The notes under the pieces: model-generated
Databases searched by the model: none
What the model saw: the letters and a program-made list of their open reading frames with translations, nothing else
Told to the model about the DNA's origin: nothing
Translations under genes and position numbers: made by a program
Source: Branchiostoma floridae
Taxonomy: Eukaryota > Chordata > Leptocardii > Amphioxiformes > Branchiostomatidae
Direction: 5' to 3'
DNA: 64,000 nt
Assembly: GCF_000003815.2 (NCBI RefSeq)
Contig: NC_049979.1
Span: 20,160,291 to 20,224,290 of the forward strand
Part shown: positions 1 through 64,000 of the stretch, piece by piece
How positions within the stretch are numbered: position 1 is the stretch's first letter
How the letters are laid out: each line of letters starts with the position of its first letter

Positions 1-1882
1 TGTCCTACATACCGCATACTTCAGAATAACCTGAAATTTTGTATAGCTTAGGGCAACTATTTTTATCTGCCCAATTCGCCTATAGGGATCACATCTGTAC
101 ATGTTTAACTTCACGTGTCACATGTTTAACTTCTCTTAACACAATAGTAAAGAGGTGGTCGCATTACGTATACAGTGATCATGTATGTTGTACGGATAAA
201 CAATTTGGCACCGACTGCACGTTTCTGTTTAATATAGCTTTTTTTGGGGGGGGGGGACCTTGCATGTTTAACAAGTCTATTTTGTTTGGTTTTATCATGG
301 ACACAATTTGGGAAACATGTTTAACCTCAATGCTTGGTTTACAATTTTCACAATGTACTAAACACTGTCTCTGTCATCGATTCAATTTATGCAACAATCA
401 TAACCTCAGGAGAGGCTAGTATCGGACTTACAATGCTTTCTTTTGTAAACGATAACGATATCGCTATTAATCAACAATTATATATTATACCATATTCCGT
501 AACTTATACAAATCAACTCTATATACTAGTTTGTTTGTGTACTGATAATATGGGACGAGCGTTTGATATAATTTGGACTTTTGTTTCTGGCTTTCCGTAA
601 ATGTTTTTATGTCAATCTTCATTGTTTTTATCAATAAGTAAACAAATAAACAGAAAGCAACTAAAAATGACCTCTAACCTCTGGTACTGTTGTCATCCAC
701 CAGTATGACCTCCGCTAGTAGATGCGGAGGGGTTCTGTTGATGATGCTGTGAACGGACCGCATCACTGCCGAGAAAGCCTCATCAGTAAAGCACATGATG
801 ACGCTTGTTGGCGGTAAATACTCTGGGTACTTCTTTGTCTTACACCTGTATGAGAAACAAACAATAGTCTATGTTGAACTATGTCGTGTTGTATTGAGAC
901 AGGCCCAAGTATTAACAATATCTAGCTTCGAACTTTGTACTTGTACAACTCTTACTGTTCACCTTGATCTTACAAGCACAGTCCACTTTGACAATTTGAT
1001 TTACGTGTAAGAAGATATCATATCTTGTGTTTACATTATGGTGGCATGGAGATACCGTAACATAGAAAAATTAACATGCCCGTCCAAATGTTAGGTGAGA
1101 TAGGTTGTAATGTGCATGTAGGGCATTTCTTCCACTTAATACGACAAGTGTTACATGTACGTAGATAGAGACTATTGTGATATTTTTGTGCAACACTTAA
1201 TGATAGACAAGCTAACGGCAAGACAATTATCAGTGGGATGCATACGACGGAAAAGAAAAAGAAAGTACTAGTAATTTCGTATGCAGTAGATCATAAACAT
1301 AAATGATATCTTGTCTAAGTACTGTGGCCCAGTAACTTGATTGGGGTTGTGAAAAATTAATAGGTTGTCATTTAATGTCTACGGCTTCGTCATTGTCTGG
1401 TGTGTCGGACAAAGCGATATCGCACGTCCGGAGGGGGAGAGAGCTCTCAACCCCCTAGAGTCCGAAATTAAAGTTTAAAGTGCCCTAGTGTCCACGGGGA
1501 GGCTCAGACGCAATTACAGCAAATGGAGAGTACAGCGATACATTTTGTCGTAGTGTAGATTGCTAAGACGGTAAGCATCGGCACGTGTATATATGGTCTT
1601 GTTTAACAGATGTAGTATAGTTACAAACATGATGTATTACCGTGTCAGTCGTGCTCCCCTTTCTCAGTATTTCCACATCCCAGTCATTCATAACAAAGCA
1701 ATCAGGGGTCCTGATCTCACTTAACCCCACAGAATTAAACACCACTTAAACAATATGGGGCCCACCTCCTCGAAATTCAAAACACTGATTTGTACCTCGC
1801 CCCTCCTACAAATCTAAACCTGGCAGCAAGTGTAGTAGTAGTTGTAGTTGTAGTTGTAGTAGTAGTGGTGGTGGTAATAGTG

Positions 1883-1914
<32 letters not shown>

Positions 1915-2300
1915 GGTAGTAGTAGTAGTCGTAGTAGAAGTAGTAGTAGTGGTAGTAGTAGTAGTAGTAATAGTAATAGTAGTAGTAGTCAGCCACGGAG
2001 GTACTGTATATTCAAACATTGATGTAACGGTGGCCATAGTCGAGTACCGGTAGTACCTGAGGGATGAGGACGTTGTTTTATCTATTTCAGCAGCTGTGTC
2101 CGTTAAACGCCCGGATATCGGACATGTCGGAGGGAAAGGCCGTTGTTATATATTATGTGGTAACCATGTCCAGAGATAAAAAGAAACGGCGCCCAGCGGG
2201 GTACTTTACAGACTACTGGCGATAGACGGCTTTTAAACATGTGTTTGTCTGCATGACGTGGCCTGTTTCAAAATTAACGCTGTTGACTGAACGCTTGACG
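1..2300. other. Intergenic, no supported gene
   Basis: No exon with convincing splice sites or recognisable protein was seen. The reading frames here are short, low in complexity or frequently interrupted. The only distinct structure is the trinucleotide repeat listed separately. Confidence 0.5.
1832..1989. repeat. GTA/GTG trinucleotide microsatellite
   Basis: About 158 bases of imperfect GTA repeats with GTG, GTC and GAA interruptions. It creates spurious poly-Val, poly-Thr and poly-Tyr frames on both strands, none of which should be read as protein. Confidence 0.95.
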
Positions 2301-2429
2301 ATCTTATTTTGTTCTTTTTGACCTTATGTTTGATAGGCATAAACAATATCGCCAGTGCTGATAGACTAGAAACAAGAGAGCGGCTGACTAAGCGTTTATG
2401 CTACACAGTCGGAGTGCACAAAATCGATC

Positions 2430-2530
2430 AAAGTTTGGTTGCTGAGACCCTGCGGCCTGGGAATCGAACCCGGAACTCTGGCCCACTTGCCAGCAACATT
2501 CTTACGTGGCCAAGGATATGTCCCGCTGTT
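2430..2530 (-). repeat. Possible tRNA-derived SINE fragment
   Basis: On the minus strand the segment holds CCGGGTTCGATTCCC, a good match to the RNA polymerase III B box (T arm of tRNA). Just before it is a CTGGC/GCCAG stem like an anticodon arm. I could not find a convincing A box or a full cloverleaf, so a functional tRNA is unlikely. A degraded tRNA-derived SINE is the best reading. Confidence 0.35.
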
Positions 2531-2665
2531 GTGTACATGTGTCAATGCGGCGACAGCCAAACGTTTACACACAAGAACACTGTGACGTTGTTCAGGTTTA
2601 ACAAGCGTACAATTAGTGACTATTCAGTCACAAGGGTCTGGGAAAGTATGGATTGGGTTACTCAC

Positions 2666-3231
2666 TCTGGTAGCCTGGTGTCTGGAATAGACCGCTCGTA
2701 AGAGATTTTGTCGCTGACGTATTTGTTGAAAGAAGCGAGTTTCCAGCCCGCCTTTACTTGAGGCTCTTCCTCGGGTTTTGTGGTGACACCTTTCCCGTGT
2801 TCTCCCGGCCCGTTCGGGTCCCTGGGCATAGAAGTCACGTCGTAATTTAACGGAGGCATCCATTTGATGTCCTCGTTGCGGATTTCCTTCCATTTTTGGT
2901 TTACCTGTGGTATCTTAGGCCACGCGTCCTTCTGTTTGTCTACTTCCGGTTGACCCCCTTTCACAGGTGGGACGTTCTGTATACTCTCCGCAGGTGAGTC
3001 CGGGTACACCTGGCCGCGGGGAGGGCCCCTCCTCCTGTGTCCTGCCGCCGCGTCATCGGGATAAACAGGGTCGTCTCTCGGCTTGAGGGGTCTCCCCTGC
3101 GCGTCCCTGAACGCCCTGACGGCGGTGTTGTCTTGCCATGTTCCACAGAAGGACAGCAGTACTACATCCACAGCGACCCAGAACAGACTGGTGACGATGA
3201 CTGCGTGTAACACCTTCGGGTTCACGCCCAT
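2666..3231 (-). CDS. Polypeptide GalNAc-transferase-like protein, first coding exon (partial)
   Basis: This exon encodes the N-terminal 188 residues of a type II Golgi membrane protein. The short cytoplasmic start (MGVNPKV) is followed by a hydrophobic anchor at about residues 8-30. A Pro/charged stem region runs to about residue 165. The exon ends with FNKYVSDKISYERSIPDTRL, which resembles the segment opening the catalytic domain of UDP-GalNAc:polypeptide N-acetylgalactosaminyltransferases (family pattern FN...SD.I...R..PD.R). These enzymes start mucin-type O-glycosylation in the Golgi. The exon ends at a strong donor (CCAGA|gtgagt, last exonic base 2666) in phase 2. The rest of the gene lies outside the window on the left. 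The anchor-stem architecture and the terminal motif are seen; the family assignment is inferred because the glycosyltransferase domain is not present here. The ATG at 3231 is the first in frame before the hydrophobic anchor. Confidence 0.62.
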
Positions 3232-3589
3232 TCTCCGTGTAACGTTACCTCACCTGTCGACACCCCCGTCCTCCCCCACACACCTTCACGGCCGCATGCT
3301 GTAGCCGGCTCCAATGTTTCTGTCCCGCAAAAATCCTGGAATTCCGTGGCACGCGGTTTTGTTGCAGCTCTGACGTGGAAGCGTAGTTGTGAAGGGGGTA
3401 GTCCGACTTCCCGTGCCCTGGTGACCCCGCGGAACCGGTTATTATCACACACTTGATGACGCAAGGCGACTGCGCATGTGCCGTGCTATTATTTACCTGT
3501 GCAAACATTTACATGTCCCAGCTGGCTGCTCCAAGATAGGTGTGCCAAAGTGCGTGACAAACCATGTGGCCTCTGGGACAGAAAGCCTT

Positions 3590-3640
3590 TTTTTCATACA
3601 AAAAGAGCTCGCACTATATATGTATATAGTCCCGGGCTAA
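3590..3640 (-). promoter_or_regulatory. Possible TATA element for the GalNAc-transferase-like gene
   Basis: A near-palindromic ACTATATATGTATATAGT lies at 3612-3629, about 380 bases upstream of the minus-strand start codon. It could act as a TATA box in either direction. No initiator or transcript evidence is visible, so this is tentative. Confidence 0.25.
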
Positions 3641-4529
3641 TTCTCTCAGCTGGCGACGCCACATAAAACGCCTCCCCTACCAAGCCCGGGTAGAACACAA
3701 AGCGCGCTGGCAGTCCTGAAGGGAATTCCTCTCGGAGCTTGAAAATTCCACCGACTTCCGTGGTTTCCTGAGTTCAAAGATTCGCGTAAATGTTTTCACT
3801 TGTATAAACGACGCACGCATTGGGCCTTCGTACTATGGAAGGTATTTACGAGACCGTCTTTGACTCCTAAGTCTTTTAAAGTTCGGCTGTTTCTATCCAA
3901 GTCCAAAGCACGACCCACAGACCAGTCGTGACTACTTCTCGAAGTTCTATACCAAAGTTACGTACGCTTCAATAGTGTAGAAAGATCCACATGGTTTCAG
4001 GTCGTCCCCAGGGCCTGTATAAAGTGTTCCCCGCGGCCAGAGAGCACGGAATCAACTACTTCTCCAATCGCGCTGGCATGCCGAAATCCTCCGCAGTGTT
4101 TAGTGTTTTAGATAACAAAGCCCGCGGACGTGTGGGAGCTTATCCACCAGTTAGGCTTAATAATGCCGGTAGCGCCGCGCACAGAAAGCCGTCTTGAAAG
4201 TCGAAGCTTGACTCTGTAATCCAATTTTTCCGTTCCTTTTCTGCTCAGCTTCAGGCAACACCGGTCGGAACGCAACTCAAAACACCTGTTCAAGCATCGA
4301 GGTGAGTGAACGCCAACGCCTGCGTCGGACAGTGACCCCCCGTGCAATATCGATATGAGGAGGGATGAAGGTCCAGAAAACCGCACATTGGATCGCTTGC
4401 TGCTCAGCTGCTGTTACAGTACTTGGCGTGCGTTTTCGGCATCTCTTTTCGGCCATGAGTCCACTTGGTAAGAAAACAAACCACAGAGACGATAAAAAGG
4501 CAGTTAACGCAGCGGCATGGGAACTTCAG

Positions 4530-4718
4530 TACTGTATATTGATTTAAGTTCGCGGGACTTAATTTCGCGGTGTCTAAAACAAAAGGGAAAGGAGATGTTC
4601 AAATTCATCCCGAGGGACGCATAAGAATGAGAACGAGTAGTAGATGTTCGCGGTGGCTTAAGTTTGCGGTGGAGAAGTAACCGTGAACACCACCGCGACT
4701 ATTTCTAGATTTACAGTA
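4530..4718. mobile_element. MITE with internal TTCGCGGT motifs, copy 1
   Basis: The ends are a degenerate TACTGTAtAtTG and ATTTACAGTA inverted pair. Internal AAGTTCGCGG and GTTCGCGGT motifs match the better preserved copies at 38331-38531 and 56011-56222. No coding capacity is present. Confidence 0.6.
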
Positions 4719-4789
4719 AACAGGGGATACTACAGCACTAGACATAGCAAGTAGTCTAATCCGTCACATGAAACCTTGGTTTTCCTTGC

Positions 4790-4940
4790 TTTTCTCCAAA
4801 CAGAGGCTACATGGTGTGTGTGTGTGGGGGGGGGGGGGGGGGTGTAATAGTAGCGGCCGCGATTTGGACTGGGCAGACAGGCGAAAGAAATCAATACTTA
4901 GTACTAGCCACGACCGTAATCTCTGCTTGGAGAATAGCGC
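4790..4940. mobile_element. Probable MITE of the CTCCAAGCAGA family
   Basis: The left end TTCTCCAAACAGAG and right end CTCTGCTTGGAGAA form imperfect terminal inverted repeats around about 120 bases that include a GT/G tract. The same end sequence recurs at several other places in the window. Confidence 0.5.
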
Positions 4941-5817
4941 CCCGCCAGTTTTTTTTTCTACGGCTGCCAAAAGATTGCACATCTTGAAAAATCATCTAGT
5001 CTGGTTTCGATCGCCTCAGTCTGATAAAGGTAAACATGTCAAGTCAAAAGTCGGGGTTTCCGTCTCAGATTGAGGAAACTGACACGGAAGAACATTCCAG
5101 TGGGGGCGATGTAGAATTAGAAACCTCAGCCTGGATTCCGGACCCCCAGCACGATCTCAATAATATCTGATCATATCTATTGTGTTGGCCTAACTGTGTA
5201 GACCATGGAAACAGTCTAGCATCCGGGTTATAGAAACCTCTGAACGCTGTAATGCACAAGCCTGATAGAAGCTATCCTTGCCCGACCATCCTTCAAGCTT
5301 CTAGCAGCCCTACCACTACTGTCCAGGCTTCTCGGTTGGAGGCCCAATATAATGAGCCCCCAACATGAAAAGTTGTGTAACACAGGCTAGAAACTATCTC
5401 ATCTCATCAGATCTGTTGTCAAAAATTTCTCATCTTTGATTACAAACCCTCTCTACTACCTCCCTGTAGGTAGTACGTAATCCCGAACCCCTATGGTATT
5501 GTATGTAGGACATGTGTAGGAAAAAACGAAGCGGAAGGGCGGACCTGTCTTTAGCCGAGAGGGCCAGTCAGACTTGATTAAAGGACCAGACCTTCAAAGA
5601 TCGTGTCTGTGAGAAGTTAATCTCCGTAAATAAGACGGACAGATGACCCGGATGTGATAATGGGTGTAAGTAAGTAAGGCGCTAAGTTAGCGGAATTGAT
5701 GACACGTAATGACAAGAAAGAATGTAACTAAAAGCAGTCTTCATGAACCTCCTATTTTTATCATAATCGACACTGCTTTTTTTTACAAGTTACCTTCAAA
5801 CTAACTAAATAACTTCA

Positions 5818-5954
5818 AGCCCCAAGCAGATATGTTAGAAGGGAAAATTCATTTCCTACATTACCTTTCTGTGAGTAAGAAAAATGTAGCAACTGATTTT
5901 TTAATATGAAAATTCATCTTTCGACCTTTCCTTGCAAACATCTGCTTGGAGATG
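5818..5954. mobile_element. MITE of the CTCCAAGCAGA family
   Basis: The left end CAAGCAGATATGTT and right end AACATCTGCTTGGAG are inverted repeats about 100 bases apart. The interior is AT-rich and also partly inverted. No open reading frame is present. Confidence 0.55.
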
Positions 5955-8900
5955 GCTGCTATATTTCCTATATCTTTAGAAGTACACAATGTCAGAACAG
6001 ACTAAAACAGTCTTCCTTTAACAGAATAGCAATGCATGAATCTTTATTGAATCTCATGAAGAGATTGGTCCAGTACGTGTAAAAAAACGCGGCTTCAAAA
6101 TTAAAAGGCTTTGGTTTGAAAACATCGATCAGTCGTGAAAGAAGAATAGACCTGACGTTGAGAATATGTCATTCACACGAAGTAAGATGTCACATATGAC
6201 TGAAACGATGATCAAACCCATACTCTTCTAACATCTAACACGATGAAATACACATAACTGGTAGAGAAGGGCACCCCAGAGGAACAGATCTATCAGGTGC
6301 TGTCTCCCGTAGTGAGACCTGGCTCCGTCGCCGAAACCCCACAAATCACCTGATTGGAGCGGAGCCAGTAGACCGGGATTCCCGCCGGGAGCGGCCGCTG
6401 CCACCGCCGGGTCAAAAGGCTTCCCCCGTCTACCGCTAACAAGATCTTTGATGACCTGATTAAGTCCAACCTGGAGCTCCCTGTACGCAACACTCCCCTA
6501 AATACCCCTTATCTCTCTGTACGTCTGGAATAATACTAGTCCTACACGGGGCAAAGTGGCCTTCCACGGTTCGGCTTCGTCTGTCGTTTATGCTGAGAGA
6601 AAGCTTAGTATGGACGAACAGCGACTCGGCCCTGACGTGTATAAAGTGAATGCAGGTGACATCCAGGAGGGGGGTTGGGCACTCACAAGCTTACTGCGAG
6701 TTGATTGGTTCATTTAAGTGCAATAAAACCTCAGCAGATATGGACCATTTGTTATTGTTGTTTCTTTACGGTAAGAAGAAGAGTTTTTCCTCTACTCAGG
6801 TCATTGCCCTTTTGGCTCTAATTCAACGTTAAGCGTTCTTGACAAATCATTCGGGAAGCGTAATTGATTGTATTATTCCTGGTAGCAAATTAATTCTAAC
6901 CTGAATTCATCGTTAAGCGTTATTATTAACTTAAAGCGAAGTCGAACGCCAGATCGTCCAAAGCACAGCGTCCGATTGTGTCGATGTTCATAAAAAAGTA
7001 ACTTTTGTACAATGTACAGAGTATGGCATCTACTGGTATATAACTACAGGTCCATAAACGTAATCTAATTGATACAAGGATGTGTATATAGTATGGGGTG
7101 AGAATGGGCTTTTACAAAAGGCATTGGAGTAATTTCTAACGTCTGATATATTCTCTGATATATATTTTCCCATGTATTACCGTGCAGGGATTGTCACGTG
7201 GTATTCAATTCTGTATTTAAATCTGACATTCAACTCCTAGTTTTGTCACACATCCCATGAATGCAACGGAACAATCCATTGAAATCCTTTACAAAACCTT
7301 TCTCAATAACAAAGGAGATTATTTTTCGTATAACTTTGTAATAACAAGTCAATGTACCGTTAACGTCAACCAGTCCTTCTGATTTCCCATTACGTTGCCT
7401 GTGTTCTAAATGTGCCATTTGCCAGGGTCCCTTTTCCTCTATAACGCTTGTTTTTTTAGACCTTGGGGGCGTCTAATAGACAAAAACATTAGACAGCCAA
7501 CTTTGAAAATGCCTAAAAAGCACAAGTGTAAACACCTAGGCGAACCATACATCTGTTTGGAGATCAAAAGTGGGTAACACTACTAACAGGGTACTCGCTA
7601 CCCAAAGAACAGGTGTAGGTTCACGCGCCAATTCCAAACATCACAGGCACCATACCACAAGTACACGTGTTTTACATTTGATGGCCCGGAGCGCATTCAG
7701 AAGACGTCCAAGAACAAGTTTCCGTACAGACCAGACTTATGTTCGTCTTAGTTACTCCGTGACCTGTCTGCTCCACGTGCCAACAACGACTGACAGGATG
7801 ATTTGTCGTCTGAAATTTGAAAAAAAGACTACATTTTTCCCAGTACTTTTTTTATTCCTCTTATTTTCTTCTTTCGTTTGCCCACTCGCAGACGATTCGT
7901 TATTTGCCGAAGTACAGCCACCCCAACGGACATACCCCTTCAGGTCTCTTTCCCAGTGCATTTATCTGTAAATACTTGTCCGTGAATAGCATCTTTAAGA
8001 ACTTCATTAAGAACTGATGTGAATTTAAAACTTCTCTCAAATTCTCTTACATAATTTTTCCATATTTTCTAGATATCATGATGTTGTTGAACTTAGTCGG
8101 TCGGAGAAACGTAACGCATTTATTTCAACCAATAGGATTTGATGGAGACTTTAAAAACAAATACACATGTATAGATGGGGCAACAACAGAGGCAACGTCG
8201 AAAATTAAAACCATTGGACGACTCTAACTCTGTACTGTGACATTCGAAAGAGCTCTGGCTTGATGAAAGATGCACAATTCGAATAATGTTGATGGTTCTA
8301 TGATTCGTAGGCATCAACACCCATATCTCTCCTTCGCACTAGTCGTCAAGTTCATTTAAATACCCACATTTATGGTTGATATACAGAACATACGTTTGAT
8401 ATACAGAATGTACTTATATATAGTGCAGTCGTTAATAAGAACCATATTTCGCGGTTGTCTGTATTACATTAACCCTAAGCACTTGAAAGGTCATCCTTTG
8501 GGTTATCAAACCTTCCGTAGAACTTCATTCTTCTGAAATATTTCACCTGCAATAACCTCTAACTCGGGGTCAAATCAGGTCTACGTCTCGCAGGGGCTTC
8601 AAAGGTGTGTTGAATACATTGGACTTTTAACTATGTATGATTTCGCTCTAAGCGCTCCTTTCTCGAGATCTTTGATATTTCCCGGTATAGAGTCATGGGT
8701 AAAGTCATGCTCATTAATTTCTTCACATATGTCTCCCCTTTACATGGGCCCGTAGAGACATTACCAGGAAATGTTGAAGACAACGATGTCGTTTGATACC
8801 ATGGTAACCGTGTACCCAGCCAGAGCTTGCATACCAAAACAAAATGGACAGGTGTCGCTTTTTCAAGCCAGTTGGCTGTGTCGTTTTTCGTGTGAGGCCG

Positions 8901-9592
8901 GTGATGCACGTCTACATTTGTACTAGCGAGCCTGAGGGCCTTTTGCACTAATTTGAGGGGTGTAAATTGGTGGAAAAGATTTCTATGTTCGCATTTTATG
9001 TGAACACTCCTAGTTGGAATCCAATGACAGAGCTTTAACACAAGGTCAACCGTAGTGTATGAAGATTAAAGAGATTCAATGCCAGTATTTTTGCATCCAA
9101 TGAAATGATGTCACCAATGAGTATCAATGCCCTTCCCGCTACAGCGACGCTGTAAACATTTAACCAAGTTTGTTGAACATCCATCAGTAATGTCACCGAA
9201 ACACAGCATATACTTCAGTCCATACTAACGTTAAATGTACAACATGCCGGAAAGTGTCTTTTGCATCTTCGCTAACATACGAAGGACATAACGTTACATA
9301 TGGCCTAAAGATAATACATATATGAACATCAAAATTTGTATTTTGATAGATTCTACTGATATTTGGTAGGTGGGTAGAGGTCTCTTACTCTCTGCTTCGT
9401 GAGCTACCGACTATCAAAAATCACGACCAAGGCATGTTCGGAGCACGAGATATCAAAAGTGGAATTTCCAATGCAGTACCTCAAAAAGTTTCCAGGGGCC
9501 AATTATCGAACTTGACATTCGTTTTGCTGACCTACTAAATATCAGTAGAATCCATCAAAAGCCTCTTGAGTTATGCTGGTGACAGACAGACA

Positions 9593-9650
9593 GACACACA
9601 CACACACACACACGCACACACACACACATGACACACACATGACACATACA
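9593..9650. repeat. CA microsatellite
   Basis: About 58 bases of CA dinucleotide repeat with scattered G and TGA interruptions. Confidence 0.9.
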
Positions 9651-10334
9651 GACAAACACTTCCAAAAATACCTTTCTTGGCGAAGGTATTGATGAATTCA
9701 AAATTCCATCGTCAATGTAGGTTTTGCTGTCTATGATACAAAAGGAATACAAAAGGACAGTCCTGTTCTGGAGTTGACCCGAATTGGTAGAATTCACAAA
9801 ATGCACATACTGTAGTTTTACTTGTACCAAAAACTGTGTCGCGAAGTAAACTTACTTGAAAACTGTGTAGACAAATTAACTTGCCAAGACACTGCCGGTT
9901 GGTCTGGTGCGGCAGCTACAATATTCATGTAATTTGTCTGCGGACACCGGGTGTTATTACATGTTTTGTGGCGTGATGTATTGTTGCCAGAGGCCTGTAC
10001 GCTTCCATTTTCATCCGTAACGCCGATATAGGTATGATCTTCAATTTAAGCATAAAGGGACCTCGTAACAGTAGAGGCTGTCAGTCATTCAAGTCTTGAT
10101 CATCACTGTTTATATCAGACTGGAGTTAACAATTGGTCTGTACAATGACATTATACAGGGATGTCCTTGGTATGCAGAATAGCAGACTCATTAAAGAACA
10201 ATTTCCAGTCTGTTGCAATCGAAAAGTCCTTCCGTGTCCAGTCTTTTGCCTGAAGGCCGGAACAGGAAGGTCCCGTTACTACCAGCGAGGAAATAACGGG
10301 ATTCACGTGGCAAATGACCTCCCCAATCCCCGAC

Positions 10335-10540
10335 AATGATTGGTCAGAAGCTGAGAGCTGCAACCAATCAGAGGAGTTGCTCTCCTGATCGATTTGGATA
10401 AACAATGTCATAAAAGGGTAAACGTTGGAGTTACTGACTGTGCGGACCAAGATATCGTTTTCAAGCTACAAGCTTTCAATCATCGAGCATTTGTTGAGTG
10501 ACCACCGGTGAGAAAACGACGGACAGCTCACTGAAGGAAG
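10335..10540 (+). promoter_or_regulatory. Likely promoter and noncoding first exon of the LRR gene
   Basis: Two opposed CCAAT elements (ATTGGTC at 10339-10345 and CCAATCA at 10364-10370) precede a TATA-like ATAAAAGG at about 10410-10417. About 100 bases further on are two possible donors, CCG|gtgaga at 10508 and AAG|gttagt at 10541. A matching acceptor (cctttctccag, ending 11743) lies 24 bases before the LRR start codon. A short 5' noncoding exon spliced to the coding exon is therefore proposed. The motifs are seen; the transcript is inferred. Confidence 0.45.
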
Positions 10541-11767
10541 GTTAGTAACAGATTGTGTTTAAACGCGCTATCATGGTGTATCGATCATGGTGTGCTCGTC
10601 AATATGACCAATATGCCATTCTGCTATGTCGCGTGTTAACCATACTGTTTAGCACCGATATGTTCTAGCTTCAAGTCTGAAAGTATGATAGGTCCTTACT
10701 AAATGTAGCTTACAAACTGAAATTCATACAATTTGCGAGAGTTTACGATATTGTAAGATTGTCTTACACCCATGGCCCTTATTAGCTCTTGCGAAAATTG
10801 CCTCGGCGTCTTTTCGCCAGTAGCTAAATGTCGAGCATTGCCTTGTCTTACATAGTACAGTACCTAATATTTAAAGTAGTTGGGATTCGGTTGTTGGATG
10901 AAAATCATTGTAACAGTTGCCTGATCCATAAGATAAGGAGGTATGAGGAAATTGGACCAAAATGTTCCTTGATGTTCCTTTCCCTCCTCCATCCGTCCAT
11001 TCAATTGATGAAATGACATAACCTTCTTTGCCATAAATCTGCGTGTTTGTTCCCAAACATAACTTAACCTGAATCTATCGCTTTCGCTTCGGTGAAAAAT
11101 AGAAAACCTCGTTGGATTTCAAAGAAAAAATACACGCATGTGGCTTATAGAGATTTGTATTTTTCAAGGAGGTTAAAATAGAGTTATAGTTATACAATAG
11201 CTAAAAGTTGGTAATGGAATTATTTGACTGCACGTTAATTTCGCTGCTTCGACGGACTTCCAAGGATGTGGTCAATTTGAAATTAACCCAGCCAGTCATA
11301 ATACTATGGAGAACAAATTGAGATATTTCAGTCTCAGGGAGATGCGCCTTTTATTTTTTGTGCCAAATTTCATCTCATTTGATGAAAAATTGAGCTTGTT
11401 GTAACACCAATGGTATTACTTTTTGAAGGAATCTCAAACAAAAGGACAAACCTCGACACCCTGCGATAGTAAAAAGTTTTTTAAACATCTGTTACAGAGA
11501 TCATCCCTGTCACTATAAATATTATAACTGTCATTCTTAGATTATAATTGCCATTCATATCCTCAGTCTGACGGTAATGTCGATGATGATAGTAGTGACA
11601 ATACAACTGAGTAGTGTCTACTGTTGCACACTGCAGGGTGATCTGGCCTTCGGATAGTTGTGGCTGACCAACTCGCAAATTTGACATCATCCTCTCAAGA
11701 CCAATAAAGAGCGAGACAAGGTCAGTGTTAAGCCTTTCTCCAGTGTAGAGCTTAGATACGACATCTA

Positions 11768-14506
11768 ATGGCCTTCGTTCGGGAAAATCACTGTCGGATG
11801 AGACGAACTGTCATCTTGTTTTTCCTGACCTTGCTGGTATCCCCTGGTACAGCTCTGAGCGGCTTCTGCCCCCATCAGTGTAGAAGAACAGACTTGGAGG
11901 AGTCTTCAAGCCTGTTCAACAGATTTAGGAGGACCGGGGCTTTGGAGGGTACAAACATGATATCTTTCGATTCATGGGTCGTGTGCAAGGGTCTAAATGG
12001 AACGATCACCACGGCTTCTTCTCTACCTTGCAGTCGCGAGGTAGTTTCTACAACGTTGACTACAGTTGCAGTGACGGGGTATCCTATCAGAATTCTATCG
12101 GCAAGAATATTGGCACACCATTCAAGAACCGCCACTCTGGCTCTAGTGGACTGTGAGATCACAGATGTTGAAGAGAATTCCCTTTCCGTATCTAGTCTTC
12201 CTCACCTGAGGGCCTTAGCTTTGGACTGGAACAAACTATCCCATATCAAGCATAGCGTTTTCTCAGTTTTGCCTCAGTTTCTCTTTTCTCTGAGCTTGTC
12301 CCATAATCAAATAGTACAGGTGGATCATGGGAGCTTAAAGAACCTGAAGTTTCTTCAGTTCTTGAGTCTGCAAAATAATCTGCTACGGGTTGTAAATCCT
12401 GACTGGTTTATTGGGCTACATGCCTTGACATTTCTCCATTTGGAAAGAAACAAGATTGAAGTCATTCCTCTGGGAGCATTCCGACACTTACCTATGCTCA
12501 TTGAGCTGCATCTAGGTGGTAATATGCTTACATCTCTGGGCGGAGAGTCGTTCTGGGGTCTTAGTGTCGCCAGGGCACTCCGTGACAAAGATAACCCTTG
12601 GCACTTTCGAAGACAGGAAGTTTCAGTTGTAGTATCCAACCGTCTCCTTTGTATCAGCAACGACCCTTGGAGCTATGTGAACGAACAGACTGTAGGGTGG
12701 ACATTTGATTTCAACAAGACTGTCCTTGATTACACACGCACTAAAGTCGACGTGCACGGCCCTTCTTGCAGCCTGGTGTGGGACGTTCCCGTTACAAAGA
12801 TCACAGCTCAGGCACCTTTTGTAGTTATCATGCAAAACGCTGTCTCGGATATCCCCAGTGTTGCTGACCAGTGCAGACAGGTGTGGGCTAACAATGAAAA
12901 GTTAACTATGGCCTTACAAGGTGGCCTGAGTCTCCGATTGGCTTTCTCTGGAGAGAGAGACACTAACATAGAAACCCTTACAATTGCTCTCAGTCCGACA
13001 ATCCACGCAAATAGCACTGCCGCTGGAAAACACATGAATAATATTATTGACACCAATATCACCTGCATTGTTCTTACTGAGGAGGATGCTAGTCAGATGG
13101 TGTTCAGTGTCCCTCCGGTGCAACTGAACAACGATGAAACATCTCTTGACTCCAATAGTGGTCCGACATCTCGTCAAAATCTTACAACAAAGAACGAGTC
13201 TACCGTACCACCAAACCTGACTGGGATGGCATCGAGGCCAGGAAACCACAACACGGTGCTAGCTCCGGTGTTACCTACATCAGAACATAAGACTACGATG
13301 TCACCGGCTTTTCCTCTGCATTTCAGCACTATCCTGACAAAGCCTGCCCAAGACAAACCAAGCCCAACCAGGACGTTCACAACCGCCTTGATTATTTCGA
13401 TACTAGGAGGTCTGATAGTGATAATATTTGTTGTCCTTCTCTTGAAAAGAACTTTAATGTCAAACAAGCAGGACGTCCAAGCCATCCCTGAGCGGCAGGA
13501 AGCTGTGCCGAGACGGGTACGGTCGGCCTCTCTACCTGACATTTCCCGCCGTAGCGCCATTTTACACCGCAAATCTTCCTGCAGATCTCTGCCTAGTGCC
13601 CTTCATTCTATCGAGCCCACGTACTGTGAGATTCCTGATGACGCTGTCTATGCTACTCGACCTCTCCCCGCCCTTCCACATACATACTGGGAAATCCCAG
13701 ACGTTGAACCGAACGAAGACGATGATGACGCGTTGCCCTTCTATGCTGCTGCCACAGATTTAACGCTCATGGGGAATGGGGGGAGTCTCAGCACCTACCA
13801 CGACACCTCGGCCACTACTGGTCGCCACCACAGGCCTTCACCTATCCAGCGTACAGCCATGTATGGAAAATCTCAGTCCCAACGCGTTACGTGTTACGAA
13901 AATGCAGGGAATCCCTCCTGCCACCGTGGCACGAGCGCTCGTGGGGCAGCTTCCGTACCCTTCTACGAAGGTCAGGGGATGGTGACATACATAAATGCAG
14001 CTAATATATCCGGCACGTCATTCGTAACTCAGTACAGAGCATCGAGGTCGAATGGATACGAATCCTCGCCAGCTTCTCAACTGACGGAGAATCAAGTCTA
14101 TAAGACTGTTCCAGACGAGACAGAGCCATGGACATCCTCGTCCAACACCTGGCCGTGGGAGATCTCCAATGGACAGTTAAGTAGAGCTCACTCGGTGCCT
14201 GCTATCTCCACATTTCCAAACACTTACTGGCCACGGCGAGAAAGCGCGTGCAGAAGTAGCCGAAGCCATCAGCGGTGGGCGTCCCTCCCCACACTCAGTA
14301 ATACCTACCATGAGACAACACAAACCGAGGTACCTTTAGTCAGTACAATACCAAACACGTACTGGCCGTGGGATATTTCTAGCTACGGGCACACTAACAC
14401 CTCGTGCCCTCGTGCTGTCCCCACCGTACCAAACACCTACTGGCCGTGGGAGCTGGCGGGTGAAGATATAACCGTAGCACACGACGACGTGCGTCTCTCC
14501 CAATAA
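11768..14506 (+). CDS. Leucine-rich repeat single-pass receptor with repeated cytoplasmic NTYW motifs
   Basis: The 912-codon frame sits in one exon. A signal peptide lies at about residues 11-32, followed by a short Cys pair (FCPHQC). About six leucine-rich repeats span about 130-290, with LxxLxLxxNxL patterns such as LRALALDWNKLSHI. Next come a Cys-containing juxtamembrane region and a Ser/Thr/Pro-rich stalk with many N-glycosylation sequons. One transmembrane helix lies at about 540-561 and a cytoplasmic tail of about 350 residues follows. The tail repeats a Tyr-Trp motif: TYCEIPDD (Tyr619), HTYWEIPD (Tyr640), NTYWPRR (Tyr820), NTYH (Tyr847), NTYWPWDI (Tyr865) and NTYWPWEL (Tyr891). It also has YENA- and YINA-type sites, the YxN form that SH2 domains such as Grb2 can bind. 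Role: probably a cell-surface recognition or signalling receptor; the ligand is unknown. The start has in-frame MRRT 10 codons later as an alternative. Confidence 0.88.
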   Translation: MAFVRENHCRMRRTVILFFLTLLVSPGTALSGFCPHQCRRTDLEESSSLFNRFRRTGALEGTNMISFDSWVVCKGLNGTITTASSLPCSREVVSTTLTTVAVTGYPIRILSARILAHHSRTATLALVDCEITDVEENSLSVSSLPHLRALALDWNKLSHIKHSVFSVLPQFLFSLSLSHNQIVQVDHGSLKNLKFLQFLSLQNNLLRVVNPDWFIGLHALTFLHLERNKIEVIPLGAFRHLPMLIELHLGGNMLTSLGGESFWGLSVARALRDKDNPWHFRRQEVSVVVSNRLLCISNDPWSYVNEQTVGWTFDFNKTVLDYTRTKVDVHGPSCSLVWDVPVTKITAQAPFVVIMQNAVSDIPSVADQCRQVWANNEKLTMALQGGLSLRLAFSGERDTNIETLTIALSPTIHANSTAAGKHMNNIIDTNITCIVLTEEDASQMVFSVPPVQLNNDETSLDSNSGPTSRQNLTTKNESTVPPNLTGMASRPGNHNTVLAPVLPTSEHKTTMSPAFPLHFSTILTKPAQDKPSPTRTFTTALIISILGGLIVIIFVVLLLKRTLMSNKQDVQAIPERQEAVPRRVRSASLPDISRRSAILHRKSSCRSLPSALHSIEPTYCEIPDDAVYATRPLPALPHTYWEIPDVEPNEDDDDALPFYAAATDLTLMGNGGSLSTYHDTSATTGRHHRPSPIQRTAMYGKSQSQRVTCYENAGNPSCHRGTSARGAASVPFYEGQGMVTYINAANISGTSFVTQYRASRSNGYESSPASQLTENQVYKTVPDETEPWTSSSNTWPWEISNGQLSRAHSVPAISTFPNTYWPRRESACRSSRSHQRWASLPTLSNTYHETTQTEVPLVSTIPNTYWPWDISSYGHTNTSCPRAVPTVPNTYWPWELAGEDITVAHDDVRLSQ

Positions 14507-14600
14507 TAAACATGTTTACCTTGTCATATCGACGATGAGCGACCACAGAATGAAGTTACGTGAGCCATAACACTACAAAATAAACATTTACTGGCCGTGG
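14507..14600 (+). terminator. 3' untranslated region with polyadenylation signals
   Basis: AATAAA occurs directly after the stop (about 14507-14512) and again at about 14578-14583. A further NIYWPWAI-coding stretch lies at 14583-14606 in another frame (see findings). I see no other structure here. Confidence 0.4.
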
Positions 14601-16470
14601 GCGATCTGAAGCGATGGAAAGGTCACATATCAATTGCGTCCAGAACCTGGCGCGCGCCTCATCGTACAAAAACATGACCAAGGGTAGTTAACATTACAGT
14701 AGTTACCCAAACAGGCGTCCTTTCCACCTGTTCTCCAAGCAGAGGTTGATGGGGACATCAAAAGGCGGACAGTCATTCTGATTTCTCCATACAACCTCTC
14801 CTTGGAAGGAAGTCTTTTCACAAACTCCGAAACACCTCTACCAGAGACAACAATTAGTGAAGCGAGAAGGAAATTACCACAACCGACTTAAAACAGATTA
14901 ACCAGTTAGCGTAGAAACGGGACACTGTCTACATGCACGTTTGAAAGACTACACATATAATGAAGCAATGAACCAGAATCAGTCAAAGGTCTGTATCCTT
15001 CATTCTGATGTAGTCATGTTATTACATTTTAATTACATTATCATTACGTTTATATATAATTATAATGCATTAACATTTTATCAGTCAGTGTAATACTATG
15101 AAGCTGAAAGATTATTCCAAACAGTTTTCCACAATTTTACCAAGCTTGTACCTTTTAGGAGATCATCAAAGACTATATTTCTACTAAAAGCACGAAATCC
15201 AGTCATTATACAGAACGTGGGACAGATTATTGCCCACTGCATTCAAAGAAGTCAAACACGACAATAGCATACATTGTATCATATAGTTGAATAGACACTA
15301 GTGTTATGTACTCGTATTATTACTATTTACTTCACTTAGTCTATAAGAATGTACATACAATTAGCCTTCGGGCAAATATAACACAATTTTAATGCAAAGA
15401 CAACTGTTTGTCACGTTGAAGGTTCAAGCCTACAGCTGTGTAAAGCTTAAGCTTGGTCTGAGACTGGCTGCACGCCACGTAACCACAATTAGACGTCGGG
15501 AGAGGAAGAGGGGTAGGGGCACGTAGGATCGATTTTTAGCAGTAGTGACAGTAGTGCTCGCAGTTCTTGTTACGTTTAATATGATTATGACAGGCGGAGT
15601 ATATCCGGAACGTCTCTAACAACATGTATGATATGAATATGCGTTGCCAATTACCATATATATTTCGTGGAAATGATAGCTGCAAAAATCTTTAGAAGTT
15701 GTTTAGAAGGTCATCATTACATACTTGTTATTATCGCTATTGTGTTTGCTAGTAAAGTCATGGAGATTAGGCGATGTGTGTTTGTATATATGTAAGAGCA
15801 TATAAGTCAATTGAATAACGAAGTAATTGATTACAACGAATTCCCAACTGTATTTTCTGTAGGAAACAAAAGGATATTGCAATACATGTATCAGGAAAAA
15901 AAGAAGGAATGAGGAAGTCCGCAGATCGTCTTTATTCTCAACCACATGTTTGTTTTTATTTCAAGAGCCAACGTTTCGATGACCATCTCCCATGTTCTTC
16001 AGGGCAAAGATGGCCGGTTCACTTTGCACGGCAGCTAGGTGATTTTGCAACCGTTCCAATCGTATAAAGTACTGGCAAGTACATAGCTATTGTAAAACAA
16101 CAGTGTGACAATGCAGTTCCAAACGTACAGTACTGTCACATATACTAATATACACACTGTTAAGCAACAAGTAATACAAACAATTGTAGATCACGTCTGC
16201 TGAGAATACGGTCCCCAACATGACTAAGTCTGACCCCTCATCACGGTGCATGCATGGCTGGAGTGGACACGTGTCGGATCCATACAGACCCATTAATCAC
16301 GTGCAAATTTCAAGAAAGAGGAATAGCATCCAAACCAAAGCCTCTCTACTACCCCTGGTTGTTTTGTTTTTCTTGTTGACGCTGTAGTCAAGAGTGAAAA
16401 AAAGGTTTCCTTCAATAATGGGCTGGGCTACATGACCATATAGCTAGTGCACCCGTATACCAACACTGGC
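14601..16470. other. Intergenic, AT-rich
   Basis: No gene is recognised. A short inverted repeat at about 14730-14812 (CTCCAAGCAGAGGTTG / CAACCTCTCCTTGGA) looks like a reduced MITE. The remainder shows nothing distinct. Confidence 0.5.
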
Positions 16471-16481
16471 AGAGGTACTAC

Positions 16482-16623
16482 TAATCTCCAAGTAGATCCT
16501 ATGGTGGCATAACATAGTATCAAAACCCACCGAAGGCCAATGAACACCTTAATAAGCCGCCTACACTCATTTGCCAGCGTTTGATACTACCTTGATATCA
16601 CCGTGGGATCTGCTTGGAGATTA
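16482..16623. mobile_element. MITE of the CTCCAAGCAGA family
   Basis: The ends TAATCTCCAAGTAGATCC and GGATCTGCTTGGAGATTA are 18-base near-perfect inverted repeats. Internal GTATCAAAA / TTTGATAC segments are also inverted. The element lies 33 bases beyond the stop of the tail-anchored gene, in its 3' flank. Confidence 0.75.
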
Positions 16624-16655
16624 AGAGGTACGACCCCTTCGATAGAAGCATGACG

Positions 16656-18364
16656 TCAGCGGAAGAAGAGCCGCACGAGTTGACACAGGAGCAGGACGAT
16701 CAGTGATGACGACACGAACGGCACCCAGACCACCTGGTCCCGGCTGAGGGAGGTCGCCATGTCCGCTACACCCAGCACCACACCTCGCACTCCACGGGTC
16801 CTAAAAACCACGAAGTAACATATTAAAACGGCCAACCAATTGATTATTTACTGATGACTAATACCGTGAAGAAGCAGCAATGTCAATACCTATCACTTAC
16901 TAGTTATCTATCAATGATCTGTACATCAAAATCTAAATGTAACAAAATATCAAAGTCAAGTCGCTATCGCGTGCCGTATACAGCACATTTGAAGATGTGT
17001 TCACCTTTTATATCGAAGAGTACGATAGTTTCCTTAGCAACGGTTTCCATGGAAATACGAAAGGCACAGGCAAACGTAACAAATGAAAATTTTCCTGATG
17101 CTTGTGGCTTTCACTAGTTTTGATGTAATTTGGACAAGTATTACTCAAGTAATGCTGCTTTAGTTTGCATAAGGAGCCTTAAAACTATGAAATTGAGATA
17201 CTTCCACATCCAGATTTGCTTAAAACGTGTTTGATACTTTTGCACAAATCTGCACAATTCGCCTGCATGATTTTTCCAGCTATGCTGCTGGACTATCTGT
17301 AAACTGTAGATACCTTTCCCGCATGGCCCGTATGTCCTGTAGGTCCGTTAGCATGATCCGCAGAGTGACAAGTCCCTCTTGTAGCTCCTCAATTTCCTTC
17401 TGAGTATCGTCGTCTGACATGATCTGAGGATAGAAGGTAGTGTGACTGACCTGAAAGGGTGACAAAAGAATTTGGAGAAAAGACACACTAGAAGGACATT
17501 AACAGTTGACAGGAATATGCAGAACGACAGAGATAAAGAATTGACAAAGTATCTAACGTTAAGCTTATTTCTGATATAAATGTACGTGTATATACATTGT
17601 GCTGTCTGTTGAATACTTTAGGTAGTTTCATAGTTTTGAAATGCATTTGTTGTTTAAACATATGGCTCATACGCCGCCGACCATGCATAGCATGGTGTTT
17701 TATATTTTATTATTAATGTAGTCACCTCATCGTTTATTCTGTCGCACACCTCTTGGCTTATGCATGGCGTGTCTGCCACTGGTGCTACCTTCGCTTCCTG
17801 AAAAATAAGAAGAGCAGCACAGCAGCGCCACCTGTCGATAGTTCAAGGCTAGGTCTTAGCGTTATCGAACATGTATTTCACGTAATTCTTACGTTTGTTT
17901 CGGTCCATTTGGGTTTCGGAAGCTATTGATGATGAAAGTAAAGAAACAAGAGGAACACATATTGCCAATTTTGCGCTGCCAAACTGACCATGCTATGCAT
18001 CAACATCAAAATTGAAAATAACGTTAATATAAAAATAGAAAATAATGTTAGACGTTGTTGTACAACATTATTCTGATATCTTAGCGGCAAGCCAAATTGT
18101 TATCGTGGTTACCTGTTTCGCCTTGCCCTTTCCTATCCCAGCTCCAGTAGAAACCCTGTTGTCGTCAGAACTCCCCCTCCTGCCTACACCGGCCAGGCTG
18201 CGCCTCTCCGACACGTCAGCCGACGCTCTCCTGTCCCGGGAGCCGGCCGAGAGGCGTTTGTCGCCGCCCACGGAAGTTTTCTTATCGTCCTTCCCTCCCG
18301 TTAGAGATCTACTCCCCCTCAAATACCCGGTGGAAATCTTAGGGCCTGGTCTGACTGGGTCCAT
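16656..18364 (-). CDS. Tail-anchored coiled-coil protein of unknown function, 4 exons
   Basis: Exons (minus strand, in order) are 18113-18364, 17726-17797, 17314-17450 and 16656-16800, all with consensus splice sites and compatible phases (252+72+137+145 = 606 bases, 201 residues). Residues 1-84 are basic and Ser/Arg/Gly-rich with no hydrophobic start. Residues 85-108 are a linker. Residues 109-154 contain a predicted helix (KEIEELQEGLVTLRIMLTDL). The last about 20 residues (FVSSSLIVLLLCQLVRLFFR) are a hydrophobic segment with a short basic end, the layout of a C-terminal tail anchor for ER or outer mitochondrial membrane. I do not recognise the family. The ATG at 18364 has a good context (ACCATGG). 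Reading through the third donor would give an alternative end (stop at 17280) lacking the anchor. Confidence 0.7.
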
Positions 18365-19176
18365 GGTTTAACTTGGAGGATGAAGTGACTTTGGTAGAGG
18401 CACCTGTCACAGAGTTTATTCACCGATAATATCCGTCTTGGGGAAAATCATTTCTGGATGGGATGGGTACGGAGGTTTGGGTTGTTATGCTACGTCCTGT
18501 AACATTTAGTTGAACTGGCACTAATAAATGCAACCCCGAATTGCCAATTGTGCCGTTTCATACGAATGGATGAAATACAGAGATTTATACTCATTTGGGC
18601 GAGAGAGGCTACAGGATAAAGTTTAACCATCAACAACAACAACGGTTGGTCCCCTACTAACACGCACCTGCACTGCTCGTCCATTCACCGGTAACAGCTG
18701 CTTGCTTCTCACAAACAACGGGGAATATTACACACGCTAAGGTAACACCAGTTCAATAGGAATGGGTTTTACATTTTACAGCGGGGTATGAATGACTTCA
18801 AGAAGAACACAAATTGGTGGAGAAGGGGGGAATGGAGCATAGATGGGCTAAATATGCAAAACCGATCCTTACTGCACCGTTAATGATCACAATAATGAAC
18901 TACACACTTTCCCAGATATCATTTCAATTCCATCTTTATTCAACGATGTCCGGTTAGTACTAGTGTTTTGAAATAAGTCTCGATATTTCGACTTGTTTCA
19001 AAATATTGAATGGTTGCATAGAGTATTGACAATCTCAAAAACATAAACATCATGATACCGATTATATTGAACGTCAATAGTGTTTTAAGTCTTGATCTGT
19101 AACGCACTGATTTCTTCTTACATGCTTGTTTTGATATCCTTTGACATATATTGCATGTTTTATGATATAGAAGCCC
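18365..19176. other. Intergenic
   Basis: It separates the start of the tail-anchored gene from the end of the first ML gene, both on the minus strand. It would hold the promoter of the former. I see no TATA box or other clear element. Confidence 0.4.
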
Positions 19177-21288
<2,112 letters not shown>

Positions 21289-23513
21289 GGCGATGGATAA
21301 CCTTCAGCTGAGGAGAATTTCCGCTTTCAAGAGATAGAAACATCGTTACATAGTACATTAAATGTCCAGAACAAGTTTGGTAGAGTTGCTGCTCTACACA
21401 AATTCATTTGCCATGTGTGTCGCAATTTCGTCGCCTCAATTAACACCTACCGTACTTAATTTACTGTGACTTCGTACCTACCTGTTAGCCATGACTTCTT
21501 ACCTTGACATCTTGTCAAGTAAAGATGACATGTCTTCATTTAGAAGCTATCCCTTTTGGCACAACTGTATCCTGTAGATAGCGTTTTTCTTCGCTAAACA
21601 CCTAAGTATTACTAAACTTAAGGACATAGAACAACTGTACCCTCCGTTCGCAAAACATTCAATTAAAATGTTACAAGCTGCTCTTAGATCTTAGGACTTT
21701 ACCCATTTTGTATTATGTTTTCGGAAACTCGAGAACGAAAAAACCTTTCGAACGAGACATTTCCTTACCGTATGGGGTATGCGTCCAGAAGAGTGCTGTG
21801 AACGAAATCTTGTTGATCAGGATAGAATGCGGAACAGGAACACATCAGCTCATTATTTGCGGCATTACCGCTTCCGCATTCGCCATTACGTTACAGCAAA
21901 ACAATGTGATGCTTGTGTCAGCTTTTCGCGTATTCGGTGAGTAAAGTTATTATCAGATGATTCAGACAGTTTATCTCACACCTCCCAATGAGATGAGATA
22001 CAGACTTCCTCAGTACTTTCGACCTTCATTATGATCATAATCCAGAGAATTAATTGTCTCGACCATATGATCAACTAGGAAATTAGGAATAGAGAGGGTA
22101 CAACGGAAATCATCAAATGTACATGTTTTATGTTGAGAGTAGTTTAGCGTGCTTTTACAAAAAAAAAGTTATTTCGGTTGCAAAATTGCAATCTCCAAGC
22201 AGATGCAGATAGGCCCTCTCCTCAGTGGAACAGGTAGCTTGAAACACGGTGACGCGGTTACGACTTTTCATTTCTACGTCTGCTTGTAAAATCGTAACTT
22301 ACCGGCTAATTGCAAGATGGTTCTTTTGTGTGGCCATAGGGCTCTAGTAGACAGGAGTTACAAAGATCTGCTGGCAGAGTAAAAAGGGACGCATCTACAG
22401 CTAGCTAAAACTCATTGTCTATAGCTCATAGTTTTATTAGTTTTATCCAGCTTGACAACGTGGTTGTAGAGTGGTGTGTAAATGTGCAAGAGGGAGACTG
22501 TTCACAAACATATTCATCTGTAGTAATGATATTAGAAAAAGGAAATTATGACGGTCTAACAGTTGGTAAAAAAAAGCATACCAATGTTTTGTATGTGCTG
22601 TTTTCTACCAAACTAGTCAGGTCGTTCTCTTAGCCAAAGGTCCATGATCCAGACTAGAGGCACAACTAGAGCGTTGGAAAGGTCAGAGGATAACGTTATG
22701 TTATCAGCCGTGAAGTGTGTGTACAATGTAAAGGGGATACGCTTGAAAGTTGAATGAAAGAAAGTGTTTATATGCAGTTGCACACATCTCAATGTTTTTA
22801 AAACAGCAGATAATTTCGAAATGAATCCAAACTTAGTACAACTTTCATTAAACTTTTTATTTTCAGTACCTGAATACATGTATTCCACAGTAAACCTACA
22901 TGTATAACTTATCCAGTGGAAATTACAGTCATATCACGTGTTTTAAGATACAAGTATGGTCAAGAATGCAATTGGCTTCTGTTGTTTTCGCCTGTGTTTA
23001 CACATGAGGTTAATGACCCCACTCTCTCCTAGGTGGTGGCAACTGTAAGGCCGACCGCTAGGAGCGCGATTTTAGCCAGGCTTCTGTTATTCATGATAGC
23101 ATATACTCTAAAGGGCGCAGTGATTTTCAAGACAAAACAGACACTGTCGACATTGTCCACAGAACGGCTAAAATACCCTTTACAAAGTTCGATTTATCCT
23201 TAGCTCAATTCTTGCCAATAAGGCATTATGATATCATTATGACATCCTCCATGGCCTAACGTTATGTTAATTATGCAGCAAAGCGTCTAGACGTCTTGAA
23301 GCCGTATTTGATGATTGTCACAGCAATGATTAAAAGCAGTTAGAGCTACCAGCAGTTCCGAAAAAAAATGCTCGGCTTGGGCGTGGATTTTCCGTTAAAT
23401 AGATACATGTACAAAAGCCGAATGTGATGGTACTGGGAATTTGAGGATAGCTTATTCTAGCGCCATTGAATAAGGAATGTTACTGAAACAGTCTGATAGA
23501 CGCTCCCACAGCT
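21289..23513. other. Spacer between the two ML genes
   Basis: It should include the promoter of ML copy 1 near its left end. A CTCCAAGCAGA-type end lies at about 22194, with a weaker partner at about 22280. No third ML exon was found despite looking for the exon 2, 4 and 5 motifs on the minus strand. Confidence 0.5.
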
Positions 23514-25791
23514 TTAGGCTAGGTCCCCCTCTGCCTTGATGCACAACATTTGATGGTTGTCCTGATTCAGCAAGATGGCCGTGCCGTTGTAGTGTCCCTG
23601 CAAGGGCGCATGTGCAAAAATGTCAGGCTGCACAAAATCGCTCATTTTATGGCTTATGAAACAGGAAGCCATGCTTCATCAACAGTGCATGTCAAAGGCA
23701 CATTACCAATATGTGTGGGCGACTAAATAGTCACCATACCAATCTATATGCATACTTCATAAAGAGAACAATCTACAAACATAACCAATATGTGTGCAGT
23801 GAACTAAATTGTCTTCATAGCAATCTATATGATAAGCTGACGAAATGAGAAGTTACAGGCATTTCAGGGGGGAAGTTGAACAACACTAAAAAGACAATAT
23901 CAGCCAGATTTTACGGAACAGAAAGTGTTCCGACTTTTTCTAATAACAAAAGGCGATATCTAAATAGAGATCGGTATTAAAACGGAACATCGTCATTTCT
24001 GCCACACTTTTGAGGAAGTTTTGAGTCATCATTTGCTAGAAGGGGGAACCGAAAACCGATCGAATTCTATTAATGTGTTTCAACAAAGGCATATTTGTAG
24101 TACTAGTACTTCAATTTTAAGGAAGTTCTGAAACACAGGACTGAAAAATAGGGATCTAGAGCCGCCGTTACATATATTTTGGAAGCCATGTCATGCTGAT
24201 ACCAACTGTGATACCGAAATCTTACATTTGTAAGACTGTACAACATTCTATTGCTCGGAATAAGCAGAGAGTTTAGCATGCAAGTTTCATCTTACCGGCC
24301 TCAGATATTTCGGCACGGTGACAGCTCTGGCTGCAGACACTTTCACTGTGGGATAAATAGACGTACAACAAACGTAAATATGGATCAAATGTACGTAGCT
24401 AACATCATAGTTTTCAACAAAGTAGGGGACCAATACAACTAAAATACGTGTTGAAGTTTGTGTGTTTCTTAAGCAGAACCGGCAAACGACCCAAACACCT
24501 CCGTTTCAAGTTCCAACTAAGAAGACGTCCCTATTCAAATATAGGTACTCAATGTCACCGGAGTCAAGTGAGGAAATAGGTGTTAAGCGCCTTTCCCGAG
24601 GGCAAAAGAATGGGGTCTGCTAGAGATCGAAACCTACAATCTTGAACTTTCAAGTCAACAACCATAACAAGTTCAACATACTAGTAACACTCTGTTTTGT
24701 TCAACAGATTTGCGCTAGGTCCTCTCCACGTCAAATGAAATAAACCAAAAACATATCAAAATGACAACTGCGAGCGTTGAACTAAAATGCTAAGTATGTA
24801 CATAGAAGCATGTATACACAACTTCCATTGTATCCCACCCAGGATCATACTCACCTCCCTTCTTCATGGGACAGTACCCCTTGGTGCTGGGGTTGCACTT
24901 GATAGGGAAAGGCACCTGGATCGCAGGGGAGCCGTTGTACCACAGGTCCACACTGAGCTTCCCACTGGTAAAATCAGCGTCTACAGTCCCAAGTACCGAT
25001 AACAATCACGTTAGTTACCATTTACGTTAATATGTTTGATACTCTACTTACGATCATAAATTTTGTAACGAATCCAAGGGCTGGTCATGTGCATGGGACC
25101 TGAAAAGAAAGTTTCCAAATTTCCTTTGCCTTTTCATGATCAACATCACGTATCTCATGACGTTAAGTTCCCATACTAGCGTTACATTTTTTTTTACAAA
25201 AAGTTTGCTGTAAAGAAGTGTCCCCTTAATCGTTCACACTTAGTCTCCCGTACCATCCTTCTTTCAGTGATTGATAGCTTGATCCTATCAGTCCATACCT
25301 GGTACAAAGGCAATAGAACCCTTGATCTTCCCTCCTCTGATTGGTGGGTTTGGGCTGATGGTTCCGTTAAAACTCTGAGTGGCGGGATCACCTGTAAGTG
25401 GGAGGGGGGCATCAGTTCACTAGTTATCTGACTTAAACTAGATGTAGGGTCAATAACACCTACACATCTGGATCTGATATAGTACAATGCTAAACTTTTT
25501 TCAAGAAAGCTAAGCATTGTTTTGTGATTAATATCAAACACAAATGAGCTTCCATGATACAAAGCTGACAAAATCCAGCGAAGTAACAAGACAAGAGAAA
25601 AAGTTCAAAGGAAGACATCATGTCGCGTTGTTGAATTCGCCCAACGTACCACAGTTAGACCAGCGCACAGGCCCCTTGAAGGCGAAGATGGTGAGGAAAG
25701 ATTCAGCATCTAGCCACGCTTCAGGCACCGGCACGGCTTGTGCGGCGGTGGCGGCCAGGAGGACTAGTGTCAGGAAAAGTGATGCTGCCAT
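23514..25791 (-). CDS. Secreted ML-domain (MD-2/NPC2-type) lipid-binding protein, copy 2, 5-6 exons
   Basis: Core exons are 25650-25791, 25299-25391, 24855-24980, 24296-24345 and 23514-23597 (495 bases, 164 residues). Three of the five have the same length as in copy 1 (93, 126, 84) and the others differ by three bases, so the pair is a clear tandem duplication. A signal peptide (MAASLFLTLVLLAATAAQA) opens the protein. The ML landmarks are WSNCGDPATQSF, SPNPPIRGGKIKG, DADFTSGKLSVDLWYNG, KCNPSTKGYCPMKKG and GHYNGTAILLNQDNHQMLC. Four Cys and at least two N-glycosylation sequons are visible. A sixth, 48-base exon at 25052-25099 has good splice sites and the right phase and would add 16 residues; the core protein aligns with the family without it, so it may be a cassette exon. 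Probable role: extracellular or lysosomal lipid transfer. Confidence 0.87.
25052..25099 (-). other. Candidate cassette micro-exon of ML copy 2
   Basis: A pyrimidine-rich acceptor (ctttcttttcag) and a consensus donor (gtaagt) bracket 48 bases that are open in the phase 1 needed. It would encode PMHMTSPWIRYKIYD plus a changed junction residue, between the third strand and the DADFTSGK strand. No clear counterpart with an open frame was found in copy 1. Confidence 0.5.
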
Positions 25792-25964
25792 GGCTGTGTT
25801 TCAAGGCTATCGATAGTCGACTGCTAACAAAAACACGAACATATAACGTTAGGATTAGGAATAAAAGAAATACTATAAACAAATTATGTAAGTTAACAGA
25901 TCTATTCACAGCGCTACACCTGTCCCGGCGACCACAGACAGGTGGTCAATTAACTCATTTGGAG

Positions 25965-26175
25965 GATAACCAATCAGGGGGGTTATGCAAATGAGCACGT
26001 ATGCTACTGAGCTAAGAGCAGGTGTATAAAAAGGGGAGATCTATTCACACTGCGCGATCATTGGTCAGCCGGAATCACGTGACTAAATCACACTATATAA
26101 GGCGTGGACAGAATCCATACTGTCTCTTTCATCCGGAGAAATCCATATTACCGAAGAGCAAGATGGGACCGACCT
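25965..26175 (+). promoter_or_regulatory. Dense promoter-like cluster between ML copy 2 and an unknown plus-strand unit
   Basis: Reading rightward there is a CCAAT box (25970-25974), an octamer ATGCAAAT (25985-25992) and a TATA box (26025-26030). These are followed by an inverted CCAAT (about 26059), an E-box CACGTG (26077-26082) and a second TATA box TATATAA (26094-26100). An ATG at 26163 is followed within 15 bases by possible donors. This could start a plus-strand gene whose later exons I cannot see, or serve divergently with ML copy 2 on the minus strand. Confidence 0.4.
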
Positions 26176-27086
26176 TGTAGGTGAATAGAAGGGGGGAATG
26201 GAGAAAGCAGGAGGGTCCGTTTTCTTACCCACCCACCCACCCTTATCACTGAAGTAGGTTCATTTGCAGGGACTCGGCCTCCATCACGCGACTTCGGCAC
26301 TACCCCATAACTAATGAAGGATGATCCGATGATTGTCAGTGTGGATACTGTGCTATTTTTCCACAAAAGGTTGAAGTTTGACTTGGGAGGGAAAGCAGGA
26401 GGTGGTGGGAGAAATAGGCGAAAAGTCGGGGTGGTGGAGAAATAGACGAAAAGTCGGGAAAAATAGGGTTAGTAGGAAGGGAATGGGGATGTTAAGATAT
26501 GAAGAGGAAGGTAGGGATTAACCTCCTTGGGTAACACAGCGACATGTACGAAGAAACTATTGAGAAGAGACGCTTGGCGGAAGTAAACAGTACTGCAGCC
26601 GGCAAGTAAGGAACAGAACGCGGAAGTTCCGCTTTTGGTTAATCTCCGGCTGAAAGGGTGTCGCTCATTACTGCAAAGCACTCAGGATTTTGAGCGCCAA
26701 CAACGCAAACAAAGAAAAAGAGGAACACTCGTTAGATTAAAAACGTTTCGTGGCGCAAGTTATTTTACAAAGGCCCTCTTCACATACTTGTTTTGGGTTT
26801 GACTTTAATAATTTATAAGTCTATACTTGAACCCGGTGTTTTGTCTTCATAAAATATGACTATGCAGTATAATGCACGATTAAAAGACATACAAACGTGC
26901 TCTCCCTTGGTTCCATAATGTGAATATGATCGGTATGAAGTAAATCTTTGTATCATAGTTGTAGTAAGTCTCAGTTACAGCTGGCGTTAGTTATTGCTAC
27001 ATGCACGTTCTGTCTGACTCTGTTCTTCTGAAACAAGCCCGTACACCATGAAATTGGTGGTAGCACGCCTTGTAATGTATATGTTC
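26176..27086. other. Intergenic or intronic, no supported exon
   Basis: It contains short purine-rich repeats (GAGAAATAGACGAAAAGTCGGG-like, about 26400-26470). No exon was identified on either strand. Confidence 0.4.
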
Positions 27087-27259
27087 CTAATCTCCAAGCA
27101 GATCCTTCGGTACCATAAGATACGTATCAAAGCTGGCAAAGCCGGCCAAAGGGAGTCAGACGGGCACCGGAGCAAACACACTCCTGGGCTGGCTTCACTC
27201 CTCAGTCAGCTTTTGATACTATCTTATAAATGCTACCGTACAATCTGCTTGGAGATTAG
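27087..27259. mobile_element. MITE of the CTCCAAGCAGA family
   Basis: The ends CTAATCTCCAAGCAGATCC and CAATCTGCTTGGAGATTAG are inverted repeats. Inner GTATCAAAGCTGGC / CAGCTTTTGATAC segments are also inverted. ATGTTC occurs on both flanks and may be the target-site duplication. Confidence 0.8.
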
Positions 27260-27321
27260 CATGTTCCTGCTTCAATAATAGTTATCAGGTCATGTGCCCG
27301 AAAGTATAAGAAATGACTCAC

Positions 27322-28735
27322 CTGTCCGTGAAAAGGTAACGTCGTAACACTCAAGTTAGCAGGGCGACAATGTCTTCTGTTGTCGACCAGGAAAGGGAAC
27401 TGTGAAGTCTATAAATAGTACTTGTATTTCACTTCCCTATTCAGTCCCTACAGGTAAGCAGTCACGTGACCCACTGAGGCAGTCGTACTGCATATGCTTA
27501 CAGTCAAGTATGACTTGCCTCCAAGCAGATATTGGGTGGAATTGCATAACGTTTTCTCGATGTTGCTCTGTCATCCAGTCCACGTGCCTTATATGTTGCT
27601 TCCCAGAAGGTCACAGATTGTCAAAATCAGCAGAGACTCAGGCATATTTTTTCACCTGAAAATCTACCAGATCATATTTGATGTGGATCATCGGACGTGA
27701 CCTGTAAACATCGGTCAACCTTTAAAGATCTTATAAAGAGAACACCGAGCGTATCACTACCGAAAAATGACATTTAGAGCTCGCAGACTCGTCGTCCGAT
27801 CGATTCTCCTACTGACAACATGGACAAGGGCATTACCCATTTACTGACATGCAACGATAGATCCGATCATCACTTCCAGCATCTGCTTGGAGATTAGGAC
27901 ATCACGTCTTGTATGGCAAGATGATGGTCGATGATAACTGGCTTTATTATACGTCCAAGTACAAATGTTGCCAAACTGGTTTCGCAAATAGCTTAATCGG
28001 GTTGTAAGGTTATAGAACAAATACTGTTCTTGTGACACGCGGCGGACATTTCGCGGCAACTCCTCAGCTACTTCCGTCACGGCCTGTATGGATTCCTGTA
28101 CACACTGGAGTAGTGACGTTAAGTTTTCTATTGGTTGTGTTAAACCATTTTAGGTTGCACCGACATGGGTTTGAATTTTGAAATGCGTCCGCTTACTCTT
28201 AGAGACGTTACTGACAGTGTTTGCTTCTATCCACATAAAAAAATCTTTGGATAATTTTTTCACACATCCTTCCCCAGTCTGTTGTTTCCTTAGGAAAATT
28301 CCTTTCCATCGATCGATATACATGTTTGAAAGGTACCAACCTTCTGACTACATAAAGCGCGAGATGCTGAGGCAAGTGACAGCTACGCTAGGATGCTGAT
28401 ATAAAAAACAACGCGGACGTACAAACTTCAAAGATATGTATTTATCAAATACCTAAAAAAAGTTAAATATAACAACCACCTGACGTATAATTCACCTTAA
28501 TGGCTCTCTTATGTATCGAATTCTGGAGTGACGTTGACAAGCCAAAATAAATAGATCATTTAACATCAACATCGTAAACGTGTTTACATTTATATATGAG
28601 CTTATTTTCTAACAAAACATGCTATTTTCTATCTTTACCTTCCATGCAAGCATGGATTCTTTCTGCAGCATACGTAAACTGGTGAGGACATTGGTCATTG
28701 CAATAAGCCATCCCACATTTCAGTGCTACAGGGGA
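27322..28735 (-). CDS. Unrecognised Cys-rich gene, three internal exons (partial)
   Basis: Three minus-strand exons join in frame: 28639-28735 (tcccacag|...|gtaaag), 28025-28127 (ccaatag|...|gtattt) and 27322-27376 (gacaacag|...|gtgagt). The product reads ALKCGMAYCNDQCPHQFTY, then AAERIHACMEENLTSLLQCV, a helical stretch QESIQAVTEVAEELPRNV, and an exon ending LPFHGQ. The Cys spacing C-x4-C-x3-C suggests disulfides or a metal site, but I recognise no family. The start and end were not found; upstream exons would lie in 28740-30900 and downstream ones below 27322. The middle exon frame also stays open through its donor into a MITE end and stops near 27841. Confidence is limited because only splice sites, phase and composition support it. 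Confidence 0.45.
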
Positions 28736-28739
28736 CTGT

Positions 28740-30900
28740 GGGAAAGTTCAGAGGTTAAGGCCCCAGAGAAGTAAACAAACATCCATGCGGAGATTTTGCA
28801 AGCACCTCTAGAATTGTTCATAAATGAGGGACCTTAAACTTCGACTCTCTGTAAAAATATAACCTGCCATAGAAACAGAAAGGAAATCTGCTAACCTATA
28901 TGTGCCACTAGGCACTACATGGGTTACAACTGTTACAAGAAACTTTGACCTTATACAAATGTCCTGTAAAATGTCATATATACTTCTCTCTCTCTTGTCT
29001 TCTTGACTCTTCTGTATTCAGTTAGGAATTAAGACATATACATGTACACAGCTTGATGTCAGTTGGACATTTTCCAACTCATTAATTTGATTAATTAGAA
29101 TGTAATCTCCTTCATTACTTCAATATGTGGTACATCATGATTAACATACTAATTAACACAGCATCAAATATAACTAAATTCACAAAATCTTGAATCTGTA
29201 TAAACAGATTGTCCTTAGTTTTTCATGCCTACCTACCTAGGAGCAATAAACAGATAATTTATGGCTAGCTAGACCGCTGCATAAAGTACAAATACATACA
29301 ATCAGCTCTTTCCTGATGCAGCTATTGCCCCAATTAATACATGAATATCATGCAGTACTGTGTACGTGATATGCCTCTTTGAGGTACATGTAACATAGAA
29401 GTTTCAATTCATACAGATAGATATGTCCATTAATAAACTAAATTAAGAGTAGCTATATAAACTTGCAGTTATTTGTCAAAAGAATAACCCCTCCTAACAT
29501 GTTTGTAATCTTTCAGCATAATATAACAACATTACATCTACATTCATTATCAACTCAATTACTGTAAGAATTCCTTGGACCCAACTGAGATGCAGAAGGT
29601 GACTTCATTTCTCAACAATACCAATTATTTCTAAAAAAAATCAACATGGCACAGGCAATTGGCGTGCAGCTAATGTCATGACCTGATGATATGGCGTGCC
29701 CCATTATGTTTGTGATGTCTCCGGTGACCCCTGGCTCTTCCTAATGCACAGCTTCTTCCATCACTGTCCCATGATTACACTCTATCTGCTGAGAAATGAA
29801 ACAGTCTGGTAGTTACAGGGCCAATCTAAAACCCATTAGGGGCAATCAAAGACTGTCTATAGAATACAATGTATGGCAGGGGCATGTTGGACCGTGTCCA
29901 GCTGGCTCACTCCTTTGGCAAATGTTCAACCTCGTTAAAAGAAAATTGATACCATTTCTTCTACATTCCCCCTTTACCCACCAAGTCCATATTATCTGAC
30001 TCCTGAAAACATTGGGGAGTTAAGTTAAATATTATCTAATACAAAGCATAACCCCTATGATGTAACTGATGTTCAAGGTTCAGATGAAAGCTTTTTTTTC
30101 ACCAGAGTGATTTGAAAATAAATCATTGATTATATCTCTGCACAGAGTCCTTTCTTCGATTTACATTGACGATGCACTTTGCTATAGGGCACCCCTGATC
30201 CACTGATATGTATATTATCTACGGTATTGGCAGATATACAGTTCAATGATGTACACTGTAGATGTCTACACATAAAGGAGAACGTCTTTTAGAATTCATT
30301 CTATGAAAATAGCTGGTCCATTTTTTCTCCACATTGATCATGAAAGAAAGACTATTTTCACCTTCCATTAATCATTAATAAGTGACGTTACTAGTATCCA
30401 AAAGTTCCCATATTCCCCCCCAAAATTCCACCATAAAGGCTTTTATATGATAATAAATATTCTTTCTCTTACCCATACATTATATATGTTAGTCCTCACT
30501 ACACAAAATGCCTACCTAACCTTACCAGACAACAAAACCTTCAAAGGATACACTGTCGTATATACCTTTTTACACTATCTACATGTATAACAAATGTACA
30601 AATCCCTCTTTGCCACGTGTAAAAATGTCTATACCCAACAAAATGTTCCCACTTGCTAGATTTACCTTACAAGCATTCTCACTTTTTTTCCAACATAACA
30701 ATATCTAATATGCATTTTTTCTGTCAGAATTTTCACACCATGGAATCCATAAACTATACATTCAATGGTTACATCCAGTAAAGAATAAATTACATTCTTT
30801 TGCACATGTATGGTAAACAGGGGAAGTAGCCTTTAAAAGAGGTATGGGGTACTATCTAGAATTCTAGTAGCTCCATATGTGAAGTTAGGGTTCTACCCTC
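28740..30900. other. AT-rich intergenic or intronic stretch
   Basis: No exon with good splice sites and coding character was found. It may hold the upstream part of the Cys-rich gene. AATAAA-like motifs are scattered, as expected from base composition. Confidence 0.4.
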
Positions 30901-30910
30901 TGCACAGACG

Positions 30911-31306
30911 TCACATGTGCTGCAGTTTGGACCCATTAGCGTGGTGGAAAGAACTGTTGGCCTGTCCTTTACTGTTCCTGCAGACTGTGGACAGGTATAA
31001 CGGCCATATCCCGTACGCCATTCTGTCCGGATCGGGTTTGGTGCAGGCAATGAGAAGGCAGAACACCTGCAGGTAAGGCACCAGGAGAAGTAACAACCAC
31101 ATCCAGAACGGGACGGCGACCAGTTTCGTGGTCAGCGTCTGTCGCCAGGTGAGCTCGCTGGGGTCCTGCTGCGCCGTGGACTGGATGTGCTCCAGCGCCA
31201 GCACGTTGTACGAGTCCGAGATCTCAAACACGTAGTACGACATCCACGTACTGGCCAGCAGGAAGGTGAAGACCAGGAGCCAGGCGATGCGCTGTCGGAA
31301 ATTCAT
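30911..31306 (-). CDS. LYSET: LYSET/TMEM251, lysosomal enzyme trafficking factor
   Basis: A single coding exon of 131 codons begins MNFRQRIAWLLVFTFLLAST. Landmarks shared with vertebrate TMEM251/LYSET are NFRQR, a first membrane segment, YYVFEISDSYN, LALEHIQ, a second membrane segment in PFWMWLLLLLVPYLQVF, and a Cys-containing turn (ACTKPDPD). The length equals that of the human short form as I remember it. In vertebrates LYSET is a Golgi membrane protein that retains GlcNAc-1-phosphotransferase and so is needed for mannose-6-phosphate tagging of lysosomal enzymes. The ATG at 31306 was chosen because it gives NFRQR at the start; the in-frame codons before it are GTG CTG GAG. An acceptor (cctgtttcag, exon starting 31360) shows a 5' intron. 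A nine-codon upstream frame (31318-31347) precedes the start. Confidence 0.92.
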   Translation of the reverse strand: MNFRQRIAWLLVFTFLLASTWMSYYVFEISDSYNVLALEHIQSTAQQDPSELTWRQTLTTKLVAVPFWMWLLLLLVPYLQVFCLLIACTKPDPDRMAYGIWPLYLSTVCRNSKGQANSSFHHANGSKLQHM

Positions 31307-31360
31307 CTCCAGCACTGCTACACCTCACGGCTCTCTAGCTGTACCATCACTGTGCCAAAC

Positions 31361-34300
31361 CTGAAACAGGAAAACAGTGTCAGTACGAGAGGATACATAT
31401 TAAGATAGGACTACACTGTAGGTATAAAACATGCTCTCCAAATCCAATATCACAGCAGCATTCACCAAAATGCAGCCACCAAAAGCTTGTTTCTCGAATA
31501 CAAATCTACTCTGTATTATTCAGTCCATCTTCTACATTTGGCTGAGTGAGACCTCCAGATGGCACATGCTGCATGATGAGGAATCCCTTCTTTCACAAAT
31601 GGTGGCTGACTTGCTAAGTCTCTCAAGGGCCTCCCAAAGTGCAGCCTACATTATGCAGAAATGCCATCAGCAGCACTCTGAAAGGATCCGGGCACTGGAA
31701 AATTGTTGCAGCAGTTTTCTCCAGATGATCAATGGCCCTTCAACGCCTTCCTCCCATAGAAAGTGTGCCATAATGATCAGTGTACATCAGCTATTCATTG
31801 GATCCTGTCCGTCTGAAGTTAGCTATGGCTGGGTGGCGGCACCGTTCACAATGGTTTGCCATTATTGCTATCTAACGGGAAGCCAAAGTGCTGCGAGGGT
31901 CTCCAAGCAAAAGCAAAACGCTGGGACGTAACGAAAAGTGACATGCTGATGCACAAAGAGAGTGGTGGAACGTTTCAGGGAGTCCTCAAAAGTACCAAAT
32001 ACATTTATCCNNNNNNNNNNNNNNNNNNNNNNNNNNNNNNNNNNNNNNNNNNNNNNNNNNNNNNNNNNNNNNNNNNNNNNNNNNNNNNNNNNNNNNNNNN
32101 NNNNNNNNNNNNNNNNNNNNNNNNNNNNNNNNNNNNNNNNNNNNNNNNNNNNNNNNNNNNNNNNNNNNNNNNNNNNNNNNNNNNNNNNNNNNNNNNNNNN
32201 NNNNNNNNNNNNNNNNNNNNNNNNNNNNNNNNNNNNNNNNNNNNNNNNNNNNNNNNNNNNNNNNNNNNNNNNNNNNNNNNNNNNNNNNNNNNNNNNNNNN
32301 NNNNNNNNNNNNNNNNNNNNNNNNNNNNNNNNNNNNNNNNNNNNNNNNNNNNNNNNNNNNNNNNNNNNNNNNNNNNNNNNNNNNNNNNNNNNNNNNNNNN
32401 NNNNNNNNNNNNNNNNNNNNNNNNNNNNNNNNNNNNNNNNNNNNNNNNNNNNNNNNNNNNNNNNNNNNNNNNNNNNNNNNNNNNNNNNNNNNNNNNNNNN
32501 NNNNNNNNNNNNNNNNNNNNNNNNNNNNNNNNNNNNNNNNNNNNNNNNNNNNNNNNNNNNNNNNNNNNNNNNNNNNNNNNNNNNNNNNNNNNNNNNNNNN
32601 NNNNNNNNNNNNNNNNNNNNNNNNNNNNNNNNNNNNNNNNNNNNNNNNNNNNNNNNNNNNNNNNNNNNNNNNNNNNNNNNNNNNNNNNNAGTATGATCTC
32701 AGGCCTGCTCATAAACAGTCTGGCTTATTATCATATATATTAAGATGTGGTGTGAAAAAATAGAAATGCAAAACAAAAACTTTCCCCACTGCTTGAACAG
32801 TTAATTTTGACGTAGTGTACAATGTACAGTCTGGTTTAAACCATAGGATTGAACTATGAACATTAACAGCCTACATCATCATGCGTATATGACTATAAAT
32901 TAGTATAATCCAGATTTCTCAAATGTACCACAATCAGGGCTCCTCTGATACCAACTTACTATAATTAGATAAACATTTCCAATTACCTCCCGTCGATTCA
33001 TTATCATCTCTGTTGCCCTCTGAAGTGACTTAATTGTGCAATCAGTACAATCATACACCCAAGGGGGTAGACTGGTACTCCATTTCAATGCATGAACCTT
33101 TAAAGTTATGGCTGTCCCCTCAGCAATTCTACAGTAAGATTACTAATTGATAACACATCATAAATTACAGAAGCAAATATACATTAGATACATATTACAT
33201 TAGATCCCTCTGGTGTATGCGTTGAGATAATGGCCTCTATAAAATCACCAGTTATGCCTCGCAGGTAGCTCAAGACCTATTACTAATAGTGCAGTATGGA
33301 ATCATGAATCTCAAGGTTCAAGCCTAATGGATTTCTCAATACAATGTGTCGCACAAATTGACAACACTTCTGAGGCATTTACTATCCAGGTCAGTCCATG
33401 GCCATGAATTCTGGCTGGCACCAACATATTTTTATAGTCAAATTTATCATTTTGCTGTACGTCTATGCAACAAATTTGGACCTAAGGTCTAGATAAGGTC
33501 TCTACACATAGAAGAATTGATTGCAAGCTGTTTCTTACACGCATCTTTAAATTACATTTTGCAGTTTCTCAATTGAATTTGGAAATGGAATGTAATGTAG
33601 CGATTACAAGTGCTATGATAATCATGATAAAACAGTAAATATTGGGGGGGCATAATGGTGTACACTAAAATTTCTATCGATACGACAATGGTGCAGTGGT
33701 GATAGCTTTACAGCAGAGATTGTATATATCACTGAAGATCAAAATGCTCTTAGGCATATCCTATGGTAAGCGGGATGATCTACAACGACATTTCTTAATG
33801 GAAACAAAGATACCGTATATTCAAGTATTTTCAACAAATATACCGTAGGATGGGAAAGGAGGTTTTTGAAACTTGTTTGCAAATCGATGTTGAAACAATT
33901 CTATAGTACAATAGAACAGTGGAATTCTGCATATTTGTCGTGTCATGATTTTGTACCGAGAAAGCTACCACAGACATTTTAAGGTATACAGTACGGTATC
34001 TTATGCAAGAAATCTAAGTCAGTCTCTTTTCATATTATGCAAATGATGTCTCTGTGTGTGTATGTGGGTACTTAATGAAGACTCTAGGTTTCAAATAGTC
34101 CACATACATACATATCTCCGCCCTTTCAAGTTTATCTGATGAATCAGAATGTTAATCGATTCCCCTTCAAACAAACTATTTCCAAATTGAATTCCCAACA
34201 TGACTAATCGGTAATAACTGTTTTACTAGTTTCAATATATCCATCATACAGCTATATTCAGACTGTTATATTGCCTACAAAAGGCACTGTGTTCTCATCA

Positions 34301-37300
34301 AGATGGATTAAGCTCATCAAGACAGACCTTCAGAGTAGATTGAGGGAAGCTTAATGAAGTTACTGCCTTGGAATCTAATCACGGAAGGTCTGACCAAGGT
34401 GAATTACATCTTCTTGGAAGGAAAACACATGGCATCTAAGGTATTGATCACTTCCGGGGTCGATTTGGAGTGTTTAAACAAAATAGAGATTTTCAATAAA
34501 TTTTTATTGGTATTCATTTATTTGCATGTGGAAAAAAACATCGCTTACTTAAAATCAATTCACGATTTCTTGTTTGCCATAGCAAGAAAAAAAGTCTGAA
34601 TCTTCAAGTAATTGTAAATCAGAAATTCAGCAAGGAAAAAAGATTTTAAATTTAGATGGTCTCTAACTTCTAGGTTCGCAGAAAATTTGGTACAGAATAG
34701 CATCCTTAGATTGCAAAATATTCAAAGTGCCTAAAATTCCTCCAACACAAAGACCCTTGGTACTTCCTTGATGTCAACACAAGCTATCAACTACCATAAG
34801 AGAATATAGTACCTTGCCCCTGGTATTACCAGTACGAAGAAACTACGTTTGAATGTGGTGCTCAAAAAATTTTGTCAGAACGTAATTGTAAAAGATAATT
34901 TCTGGCTAACCTGGGATTCACAGTCATTACTAGTGAGCCCAGTATATCATAGCAAACATTAGAAAATTGTGCTGGATGGCCTTGAAACAATGGCCAGTAT
35001 ATATCAAACTGTGCAAGGAGCAAAACACATTACCTCAGTCCTGCCTCTGCCAGCCCTCTCTGCCTACTCATCAGAGATAGCAACACCGATATGTGCACTG
35101 TGGCAGTCTCTGACCGCTATTCCCCACGACAAGCTGTTAAGTGAATTGTCCGTGAAATGAAAGCAGATTTCACGATAGACGACAAGGCGGCAGTTTGCTA
35201 TTGCTAACTCAAAACACGAGCCAAAACGGCACTCGTCGCAATCAAATATATTTTCCGGTAATGTGGCCAGCGTCGTGAGAAATGCCGCCAGTGATTGCTT
35301 GGTGATTGTTTTAACAAATTACCAGGTCAATAACGATGCCGTTTACCTTTTAATGGGAGCCAATGGAAACCGTGATTTGCAGCAAATCTAAAAGACAAAC
35401 AGCGGCAGTTAAGAGAGAATACATTGGCACCCCCTCTTCTGTCAATGTTTTAAGGGCTACTAAAAAGGCAACAGCAATTTGTTTCCTTGGCTCTCCAACA
35501 TTTCAAGGTAATAACTTAGCAAGAGCACCACACGGAAACAGATTCGAAGGCTAAAGGGGAAATCTTGAAACTGACTTAAGTAATTAGTCCTTGAAACTCT
35601 GTGTATGCAGTTTTTACCTAAAGACCTTACCTCTACTTCAAGGACCAACAAATCACACTGGCATGTCCTTACCTGACAAATTTCCCTGAAATTACTTGCC
35701 AATGTTTTCGGCTAGCCTTTTTATTGATTCCCTGCCTGCTTGGGAGTACGGAAACTGCATGGTCGTCTAGTTGTATCCCTCATTTCTTATTAAGGTGACC
35801 TGGTTTTGGCTCGACCACAAATTACCTGGCACGGAATCTACATACTAGTACTGCAATGTCTGCAAAATTTATGTGCCTATTGGTCAAATGCATTTTTTGA
35901 GCCATAAAGTAGTGAAAATGATAGTCTTAAAAACGCACACTAACCATTATGCTAGATGTGTGTACATGGAGGTACAGTAAATATGTGACTTGGGGAACAT
36001 TCACTATGCTGAGAGGGTGTTCAAGATTTGAAAAACAGTCTATCTAAAATGGGTGTATTCAGTTTCAGGGTATTACTTAGTAGCAAATTGATCCCAAGAC
36101 ACGTGTACCAAATACTCAATATCTCTGTCTATTACATTACTAGTACATGTGTCAGCACTCAAAATTAAATCTGATTGCAAGTGTCTTGAATCTTGAGCAA
36201 AAATTATATACATCATACATACATGTATAACACATAGACTTAGTCAGTCAAGTGCATGCTTAATACTGCACCACCATATATATAGCAAGGAGCTTTAAAT
36301 AACTTATAAGTAGAGTCCACACATCAAAACATCAGCCTGGTGAATTTTCTCATGTCACAAGAACATACAATGTAACTTGTCTATGTAAAAAGGAAGGGGA
36401 GTGCTGAATCTCTAGCTGACAGGATTGGCTGAGTCCATTGGTCTGATTGCCGGGGGCAACTAAAAGTGCTGATCAAGATTTGGCAAGCGCATATCGTCCT
36501 ATACTACAAGACCGTGCAGTTTGGGTAGATATTGGCAGTCTGACTAAATTGCGCTCCCAACAGCTTTATGTGTCATTATGTTGCAATTTTAAGACCTTAT
36601 ATCCGTGCACAAAATAAAGCGCTTACCAACAAGCTTTCGATCAGTCCTCTGATCCTTATCATAGGAAAGAAGAAAACCTTTATTTGAATTTTGAAATAAT
36701 CTATAGAGAATTCAAATTTCTGAAGTTAGGCAGTATAAGGTTTGTAAATAGGTTTTGCTAACATTTCACGTCATTTTATGTCATGATGCAGACCCAAGAT
36801 ATATATCGATTCCTGTTCACATGTTCTGTCTTAGATACACCCCATCATAAACAATAATTTATAAAGGAGGTGCTGTACTGAATACAAATATCACACAAAT
36901 GTCACCCTCAACACAGCAACTTCTCGCAAACTACTTAGTGCCTCTTTCTCTGCAGGTGGAATTTCCGTGGAAAACCTTTTCCCCCACTCCATACCTAACT
37001 CGCTCCAGGAGGAAAATTCTAAATCACCTGGGGAAAATTCCCTACTTAGTCAACAGACACAAGAGATGGGGATATTCCTCCCAGGCCCCAACAGTTACTT
37101 TGAAGAGCAGTCTCTCTATCAGTCACCACTCTGACAGCTCTATTGGCAAGTATCTCCTGGGCATTGGTTGGGTATTAGAGTTATCTGTTATGTAGTAATT
37201 AGGACTGACAGTTCTGAGTGCCGTCCCACTTGCCGAGAATGGGAAACCAATACGTTTCTGTACTGGTGCGATGATGCGGGATTATTACATCAAAGGCAGG

Positions 37301-37800
37301 GGTTGACAAGCATGTAAATGTCTTGGTACAGTGGCAAATTGTAATCACCTTCGACAGTGGGATTTCCAACTGCCATATTCGATTTGGAATTAATTTTACA
37401 CAAATCGTCACATATTGTTTGCTTAATTACGCAAACAGCATCACAACTAAAATGTGAGGTGATGATTTTTAAAATTCTTTTCCAAATTCTGAATCCTCAA
37501 TTAACAAGCTTCTAATTCCATGAATATAACACCTGGTTATCATAATTAGTCATAAATATCACATGTGTGAAAATGTGTAATAGCAATAACATGTACTTGG
37601 ATATCACTGTTAGACTGGGCTACTAAAGATGTTAAATCTAAAACTTGAGAGAGGTATCTCCCTCTAATCATATATTCAGCTTAGCCCATGCTAAAGTCGT
37701 AGTAAAGATTCATAACTTGGCTGTTTCTGATATTGGGTCGACCTGGTGTAAAAATTATTATGCCCTGAGGCTTACATTCGAAGCAATCCATACGTTAGCA
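31361..37800. other. Long gene-poor stretch
   Basis: Apart from the LYSET 5' region at the left edge and an assembly gap, no exon is supported. Several 60-100 codon frames occur (for example 36899-37195) but lack recognisable sequence, splice context or codon regularity. Confidence 0.5.
32011..32689. other. Assembly gap (N run)
   Basis: 679 unresolved bases. Any open frame across it is an artefact of the Ns. Confidence 1.
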
Positions 37801-38330
37801 TTGTAAATCTTGTACAACTTCCATTCAATAGGAACAGCCCCCATCCATAAACGATTCATGCGTGTACATATCGCCCCCCCCTAGAGGGGACGGAGGAACG
37901 ACAACGGTCGCAAAACTGTCGGTAGCTCGTAGATCTAGAGACGAGATCAAGTCCCGGGGCATGGAGGGTGGCGATCTGTCCATCATCTGGGACTGTAATT
38001 CACTGTTCATTGATAGATAATGAAGTCTTGCCTCCGTGTTTAGAGGAATTCAGTGAACTACAGCTGTTATGTAAGAAGCTATTTCTTTCATCTTATCATA
38101 TGCAAAAAGTGTAGGTAAGAAATGATAAAGACAAATTATCAAACTATAATCTTTAATAACACAGATTTCTGTAATAAACACCTCAAATGATATCAGTAGC
38201 AGTCAGACAATATCTTGATTCACTACTAGTAAATTGATTAAATAGAACTAACTCCATAAGAAGCACAAGAGCATAGGAATGCCTTCTGGACATCATATAG
38301 TACAAGATATTATGAGGCCAGTGCTCAAAA

Positions 38331-38531
38331 TACTGTAAATGCAGAAACTTTCGCGGTGGTTTAATGTTCGCTGTTTTCACAGTGGCTGCTTCACCACGAA
38401 CTTAAAACCACTGCTAACATTTTTTCCATGGCATTAAGAGACTACATGGAGACAAATGGTGCTCCAGCGAAAAGTCCTATTTCCCGCTACCGCGAAACTG
38501 AACCCCTGCAAACTTAAATGCATTTACAGTA
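38331..38531. mobile_element. MITE with internal TTCGCGGT motifs, copy 2
   Basis: The ends TACTGTAAATGC and GCATTTACAGTA are perfect 12-base inverted repeats. The interior has CTTTCGCGGTGGTTTAATGTTCGC and partial inverted copies such as CACGAACTTAAAACCACTGC. A TA target site is plausible. Confidence 0.8.
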
Positions 38532-39900
38532 CTTTTTTTCTGCCAGGTTGTCCAGATGGCAACCTGAGTCAAAAGCCAAGTTGTGCCATCAACAAGTTAT
38601 TACTTTCTTCAAATCAACTACATGTATACTTACCCAATTATGCCCTTCCAATACGTTTCACTAGTATGAAATTCTATACAAATAATCACAAGAAAAGAGA
38701 GTAAAAATAATTTCCAAACAATATAGATAAGTTCTACTGGTACAGTAGCACAATTCTGTTAACTGCACGGAATCCCCAAAACCCAAACCAGTGCGGTCCA
38801 GCTGGATAACTTTGCATTATTGCACCAGCCAGATAATTGTATGAAATACGCTGGCAAATAGGCTGTGCAATTAAACAGCTTCTACTGTACATATATTACA
38901 TTAGAAAGGTGCTTTACCATCTACTCCTTAAGACTAACAGAGTAGAACCATTAATGGCACCAAGGTGCAATACTGTTATTTCCAGATTACCAGCTCAAGT
39001 TATTATTAACTATGGATCGGTCCCTTGCTGCATAAGGGCAAGGACGTTACAGGGAAAATTCCTGATCCCTCTTAGTTTATAACCTCTTTGATAAGGGTGA
39101 CAAAAACAAAGGACATGAAATTATGAACACCCTTCACTTCATCACAAATATTCTTCAGCCACATCTCAGGCAGCAATCGAAATCAAAGTATCGTATGAAA
39201 AAAGAGTACTACTGGTATACCTAAGTAGAGGCACCGTTTAAAGAATGTTTTCAGAAAATATTAAATAAGATGTGAAACATAGATGAAATTTCATTTTGTA
39301 CAAGCTCTAAGATTAACTGACTGTGACAAGTGTTAATATTAATGAGCTTAGACTAACACGCATGCGTAACGCAGGAGAGGAAGAGAACCTCAAGAGACCT
39401 CCACAATGCACGGAGGCTGCAGTGGATGTTAGAATAAACCAACTGTAGAAACGTACCGCGCCTGAGATGTCATTGCAGATGAGGGTTTGCATGCTCTTTT
39501 ATGTAAGGCGTAGGCGGTAATTTGTAGGGAAAATCATCTTATGTACGTAATTCGTAGCGAGGCGACCAAATTTAGCGAAATTGCCTTCCTTGATTTAGCG
39601 TAATATGTAGGGGGTTCTTCTGAATCGTTGTCGGGACCCCCCATGCAGACCCTCGCAGATGACTTGAGCAGATAGGCCTAGATACAGAGACCATAGAGGC
39701 AGCGAGTTACACTGACTTGATATGTTTTAAATGAAGGCAGTCTGGGTGATGATTTACATGAACGTGTGGTACATGCAAGGAGGTTGAAAAAGGGATTCTT
39801 GGTACAATGCACATGGCAACACTAATGCCAGCACCAGGCAATCCACTCCTTGACTCTTTGGTCACAAGATTATAGTATCATGGTGTCATGTGATCTGATC

Positions 39901-40041
39901 ATCTCCAAGCAGATGTTGGGTAGAATATTGTGACTTTTTCTGATTACCTCGCTTCTCTCCCTGTCCTCCTTGGGGAATAGACTGATGGCTGTCAGTGAGG
40001 TCCACTCATATAACCTTTAACCCAACATCTTCTTGCAGATG
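39901..40041. mobile_element. Probable MITE of the CTCCAAGCAGA family
   Basis: The left end CTCCAAGCAGATGTTGGGT and right end ACCCAACATCTTCTTG are imperfect inverted repeats about 100 bases apart. Confidence 0.6.
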
Positions 40042-40199
40042 AAATTCACACGTTGTGTGCGCATCAATCACAGTCATTCTACTATACTAGAAAGGCCGAC
40101 ATTGGCTTGAGAGCAAATACAGCATATTTCAGCCATCTCCCTCCCCATGCAACAATAGGCTATTTCAAAATCACCCATTTGAAAAATCACTTTTATTAA

Positions 40200-40880
40200 T
40201 GACGGTTTAACCCAAAAATGAGTCTTACAAAATTCCCCCGTTCAAGAATGGACTCCAGTGCACCCTATGTGAATTTGCACAATAGACCAGTCCAGAAATA
40301 CTCCCACTGAAACCTTGGCCTTTTGAATAAGAAACCAAATCCAAAATTGAATTTAGCAAAAAAAGGTCCCAGTGCATAAAAAGGTATGATAGACCAGTCT
40401 AAAAACACTTCCACTAAAATTGAATTTTGAATCATCACCCGTTCAAAACTGAATTTGAAAAAATCCCCCTTCCGTGTGCAAAAAATGGACTCTTCCATGT
40501 AAAGTAGAGCAGTCCAAAAATACGTCCGCTAAAATAGGACTTTGACATAATCACTGAAGTCCAAAAAATGGATTTTAAAAAAAGCCCCCTCTTTGCAAGA
40601 ATGGACTCTTCCAGAACACCCATGTAAAATTGCAAATTAGACCAGTCCAAAAATAACCCTACTGAAAGACTTTGACAAACTAGAAGTCACCAAAGTCCAA
40701 AATATGAATTTTGAAAAATCCCCCCTCCGTGCGAGAATAGACTCTTCCAGCACACATTCTGTAAAATTTCAAAATAGACCTGTCCAAAAATGCATCCACT
40801 GAAAGACTTCACCAGTCCAATGATGAATTTAAAAAAAAAATGAACCCCTCAGTGTAAGAATGGACTCTTCCAGATAACAC
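40200..40880. repeat. Diverged tandem array, about 120-base period
   Basis: About six units share a core like AAGAATGGACTCTTCCAG, then CAAATTAGACCAGTCCAAAA, then CCACTGAAA, at roughly 40248, 40361, 40484, 40600, 40733 and 40857. The units vary in length and sequence, so the array is old. Confidence 0.7.
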
Positions 40881-41089
40881 CGGGCTCGCTGATTGGCTGC
40901 CACCCCCCCTCTTTAGGATATAGATTCAGGCTAAGTGATTGGTTACCTATCTAATTAGATTAAATAGACATATATGCCAGTAGGTGCAATCTGCAGCTGG
41001 GGATCAACGACCTTAATTTTTTAAAATAAGGTCATTGACCCCTCTGGCTATTGGAAAATGACAAAAAAATCCCCAAATATATCATTTTG

Positions 41090-41740
41090 ACGTAGTCTAT
41101 GACAAAAATTATACATGTGTCATTTGAATAAATATCTAGTGCACCCTTTTACCAAAATTTAGGTCATTTGGTTTTAAAATCAGAGCACAAGAACCAAAAG
41201 TGTAATTTTTGGTCATAAAATGGCCAAATAATCGCAAAATTGAGCATTTTATTGTACTGTATGCCTCAAGTGTTATTGAATCCATGTGCGCATATATCTA
41301 GGGCACTCCTATACCAAATTTCAGGTCATCCGGTTCTAAAACCAAGGTACAGGAGCCAAAAGTGTCCTTTTTTGGTAAAAAAATGACCAAAAAATCGCAA
41401 AAATAAGTATTTCGTTATACTGTACACCAAAACTGATATTGAATCTATATGGGGGACTTATCAAGGCACATCTGTACCAAATTTCAGCTCATTCGGTTAT
41501 AATACCAGGGTACAGGGGGCCCAAATATACAGTTTTGGTCTTAAGATGACCAAAAAACCTTAATAAAATCATTTAAGAGACAGATATGGAAAAAATGAAA
41601 AAAACGTCCGAGGGTATTGGCCCACTCTACCCTTGTGCCAAATTTCAAGTCATTCGGTTGAGGAACAAGGGAGATACCGTGTTCTGAAGATTTGACAGGA
41701 GAAAGAAAGAAAGAAAGAAAGAAAGAAACATTACGAATAC
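41090..41740. repeat. Diverged tandem repeats ending in a GAAA microsatellite
   Basis: Four units (about 41130, 41300, 41470 and 41630) share ACCAAATTTCAGGTCATTCGG and AATGACCAAAAAATCGCAAA. The block ends in a (GAAA)n tract at about 41702-41728, then a TATTTCACCATACCTATGGT palindrome. It may be the tail of a retroelement or a degenerate satellite; no protein is encoded. Confidence 0.6.
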
Positions 41741-43239
41741 AATATATTTCACCATACCTATGGTATGGCTGAAATATAATAATCCTGCCCCCCGGGCCCC
41801 CTCCCCTCCCACACGGGACTGACGGTATCTGACACGTGTATAAAGAAAACTATACCCGCCTGGCCTTTATTCAAACTTCTCGAGCAGGAAGATAACACTG
41901 GCTGGTTTTCAAAGCAATTGTCTGTGACTTTTTACAGCCATAAATCTATGAACCCAATCATTCCGGCCCAAAGCTTTAAAAAAAATTATAATCGTCGGAG
42001 CATGCTACTGCATCTAGTCCCGTAATTGACTCGTGCAAGGGCTGGCGAGAATTTCTTTTACAGAGCAGTATCACAGAAGGTATGTCGTTACTCCCGTACA
42101 CTCACCTGTGTCCGTGAACTTGTTACAGTCCGGTAGAAGGTATAAAACTGTCCGGAGAGACGCACACATCACAAACATGCCGCCATGTTGTCATCAGGTG
42201 GTTCGCCGCAATGCAACGTGGGAGTCGCAGGATGTTCCATTGCCACGTTTGGGAGGTTCACAGAGGATGTTGCTTTTCTTGAGAGATTTTTAACCTCCTT
42301 GCTTTTACAGACTTTGATTTCTTGCACTTTCTTTTATGTACAATACTAACAGTAAAACACATTGGCTGGTTTATGTTGCGGTTTGGTAAGGGACTCTCTC
42401 TCCGAGTATTAAAATGTGTATGCTCTTCAATCAAAGAGTCGTTGATGAGTCACAATGCTGCCAGTCCCAGGTGTGCATTCGGGTTTCGTGGCCTATTGTA
42501 GTATTTTCTCATCAATTATGTAAATGAGGCAATGATTTGCATAATATACAGGTGTCACATTTACTTAACCTTCAAATGGTCAGGTATGAGATTTCGTTTT
42601 TTACTGTTTATAGAATAAAACTTTTTCTCACTGAATATGCAAATTGAGTCCTCCTTTGCATCATCAACATTTGTCAACTGCCCCTGTCTCTCAGCTATAT
42701 GGCTATATTACACGTATGTCACATAACTGTTATATCTATCAGGTGGCGCATTTTTCAAAATGAAAATTCCATCATGCAAGTTTCTGATTTGCAATCTTAT
42801 TTTGTCCTATCATCCAAACATTATGGCCATATAGTACATCTGTATGACCGAGATATGAATACCGTAAGATTCACTGCAGTACCTCGGAAAACCGCAACTT
42901 AATCATGTCTAGTGTCTGACACACCATAGGAAAGCAGCGAATGCAACCAATCCATACCTCCATCCATTTTTATCTGTCAACAATGTATGCAAACCAGACA
43001 GAAGGTGGCAAGCAATAGTTTTCACTTCCCGCCATTGACATGTAACGGTTATAGCTTTATAGATATGGCCACACTTTTGTTGATTTTTGTCTTTGAGCTT
43101 TGATCACATAGATATACGTGGTACTTCGTGTTTTGCAACGTACGAATAATTATTAAATTCGATCTTGTGATCTCTAAAACAAGCACAGTGAGAGAAATAG
43201 GAGTATTAAGGTACTCTTAATACTTATCACAAGATCGAA

Positions 43240-43890
43240 NNNNNNNNNNNNNNNNNNNNNNNNNNNNNNNNNNNNNNNNNNNNNNNNNNNNNNNNNNNNN
43301 NNNNNNNNNNNNNNNNNNNNNNNNNNNNNNNNNNNNNNNNNNNNNNNNNNNNNNNNNNNNNNNNNNNNNNNNNNNNNNNNNNNNNNNNNNNNNNNNNNNN
43401 NNNNNNNNNNNNNNNNNNNNNNNNNNNNNNNNNNNNNNNNNNNNNNNNNNNNNNNNNNNNNNNNNNNNNNNNNNNNNNNNNNNNNNNNNNNNNNNNNNNN
43501 NNNNNNNNNNNNNNNNNNNNNNNNNNNNNNNNNNNNNNNNNNNNNNNNNNNNNNNNNNNNNNNNNNNNNNNNNNNNNNNNNNNNNNNNNNNNNNNNNNNN
43601 NNNNNNNNNNNNNNNNNNNNNNNNNNNNNNNNNNNNNNNNNNNNNNNNNNNNNNNNNNNNNNNNNNNNNNNNNNNNNNNNNNNNNNNNNNNNNNNNNNNN
43701 NNNNNNNNNNNNNNNNNNNNNNNNNNNNNNNNNNNNNNNNNNNNNNNNNNNNNNNNNNNNNNNNNNNNNNNNNNNNNNNNNNNNNNNNNNNNNNNNNNNN
43801 NNNNNNNNNNNNNNNNNNNNNNNNNNNNNNNNNNNNNNNNNNNNNNNNNNNNNNNNNNNNNNNNNNNNNNNNNNNNNNNNNNNNNNNNNN
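43240..43890. other. Assembly gap (N run)
   Basis: 651 unresolved bases just upstream of ACE exon 1. The sequence abutting the left side is one arm of a hairpin (see findings). Confidence 1.
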
Positions 43891-43938
43891 CAGACATAGT
43901 TACATCACTTCACCTGAGTCAGCTGAGGAAAAAAAAAT

Positions 43939-46900
43939 ATGGCGCGTTTTATCCTGCACCTGAGCATCGTGGTTGTCGTTCTGTTTTCCGTCCCAATCCA
44001 CTGTCAGAAGAAGAACGAATCCGAGGGAGTGATATTTTTGGACGAGTACGACACACTGGCGAAGGAACTGCAGAACCGTGCCGTCATCGCTGGATGGAAC
44101 TACCAGACGGACTTGACTGACGAAAACGCCAAGAAACAGGTATCAAATATATCCTCAACTTTGTCTCTATGTCTTCTGTTTTCTTTAGTCGGGCAAAACT
44201 GAGATTGAGAACAAAAAAACGCAACGCATGTACTAGCGCCCGTTTCCTTGTCTCATGGGTTGGGCGGGGGTCTACGGTAATATCCCAACAAATGAATATG
44301 CCGTTTTACGTCTCCAGTGGTGCACTCTTTCTTTGGTCTTTATTGGTATAGAGCTATCTAAAGGTTAGCTGCTGTAAAAAAGACGTACAAAATAATTCAA
44401 AATCGTCCGAGACTAAGCCAGATCCAAACACACCTATGAAAGCACAACTAAGTAAAGCATTGTGCGTGTGGCATTTTTTCAAATCATTGCAGCTAGTGAG
44501 ACCGGTCTTACAGAAACTCGGCAATTCTCAGTGCAATTATGTCTGTTATTTTGTTTACCCACATTTTTGCAGATATACCAGGTATTGTTTCCTGGATCGT
44601 CGACAAAAAACTTGTGTATTACTTTTGGCAAACAAGTCTGACAGCGCACCTGAAAACTTTGTAATCATTTACGTGACCTGGCAGTTATCTAAGTTGAGGG
44701 AACGGCTACTCCCTCATTATCAAAGTGCATATTTGCACCACAATCTCTACTGAACAAACAAATCCTTACACAACTGCGCAGTATGAACCCAACCAACATC
44801 TTGTTGCGTTAGTTTAAAGCAGCAGGTCAAATATGTATATATCTATACTAAAGAGAAAGAAACAGAATGTTGATGAATAATGAAGGATGAAAATTATATT
44901 GCAACACAATAGGAGCAAGAAGGAATGGGAGAAGAACAAATCACGAGTATCTATTTTCGTTCGGCCTTTTTTGATGAAGAAATTATTCAAGGAGTGAGTG
45001 TTCAGAAATGGGCTGACATAGAAATGGCAACGGAAGGTACCTAGAAACAAGACAGATATGTCCATATAATATCTGTAACCTACTTTATAACGAGTGTTCT
45101 GTGCGTTGGAGACCAGACGTGAGATGGACTTCGGTCTCTGGCCGGCTCGTGTCGTGCCCTTTACTTAACCCCTTTTTAGGTTTTTGCAAGGGTCATACTT
45201 TCCACGGTGGAGATCGATAAGGGACTGCGTCTCCAAAAAACAACCCCCTCAATCACGCCTTAGTGACGAGAGAGGCCGGTAACGCTGGTTCACCTTTATC
45301 CGTGGGGTAATCTTTATCCGTTGTTTTTCAAAACAGCGTATTTAGGGATATGAAGTCGACAGACGGTTGTTTCAAATTGTAATATATCCAAAATATAGCA
45401 GCTTGAATTCAGATTTCTTAGGCATGATATCCCTATTATAAATACCCTGCTTTGAAAACAACGACTATAGGTTACCACGCGGATAAAGGTGAACTAGGGT
45501 TACCTATTATAATAAAAGACCGGGAAAGAAATGTAACGTCTCATATTTCCGGAAAAAAGTTGAGCTGTACGTGCACTTTTCAACACAACACACAAAAGAT
45601 CAGCTCCAGTCTTTGTCAAGAAAGGAAGAATCCACTGCACCTGTGTTGGAACTTACAGTTCACCCTTTTCCAGACTTTTACCAACACAGATGAACTTTCA
45701 AGTCTTTCAAGTCATGAACTTTCATTCCGTTGTAGAAGGTGTTGCGTAGTATTTTAGGAATGTGGGGCGTTATCAACACGACCTGGTTTTATCTGGAATT
45801 TTATCTAACTAGTTAAATACAGTTGGTCGATGACCAGACTTTCAAATCAACGGTTACAAGAAGGAGTAAATGCCACGTTGTGCATTTTTTGTATAGTACA
45901 CCCCTACACACGCAAACCACTACCGCCACCACAATCTTTCCTACTCCACCGCCTCTATGAAGACACCAATAACCTGCTAACGTGACAAACTACACATTGA
46001 TTAAACACTTAATGTGGATGGGGTTATCATATGGTTATTCTTCCACTTACCAAGCTCATGACCGTTGGAAGATTGGCAGGTTGTGTGTGCTTTCACTGGG
46101 CGCCAGGAGTAGTATGTCAATAACCTGAACCTCATCATGAAAAATCGGCTATACTTGCCCCCACCCACATCCCAACTACCCCATCCGTCCCCAATTCGGA
46201 TGTCCATCGGGACAATTGTGTGGCTTCAGATCTAGAACCCAGTCGGGGCTTTGCACTTTACGGGCACAGTACACCCGATGCAAATGTGACCGTAGCACAT
46301 GACAAACTTTTGTGAATCTTTTCTGTAAAACTTAAATACTTTCACAGGTTGAGCTGAACTTGGAGGTAGCAAAGTTTGCCAAAGAGGCGGCCACGAATGC
46401 CTCCCGAGTATGACTGGGAGAACTTCAGCAACGTCACGGTGAAGCGGCTGTTCAGTATGATCACCACGCTGGGCACGGCCGCTTTGGAGGACGAGGAGAA
46501 GCTTGAACAGGTGTGATACCACAAACAAAAATGACTTTATAATCTATAACAAACGAAACAATCTGTTTCAGACATTGCCAAGTATTACAGACTTGCATTC
46601 AGAGTGCAGTAGTACAATACTGTGTACTGCATCTGTACCTGGTGTGCAAATGTATTACATACGCATCGATCTACCGTTGTATTTTGAAGAGATCTACAGT
46701 CATTGTATTCCCTTGACGACGCAGGTAGAAGATATAAATCAGATCTGTTATCCACAAACATACTGAAAGTGAATACTGTATTTTGAACACACACAAACAC
46801 ACCTTCCCTGCTCCAATTTCACAGTTAAACAACCTACTATCGGAGATGGAAGAGATCTACAGCACAGGGCAGGCCTGCGAGTATGACGACCCCAAAACGT

Positions 46901-49900
46901 GCCTGGATCTGAACCCAGGTAAAAGGTCAAAATTCATTCGGACGATATAAACAATGTATGTATACCGCATACTTGTATTCTAGATTTGGAAAGTATGCGG
47001 TACTATGCATTATTAATTTGGGCCCCGCGAACGACTACTTAGTAAGCAATGTACGGCTTCAAAATCTGTACTGTCGATTTTGGTGACGCCTCAGGAGCGA
47101 AACCCGTGGTGTCACAACACCACGGTATTGGAGAAGTTTCAAACCCATGCATTCCCTAGGGTATTTCTAATGTTCCTGGATGACTTGATTTTCGTAGTTG
47201 CCTCTTGAAACCTGTGACTAAAATCGCACTCCTACTCGACAGGCCTGGAAGACTGCATGGCCGACAGTACCGACTATAACAGACTGCTGTTCTGTTGGGA
47301 GGGCTGGCGTGACGCGGCCGGGCGCCGTCTCGGAGATCTCTACTCGCAGTTCGTGGAACTCAGTAATGAGGCCGTGAGAGCAGATGGTAAGGGGAAACAT
47401 TAGCAGTTGACAACAGACCAAAGCTTAACATTGAAATTTTGTTTTTGAATTTGATTAGAGAACAACCGTTTAAGGAGCTATTTCTGTTACACGGAGCTGC
47501 TCACTAAGAAATCATGTTTCCTCACTCTGTATTTACCTCCGTGAGAGCCGAGGTATTGGTTTCGATTTCATTGTTTGTATTGGGATGTGTGCAAGGTTTT
47601 ACCTCTGGTCGGGGTCCAAGGTGCAGAATTTGTGGCGGGAAAAAGTGTGACTGTAGATTGGTTTAGCCCTGATCCAAAATTGATGGCAGAAACTGGGTAC
47701 AATCAATGTCTCACAATTGCAAGAAGTCAGGGAAATGCAAAGACGAACTTGGTGCAAAGACGAACTTGGCGATCGAGAAATTCACAATAATCAATAAAGC
47801 TAGAAATTCACAAAAACTTGAATATTTATACAGCACGGAAGTATGAGATGTTCCCCTGTTCATTTAGGTTGGAATGACACAGGGGAGTACTGGCGATCCT
47901 GGTACGAGACTGCAGACTTGCAACAGCAGCTGGAAACCATCTACCAGGACCTACAGCCGCTGTACCAGAACCTGCACGCCTACGTCAGGAGGAAACTCAT
48001 CAACACGTACGGAGCGGAAATGGTGAACGCCGAGGGGCCAATCCCGGCCCATCTATTGGGTGAGACTAAATTTGAGACCATGTAAAACTGTCATAAGCTG
48101 AACTGCATTCGAATACACAACACAACACAACACAACACAACTCATTGAATTTTAGCCATCTTCTTCAGTCTTCGTCAAGTTGGAATAACTTAACAGGTCA
48201 CGTGATCTTACAAACACGTGACGTCACAAATTGTAAACGGTGTCAGGACGTTTATATACCACCCTGTCTCTGTGTGTCAGGCTATAACTTATTTTGTGCT
48301 CTATTGTGATCCATCGTAGGTAACATGTGGGCCCAGACGTGGGGAAACATCTACAACCTTCACTGGAAAAAATGGGTTCAAATGCAGTCAAATCCGGGCC
48401 GTTATCTTTCCGTATCCTTGAAGGATACGATCGTTTACGGACAGATGCGAGCGGAATCTGTTACGGATCCGAAATTTCGGATTTTCTCGAATCCGGACTA
48501 ATTAAACACGGAAAAATACGAAATCCGTATTTTTGGCAAATACGGTAGTGGATCCCATTGGTATTTTTTCGTATCCTTACCGCGGAGAACACGTCGAAAC
48601 GTCGGTATTTTTCCGTATACTAACCAAATCCCAAACGTATTTGCTACGTATACGTAGATACGAAATTCGGACTTTCTCGGATTCTAACCAAATCCGAAAG
48701 CTGTATCCGCCCGTATTTTGGATACGTTTATGCAGATACGAAATGCGGATTTTCCCGGATCCTAACCAAATCCGAAAGCTGTATCCGCCCGTATTTTGGA
48801 TACGTTTATGCAGATACGAAATGCGGATTTTCCCGGATCCTAACCAAATCCGAAAGCTGTATCCGCCCGTATTTTGGATACGTTTATGCAGATACGAAAT
48901 GCGGATTTTCCCGGATCCTAACCAAATCCGAAAGCTGTATCCGCCCGTATTTTGGATACGTTTATGCAGATACGAAATGCGGTATCCGCCCGTATTTTGT
49001 CTAAGTTTAGATAGTACATACCTACGGAACAATTCAGATTTCGGATTTTCTTGAATGGGATCCAAGAAAAGTATACGTAGCAAATAAGTGGGGATACAGG
49101 TTTCGCATTTGGTTGGATCGGAAATATCCATATAGTCTTATATCCAGGTATATAATTTTGCGGCCTTTTATTCAAAACTTGTAGTTAACGTCGATGGCAT
49201 TGGGATCAATCGCAGTGACTGTGCAATTTCAAAATGATTCACGATTCTGTGCTGTGTCCAACCAATTGGTCCAACTCAGACTCCATTGTCCAGCGACACT
49301 CCGGGGCCGGGACCAGGGGTAGTTATTAAAAAGAGCACACGGTTCCAACAGGCTACGGAAGGAGGAATAATCCGCTGAGATTTGCGCAGTCCGATCCATA
49401 TGACTTGTGTTGGATAGGTCGCAAAGTTTGTTCACCTTGCAATCTCGGCTCAAAGTGAATTTACCATTCCGTGACCTTGCACAAATCTCCAACATAATCC
49501 GCCTCATCAACTTTGTACAGAATCCAGGCATCCTAGCGCATATAGCTTGGCGTTCTTTGGGTCGGCGGGGTCCCAGCTGGAAAGCAAAGTCCCGACCAGA
49601 ACTTCAGAGGTAAAACAGGTCCAAACTTTCTCCATTTCTTCTCCTCTCGCAACAGAGGCCCGGAAAATGCTTGCTTCGTCTCGCATAACGGTACATTTGA
49701 AATCCCCAGACTTGCCTGTCATTGGGTACTCCTTGTCACATGACTCTCATCTGGCCCGAACGGAGACCTGCCCCCCGTTGGTGCTGATTGCTTGTTTACC
49801 AATTAACACCGAATAAATTTACATTTAAAAAGCACAGTGGCTGTGACACGCATTTGACCCGGACAAAACACATGAAACAAGCAACAAGTTACTATTATTT

Positions 49901-52900
49901 TACCAGATCGACGCTGAATGGCCGGGAGAAGTGTATTAAACCGTTCGATAGGCGCAGGCAGAATTTCTGTTAGGACGCCTTTCTAAAGATTCTACTTGTC
50001 ACTTGTAGCTTTAATACAATTAAACACTCGAATCCTGTGTATTTTGTTATATTTCATTTAGCCATTTATAGCCTTTCTACAGCGTACGGATGGGTACGGA
50101 TCCCGGCAGATACCAAGGTATCCGTCAAATCTCTCAAATGTGGATGCGGAAGATTCCGAACAAATACGAACGAATCCCAGATTCTAAAGGATACGCCAAA
50201 GTACCGAACAGATGCGACACTGTATCTGCTGGAATTATAACACACAAGGAATACGCTGTCGTATATACATGGATCCCTGGCTGTCAACGAACATGGAAAT
50301 GCTCTTTTTGGGTCAGGAGAGCAAATTAATAGTTTTCAACAAACAAGGTGTATGTCTGATGTCGAGGAACCGTTCCGCATGCAATAAAGTTGGTTTCGAG
50401 GAAATCGGACATTGTTTCGCGAAACCTGAATTTTTTGTGAAAAATGCTCTTTTTGGCTCAGCAGAGGAAATTACCATTTGTCGACAAAAAATGTGTATGT
50501 CTGATGTCGAGGAACCATTCCGCATGCAATAAAGTTGGTTTCGAGGAAATCGGACATTGTTTCGCGAAACCTGAATTTTTTGTGAAAAATGCTCTTTTTG
50601 GCTCAGCAGAGGAAATTACCATTTGTCGACAAAAAATGTGTATGTCTGATGTCGAGGAACCATTCCGCATGCAATAAAGTTGGTTTCGAGGAAATCGGAC
50701 ATTGTTTCGCGAAACCTGAATTTTTGGTGAAAAATGCTCTTTTTGGCTCAGCAGAGCAAATTACCATTTGTCGACAAAAAATGTGTATGTCTGATTTCGA
50801 GGAACCATTCCGCATGCAATAAAGTTGGTTTCGAGGAAATCGGACATTGTTTCGCGAAACCTGAATTTTTGGTGAAAAAATGCTCTTTTTGGCTCAGCAG
50901 AGCAAATTACCATTTGTCGACAAAAAATGTGTATGTCTGATTTCGAGGAACCATTCCGCATGCAATAAAGTTGGTTTCGAGGAAATCGGACATTGTTTCG
51001 CGAAACCTGAATTTTTGGTGAAAAATGCTCTTTTTGGCTCAGCAGAGGAAATTACCATTTGTCGACAAAAAATGTGTATGTCTGATTTCGAGGAACCATT
51101 CCGCATGCAATAAAGTTGGTTTCGAGGAAATCGGACATTGTTTCGCGAAACCTGAATTTTTGGTGAAAAATGCTCTTTTTGGCTCAGCAGAGCAAATTAC
51201 CATTTTTCGACAAAAAATGTGTATTTCTGGTGTCGAGGAACCGTTCCGCATGCAATAAAGTTGGTTTCGAGGAAATCGGACATTGTTTCGCGAAACCTGA
51301 ATTTTTTGTGAAAAATGCTTTTTTTGGCTCAGTAGAGCAAATTACCATTTTTCGACAAAAAATGTGTATGTCTGATGTCGAGGAACCATTCCGCATGCAA
51401 TAAAGTTGGTTTCGAGGAAATCGGACATTGTTTCGCGAACCCTGTATTTTTTTGTGAAAAATGCTCTTTTTGGCTCAGGAGAGCAAATTACCATTTTTCG
51501 GCAAAAAATATGTATGTCTGATGTCGAGGAACCATTCCGCATGCAATAAAGTTGGTACGGAGAAAATCATACATCGTTTCGCGAAACCTGTACTTTTTGT
51601 GAAAAATGCTCTTTTTGGCTCAGCAGAGCAAATTACCATTTTTCGACAAAAAATGTGTATGTCTGGTGTCGAGGAACCGTTCCGCATGCAATAAAGTTGG
51701 TTTCGAGGAAATCGGACATTGTTTCGCGAAACCTGAATTTTTTGAGAAAAATGCTCTTTTTGGCTCAGTAGAGCAAATTACCATTTTTCGACAAAAAATG
51801 TGTATGTCTGCATGTTGAGGAATCGTTCCGCATGCAATTAAGTTGGTTTCGAGGAAATCGGACATTGTTTCGCGAACCCTGTATTTTTTGTGAAAAATGC
51901 TCTTTTTGGCTCAGCAGAGCAAATTACCATTTTTCGACAAACAAGGTTTATGCCTGATGTAGAGGAACCGTTCCGCATCCAATAAAGTTGGTTCCGAGGA
52001 AATCGGACATTGTTTCGCGAAACCTGAATTTTTTGTGAAAAATGCTCTTTTTGGCTCGGGGGAGCAAATTACCATTTTTCGACAAACAAGGTGTATGTCT
52101 GATGTCGAGGAATTTTTCCGCATGCAATAAAGTTGGTTCCGAGGAAATCGGACATTGTTTCGCGAAACCTGTATTTTTTGTGAAAAATGCTCTTTTTGGC
52201 TCAAGAGAGCAAATAACTATTTTTCGACAAACAATGTGTATGTCTGATCGGAAATCGGACTTCTTTTCGCGAAACCTGTACTTTTTGTGAAAAATGAGAG
52301 GTGGGGGTAACAAATCCATAGAAAATACGAAATGGTATTTCCTAGGATCCGTCTGCCGTGAGGTGGGGCAACGAATCCATAGAAAATACGGAAAGGGTAT
52401 TTCCTATGATCCGTCTGCTGTGAGGTGGGCAACGAATCCATAGAAAATACGGAAAAGGATTTGCTAGGATCCATCTGCCGTGAGGTGGGGCAACGTATTC
52501 GTAGAAAATACGGGAAAAGGATTTGCTAGGATCCATAGATTGACCCTGGACATTTCTGTCGCGAAGTGGGCCATCTGAACCATAGAAAATACAGAAAAGA
52601 GATTCGTTAGGATCTGCAGATTATCCTTGATGCCTTTTTGCCGTGAAATGGGCCAGCGGATCCATAGAAATACGGAATAGGGATCTTCTAGTATTTGTGT
52701 ATTTTCAGAACGTACTTTTATCGAAGAGTGGGCCCGCCGATGGGTAAAATGTTTTTATGACGCAAAAGGAAACTCAAGACCAGATTGAACATTGCAGATT
52801 TCCAAATTGAAGGATTCGAGCAAATGACATTTTCGTATTTGTTAACAGTAAGGGATCCAACTGTAGACGACATAGTATCTCTTCGTATTTTTCATCCTAG

Positions 52901-55900
52901 CGGATACAGTATCGTATCTGTTCAGTGTTTTGTCGTATCCTATTAGAATCTGTGATTCGTTCGTATTTGTTTGGATTCTTCTGCATCCGCACCTAACGAA
53001 TACCGCGGTATATGCCCGCATCCGTATCGGTATATGCCCGCATCCGTATCCATTTTGTCCAGTGCTTGTCATTCCGTTTCCCAACAAGCCAAGTATTGAC
53101 GTAACGGATGAGATGGTGAGACAGGTAAGAAAACTTCCAACATTTTTTCTGCTCGAGTCCCTCTTTATATAGGTATAAATAAGACAAAGTAGTGCTATCT
53201 AATGACATTTTATGACAATACAATGGTTGAATAAAACGATTTGAGAAGACACAAGGATTAGACTTCGATCGTTTCTCTGAGTTTCTTTCGCGCTTAAAGA
53301 TGAATGCGGACATGCAGGGGTTTTCAGTACACGTTCTATTACGGAAGTGTGGCGTGAACAATGGCTCAAATGTTGTTGGTAGTTAATAGAGATCCCCGTC
53401 CTGGTTCATTGATGGTAGATGTGTCGATTAACTTGTCAAAAACTTTGGTGATGTTACGAAGTTAATATTCTATTTACTACTACTCCGTATATCAACACAG
53501 ACTAACTTTCATGCTGTGTCCCACATTGCTATCTTATTTCCTAGCGTAAAAATAACCGTTAAATCATTTCTTTTGAAGGGTTACGACGCCCGGAGAATGT
53601 TCAACCTGTCGGACGAGTTTTTCCGTGAGATGGGGCAGATCCCGATGCCTGGCAGCTTCTGGGACAGGACCATGTTCGTCCGGCCTGACGACAGGGAGGT
53701 CGTCTGTCACGCCTCGGCATGGGACTTCTACCTGGACAATGACGTCAGGATCAAGATGTGCACGAAGGTGAACCAGGAGGACCTGGTGACGGTCCATCAC
53801 GAGATGGGGCATATAGAGTACTTCCTGCAGTACGCGCACCAACCGCTGCCCTTCCGCGAGGGCGCTAATCCAGGTACACTAGAATGAGATAGAACTTTCC
53901 AAAGATATTATCCATTAGTGCCACCTAGCTACTGAAAAAGCACTGCAGTATATCCCAGATATTCTTCACAGCCTAATACAGAGATCTAGAGGGAACGATT
54001 CGATGGAAAATAAGCAGCAACATTGGCTCTTTTTGTTTTTGATCGTCTATAACGTTACATGTTAAATATGTAAATAGTATTTTTATTTGCCAATCTCTCC
54101 AAATTTGAAGCAATATCTATTGAAGCTGGCCCGATTCGTGCCAATTATCGTTTGAAAAAGAAGACACCAGATTGCTAGTATGTAGCGTATGTCCTTTTGG
54201 CCGCCAGGGTTCCATGAGGCCGTGGGTGACCTGTTGGCTCTGTCCGTGTCCACTCCCGCCCATCTCAACAAGGTCGGACTCCTTCCCGAGCTGGTGGACG
54301 ATCCTGGTAAGTAGATATGGAGCTAAAACGTCTCTCTTGATCACAGCGTTAGCCCACCGGGTTAGCGATTTTCAACGTTAGCTAGGTTCTCTTATGTCGG
54401 GAAAGGGAGTTTGTTGAGGAAAGGAGTTTGCCGTGTGTGAAGGGAGTTCCCCGTGTACTAGTCCCGTGTACTAGAAGGGAGTACTAGTTTTCCCCAAGTA
54501 TGCGACGGGAGGCTACTCCAAGTCCAACTTAATAAATTCACTGTTTTATTCCTTAACGGAAAGGCTCAGCAGTTTTTAAAATCAAATGTTTTTGCAGAGG
54601 TTGACATCAATTTCCTGATGCAAATGGCGCTGGAGAAGATCGCTTTCCTGCCGTTCGGTTACCTGATCGACCAGTGGAGGTGGCGGGTTTTCGACGGAAG
54701 CACAACGAAGGACAAGTACAATGAGGAGTGGTGGAAACTGAGGTAGATGGGTAAAAACGTCAGTCTATGCTCTCAAAGCGATTTTGATAAAGGTGGCGGT
54801 TCATGGTAGCTTGCAATAGCATTTTACCGCAGCAGTTCAGTGCTTTGATATGAACCAGCCAGTCAGTGATAATGTATTTATAATCTTGTGACTTGTGACG
54901 TATCCTAATCGTGGGTAGTTTGCAGCTGAACGATCAAAACATTTCATGTGTAACCTTAAATGTGTTTTGAAAATAAAGGTAGAAATCTAAAATCATTAAT
55001 CGTTTGAAATAGTCTTTGTCTGCACGACTTGCTCTGAATGTTATACATTTGTACATGCTTTCCTCGTCGTTTAAGGACCCAGTACCAGGGTATTGTACCT
55101 CCTGTACCGAGAAATCCAGACAAGGACTTCGATGCTGGCAGCAAGTACCACGTTCCCGCCAATACTCCATACATAAGGTACGGGGCACGTTTGATTAATG
55201 TGTTCTCTACAACGTCAATACAAATGTTTAAGAACTGACATAATTCTTATTCTGTTAGGGTGACTTCAAATGCCAGTGCTGTCGATGTTTCCTTCTTGGC
55301 GGACCCACTAAAAGTTTACCATTGTGTATCTTCTATCGGGTGGTATAAACCACACAGTTCATTTTGCCGATAAGGTACTGGTCACATTCGTCGCACGATA
55401 AATAAACGACAGCAACTTGAGGATCGTCTTGGCTGCGTCGTAGAAGACGAGCAACACTCAGAACAAAAAAAACACGAACCCAACCCAACAAAACAAAGAA
55501 ACAAGCAAATACACACGTACACGGATTGCGTTTGGCTGACGTTACGACGTGCACACTCGGAGAATGTGAGATATGTAGTAGTAGACTACTGTCTGTTGAT
55601 AACTTCTGTTCCACTGTACTTGCAGATACTTTGTGAGTTTCGTCATCCAGTTCCAGTTCCATGAGGCCATGTGCAGTCTGTCGGGCTATACAGGAGACCT
55701 GCACAAGTGCGACGCGTCCGCCGGGGCCATGAAGGACGTAGCCGGCAGCAGACTGGCGTAAGATTTAGTGTTTTACCGTACTACGATGCAAAGGGACTCA
55801 ATTTTCTACAAAACAAACGTACACTATTGATGTCCCAGAAAGTAGGCAAACTTATTCCCATTTTGGTAGAGCTTGAATTAGCAACTAGAAGCTCAAGCTA

Positions 55901-56348
55901 TTTAAAGAACTAAAAAAAAGTTACCGTCACAATGGCTGTGTTTTTGCAGAAGTCGGACATGTAAGCATGGTTTTACCGACGTCTACTGAGATCAAGGTTT
56001 CATCATGACATACTGTAAATGCATTTAAGTTCGCGGGGATTTAATTTCGCGGTAGCGGGAAAAAGGACTTTTCGCGGTGGATTTAAGTTCGCGGTAACAC
56101 CATCGACTGCAATCTAATACCATAATAGAAAAATGTTCGCGGTGGTTTTAAGTTCGCGGTGAAGTGGTCACCGCGAAAACCGCGAACATTAATCCACCGC
56201 GAACATTTCTGCATTTACTGTATGTAAAATGAATCTATTTCAAAAGCAACCATGGAATAGAGACATTCAATATCAAGTGTTGCTTACATCTATCTTTGGG
56301 GGGAGATAAAAGATGAAGAGATAGCTACAGACAGGCAGATAGACAAAC

Positions 56349-56393
<45 letters not shown>

Positions 56394-57590
56394 ATCAGAA
56401 TGTTAATGTCTATCATATTGCAGTGAAATGTTGAGGATGGGAAAGAGCCAACCCTGGCCGGAGGCGTTCGAGGTTCTGACCGGAGATCGTGAGATGTCCG
56501 CGGCCGCCATACTACAGTACTTCGCTCCTCTGATTGACTGGCTGGAGAAACAGAACGAGAACGAGACTCTGGGCTGGAATAACGGCTGGACCCCACCATG
56601 TAAGTCACGACGTTTTATGAGAATGAAACAGGAAAAAAAGTGACAAAAAAGCTATATCAAGGAGAAGTGTCTTGAAAATCTGTAAAAAAATTCATCGTAT
56701 AATAGCGATTTGCATTGTGCTTCTCTATTAGTCGATTTTTGTCGGGATTTGTTCTCATTGCCGTTCTATCGCCCGGTAATGGTCAACTAGCGTCATCGTG
56801 CGGCAAAGTGTTTGAACTGCATGCGCGATGAAGGGGAAGAGTCTTCACGTCAAAGCATGAAACTAGTGAACAATCAGCCAGCTGGGTTGTTGTCGGATAA
56901 GTGGATTACGATATTAGCCTTTAAATGAGTCATCGAAATTTTAATCATTGAGCACTTCCACTCCATACTTTTATTTCAGGGTACACATGATTGTAGAGCA
57001 TATCATAGAATGCCATGCATCTAACGTTACTCTTTTCTGGACAAAATGCCCATGTCTGTTACCATTTGCTTGTCTTTACATAAATTGCTTTATTATATTC
57101 CATCTGCGCACCTGTACAGACGACTGTGAGGGAACAGGTGGCTTCACGTGTCTGGAGGGGTCCAGGTGTGTCCGGCCTGCCGACAAGTGTGACGGGATCC
57201 AGGACTGTGACGACAACTCAGACGAGGATCCGATCCTCTGTGAAACCCCGAACGGTAGGTCTTCGATCTACAGAGCGTTTTCATGTGACATGATATATAG
57301 TGGCAACAACATGGAGGCGTACCCAGATATTTGCTTTTTTTTTACATCTAAGCATCTTCTAACAATCAAACTCTAAACTAATATTTCAGCTCACAAAAGA
57401 GAATACTAGAATATCGCATAGAAATGTAACGTTGGTAGCGATAAGAACGAAAAACGATTATTGTTTGCCTTTGACTTTTTACATTGTCAATTTGTTGTTC
57501 ATCACAGATGATTCCCCAAGAATGACATCATCACTTGTTGTCGTCTTCCTGGCAGTCCTCGCCTCGACAGTGATGACGTCAAGGATCTAG
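43939..57590 (+). CDS. ACE: ACE-like peptidyl-dipeptidase with C-terminal LDLa domain, disrupted in this assembly
   Basis: Fourteen exons: 43939-44139, 46348-46510, 46825-46918, 47243-47386, 47868-48059, 48320-48360 plus 53068-53124 (one exon split by a transposon), 53579-53873, 54208-54306, 54598-54742, 55076-55177, 55626-55757, 56424-56599, 57120-57254, 57508-57590. All junctions are GT-AG with matching phase. Ignoring one inserted base and the transposon, the product is 685 residues. A signal peptide (residues 1-22) precedes a single M2 metallopeptidase domain. Zinc ligands are HEMGH (371-375) and Glu399 in [23 protein letters not shown], the KYHVP and YIRYFVSF substrate-site segments and HEAMC are also present. 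Such enzymes cleave C-terminal dipeptides from peptides at the cell surface. Residues about 614-658 form an LDL-receptor class A module, and the end is hydrophobic. Oddities: a +1 frameshift in exon 2 and the insertion in exon 6, so this copy may not make full protein. Confidence 0.93.
45278..45504. mobile_element. MITE in ACE intron 1
   Basis: The left end GGTAACGCTGGTTCACCTTT and right end AAAGGTGAACTAGGGTTACC are inverted repeats. The second layer (GTTGTTTTTCAAAACAGCG... / ...CCCTGCTTTGAAAACAACG) is also inverted. The element has no coding capacity. Confidence 0.8.
46348..46510 (+). CDS. ACE: ACE exon 2 with one-base frameshift
   Basis: The exon is 163 bases, whereas its neighbours' phases require 162. 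Frame 0 runs through [11 protein letters not shown] and then hits TGA at 46411-46413. From just after CCC at 46403-46405 the next frame gives [16 protein letters not shown], which is plainly the continuation of the ACE fold. One surplus C in that run is the simplest explanation, either a sequencing or assembly error or a real null allele. Confidence 0.85.
48114..48141. repeat. ACAAC-type microsatellite in ACE intron 5
   Basis: Short run of CACAA repeats just downstream of exon 5. Confidence 0.85.
48645..49010. repeat. 78-base tandem repeat within the transposon
   Basis: Unit starts (CCGCCCGTATTTTGGATACG) at 48707, 48785, 48863 and 48941 are exactly 78 bases apart, with a diverged unit before and a truncated one after. 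Units are nearly identical, implying recent expansion. The apparent peptide frames are by-products. Confidence 0.95.
50297..52298. repeat. 145-base satellite-like tandem array within the transposon
   Basis: About 14 units of 145-146 bases start with AATGCTCTTTTTGGCTCAG at about 50297, 50442, 50587, 50732, 50878, 51023, 51168, 51314, 51459 and onward to about 52185. Each unit has GCATGCAATAAAGTTGG, so nearly every unit carries AATAAA on the plus strand, the sense strand of ACE. Divergence rises toward the right end. Confidence 0.95.
52300..52545. repeat. 61-62-base tandem repeat within the transposon
   Basis: About four units of TGAGGTGGGGCAACGAATCC, then ATAGAAAATACGG and GATCCGTCTGCCG. More diverged relatives continue to about 52740. 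Confidence 0.85.
56011..56222. mobile_element. MITE with internal TTCGCGGT motifs, copy 3, in ACE intron 11
   Basis: Left TACTGTAAATGCATTTAAG and right GCATTTACTGTA are inverted ends. The interior repeats AAGTTCGCGG in both orientations (for example GTGGTTTTAAGTTCGCGGTG and CACCGCGAAAACCGCGAAC), giving a strong hairpin. TA may be the target site. Confidence 0.85.
56352..56390. repeat. GA microsatellite
   Basis: Perfect AG repeat in ACE intron 11, 33 bases before the exon 12 boundary. Confidence 0.95.
57120..57254 (+). CDS. ACE: ACE exon 13: LDL-receptor class A module
   Basis: One 135-base exon, phase 1-1, encodes a complete LDLa module: [33 protein letters not shown], then a final Cys. All six Cys and the acidic calcium-binding motif ([13 protein letters not shown]) are present. 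The acceptor (cctgtacag) and donor (gtaggt) are good and the flanking phases fit exons 12 and 14. Confidence 0.9.
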
Positions 57591-58263
57591 AGGGCGAATA
57601 TTGTCGACGTCATGATTTAATTCGACGACGTGTATGCAATCATTGCAATAGCAAACCATAGCACAAAACTGCGTTTGCAATTATGAAGTAACGCTATGAT
57701 CGTTTTTACTGAATTGCTAGCTGTTTTAAACCTTTTACAGTCGAGTGGAAACATTGACCAAAAAATAGAGTTTTAAGTTAAGTTTGAATCATGAGTAAGA
57801 TATCAAAAATATTCTATTTGTGTCACGTACTACAAATACTGAACAGAAATTGCTGTAGCATGTTGTTACTATGTCTTCAGTATATTTTTTCTCTTACCTT
57901 TGAGTTACGATTCTATGTGAGTAGACACGCTGCATCTTTCACCCGCCCAACCCGGGTAACAGCGACACGACGTCCCCTGTCGACCTGTTAGGTACTGCAG
58001 CCCCTCACTAAACCAGGTGGCGTGTTCACTTGATAAAAACTGTGAACATGACATGAGATGTCGTTATGAGCTGCGCATGATCCGATGTTAACAAAATACA
58101 TGTATTGTATCACTTGGCTACACAGAGACTCTTTGTAACATGCATGTGCATAATCGATCATACATTAATTATTTTGAGCATTTTGTATTTTATATTGATG
58201 ACCCAATGATTACGACAATGCATTGTTTTATGCTCGAGTCATGTAGCCTTTTAAGGCTTGTTC
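57591..58263. other. Convergent 3' flank of ACE and the hyaluronidase-like gene
   Basis: The two genes end toward each other with about 670 bases between stops. No clear AATAAA serves ACE immediately after its stop. No further gene is seen. Confidence 0.4.
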
Positions 58264-61200
58264 CTAAGTCGCAGCCAAAAAACAGCCGACCTGTTTGTTG
58301 GACTGCTGTCCCTGGCTTGTAGCGCCTTCTAGCGATTCCTGTGTACTCTGCACCACGCTTTGAATGCCCTCGTCCACATTGCCAAATCTTTTGGTCTTCA
58401 TTTGTGCGTCTAGTGACGGTCTTTCGTAAGCAGTTACGCATCTGCGAAATAGATAATGTGAAACAAATGGACATACGTACACAGTCAAAAATAAAAACAG
58501 TCAAATATGCCAAAACAGGCAAGTGGGTCAAAATCATATGTATGGTAAAAATTACGTATGAACACATTTCGCCGGCGTAGAACTATCTGCTGGTAAGAAC
58601 AGCAAAAATTGCCAACATTCAGATTTCCCAAATTCTAAAAACAAGCATACATATCATAATCTATAGTTTCTAAAGGGTGATAGTAAATAATACAAAATAG
58701 ATATTGGAATGACTGTCAAAATTTGATATCAATCCTTACTAAGAGGTACATTAGAGCTGAGAGCTTGGGATTCAAGCACCTGGTGGATGTATTCTACTGT
58801 CCTCTCTCACCTGCCGTTATTGCTGCACTCTCTCCTGCTACACTCTGCAGCCTGTTTCATCATCTCCTTTGCAAGTGGCCCGAATGTTGTCGTCACATAA
58901 TCCCGAAGTGATAAACAGTTCTCCTGAAACCAGGAACGATAATGAAAATCGACCTGTCGTTAAGATTATCTAGCAGCAGTGACATTTCATAAAGAGATTT
59001 GCGTATTCGTACTCTTTCGTACTCCAGATAGAGTGAAGTATGAATACATAAGCAAAAGTTACAGTTTCAGCCTATTAGAGACCATTAGAGCATAGTACCC
59101 GAACGGACGAGACTTTCTTAGTCTTGAATGAACAGTCGGCAAATTAGTTCGCATATCTCCGGATGATCCGTTCATACGTTCGTGCGATTCCGTAGAGTTA
59201 ATGGAATACTGTAAAATGTATTTGTCAGTTTATCTATATAACATGTGACATGCATTTCAGACTTTTAAGTGTTGTTCCTAAGTGCCAACAAGATTGGGTT
59301 TAATTTCTCTAAGGTACCAAACAGAACCAGCACTCTTACCTTGGAGCTGACGTCAGCCGAGGCCCCCCAAATGACCACGCCCGCTGAGCCCTGCCCGGCT
59401 GCTTCTTGTATGGTGGAGACCATATCAGCCTGAAGAACAAAAAAAGTTTTAAACAACACGGAAAGAAATAGAGTAATTTTTCTTAACAACCATTTTTCAT
59501 TTTAATTGTGCATTCAGGTTAGTGTTGTCCTAATATTACATCTACAAGACATGTTTTCTTTGCTCGCAATGTTTTATTAAAGCACAAATAATCACGTTTA
59601 TTGCAAAGTATATTGCATGTGTTTTCATAATCATGATACAAATGCAACTTAAATCGAGTCCGATTCATCTGTGAAAGGCATGTGTGACTTGAAGTTTCTT
59701 CGTGTAACTAGTAAAGACAAAAGCATTGATAACCTTCGTGAGGCATTCCATTGAATCCCGATACCGAAGGCGCACGTAAGGGTAGACGGGGATAGCCGAA
59801 CTTTGCCGACCGTCCATAACTCGGAAGGTCTCGGCCACTCGGGCGCGAACAAACTGTTCCGAACTGGGCAGTGTTTTGAAGACGTTGGTGAGGTATATGT
59901 TAGGGTACAGAGCTGAGCTTTCCTCCCACAGCCATTGTAGGCGGTCATTGTCAGATTTCACCTCCTGGAGAAAATAAAGAGCACTTTTGCAACAACATTG
60001 TGTTCAGTTATAGCGACATTCTGATTTTCAACGTATAGACCCACTGGTAAGTTCCAGAATGAGGAACGAGTGTCATCCCTTACATCCTATTATTCAACTG
60101 TTTCCATGTGTTCAACTTGTCGGCTTGGACCCTTTGCATAGTTATTCTATATAATATGTATTTTAATAAATCGTTACCTCCGTGCAGTCGTAGCTTGATC
60201 CCTGTTGGAGTTGAATTTCGCTTGGGGAATTGTAACAATCTGGGAATAGGTAAAACCCCCAGGAGCCTCCAGGGCGTAACGTCTTAACCAGACTCAAAGT
60301 TTTCCCCATCCACGCCCTCGCTGCTCCTTCAAACGCCACTTTCGCCATTGACGTCACTTCGTGTTCGGAAACATGTGGTGACGTTTGTCTGACGAGGTCT
60401 TCTGACTTTGTACGGTAGATGCTCTACGTCGGAAACAAAAAGGAAATTAATTTTCTTCGTATAGATATTAGGACAATGCAGATGTGTTCGGCACAGCACA
60501 TCATAGATTTGTTTCACGATAATATTTATGTCGATAAAGTACAACACATGAGAGTAAAACGGGTTTCGAGTGTGCAGAGTCGGTATACGTAAAAAACGTG
60601 AAGTGTTGTGGTCGTCGTAAAAATGCACTTTAGGCAAATACATAGGATAAAGTATCAGAATCAAGAATTTTCTACTCTCCACGCAAGCAGAGATTGAGGT
60701 TGAGTCGCGTAGATATACGTAGTCGGAAAAATTACACCGGCGCTTAAGAAGCGACTACTACCGACTTCTATACGAGTACTATATATACGCGACTCAGCCT
60801 CTGCTTAGAGAGTAGAATTTCCATGAGCAGAAATAAATGGTTCTAGTGTTGAACGTACCTGCCAAACTTACTTTTGACTCCAAGTTTCGCTTCCACAGCG
60901 GCCGCCATGGTTTGAAGTCGATCACCCCTAAACCTTGATAGTCGGCGTCAGGAATCAGTCGGTATATGTCGTCTGTAGCCTTGGCAAGATGGGCGTCAAT
61001 GTCGGCTCTCTGTGATATAAATATCAACGAAGTTACAACAGTATTCCATTGAAACATTTCCGCCAGGATTCTCCGTTTTCCCCAATAAGAATACTTCTTC
61101 ACAGAATTATCAAATTGTAACTAAAATTTATATTACATCTATTACTGCCTGTACCAGTAGAACGTAGCTATAGTAACTATCCTTTAAGATACTGATACTA

Positions 61201-62200
61201 TATCCATATATATCGGATGGAGAGATAGTGGGACAATGGGTATGATGAAATTCATACAAAATTCTTACGTCGATGAAGGTTAGACATTTAGGTAATAAGA
61301 TACGCCAAAAAGCAATCACTCAAGCAACTGGACATGGTTTTGGAAATAATTTTCTAAAACCATATCCAATTGCTTGAGTAACAGTTTTTTGGAGAAGTCT
61401 TTCTTGTCTCTCTGAAATTACCCATTACCTGAGGTATCCCGCCATTGATGTCCTGGCCCGTCTGCTCGTGTATTTTCGGAGACAGTCCGAGATTCTTTTC
61501 GTAGAATATAGTGACGTATGTTCCATTCCACTCCTGTCCGGGGTTGGAGACGATATCGTACTCGTCCAGACTGAACTCAACACTAAGTAATATACAACAT
61601 TTTGGTCTTAGTAAAAGTGATGCAACACACACAGATAGTAACTCTTCAGACTGATTTTATGTAGATCTGCTGACCCATTTACGTGTGACACGTGACTTTC
61701 TGGAAATGTGACGTCAGGAGTAGGTCAATGGCGTTCGGAAGTCTGTATCGCCCGCCGTCCCCGGTAATCATTACAGGAGGTGAAATTTGATTGTCTCTGA
61801 TATAGATGATCACCTTTACTTACATTCCTAACAACTTGTCATAGACTTTTGAAGTGTCCACTGATCGAATTCGAACACCACAAAACAAAATTTGAATATG
61901 TACATCTTTGTTTTGCATGTCTAACGTTGCATTTTTACAGATGTGCTCCATAAAAATGCTTCCGACAAAGGACTAGCTGAGTCTAGATAAGAACATACAT
62001 CAACACAATATACAGTAACTACAATATATAGTAGCACAGTTCTTTCCAGCTTACCCAAACTTCTCGGCACACTTTCTAGAAGGAACATTCCACACTATGT
62101 AAAAAGGTCTGTCAGGTAGTGCTGGTCCTCCATGTACTGTGATGTACGCCTGTCCCAAACACAGAAGTAACAGGAACTCGATCCTTGAATTTGGAGTCAT
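58264..62200 (-). CDS. Hyaluronidase-like (GH56) secreted protein, 8 exons, catalytic Glu replaced by Lys
   Basis: Exons: 62055-62200, 61429-61582, 60872-61009, 60178-60423, 59734-59964, 59340-59429, 58811-58923, 58264-58441 (1,296 bases, 431 residues), phases all consistent. A signal peptide (to about residue 24) is followed by GH56 landmarks: RPFYIVWNVPSRKC, VTIFYEKNLG with GGIPQ, GLGVIDFKPWRPLW, LRPGGSWGFYLFPDCYN, LQWLWEESSALYPNIYL, EAAGQGSAGVVIWG, and an EGF-like start CSRRECSNNGRC. GH56 enzymes cleave hyaluronan or chondroitin in lysosomes or outside cells, using Asp-x-Glu in the VIDWExWRP motif. Here Asp131 is kept, but Trp is Phe132 and the proton-donor Glu is Lys133 (codon 60911-60913). 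The protein is therefore probably not a normal hydrolase; binding or pseudoenzyme function is inferred. The C-terminus lacks the rest of the EGF-like module. Confidence 0.9.
60670..60818. mobile_element. MITE in the hyaluronidase-like gene intron 3
   Basis: The left TTCTACTCTCCACGCAAGCAGAG and right CTCTGCTTAGAGAGTAGAA ends are inverted. Inner GAGTCGCGTAGATATACG / TATATATACGCGACTC and AGTCGG / CCGACT segments extend the hairpin. The ends resemble the CTCCAAGCAGA family. Confidence 0.75.
61318..61379. mobile_element. Short foldback repeat in the hyaluronidase-like gene intron 2
   Basis: ACTCAAGCAACTGGACATGG and CCATATCCAATTGCTTGAGT are near-perfect inverted arms around a short loop. It is a probable very short MITE. 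Confidence 0.6.
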
Positions 62201-62520
62201 GTAGTATAGTAGTAGCGGCTGCAACATGTGTATAAATGCATATGACTACGTGTAGACCAAAACATGTCTGGCCAGCTGTCAGTCAACCTAGTGAACTTTG
62301 ACCTGCACTCATATGAGTAAATGTACAATATCTGTAAAAGACAATAGGGGTCGCTCGTTGGTAGCGTCTGAATTGACCTAAATCTTCCCGAGCTGCAGAG
62401 GTTCCCAACGCCTCTGTAGTCAGGAGAAAGAAGTAGCCCATTGTCGCTCCTCCGTCTTTCCAGAATCATTGTCCCTTTGCCAATTGGAAAGCTTAGAAGA
62501 AAGACCGGTCCGACAGTAGC
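62201..62520. other. 5' flank of the hyaluronidase-like gene
   Basis: It would hold the promoter of the minus-strand gene. No TATA or CCAAT element is convincing. A 112-codon minus-strand frame overlapping the start region has no recognisable sequence. Confidence 0.35.
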
Positions 62521-62680
62521 AATCATCTTTACCATCGCGCATATCGCTAAAGTAAGACCGGCGTTCTATGCATGACTATCCCACATGCCTCCATAGCAGG
62601 CTCTCTATGGAGGCATGTGGGATAGTCATGCATAGAACGCCGGTCTTACTTTAGCGATATGCGCGATGGTAAAGATGATT
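62521..62680. repeat. Perfect 76-base inverted repeat abutting an assembly gap
   Basis: Arms 62521-62596 and 62605-62680 are exact reverse complements with an 8-base loop, and the right arm ends exactly at the N run. The first 23 bases after the gap are the reverse complement of the loop region. An assembly artefact or a very young palindrome is likely. Confidence 0.9.
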
Positions 62681-62780
62681 NNNNNNNNNNNNNNNNNNNN
62701 NNNNNNNNNNNNNNNNNNNNNNNNNNNNNNNNNNNNNNNNNNNNNNNNNNNNNNNNNNNNNNNNNNNNNNNNNNNNNNNN
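62681..62780. other. Assembly gap (100 N)
   Basis: Exactly 100 Ns, a conventional filler for a gap of unknown size. Confidence 1.
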
Positions 62781-62841
62781 CATAGAGAGCCTGCTATGGA
62801 GGCTATACCTGTCAAGCTACAGCGGTTAGGCCTACTTAGGC

Positions 62842-63043
62842 CTACGTCACATTTCCAAACCGGGGCCCAGGCGAGAGCTTTCGAGAAAAAAGTATGAAAA
62901 GCATGATAAAAGAGACACCAAACTACACAAGATGGTAACAGAATAGTCTTTGGCATTATTTGTGCATATTTTTACGTATACATGTCTATTTTTCGTTTCT
63001 ACAAACAGCCCGACCGGGCCCCGGTTTGGGAATGTGACGTTAG
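62842..63043. mobile_element. Palindromic-ended element, unit 1
   Basis: ACGTCACATTTCCAAACCGG at the left and CCGGTTTGGGAATGTGACGT at the right are long inverted repeats, with GGGCCC next to them. The interior is about 150 bases without coding capacity. Confidence 0.75.
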
Positions 63044-63049
63044 CCGTAG

Positions 63050-63263
63050 TCAAATTTCCAAACCAGGCACCGGCCGGGCAGTTTTCGGGAACAAAAGTAT
63101 GATATACATCTAAATCTACACATCTACACGATATAGAAGACACCGAGTTTCACAAGACGTAAAGAGAATAGTCGTGGAATTATTTGTGTATACTTTTACG
63201 TATGAATTTCTATTTCTAGTTTCCACAAAGAGCCCGACCGAGCCTCGGCTTGGAAGTGTGACG
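63050..63263. mobile_element. Palindromic-ended element, unit 2
   Basis: A diverged copy of the preceding unit in the same orientation: GTCAAATTTCCAAACCAGGC at the left, GCCTCGGCTTGGAAGTGTGACG at the right, and a similar interior (ACGTAT...CTATTTCTAGTTTCCAC). Confidence 0.7.
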
Positions 63264-63439
63264 TTAGCCTTACTCGTTTTTAAAAAGGGAGACACCGCTA
63301 AAACCCCCAACACTTTCCCCATCAAACTAGTGAGAATATCATTGCGAATTTATGCCACCAACAGACCAGTCTAACTGCTCCGGACCTTTTGGTCTGGCGG
63401 TTATGGCGTTGGGTTCGTGAGCTGGCGCCGCGGGAACCA

Positions 63440-63680
63440 CGAGACCGCATGGTCTTTTTAGCGAATGCCCACAAACGCCCACTCTAGAGAAGTCCGCGCT
63501 GCACGAATCTCATTTTTTTTGCTTGGAATATGTCCACGTTGTGCTCCCATGTATTAATCCTGAGTTTCAAGTCAATCCATCGACCCGAAGTGACATAAAT
63601 CAAAGTTTTCGATTCTCGATGGTCTTTTTAGCGAACGCCCAGTAAAATGTCTTTTTAGCGAATGCCCACTATATCCACAA
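63440..63680. repeat. Scattered GTCTTTTTAGCGAATGCCCA repeats
   Basis: The 20-mer or a one-base variant occurs at about 63453, 63621 and 63649 in the same direction. The flanking sequence to the window end shows no gene. Confidence 0.6.
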
Positions 63681-64000
63681 AAATATCGGCCGTCGCGCAA
63701 CGACACCTAAACCTACCGCCACAAACATGTTCAAGATGGTGTCCCATTGATGTGTACGGAGTTTCCGTGCTTTACAGGCATTTTAAGTCCCTGTTTTTTG
63801 GTCAAAATGTACGGCGACGATACTACCATACTTTAACTATAGCAATTCAAAATGGCGGGCACTAGTCATGTGACCTCCTTGCGGGACTGTTCTATAAGTA
63901 TCGCGGGAGGGACTGTTGTAGCATAGCTTCTCATACAACCATTTTAGAGTGAATTCTAAACAAGATTTTCATTTCATAGTGCTATCATCTGACTGATATT

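What the first reader, a model, noticed from the sequence alone, without database searches (positions are those of the whole stretch)
48358..53067. Transposon inserted into a coding exon of ACE, with a clean CTT target duplication
Directly seen: the ACE reading frame stops at ...AACCTT, a CACTGG-ended element follows for 4,704 bases, and coding resumes at CTTGTCATTCCG with the next conserved residues. Excising the element plus one CTT restores phase and the family sequence exactly. Insertion into a coding exon, not an intron, usually means a null allele, a very recent event, or a polymorphism captured from one haplotype.
Basis: partly seen in the sequence, partly recalled or inferred. Interest (0 to 1): 0.9.

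Follow-up and report, generated by a model that had tools for sequence, protein, structure and literature searches.

The report
Young CACTA-type transposon splits ACE exon
In what is probably a lancelet genome, a recently active jumping gene sits inside a protein-coding exon of one of many ACE-like genes and interrupts it, a real but ordinary mutation that is probably carried by only some individuals.

Summary
A 4,704-bp element (48361-53064) with imperfect inverted ends and a CTT duplication on each side interrupts exon 6 of an ACE (Peptidase_M2) gene. It is not a chimera: 17 near-identical copies were found by their 5' end; 15 have both ends, and 14 of those 15 have perfect 3-bp duplications. 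The 17 differ by 0.68% on average; this one has 3 private changes in 1,799 sites. With the published B. floridae mutation rate that is roughly 0.3 million generations, far below neutral coalescence time, so a segregating insertion is expected, though not observed. Best filed as a non-autonomous CACTA/EnSpm-type element; its driver was not identified. Two corrections: the insertion is not the gene's only lesion, because exon 2, about 2 kb upstream, carries a +1 frameshift, real or an assembly error; and ACE is a multigene family here, so loss of one copy may be tolerated. A second copy of the family interrupts an H-type lectin frame. New member of a known kind, of moderate interest.

The parts
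48358..48360 (+). Left target-site duplication CTT, also the last codon of the left half of ACE exon 6
   Evidence: 3-bp duplications in 14 of 15 two-ended copies of the family
48361..53064 (+). Non-autonomous CACTA/EnSpm-type element, 4,704 bp
   Evidence: 17 near-identical copies by 5' end in the genome, this one included; mean pairwise difference 0.68% on unique blocks
48361..48375 (+). 5' terminal inverted repeat CACTGGAAAAAATGG
53050..53064 (-). 3' terminal inverted repeat (CACTGGACAAAATGG on the minus strand); on the plus strand it ends ...CCATTTTGTCCAG|TG, a candidate splice acceptor
48645..48982 (+). 78-bp tandem array, 4.3 copies
49160..50060 (+). Unique central segment; beyond 17 family copies (this one included) the search lists one 82% relative on C6 and short segments at 69-82%; the longest frame here, as read in sister copy L018, has no Pfam match
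50297..52248 (+). 145-bp tandem array, 13.4 copies; array length varies between family copies
52298..52681 (+). 61-bp (3.9 copies) and 81-bp (2.2 copies) tandem repeats near the 3' end
50139..50301 (-). Inner inverted copy of the 3' subterminal region (partner 52828-52991; 73% and 90% complementary stretches)
53006..53049 (+). 22-bp tandem duplication next to the 3' end; the 14 other two-ended copies lack the second unit
53065..53067 (+). Right target-site duplication CTT
43939..44139 (+). ACE exon 1 (probable signal peptide, judged by eye)
46348..46510 (+). ACE exon 2, with a +1 frameshift within about 46399-46406
   Evidence: 163 nt; halves match PF01401 positions 2-62 and 64-128 in different frames; compared with one paralog exon in L041
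46825..46918 (+). ACE exon 3
47243..47386 (+). ACE exon 4 (start read by eye from the sequence printed)
47868..48059 (+). ACE exon 5
48320..48360 (+). ACE exon 6, left half (start read; one search used a start one base too far)
53068..53124 (+). ACE exon 6, right half
53579..53873 (+). ACE exon 7, with the HEMGH zinc-binding site at 53798
54208..54306 (+). ACE exon 8
54598..54742 (+). ACE exon 9
55076..55177 (+). ACE exon 10
55626..55757 (+). ACE exon 11
56424..56599 (+). ACE exon 12
57120..57260 (+). Exon 13, LDL-receptor class A domain (3' boundary not determined; 57260 is where I stopped)

Best explanation
A non-autonomous CACTA/EnSpm-type DNA transposon from a small, very young family was cut and pasted into exon 6 of one of several lancelet ACE genes, duplicating 3 bp (CTT). 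It has no recognisable transposase and would have been moved in trans by a CACTA transposase encoded elsewhere (inferred). The insertion ends the ACE frame before its zinc site, so this allele should make no active enzyme by ordinary splicing (inferred from the sequence). The insertion is so young relative to the population's coalescence time that it is most likely still segregating (inferred).
For: Inverted ends and exact 3-bp duplication. 17 copies, this one included, match over at least 322 of 340 bases at 99-100% identity; 15 have both ends and 14 of 15 have perfect 3-bp duplications of varied sequence. Mean pairwise difference 0.68% among 17 copies; this copy has 3 private substitutions in 1,799 sites. 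At 5.89e-9 per base per generation and Ne about 1.7 million (PMC12862219, abstract and passages) that is about 0.28 million generations (0.06-0.83) against 2Ne of 3.4 million. Three paralog exons are uninterrupted at the site. The genome has 28 Transposase_21 matches, the three best in open frames of 760, 956 and 884 aa. Read-through adds 46 element-encoded residues and stops at 48499, before HEMGH.
Against: No empty allele was seen: the right flank matches only itself. No driver was tied to these ends: by eye, none of the 28 Transposase_21 places lies within 0.2 Mb of any of the 43 exact end-pattern matches, though the autonomous element may be missing from this assembly or have diverged ends. 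The ends are CACTG, not canonical CACTA. One of 15 two-ended copies (L009) lacks the duplication, and one (L014) has a changed base in its 5' end. Private-site ages assume equal mutation rates and no gene conversion between copies. The species, and so the mutation rate used, is inferred.
Confidence: 0.85

Rival explanations
1. The element landed in an ACE copy that was already dead: the +1 frameshift in exon 2 came first and the gene was drifting.
For: Exon 2 is 163 nt, its two halves match Peptidase_M2 positions 2-62 and 64-128 in different frames, and its end phase does not fit exon 3. Many ACE paralogs remain.
Against: The other exons inspected (1, 3, 5, 7-13; exon 4) are open, with AG/GT splice sites and matching phases, so any decay is recent. 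The frameshift could be an assembly error in a short run of C, or could postdate the insertion.
Confidence: 0.3
2. The element is partly spliced out. Its end supplies a 3' splice site (CCATTTTGTCCAG|TG), and joining the exon 5 donor (48059|GTGAGA) to it gives an in-frame ACE lacking 13 residues.
For: The join is in frame and open. The last 18 bases of the element are identical in the 15 two-ended copies. PMC4219821 (passages) states that CACTA ends of Spm sometimes mimic splice sites and are recognised as intron ends, citing Menssen et al. 1990 (title seen in its reference list; paper not held).
Against: No RNA data, and the acceptor was judged by eye only. The product would lose [13 protein letters not shown] (a single V in its place), a segment conserved with solved ACE structures, and the exon 2 frameshift lies upstream. 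A frame-preserving join has a 1 in 3 chance of arising by accident.
Confidence: 0.1
3. Assembly chimera: the element was joined to the exon by misassembly of a repeat.
For: The element is repetitive, and 8 of the 16 other near-identical copies' fetched loci contain N.
Against: Exact 3-bp duplication, complete ends, no N in or near this copy, and private sequence (3 substitutions and a 22-bp duplication) that no other fetched copy explains.
Confidence: 0.03

Closest known systems
CACTA / EnSpm (En/Spm) DNA transposons, non-autonomous members such as maize dSpm
   Same: CACTG-type inverted ends, 3-bp target duplication, repeat-rich subterminal regions, tandem arrays inside, no transposase in defective members (3-bp duplication, subterminal repeats and internal satellite arrays in plant CACTA elements: PMC8978399, passages)
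   Different: Ends are CACTG rather than CACTA; the driving transposase was not identified; 145-bp and 78-bp arrays, the former varying strongly in length between copies
Chapaev transposons (related CMC group)
   Same: Related group of cut-and-paste elements; end motif similar (recalled)
   Different: Chapaev gives 4-bp target duplications (recalled); here the four bases on the two sides differ (CCTT and CTTG)
ProtoRAG / Transib elements of lancelets
   Same: DNA transposons with inverted ends in lancelets; heptamer begins CAC (recalled)
   Different: 5-bp target duplication and another heptamer (recalled); neither is seen here
Presence-absence gene variation in the B. floridae pangenome (PMC12373286)
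   Same: Loss-of-gene alleles segregating in lancelets: 2,309 dispensable genes among 41 B. floridae samples (passages)
   Different: Here the gene is interrupted by a transposon rather than absent; this locus was not looked up there

Membership tests
CACTA/EnSpm superfamily (non-autonomous member) | Inverted ends beginning CACT(A/G) | tested here: met
   CACTGGAAAAAATGG / CACTGGACAAAATGG
CACTA/EnSpm superfamily (non-autonomous member) | 3-bp target-site duplication | tested here: met
   14 of 15 two-ended copies; L009 does not
CACTA/EnSpm superfamily (non-autonomous member) | Subterminal direct and inverted repeats | tested here: met
   78-bp, 61-bp and 81-bp arrays and shorter direct and inverted repeats near the ends; binding by a transposase not testable
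CACTA/EnSpm superfamily (non-autonomous member) | Mobilised by a CACTA (Transposase_21-type) DDE transposase | tested here: inconclusive
   28 Transposase_21 matches in the genome, none tied to these ends. The window copy's longest listed frame is 184 aa; two element frames, read in sister copy L018, have no Pfam match
Chapaev | 4-bp target-site duplication (recalled) | tested here: not met
   Four bases on the two sides of this copy are CCTT and CTTG
Transib / ProtoRAG | 5-bp target-site duplication (recalled) | tested here: not met
   Five bases on the two sides of this copy differ (ACCTT and CTTGT)
Angiotensin-converting enzyme (Peptidase_M2) | Peptidase_M2 domain with HEXXH zinc site | tested here: met
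   PF01401 matches by pieces over positions 2-62, 64-128, 176-373 and 373-581; HEMGH at 53798; exon 4 by similarity to a paralog

The most novel reading that the evidence does not exclude
Both ends of this animal CACTA family carry an outward splice acceptor (CCATTTTGTCCAG|TG at one end, CCATTTTTTCCAG|TG read outward from the other), so that exon insertions are partly removed as new introns, as reported for maize Spm. Here that would give an in-frame ACE variant lacking 13 residues, and it would soften selection against coding hits such as the ACE and H-lectin copies.
Probability: 0.1. Interest if true: 0.5.

Novelty: new member of a known kind. Interest (0 to 1): 0.35.

Why it matters
It describes a very young mobile family in what is probably the Florida lancelet, with at least two insertions in coding frames captured in the reference genome. 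The family is a good candidate for scoring recent transposition and for testing how transposons create gene-loss alleles in a species with very high diversity. It also warns that this ACE gene model is broken in the reference and should be read from other individuals.

Tried and rejected
Rfam scan of the window: no match at the gathering thresholds. Search for an empty allele with the right flank: only the window itself. Autonomous partner: the five Transposase_21 loci fetched (L043-L047; 5 of 28 places) show no pair of CACT(A/G) ends alike at 13 or more of 20 bases with a 3-bp duplication within their 3.4-3.6 kb. The 12 other exact end-pattern places fetched (L028-L039) gave one near-identical 3' part (L029, 98%), one 92% (L030), one about 88% (L032) and one 72% (L034) relative, and eight without similarity; they were not scanned for transposase domains, and the Transposase_21 search lists none at them. 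A one-mismatch end search gave 457 matches against 232 for its control and listed only a part of them, so it was not used to find a partner.

Chapaev and Transib were rejected on duplication length. The idea that the central segment is a captured host gene was dropped: the search lists family copies, one 82% relative and short weak segments, and its longest frame has no Pfam match. Junction-spanning frames of at least 50 aa at the other two-ended copies: one search lists 22 (11 of 14 copies; L009 joined although it has no duplication); 14 of the 22 were scanned by Pfam; one gave a domain above its cut-off (H_lectin), two gave weak matches below their cut-offs (E 0.07-0.09). The lower private-substitution count of the two coding copies (3 of 3,594 against 76 of 25,991 in 15 others, binomial P = 0.010) is a test chosen after seeing the data, so it is only suggestive.

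Paper searches for this family or for CACTA/EnSpm elements in lancelets (8 of 8 listed; 3 of 3; 15 of 618) listed no paper that, from title and start of abstract, describes it; papers outside that library, and Repbase, were not searched. PMC4967905 was seen in passages and not used.
Full report
What is there. From 48361 to 53064 a 4,704-bp element lies between two copies of CTT (48358-48360, 53065-53067). Its ends are CACTGGAAAAAATGG and, on the other strand, CACTGGACAAAATGG. With the flanks joined and one CTT kept, the frame runs [32 protein letters not shown]. Exons 5-7 read together match Peptidase_M2 (PF01401) at 7.1e-102 and solved ACE structures without a gap at the insertion point. Three lancelet paralog exons run uninterrupted across the same site.

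The element and its family. A search with its first 340 bases finds 17 copies, this one included, matched over at least 322 bases at 99-100%. The sixteen others were fetched with flanks, together with two more distant relatives. Including the window copy, 15 have both ends, and 14 of 15 have perfect 3-bp duplications (CTT, GGG, AAA, TGG, ATA, TGA, AAA, TCT, AGT, TAA, CAT, TTT, TAT, TAT); L009 does not. In L016 and L019 no true 3' end was found; both loci hold long runs of N. L029 is a further partial copy, 98.3% identical over 1,445 bases. The exact 15-base end pattern occurs 43 times genome-wide, against 4 for the reversed control. Two-ended copies range from 2,877 to 6,070 bp. Counts of a motif of the 145-bp unit range from 1 to 16 per fetched locus, some with gaps. 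L018 and L021 carry further segments of 922 and 1,220 bases without similarity to this copy. The longest frame listed in the window copy is 184 aa and runs over the 78-bp array; two element frames read in L018 have no Pfam match.

Age. On 1,901 aligned columns of non-repeat blocks, the 17 copies differ by 0.68% on average (0.17-1.11%), and the window copy has 3 private substitutions in 1,799 comparable sites plus a 22-bp duplication that the 14 other two-ended copies lack. [quoted passage not shown] floridae (PMC12862219, abstract and passages) this gives about 0.28 million generations (0.06-0.83 million) for this insertion and about 0.57 million for the mean pair; 2Ne is 3.4 million. An insertion this young is expected to be segregating, not fixed. 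That is inference: the right flank matches only the window itself (the left flank was not searched), and no reads could be searched. Gene conversion or unequal rates between copies would shift these ages.

The gene. The ACE gene can be followed from a probable signal peptide (43939) through exon 12 (56599) to an LDL-receptor class A domain (57120-57260). Apart from the insertion, one further lesion was found: exon 2 is 163 nt, its two halves match PF01401 positions 2-62 and 64-128 in different frames, and its end phase does not fit exon 3. Whether this +1 frameshift is real, came before or after the insertion, or is an assembly error cannot be told here. The genome has at least 82 exon-level Peptidase_M2 matches on five contigs (C1, C2, C6, C16, C200, 75 of 137 first-look candidates scored), so ACE is a multigene family and loss of this copy may be tolerated.

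Effect. Ordinary read-through would add 46 element-encoded residues after CTT and stop at 48499, before the HEMGH zinc site at 53798, so the allele should give no active enzyme. Skipping exon 6 (98 nt without the element) shifts the frame. One splice path stays in frame: the exon 5 donor joined to the acceptor-like CCAG|TG at the element's end, losing 13 residues. CACTA ends acting as intron ends are reported for maize Spm (PMC4219821, passages). I have no RNA evidence, so this is given probability 0.1.

A sister case. Another copy (L010, C3:4716806-4719682, duplication GGG) splits a frame that matches the H-type lectin domain (PF09458, 2.5e-15) when the flanks are joined. It has no private substitutions in 1,795 sites. 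The two copies in coding frames together have 3 private changes in 3,594 sites against 76 in 25,991 for the other 15 (P = 0.010). This fits young coding insertions not yet removed by selection, but the test was chosen after the fact. Only 14 of the 22 junction-spanning frames listed for the other two-ended copies were scanned, and short exons would be missed.

Classification. CACTG ends, 3-bp duplications and repeat-rich subterminal regions fit a non-autonomous CACTA/EnSpm element; PMC8978399 (passages) gives 3-bp duplications and subterminal repeats as features and reports satellite arrays captured in plant CACTA elements. The genome holds 28 Transposase_21 matches, the nine best in open frames of 401-956 aa, so a driver could exist. 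Chapaev (4 bp) and Transib/ProtoRAG (5 bp), by recalled features, do not fit.

Verdict. A real, recent, ordinary gene-breaking insertion by a new member of a known kind of transposon, in what is probably a species where segregating gene loss is already documented (2,309 dispensable genes in 41 B. floridae samples, PMC12373286, passages).

Noticed in passing
46348-46510: +1 frameshift in ACE exon 2, about 2 kb upstream of the insertion; its two halves match adjacent parts of Peptidase_M2 in different frames.
   Followed up: partly
L010 (C3:4716300-4720200): A sister copy with a GGG duplication interrupts an H-type lectin (PF09458) coding frame and has no private substitutions in 1,795 sites.
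   Followed up: partly
L009 (C1:22985900-22991500): A two-ended copy without matching 3-bp flanks (AAC / TTA), perhaps from recombination or a flanking deletion.
   Followed up: no
57120-57260: An LDL-receptor class A domain follows the ACE domain; a C16 stretch with ACE paralogs (L041) has a similar one, so an ACE-LDLa architecture may be shared in lancelets.
   Followed up: no
50139-50301 and 52828-52991: The 3' subterminal region recurs inverted inside the element, suggesting that it grew from a smaller or composite element.
   Followed up: partly
C13:14275250-14279279 and C8:18357185-18358779: Arrays of the 145-bp unit at 91-94% identity (among the matches listed) outside the 17 copies; related elements or free satellite arrays.
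   Followed up: no
C5:21353424, C13:1223407, C19:6373362: Three Transposase_21 matches with equal scores and 884-aa open frames: a possibly young CACTA transposase family.
   Followed up: no
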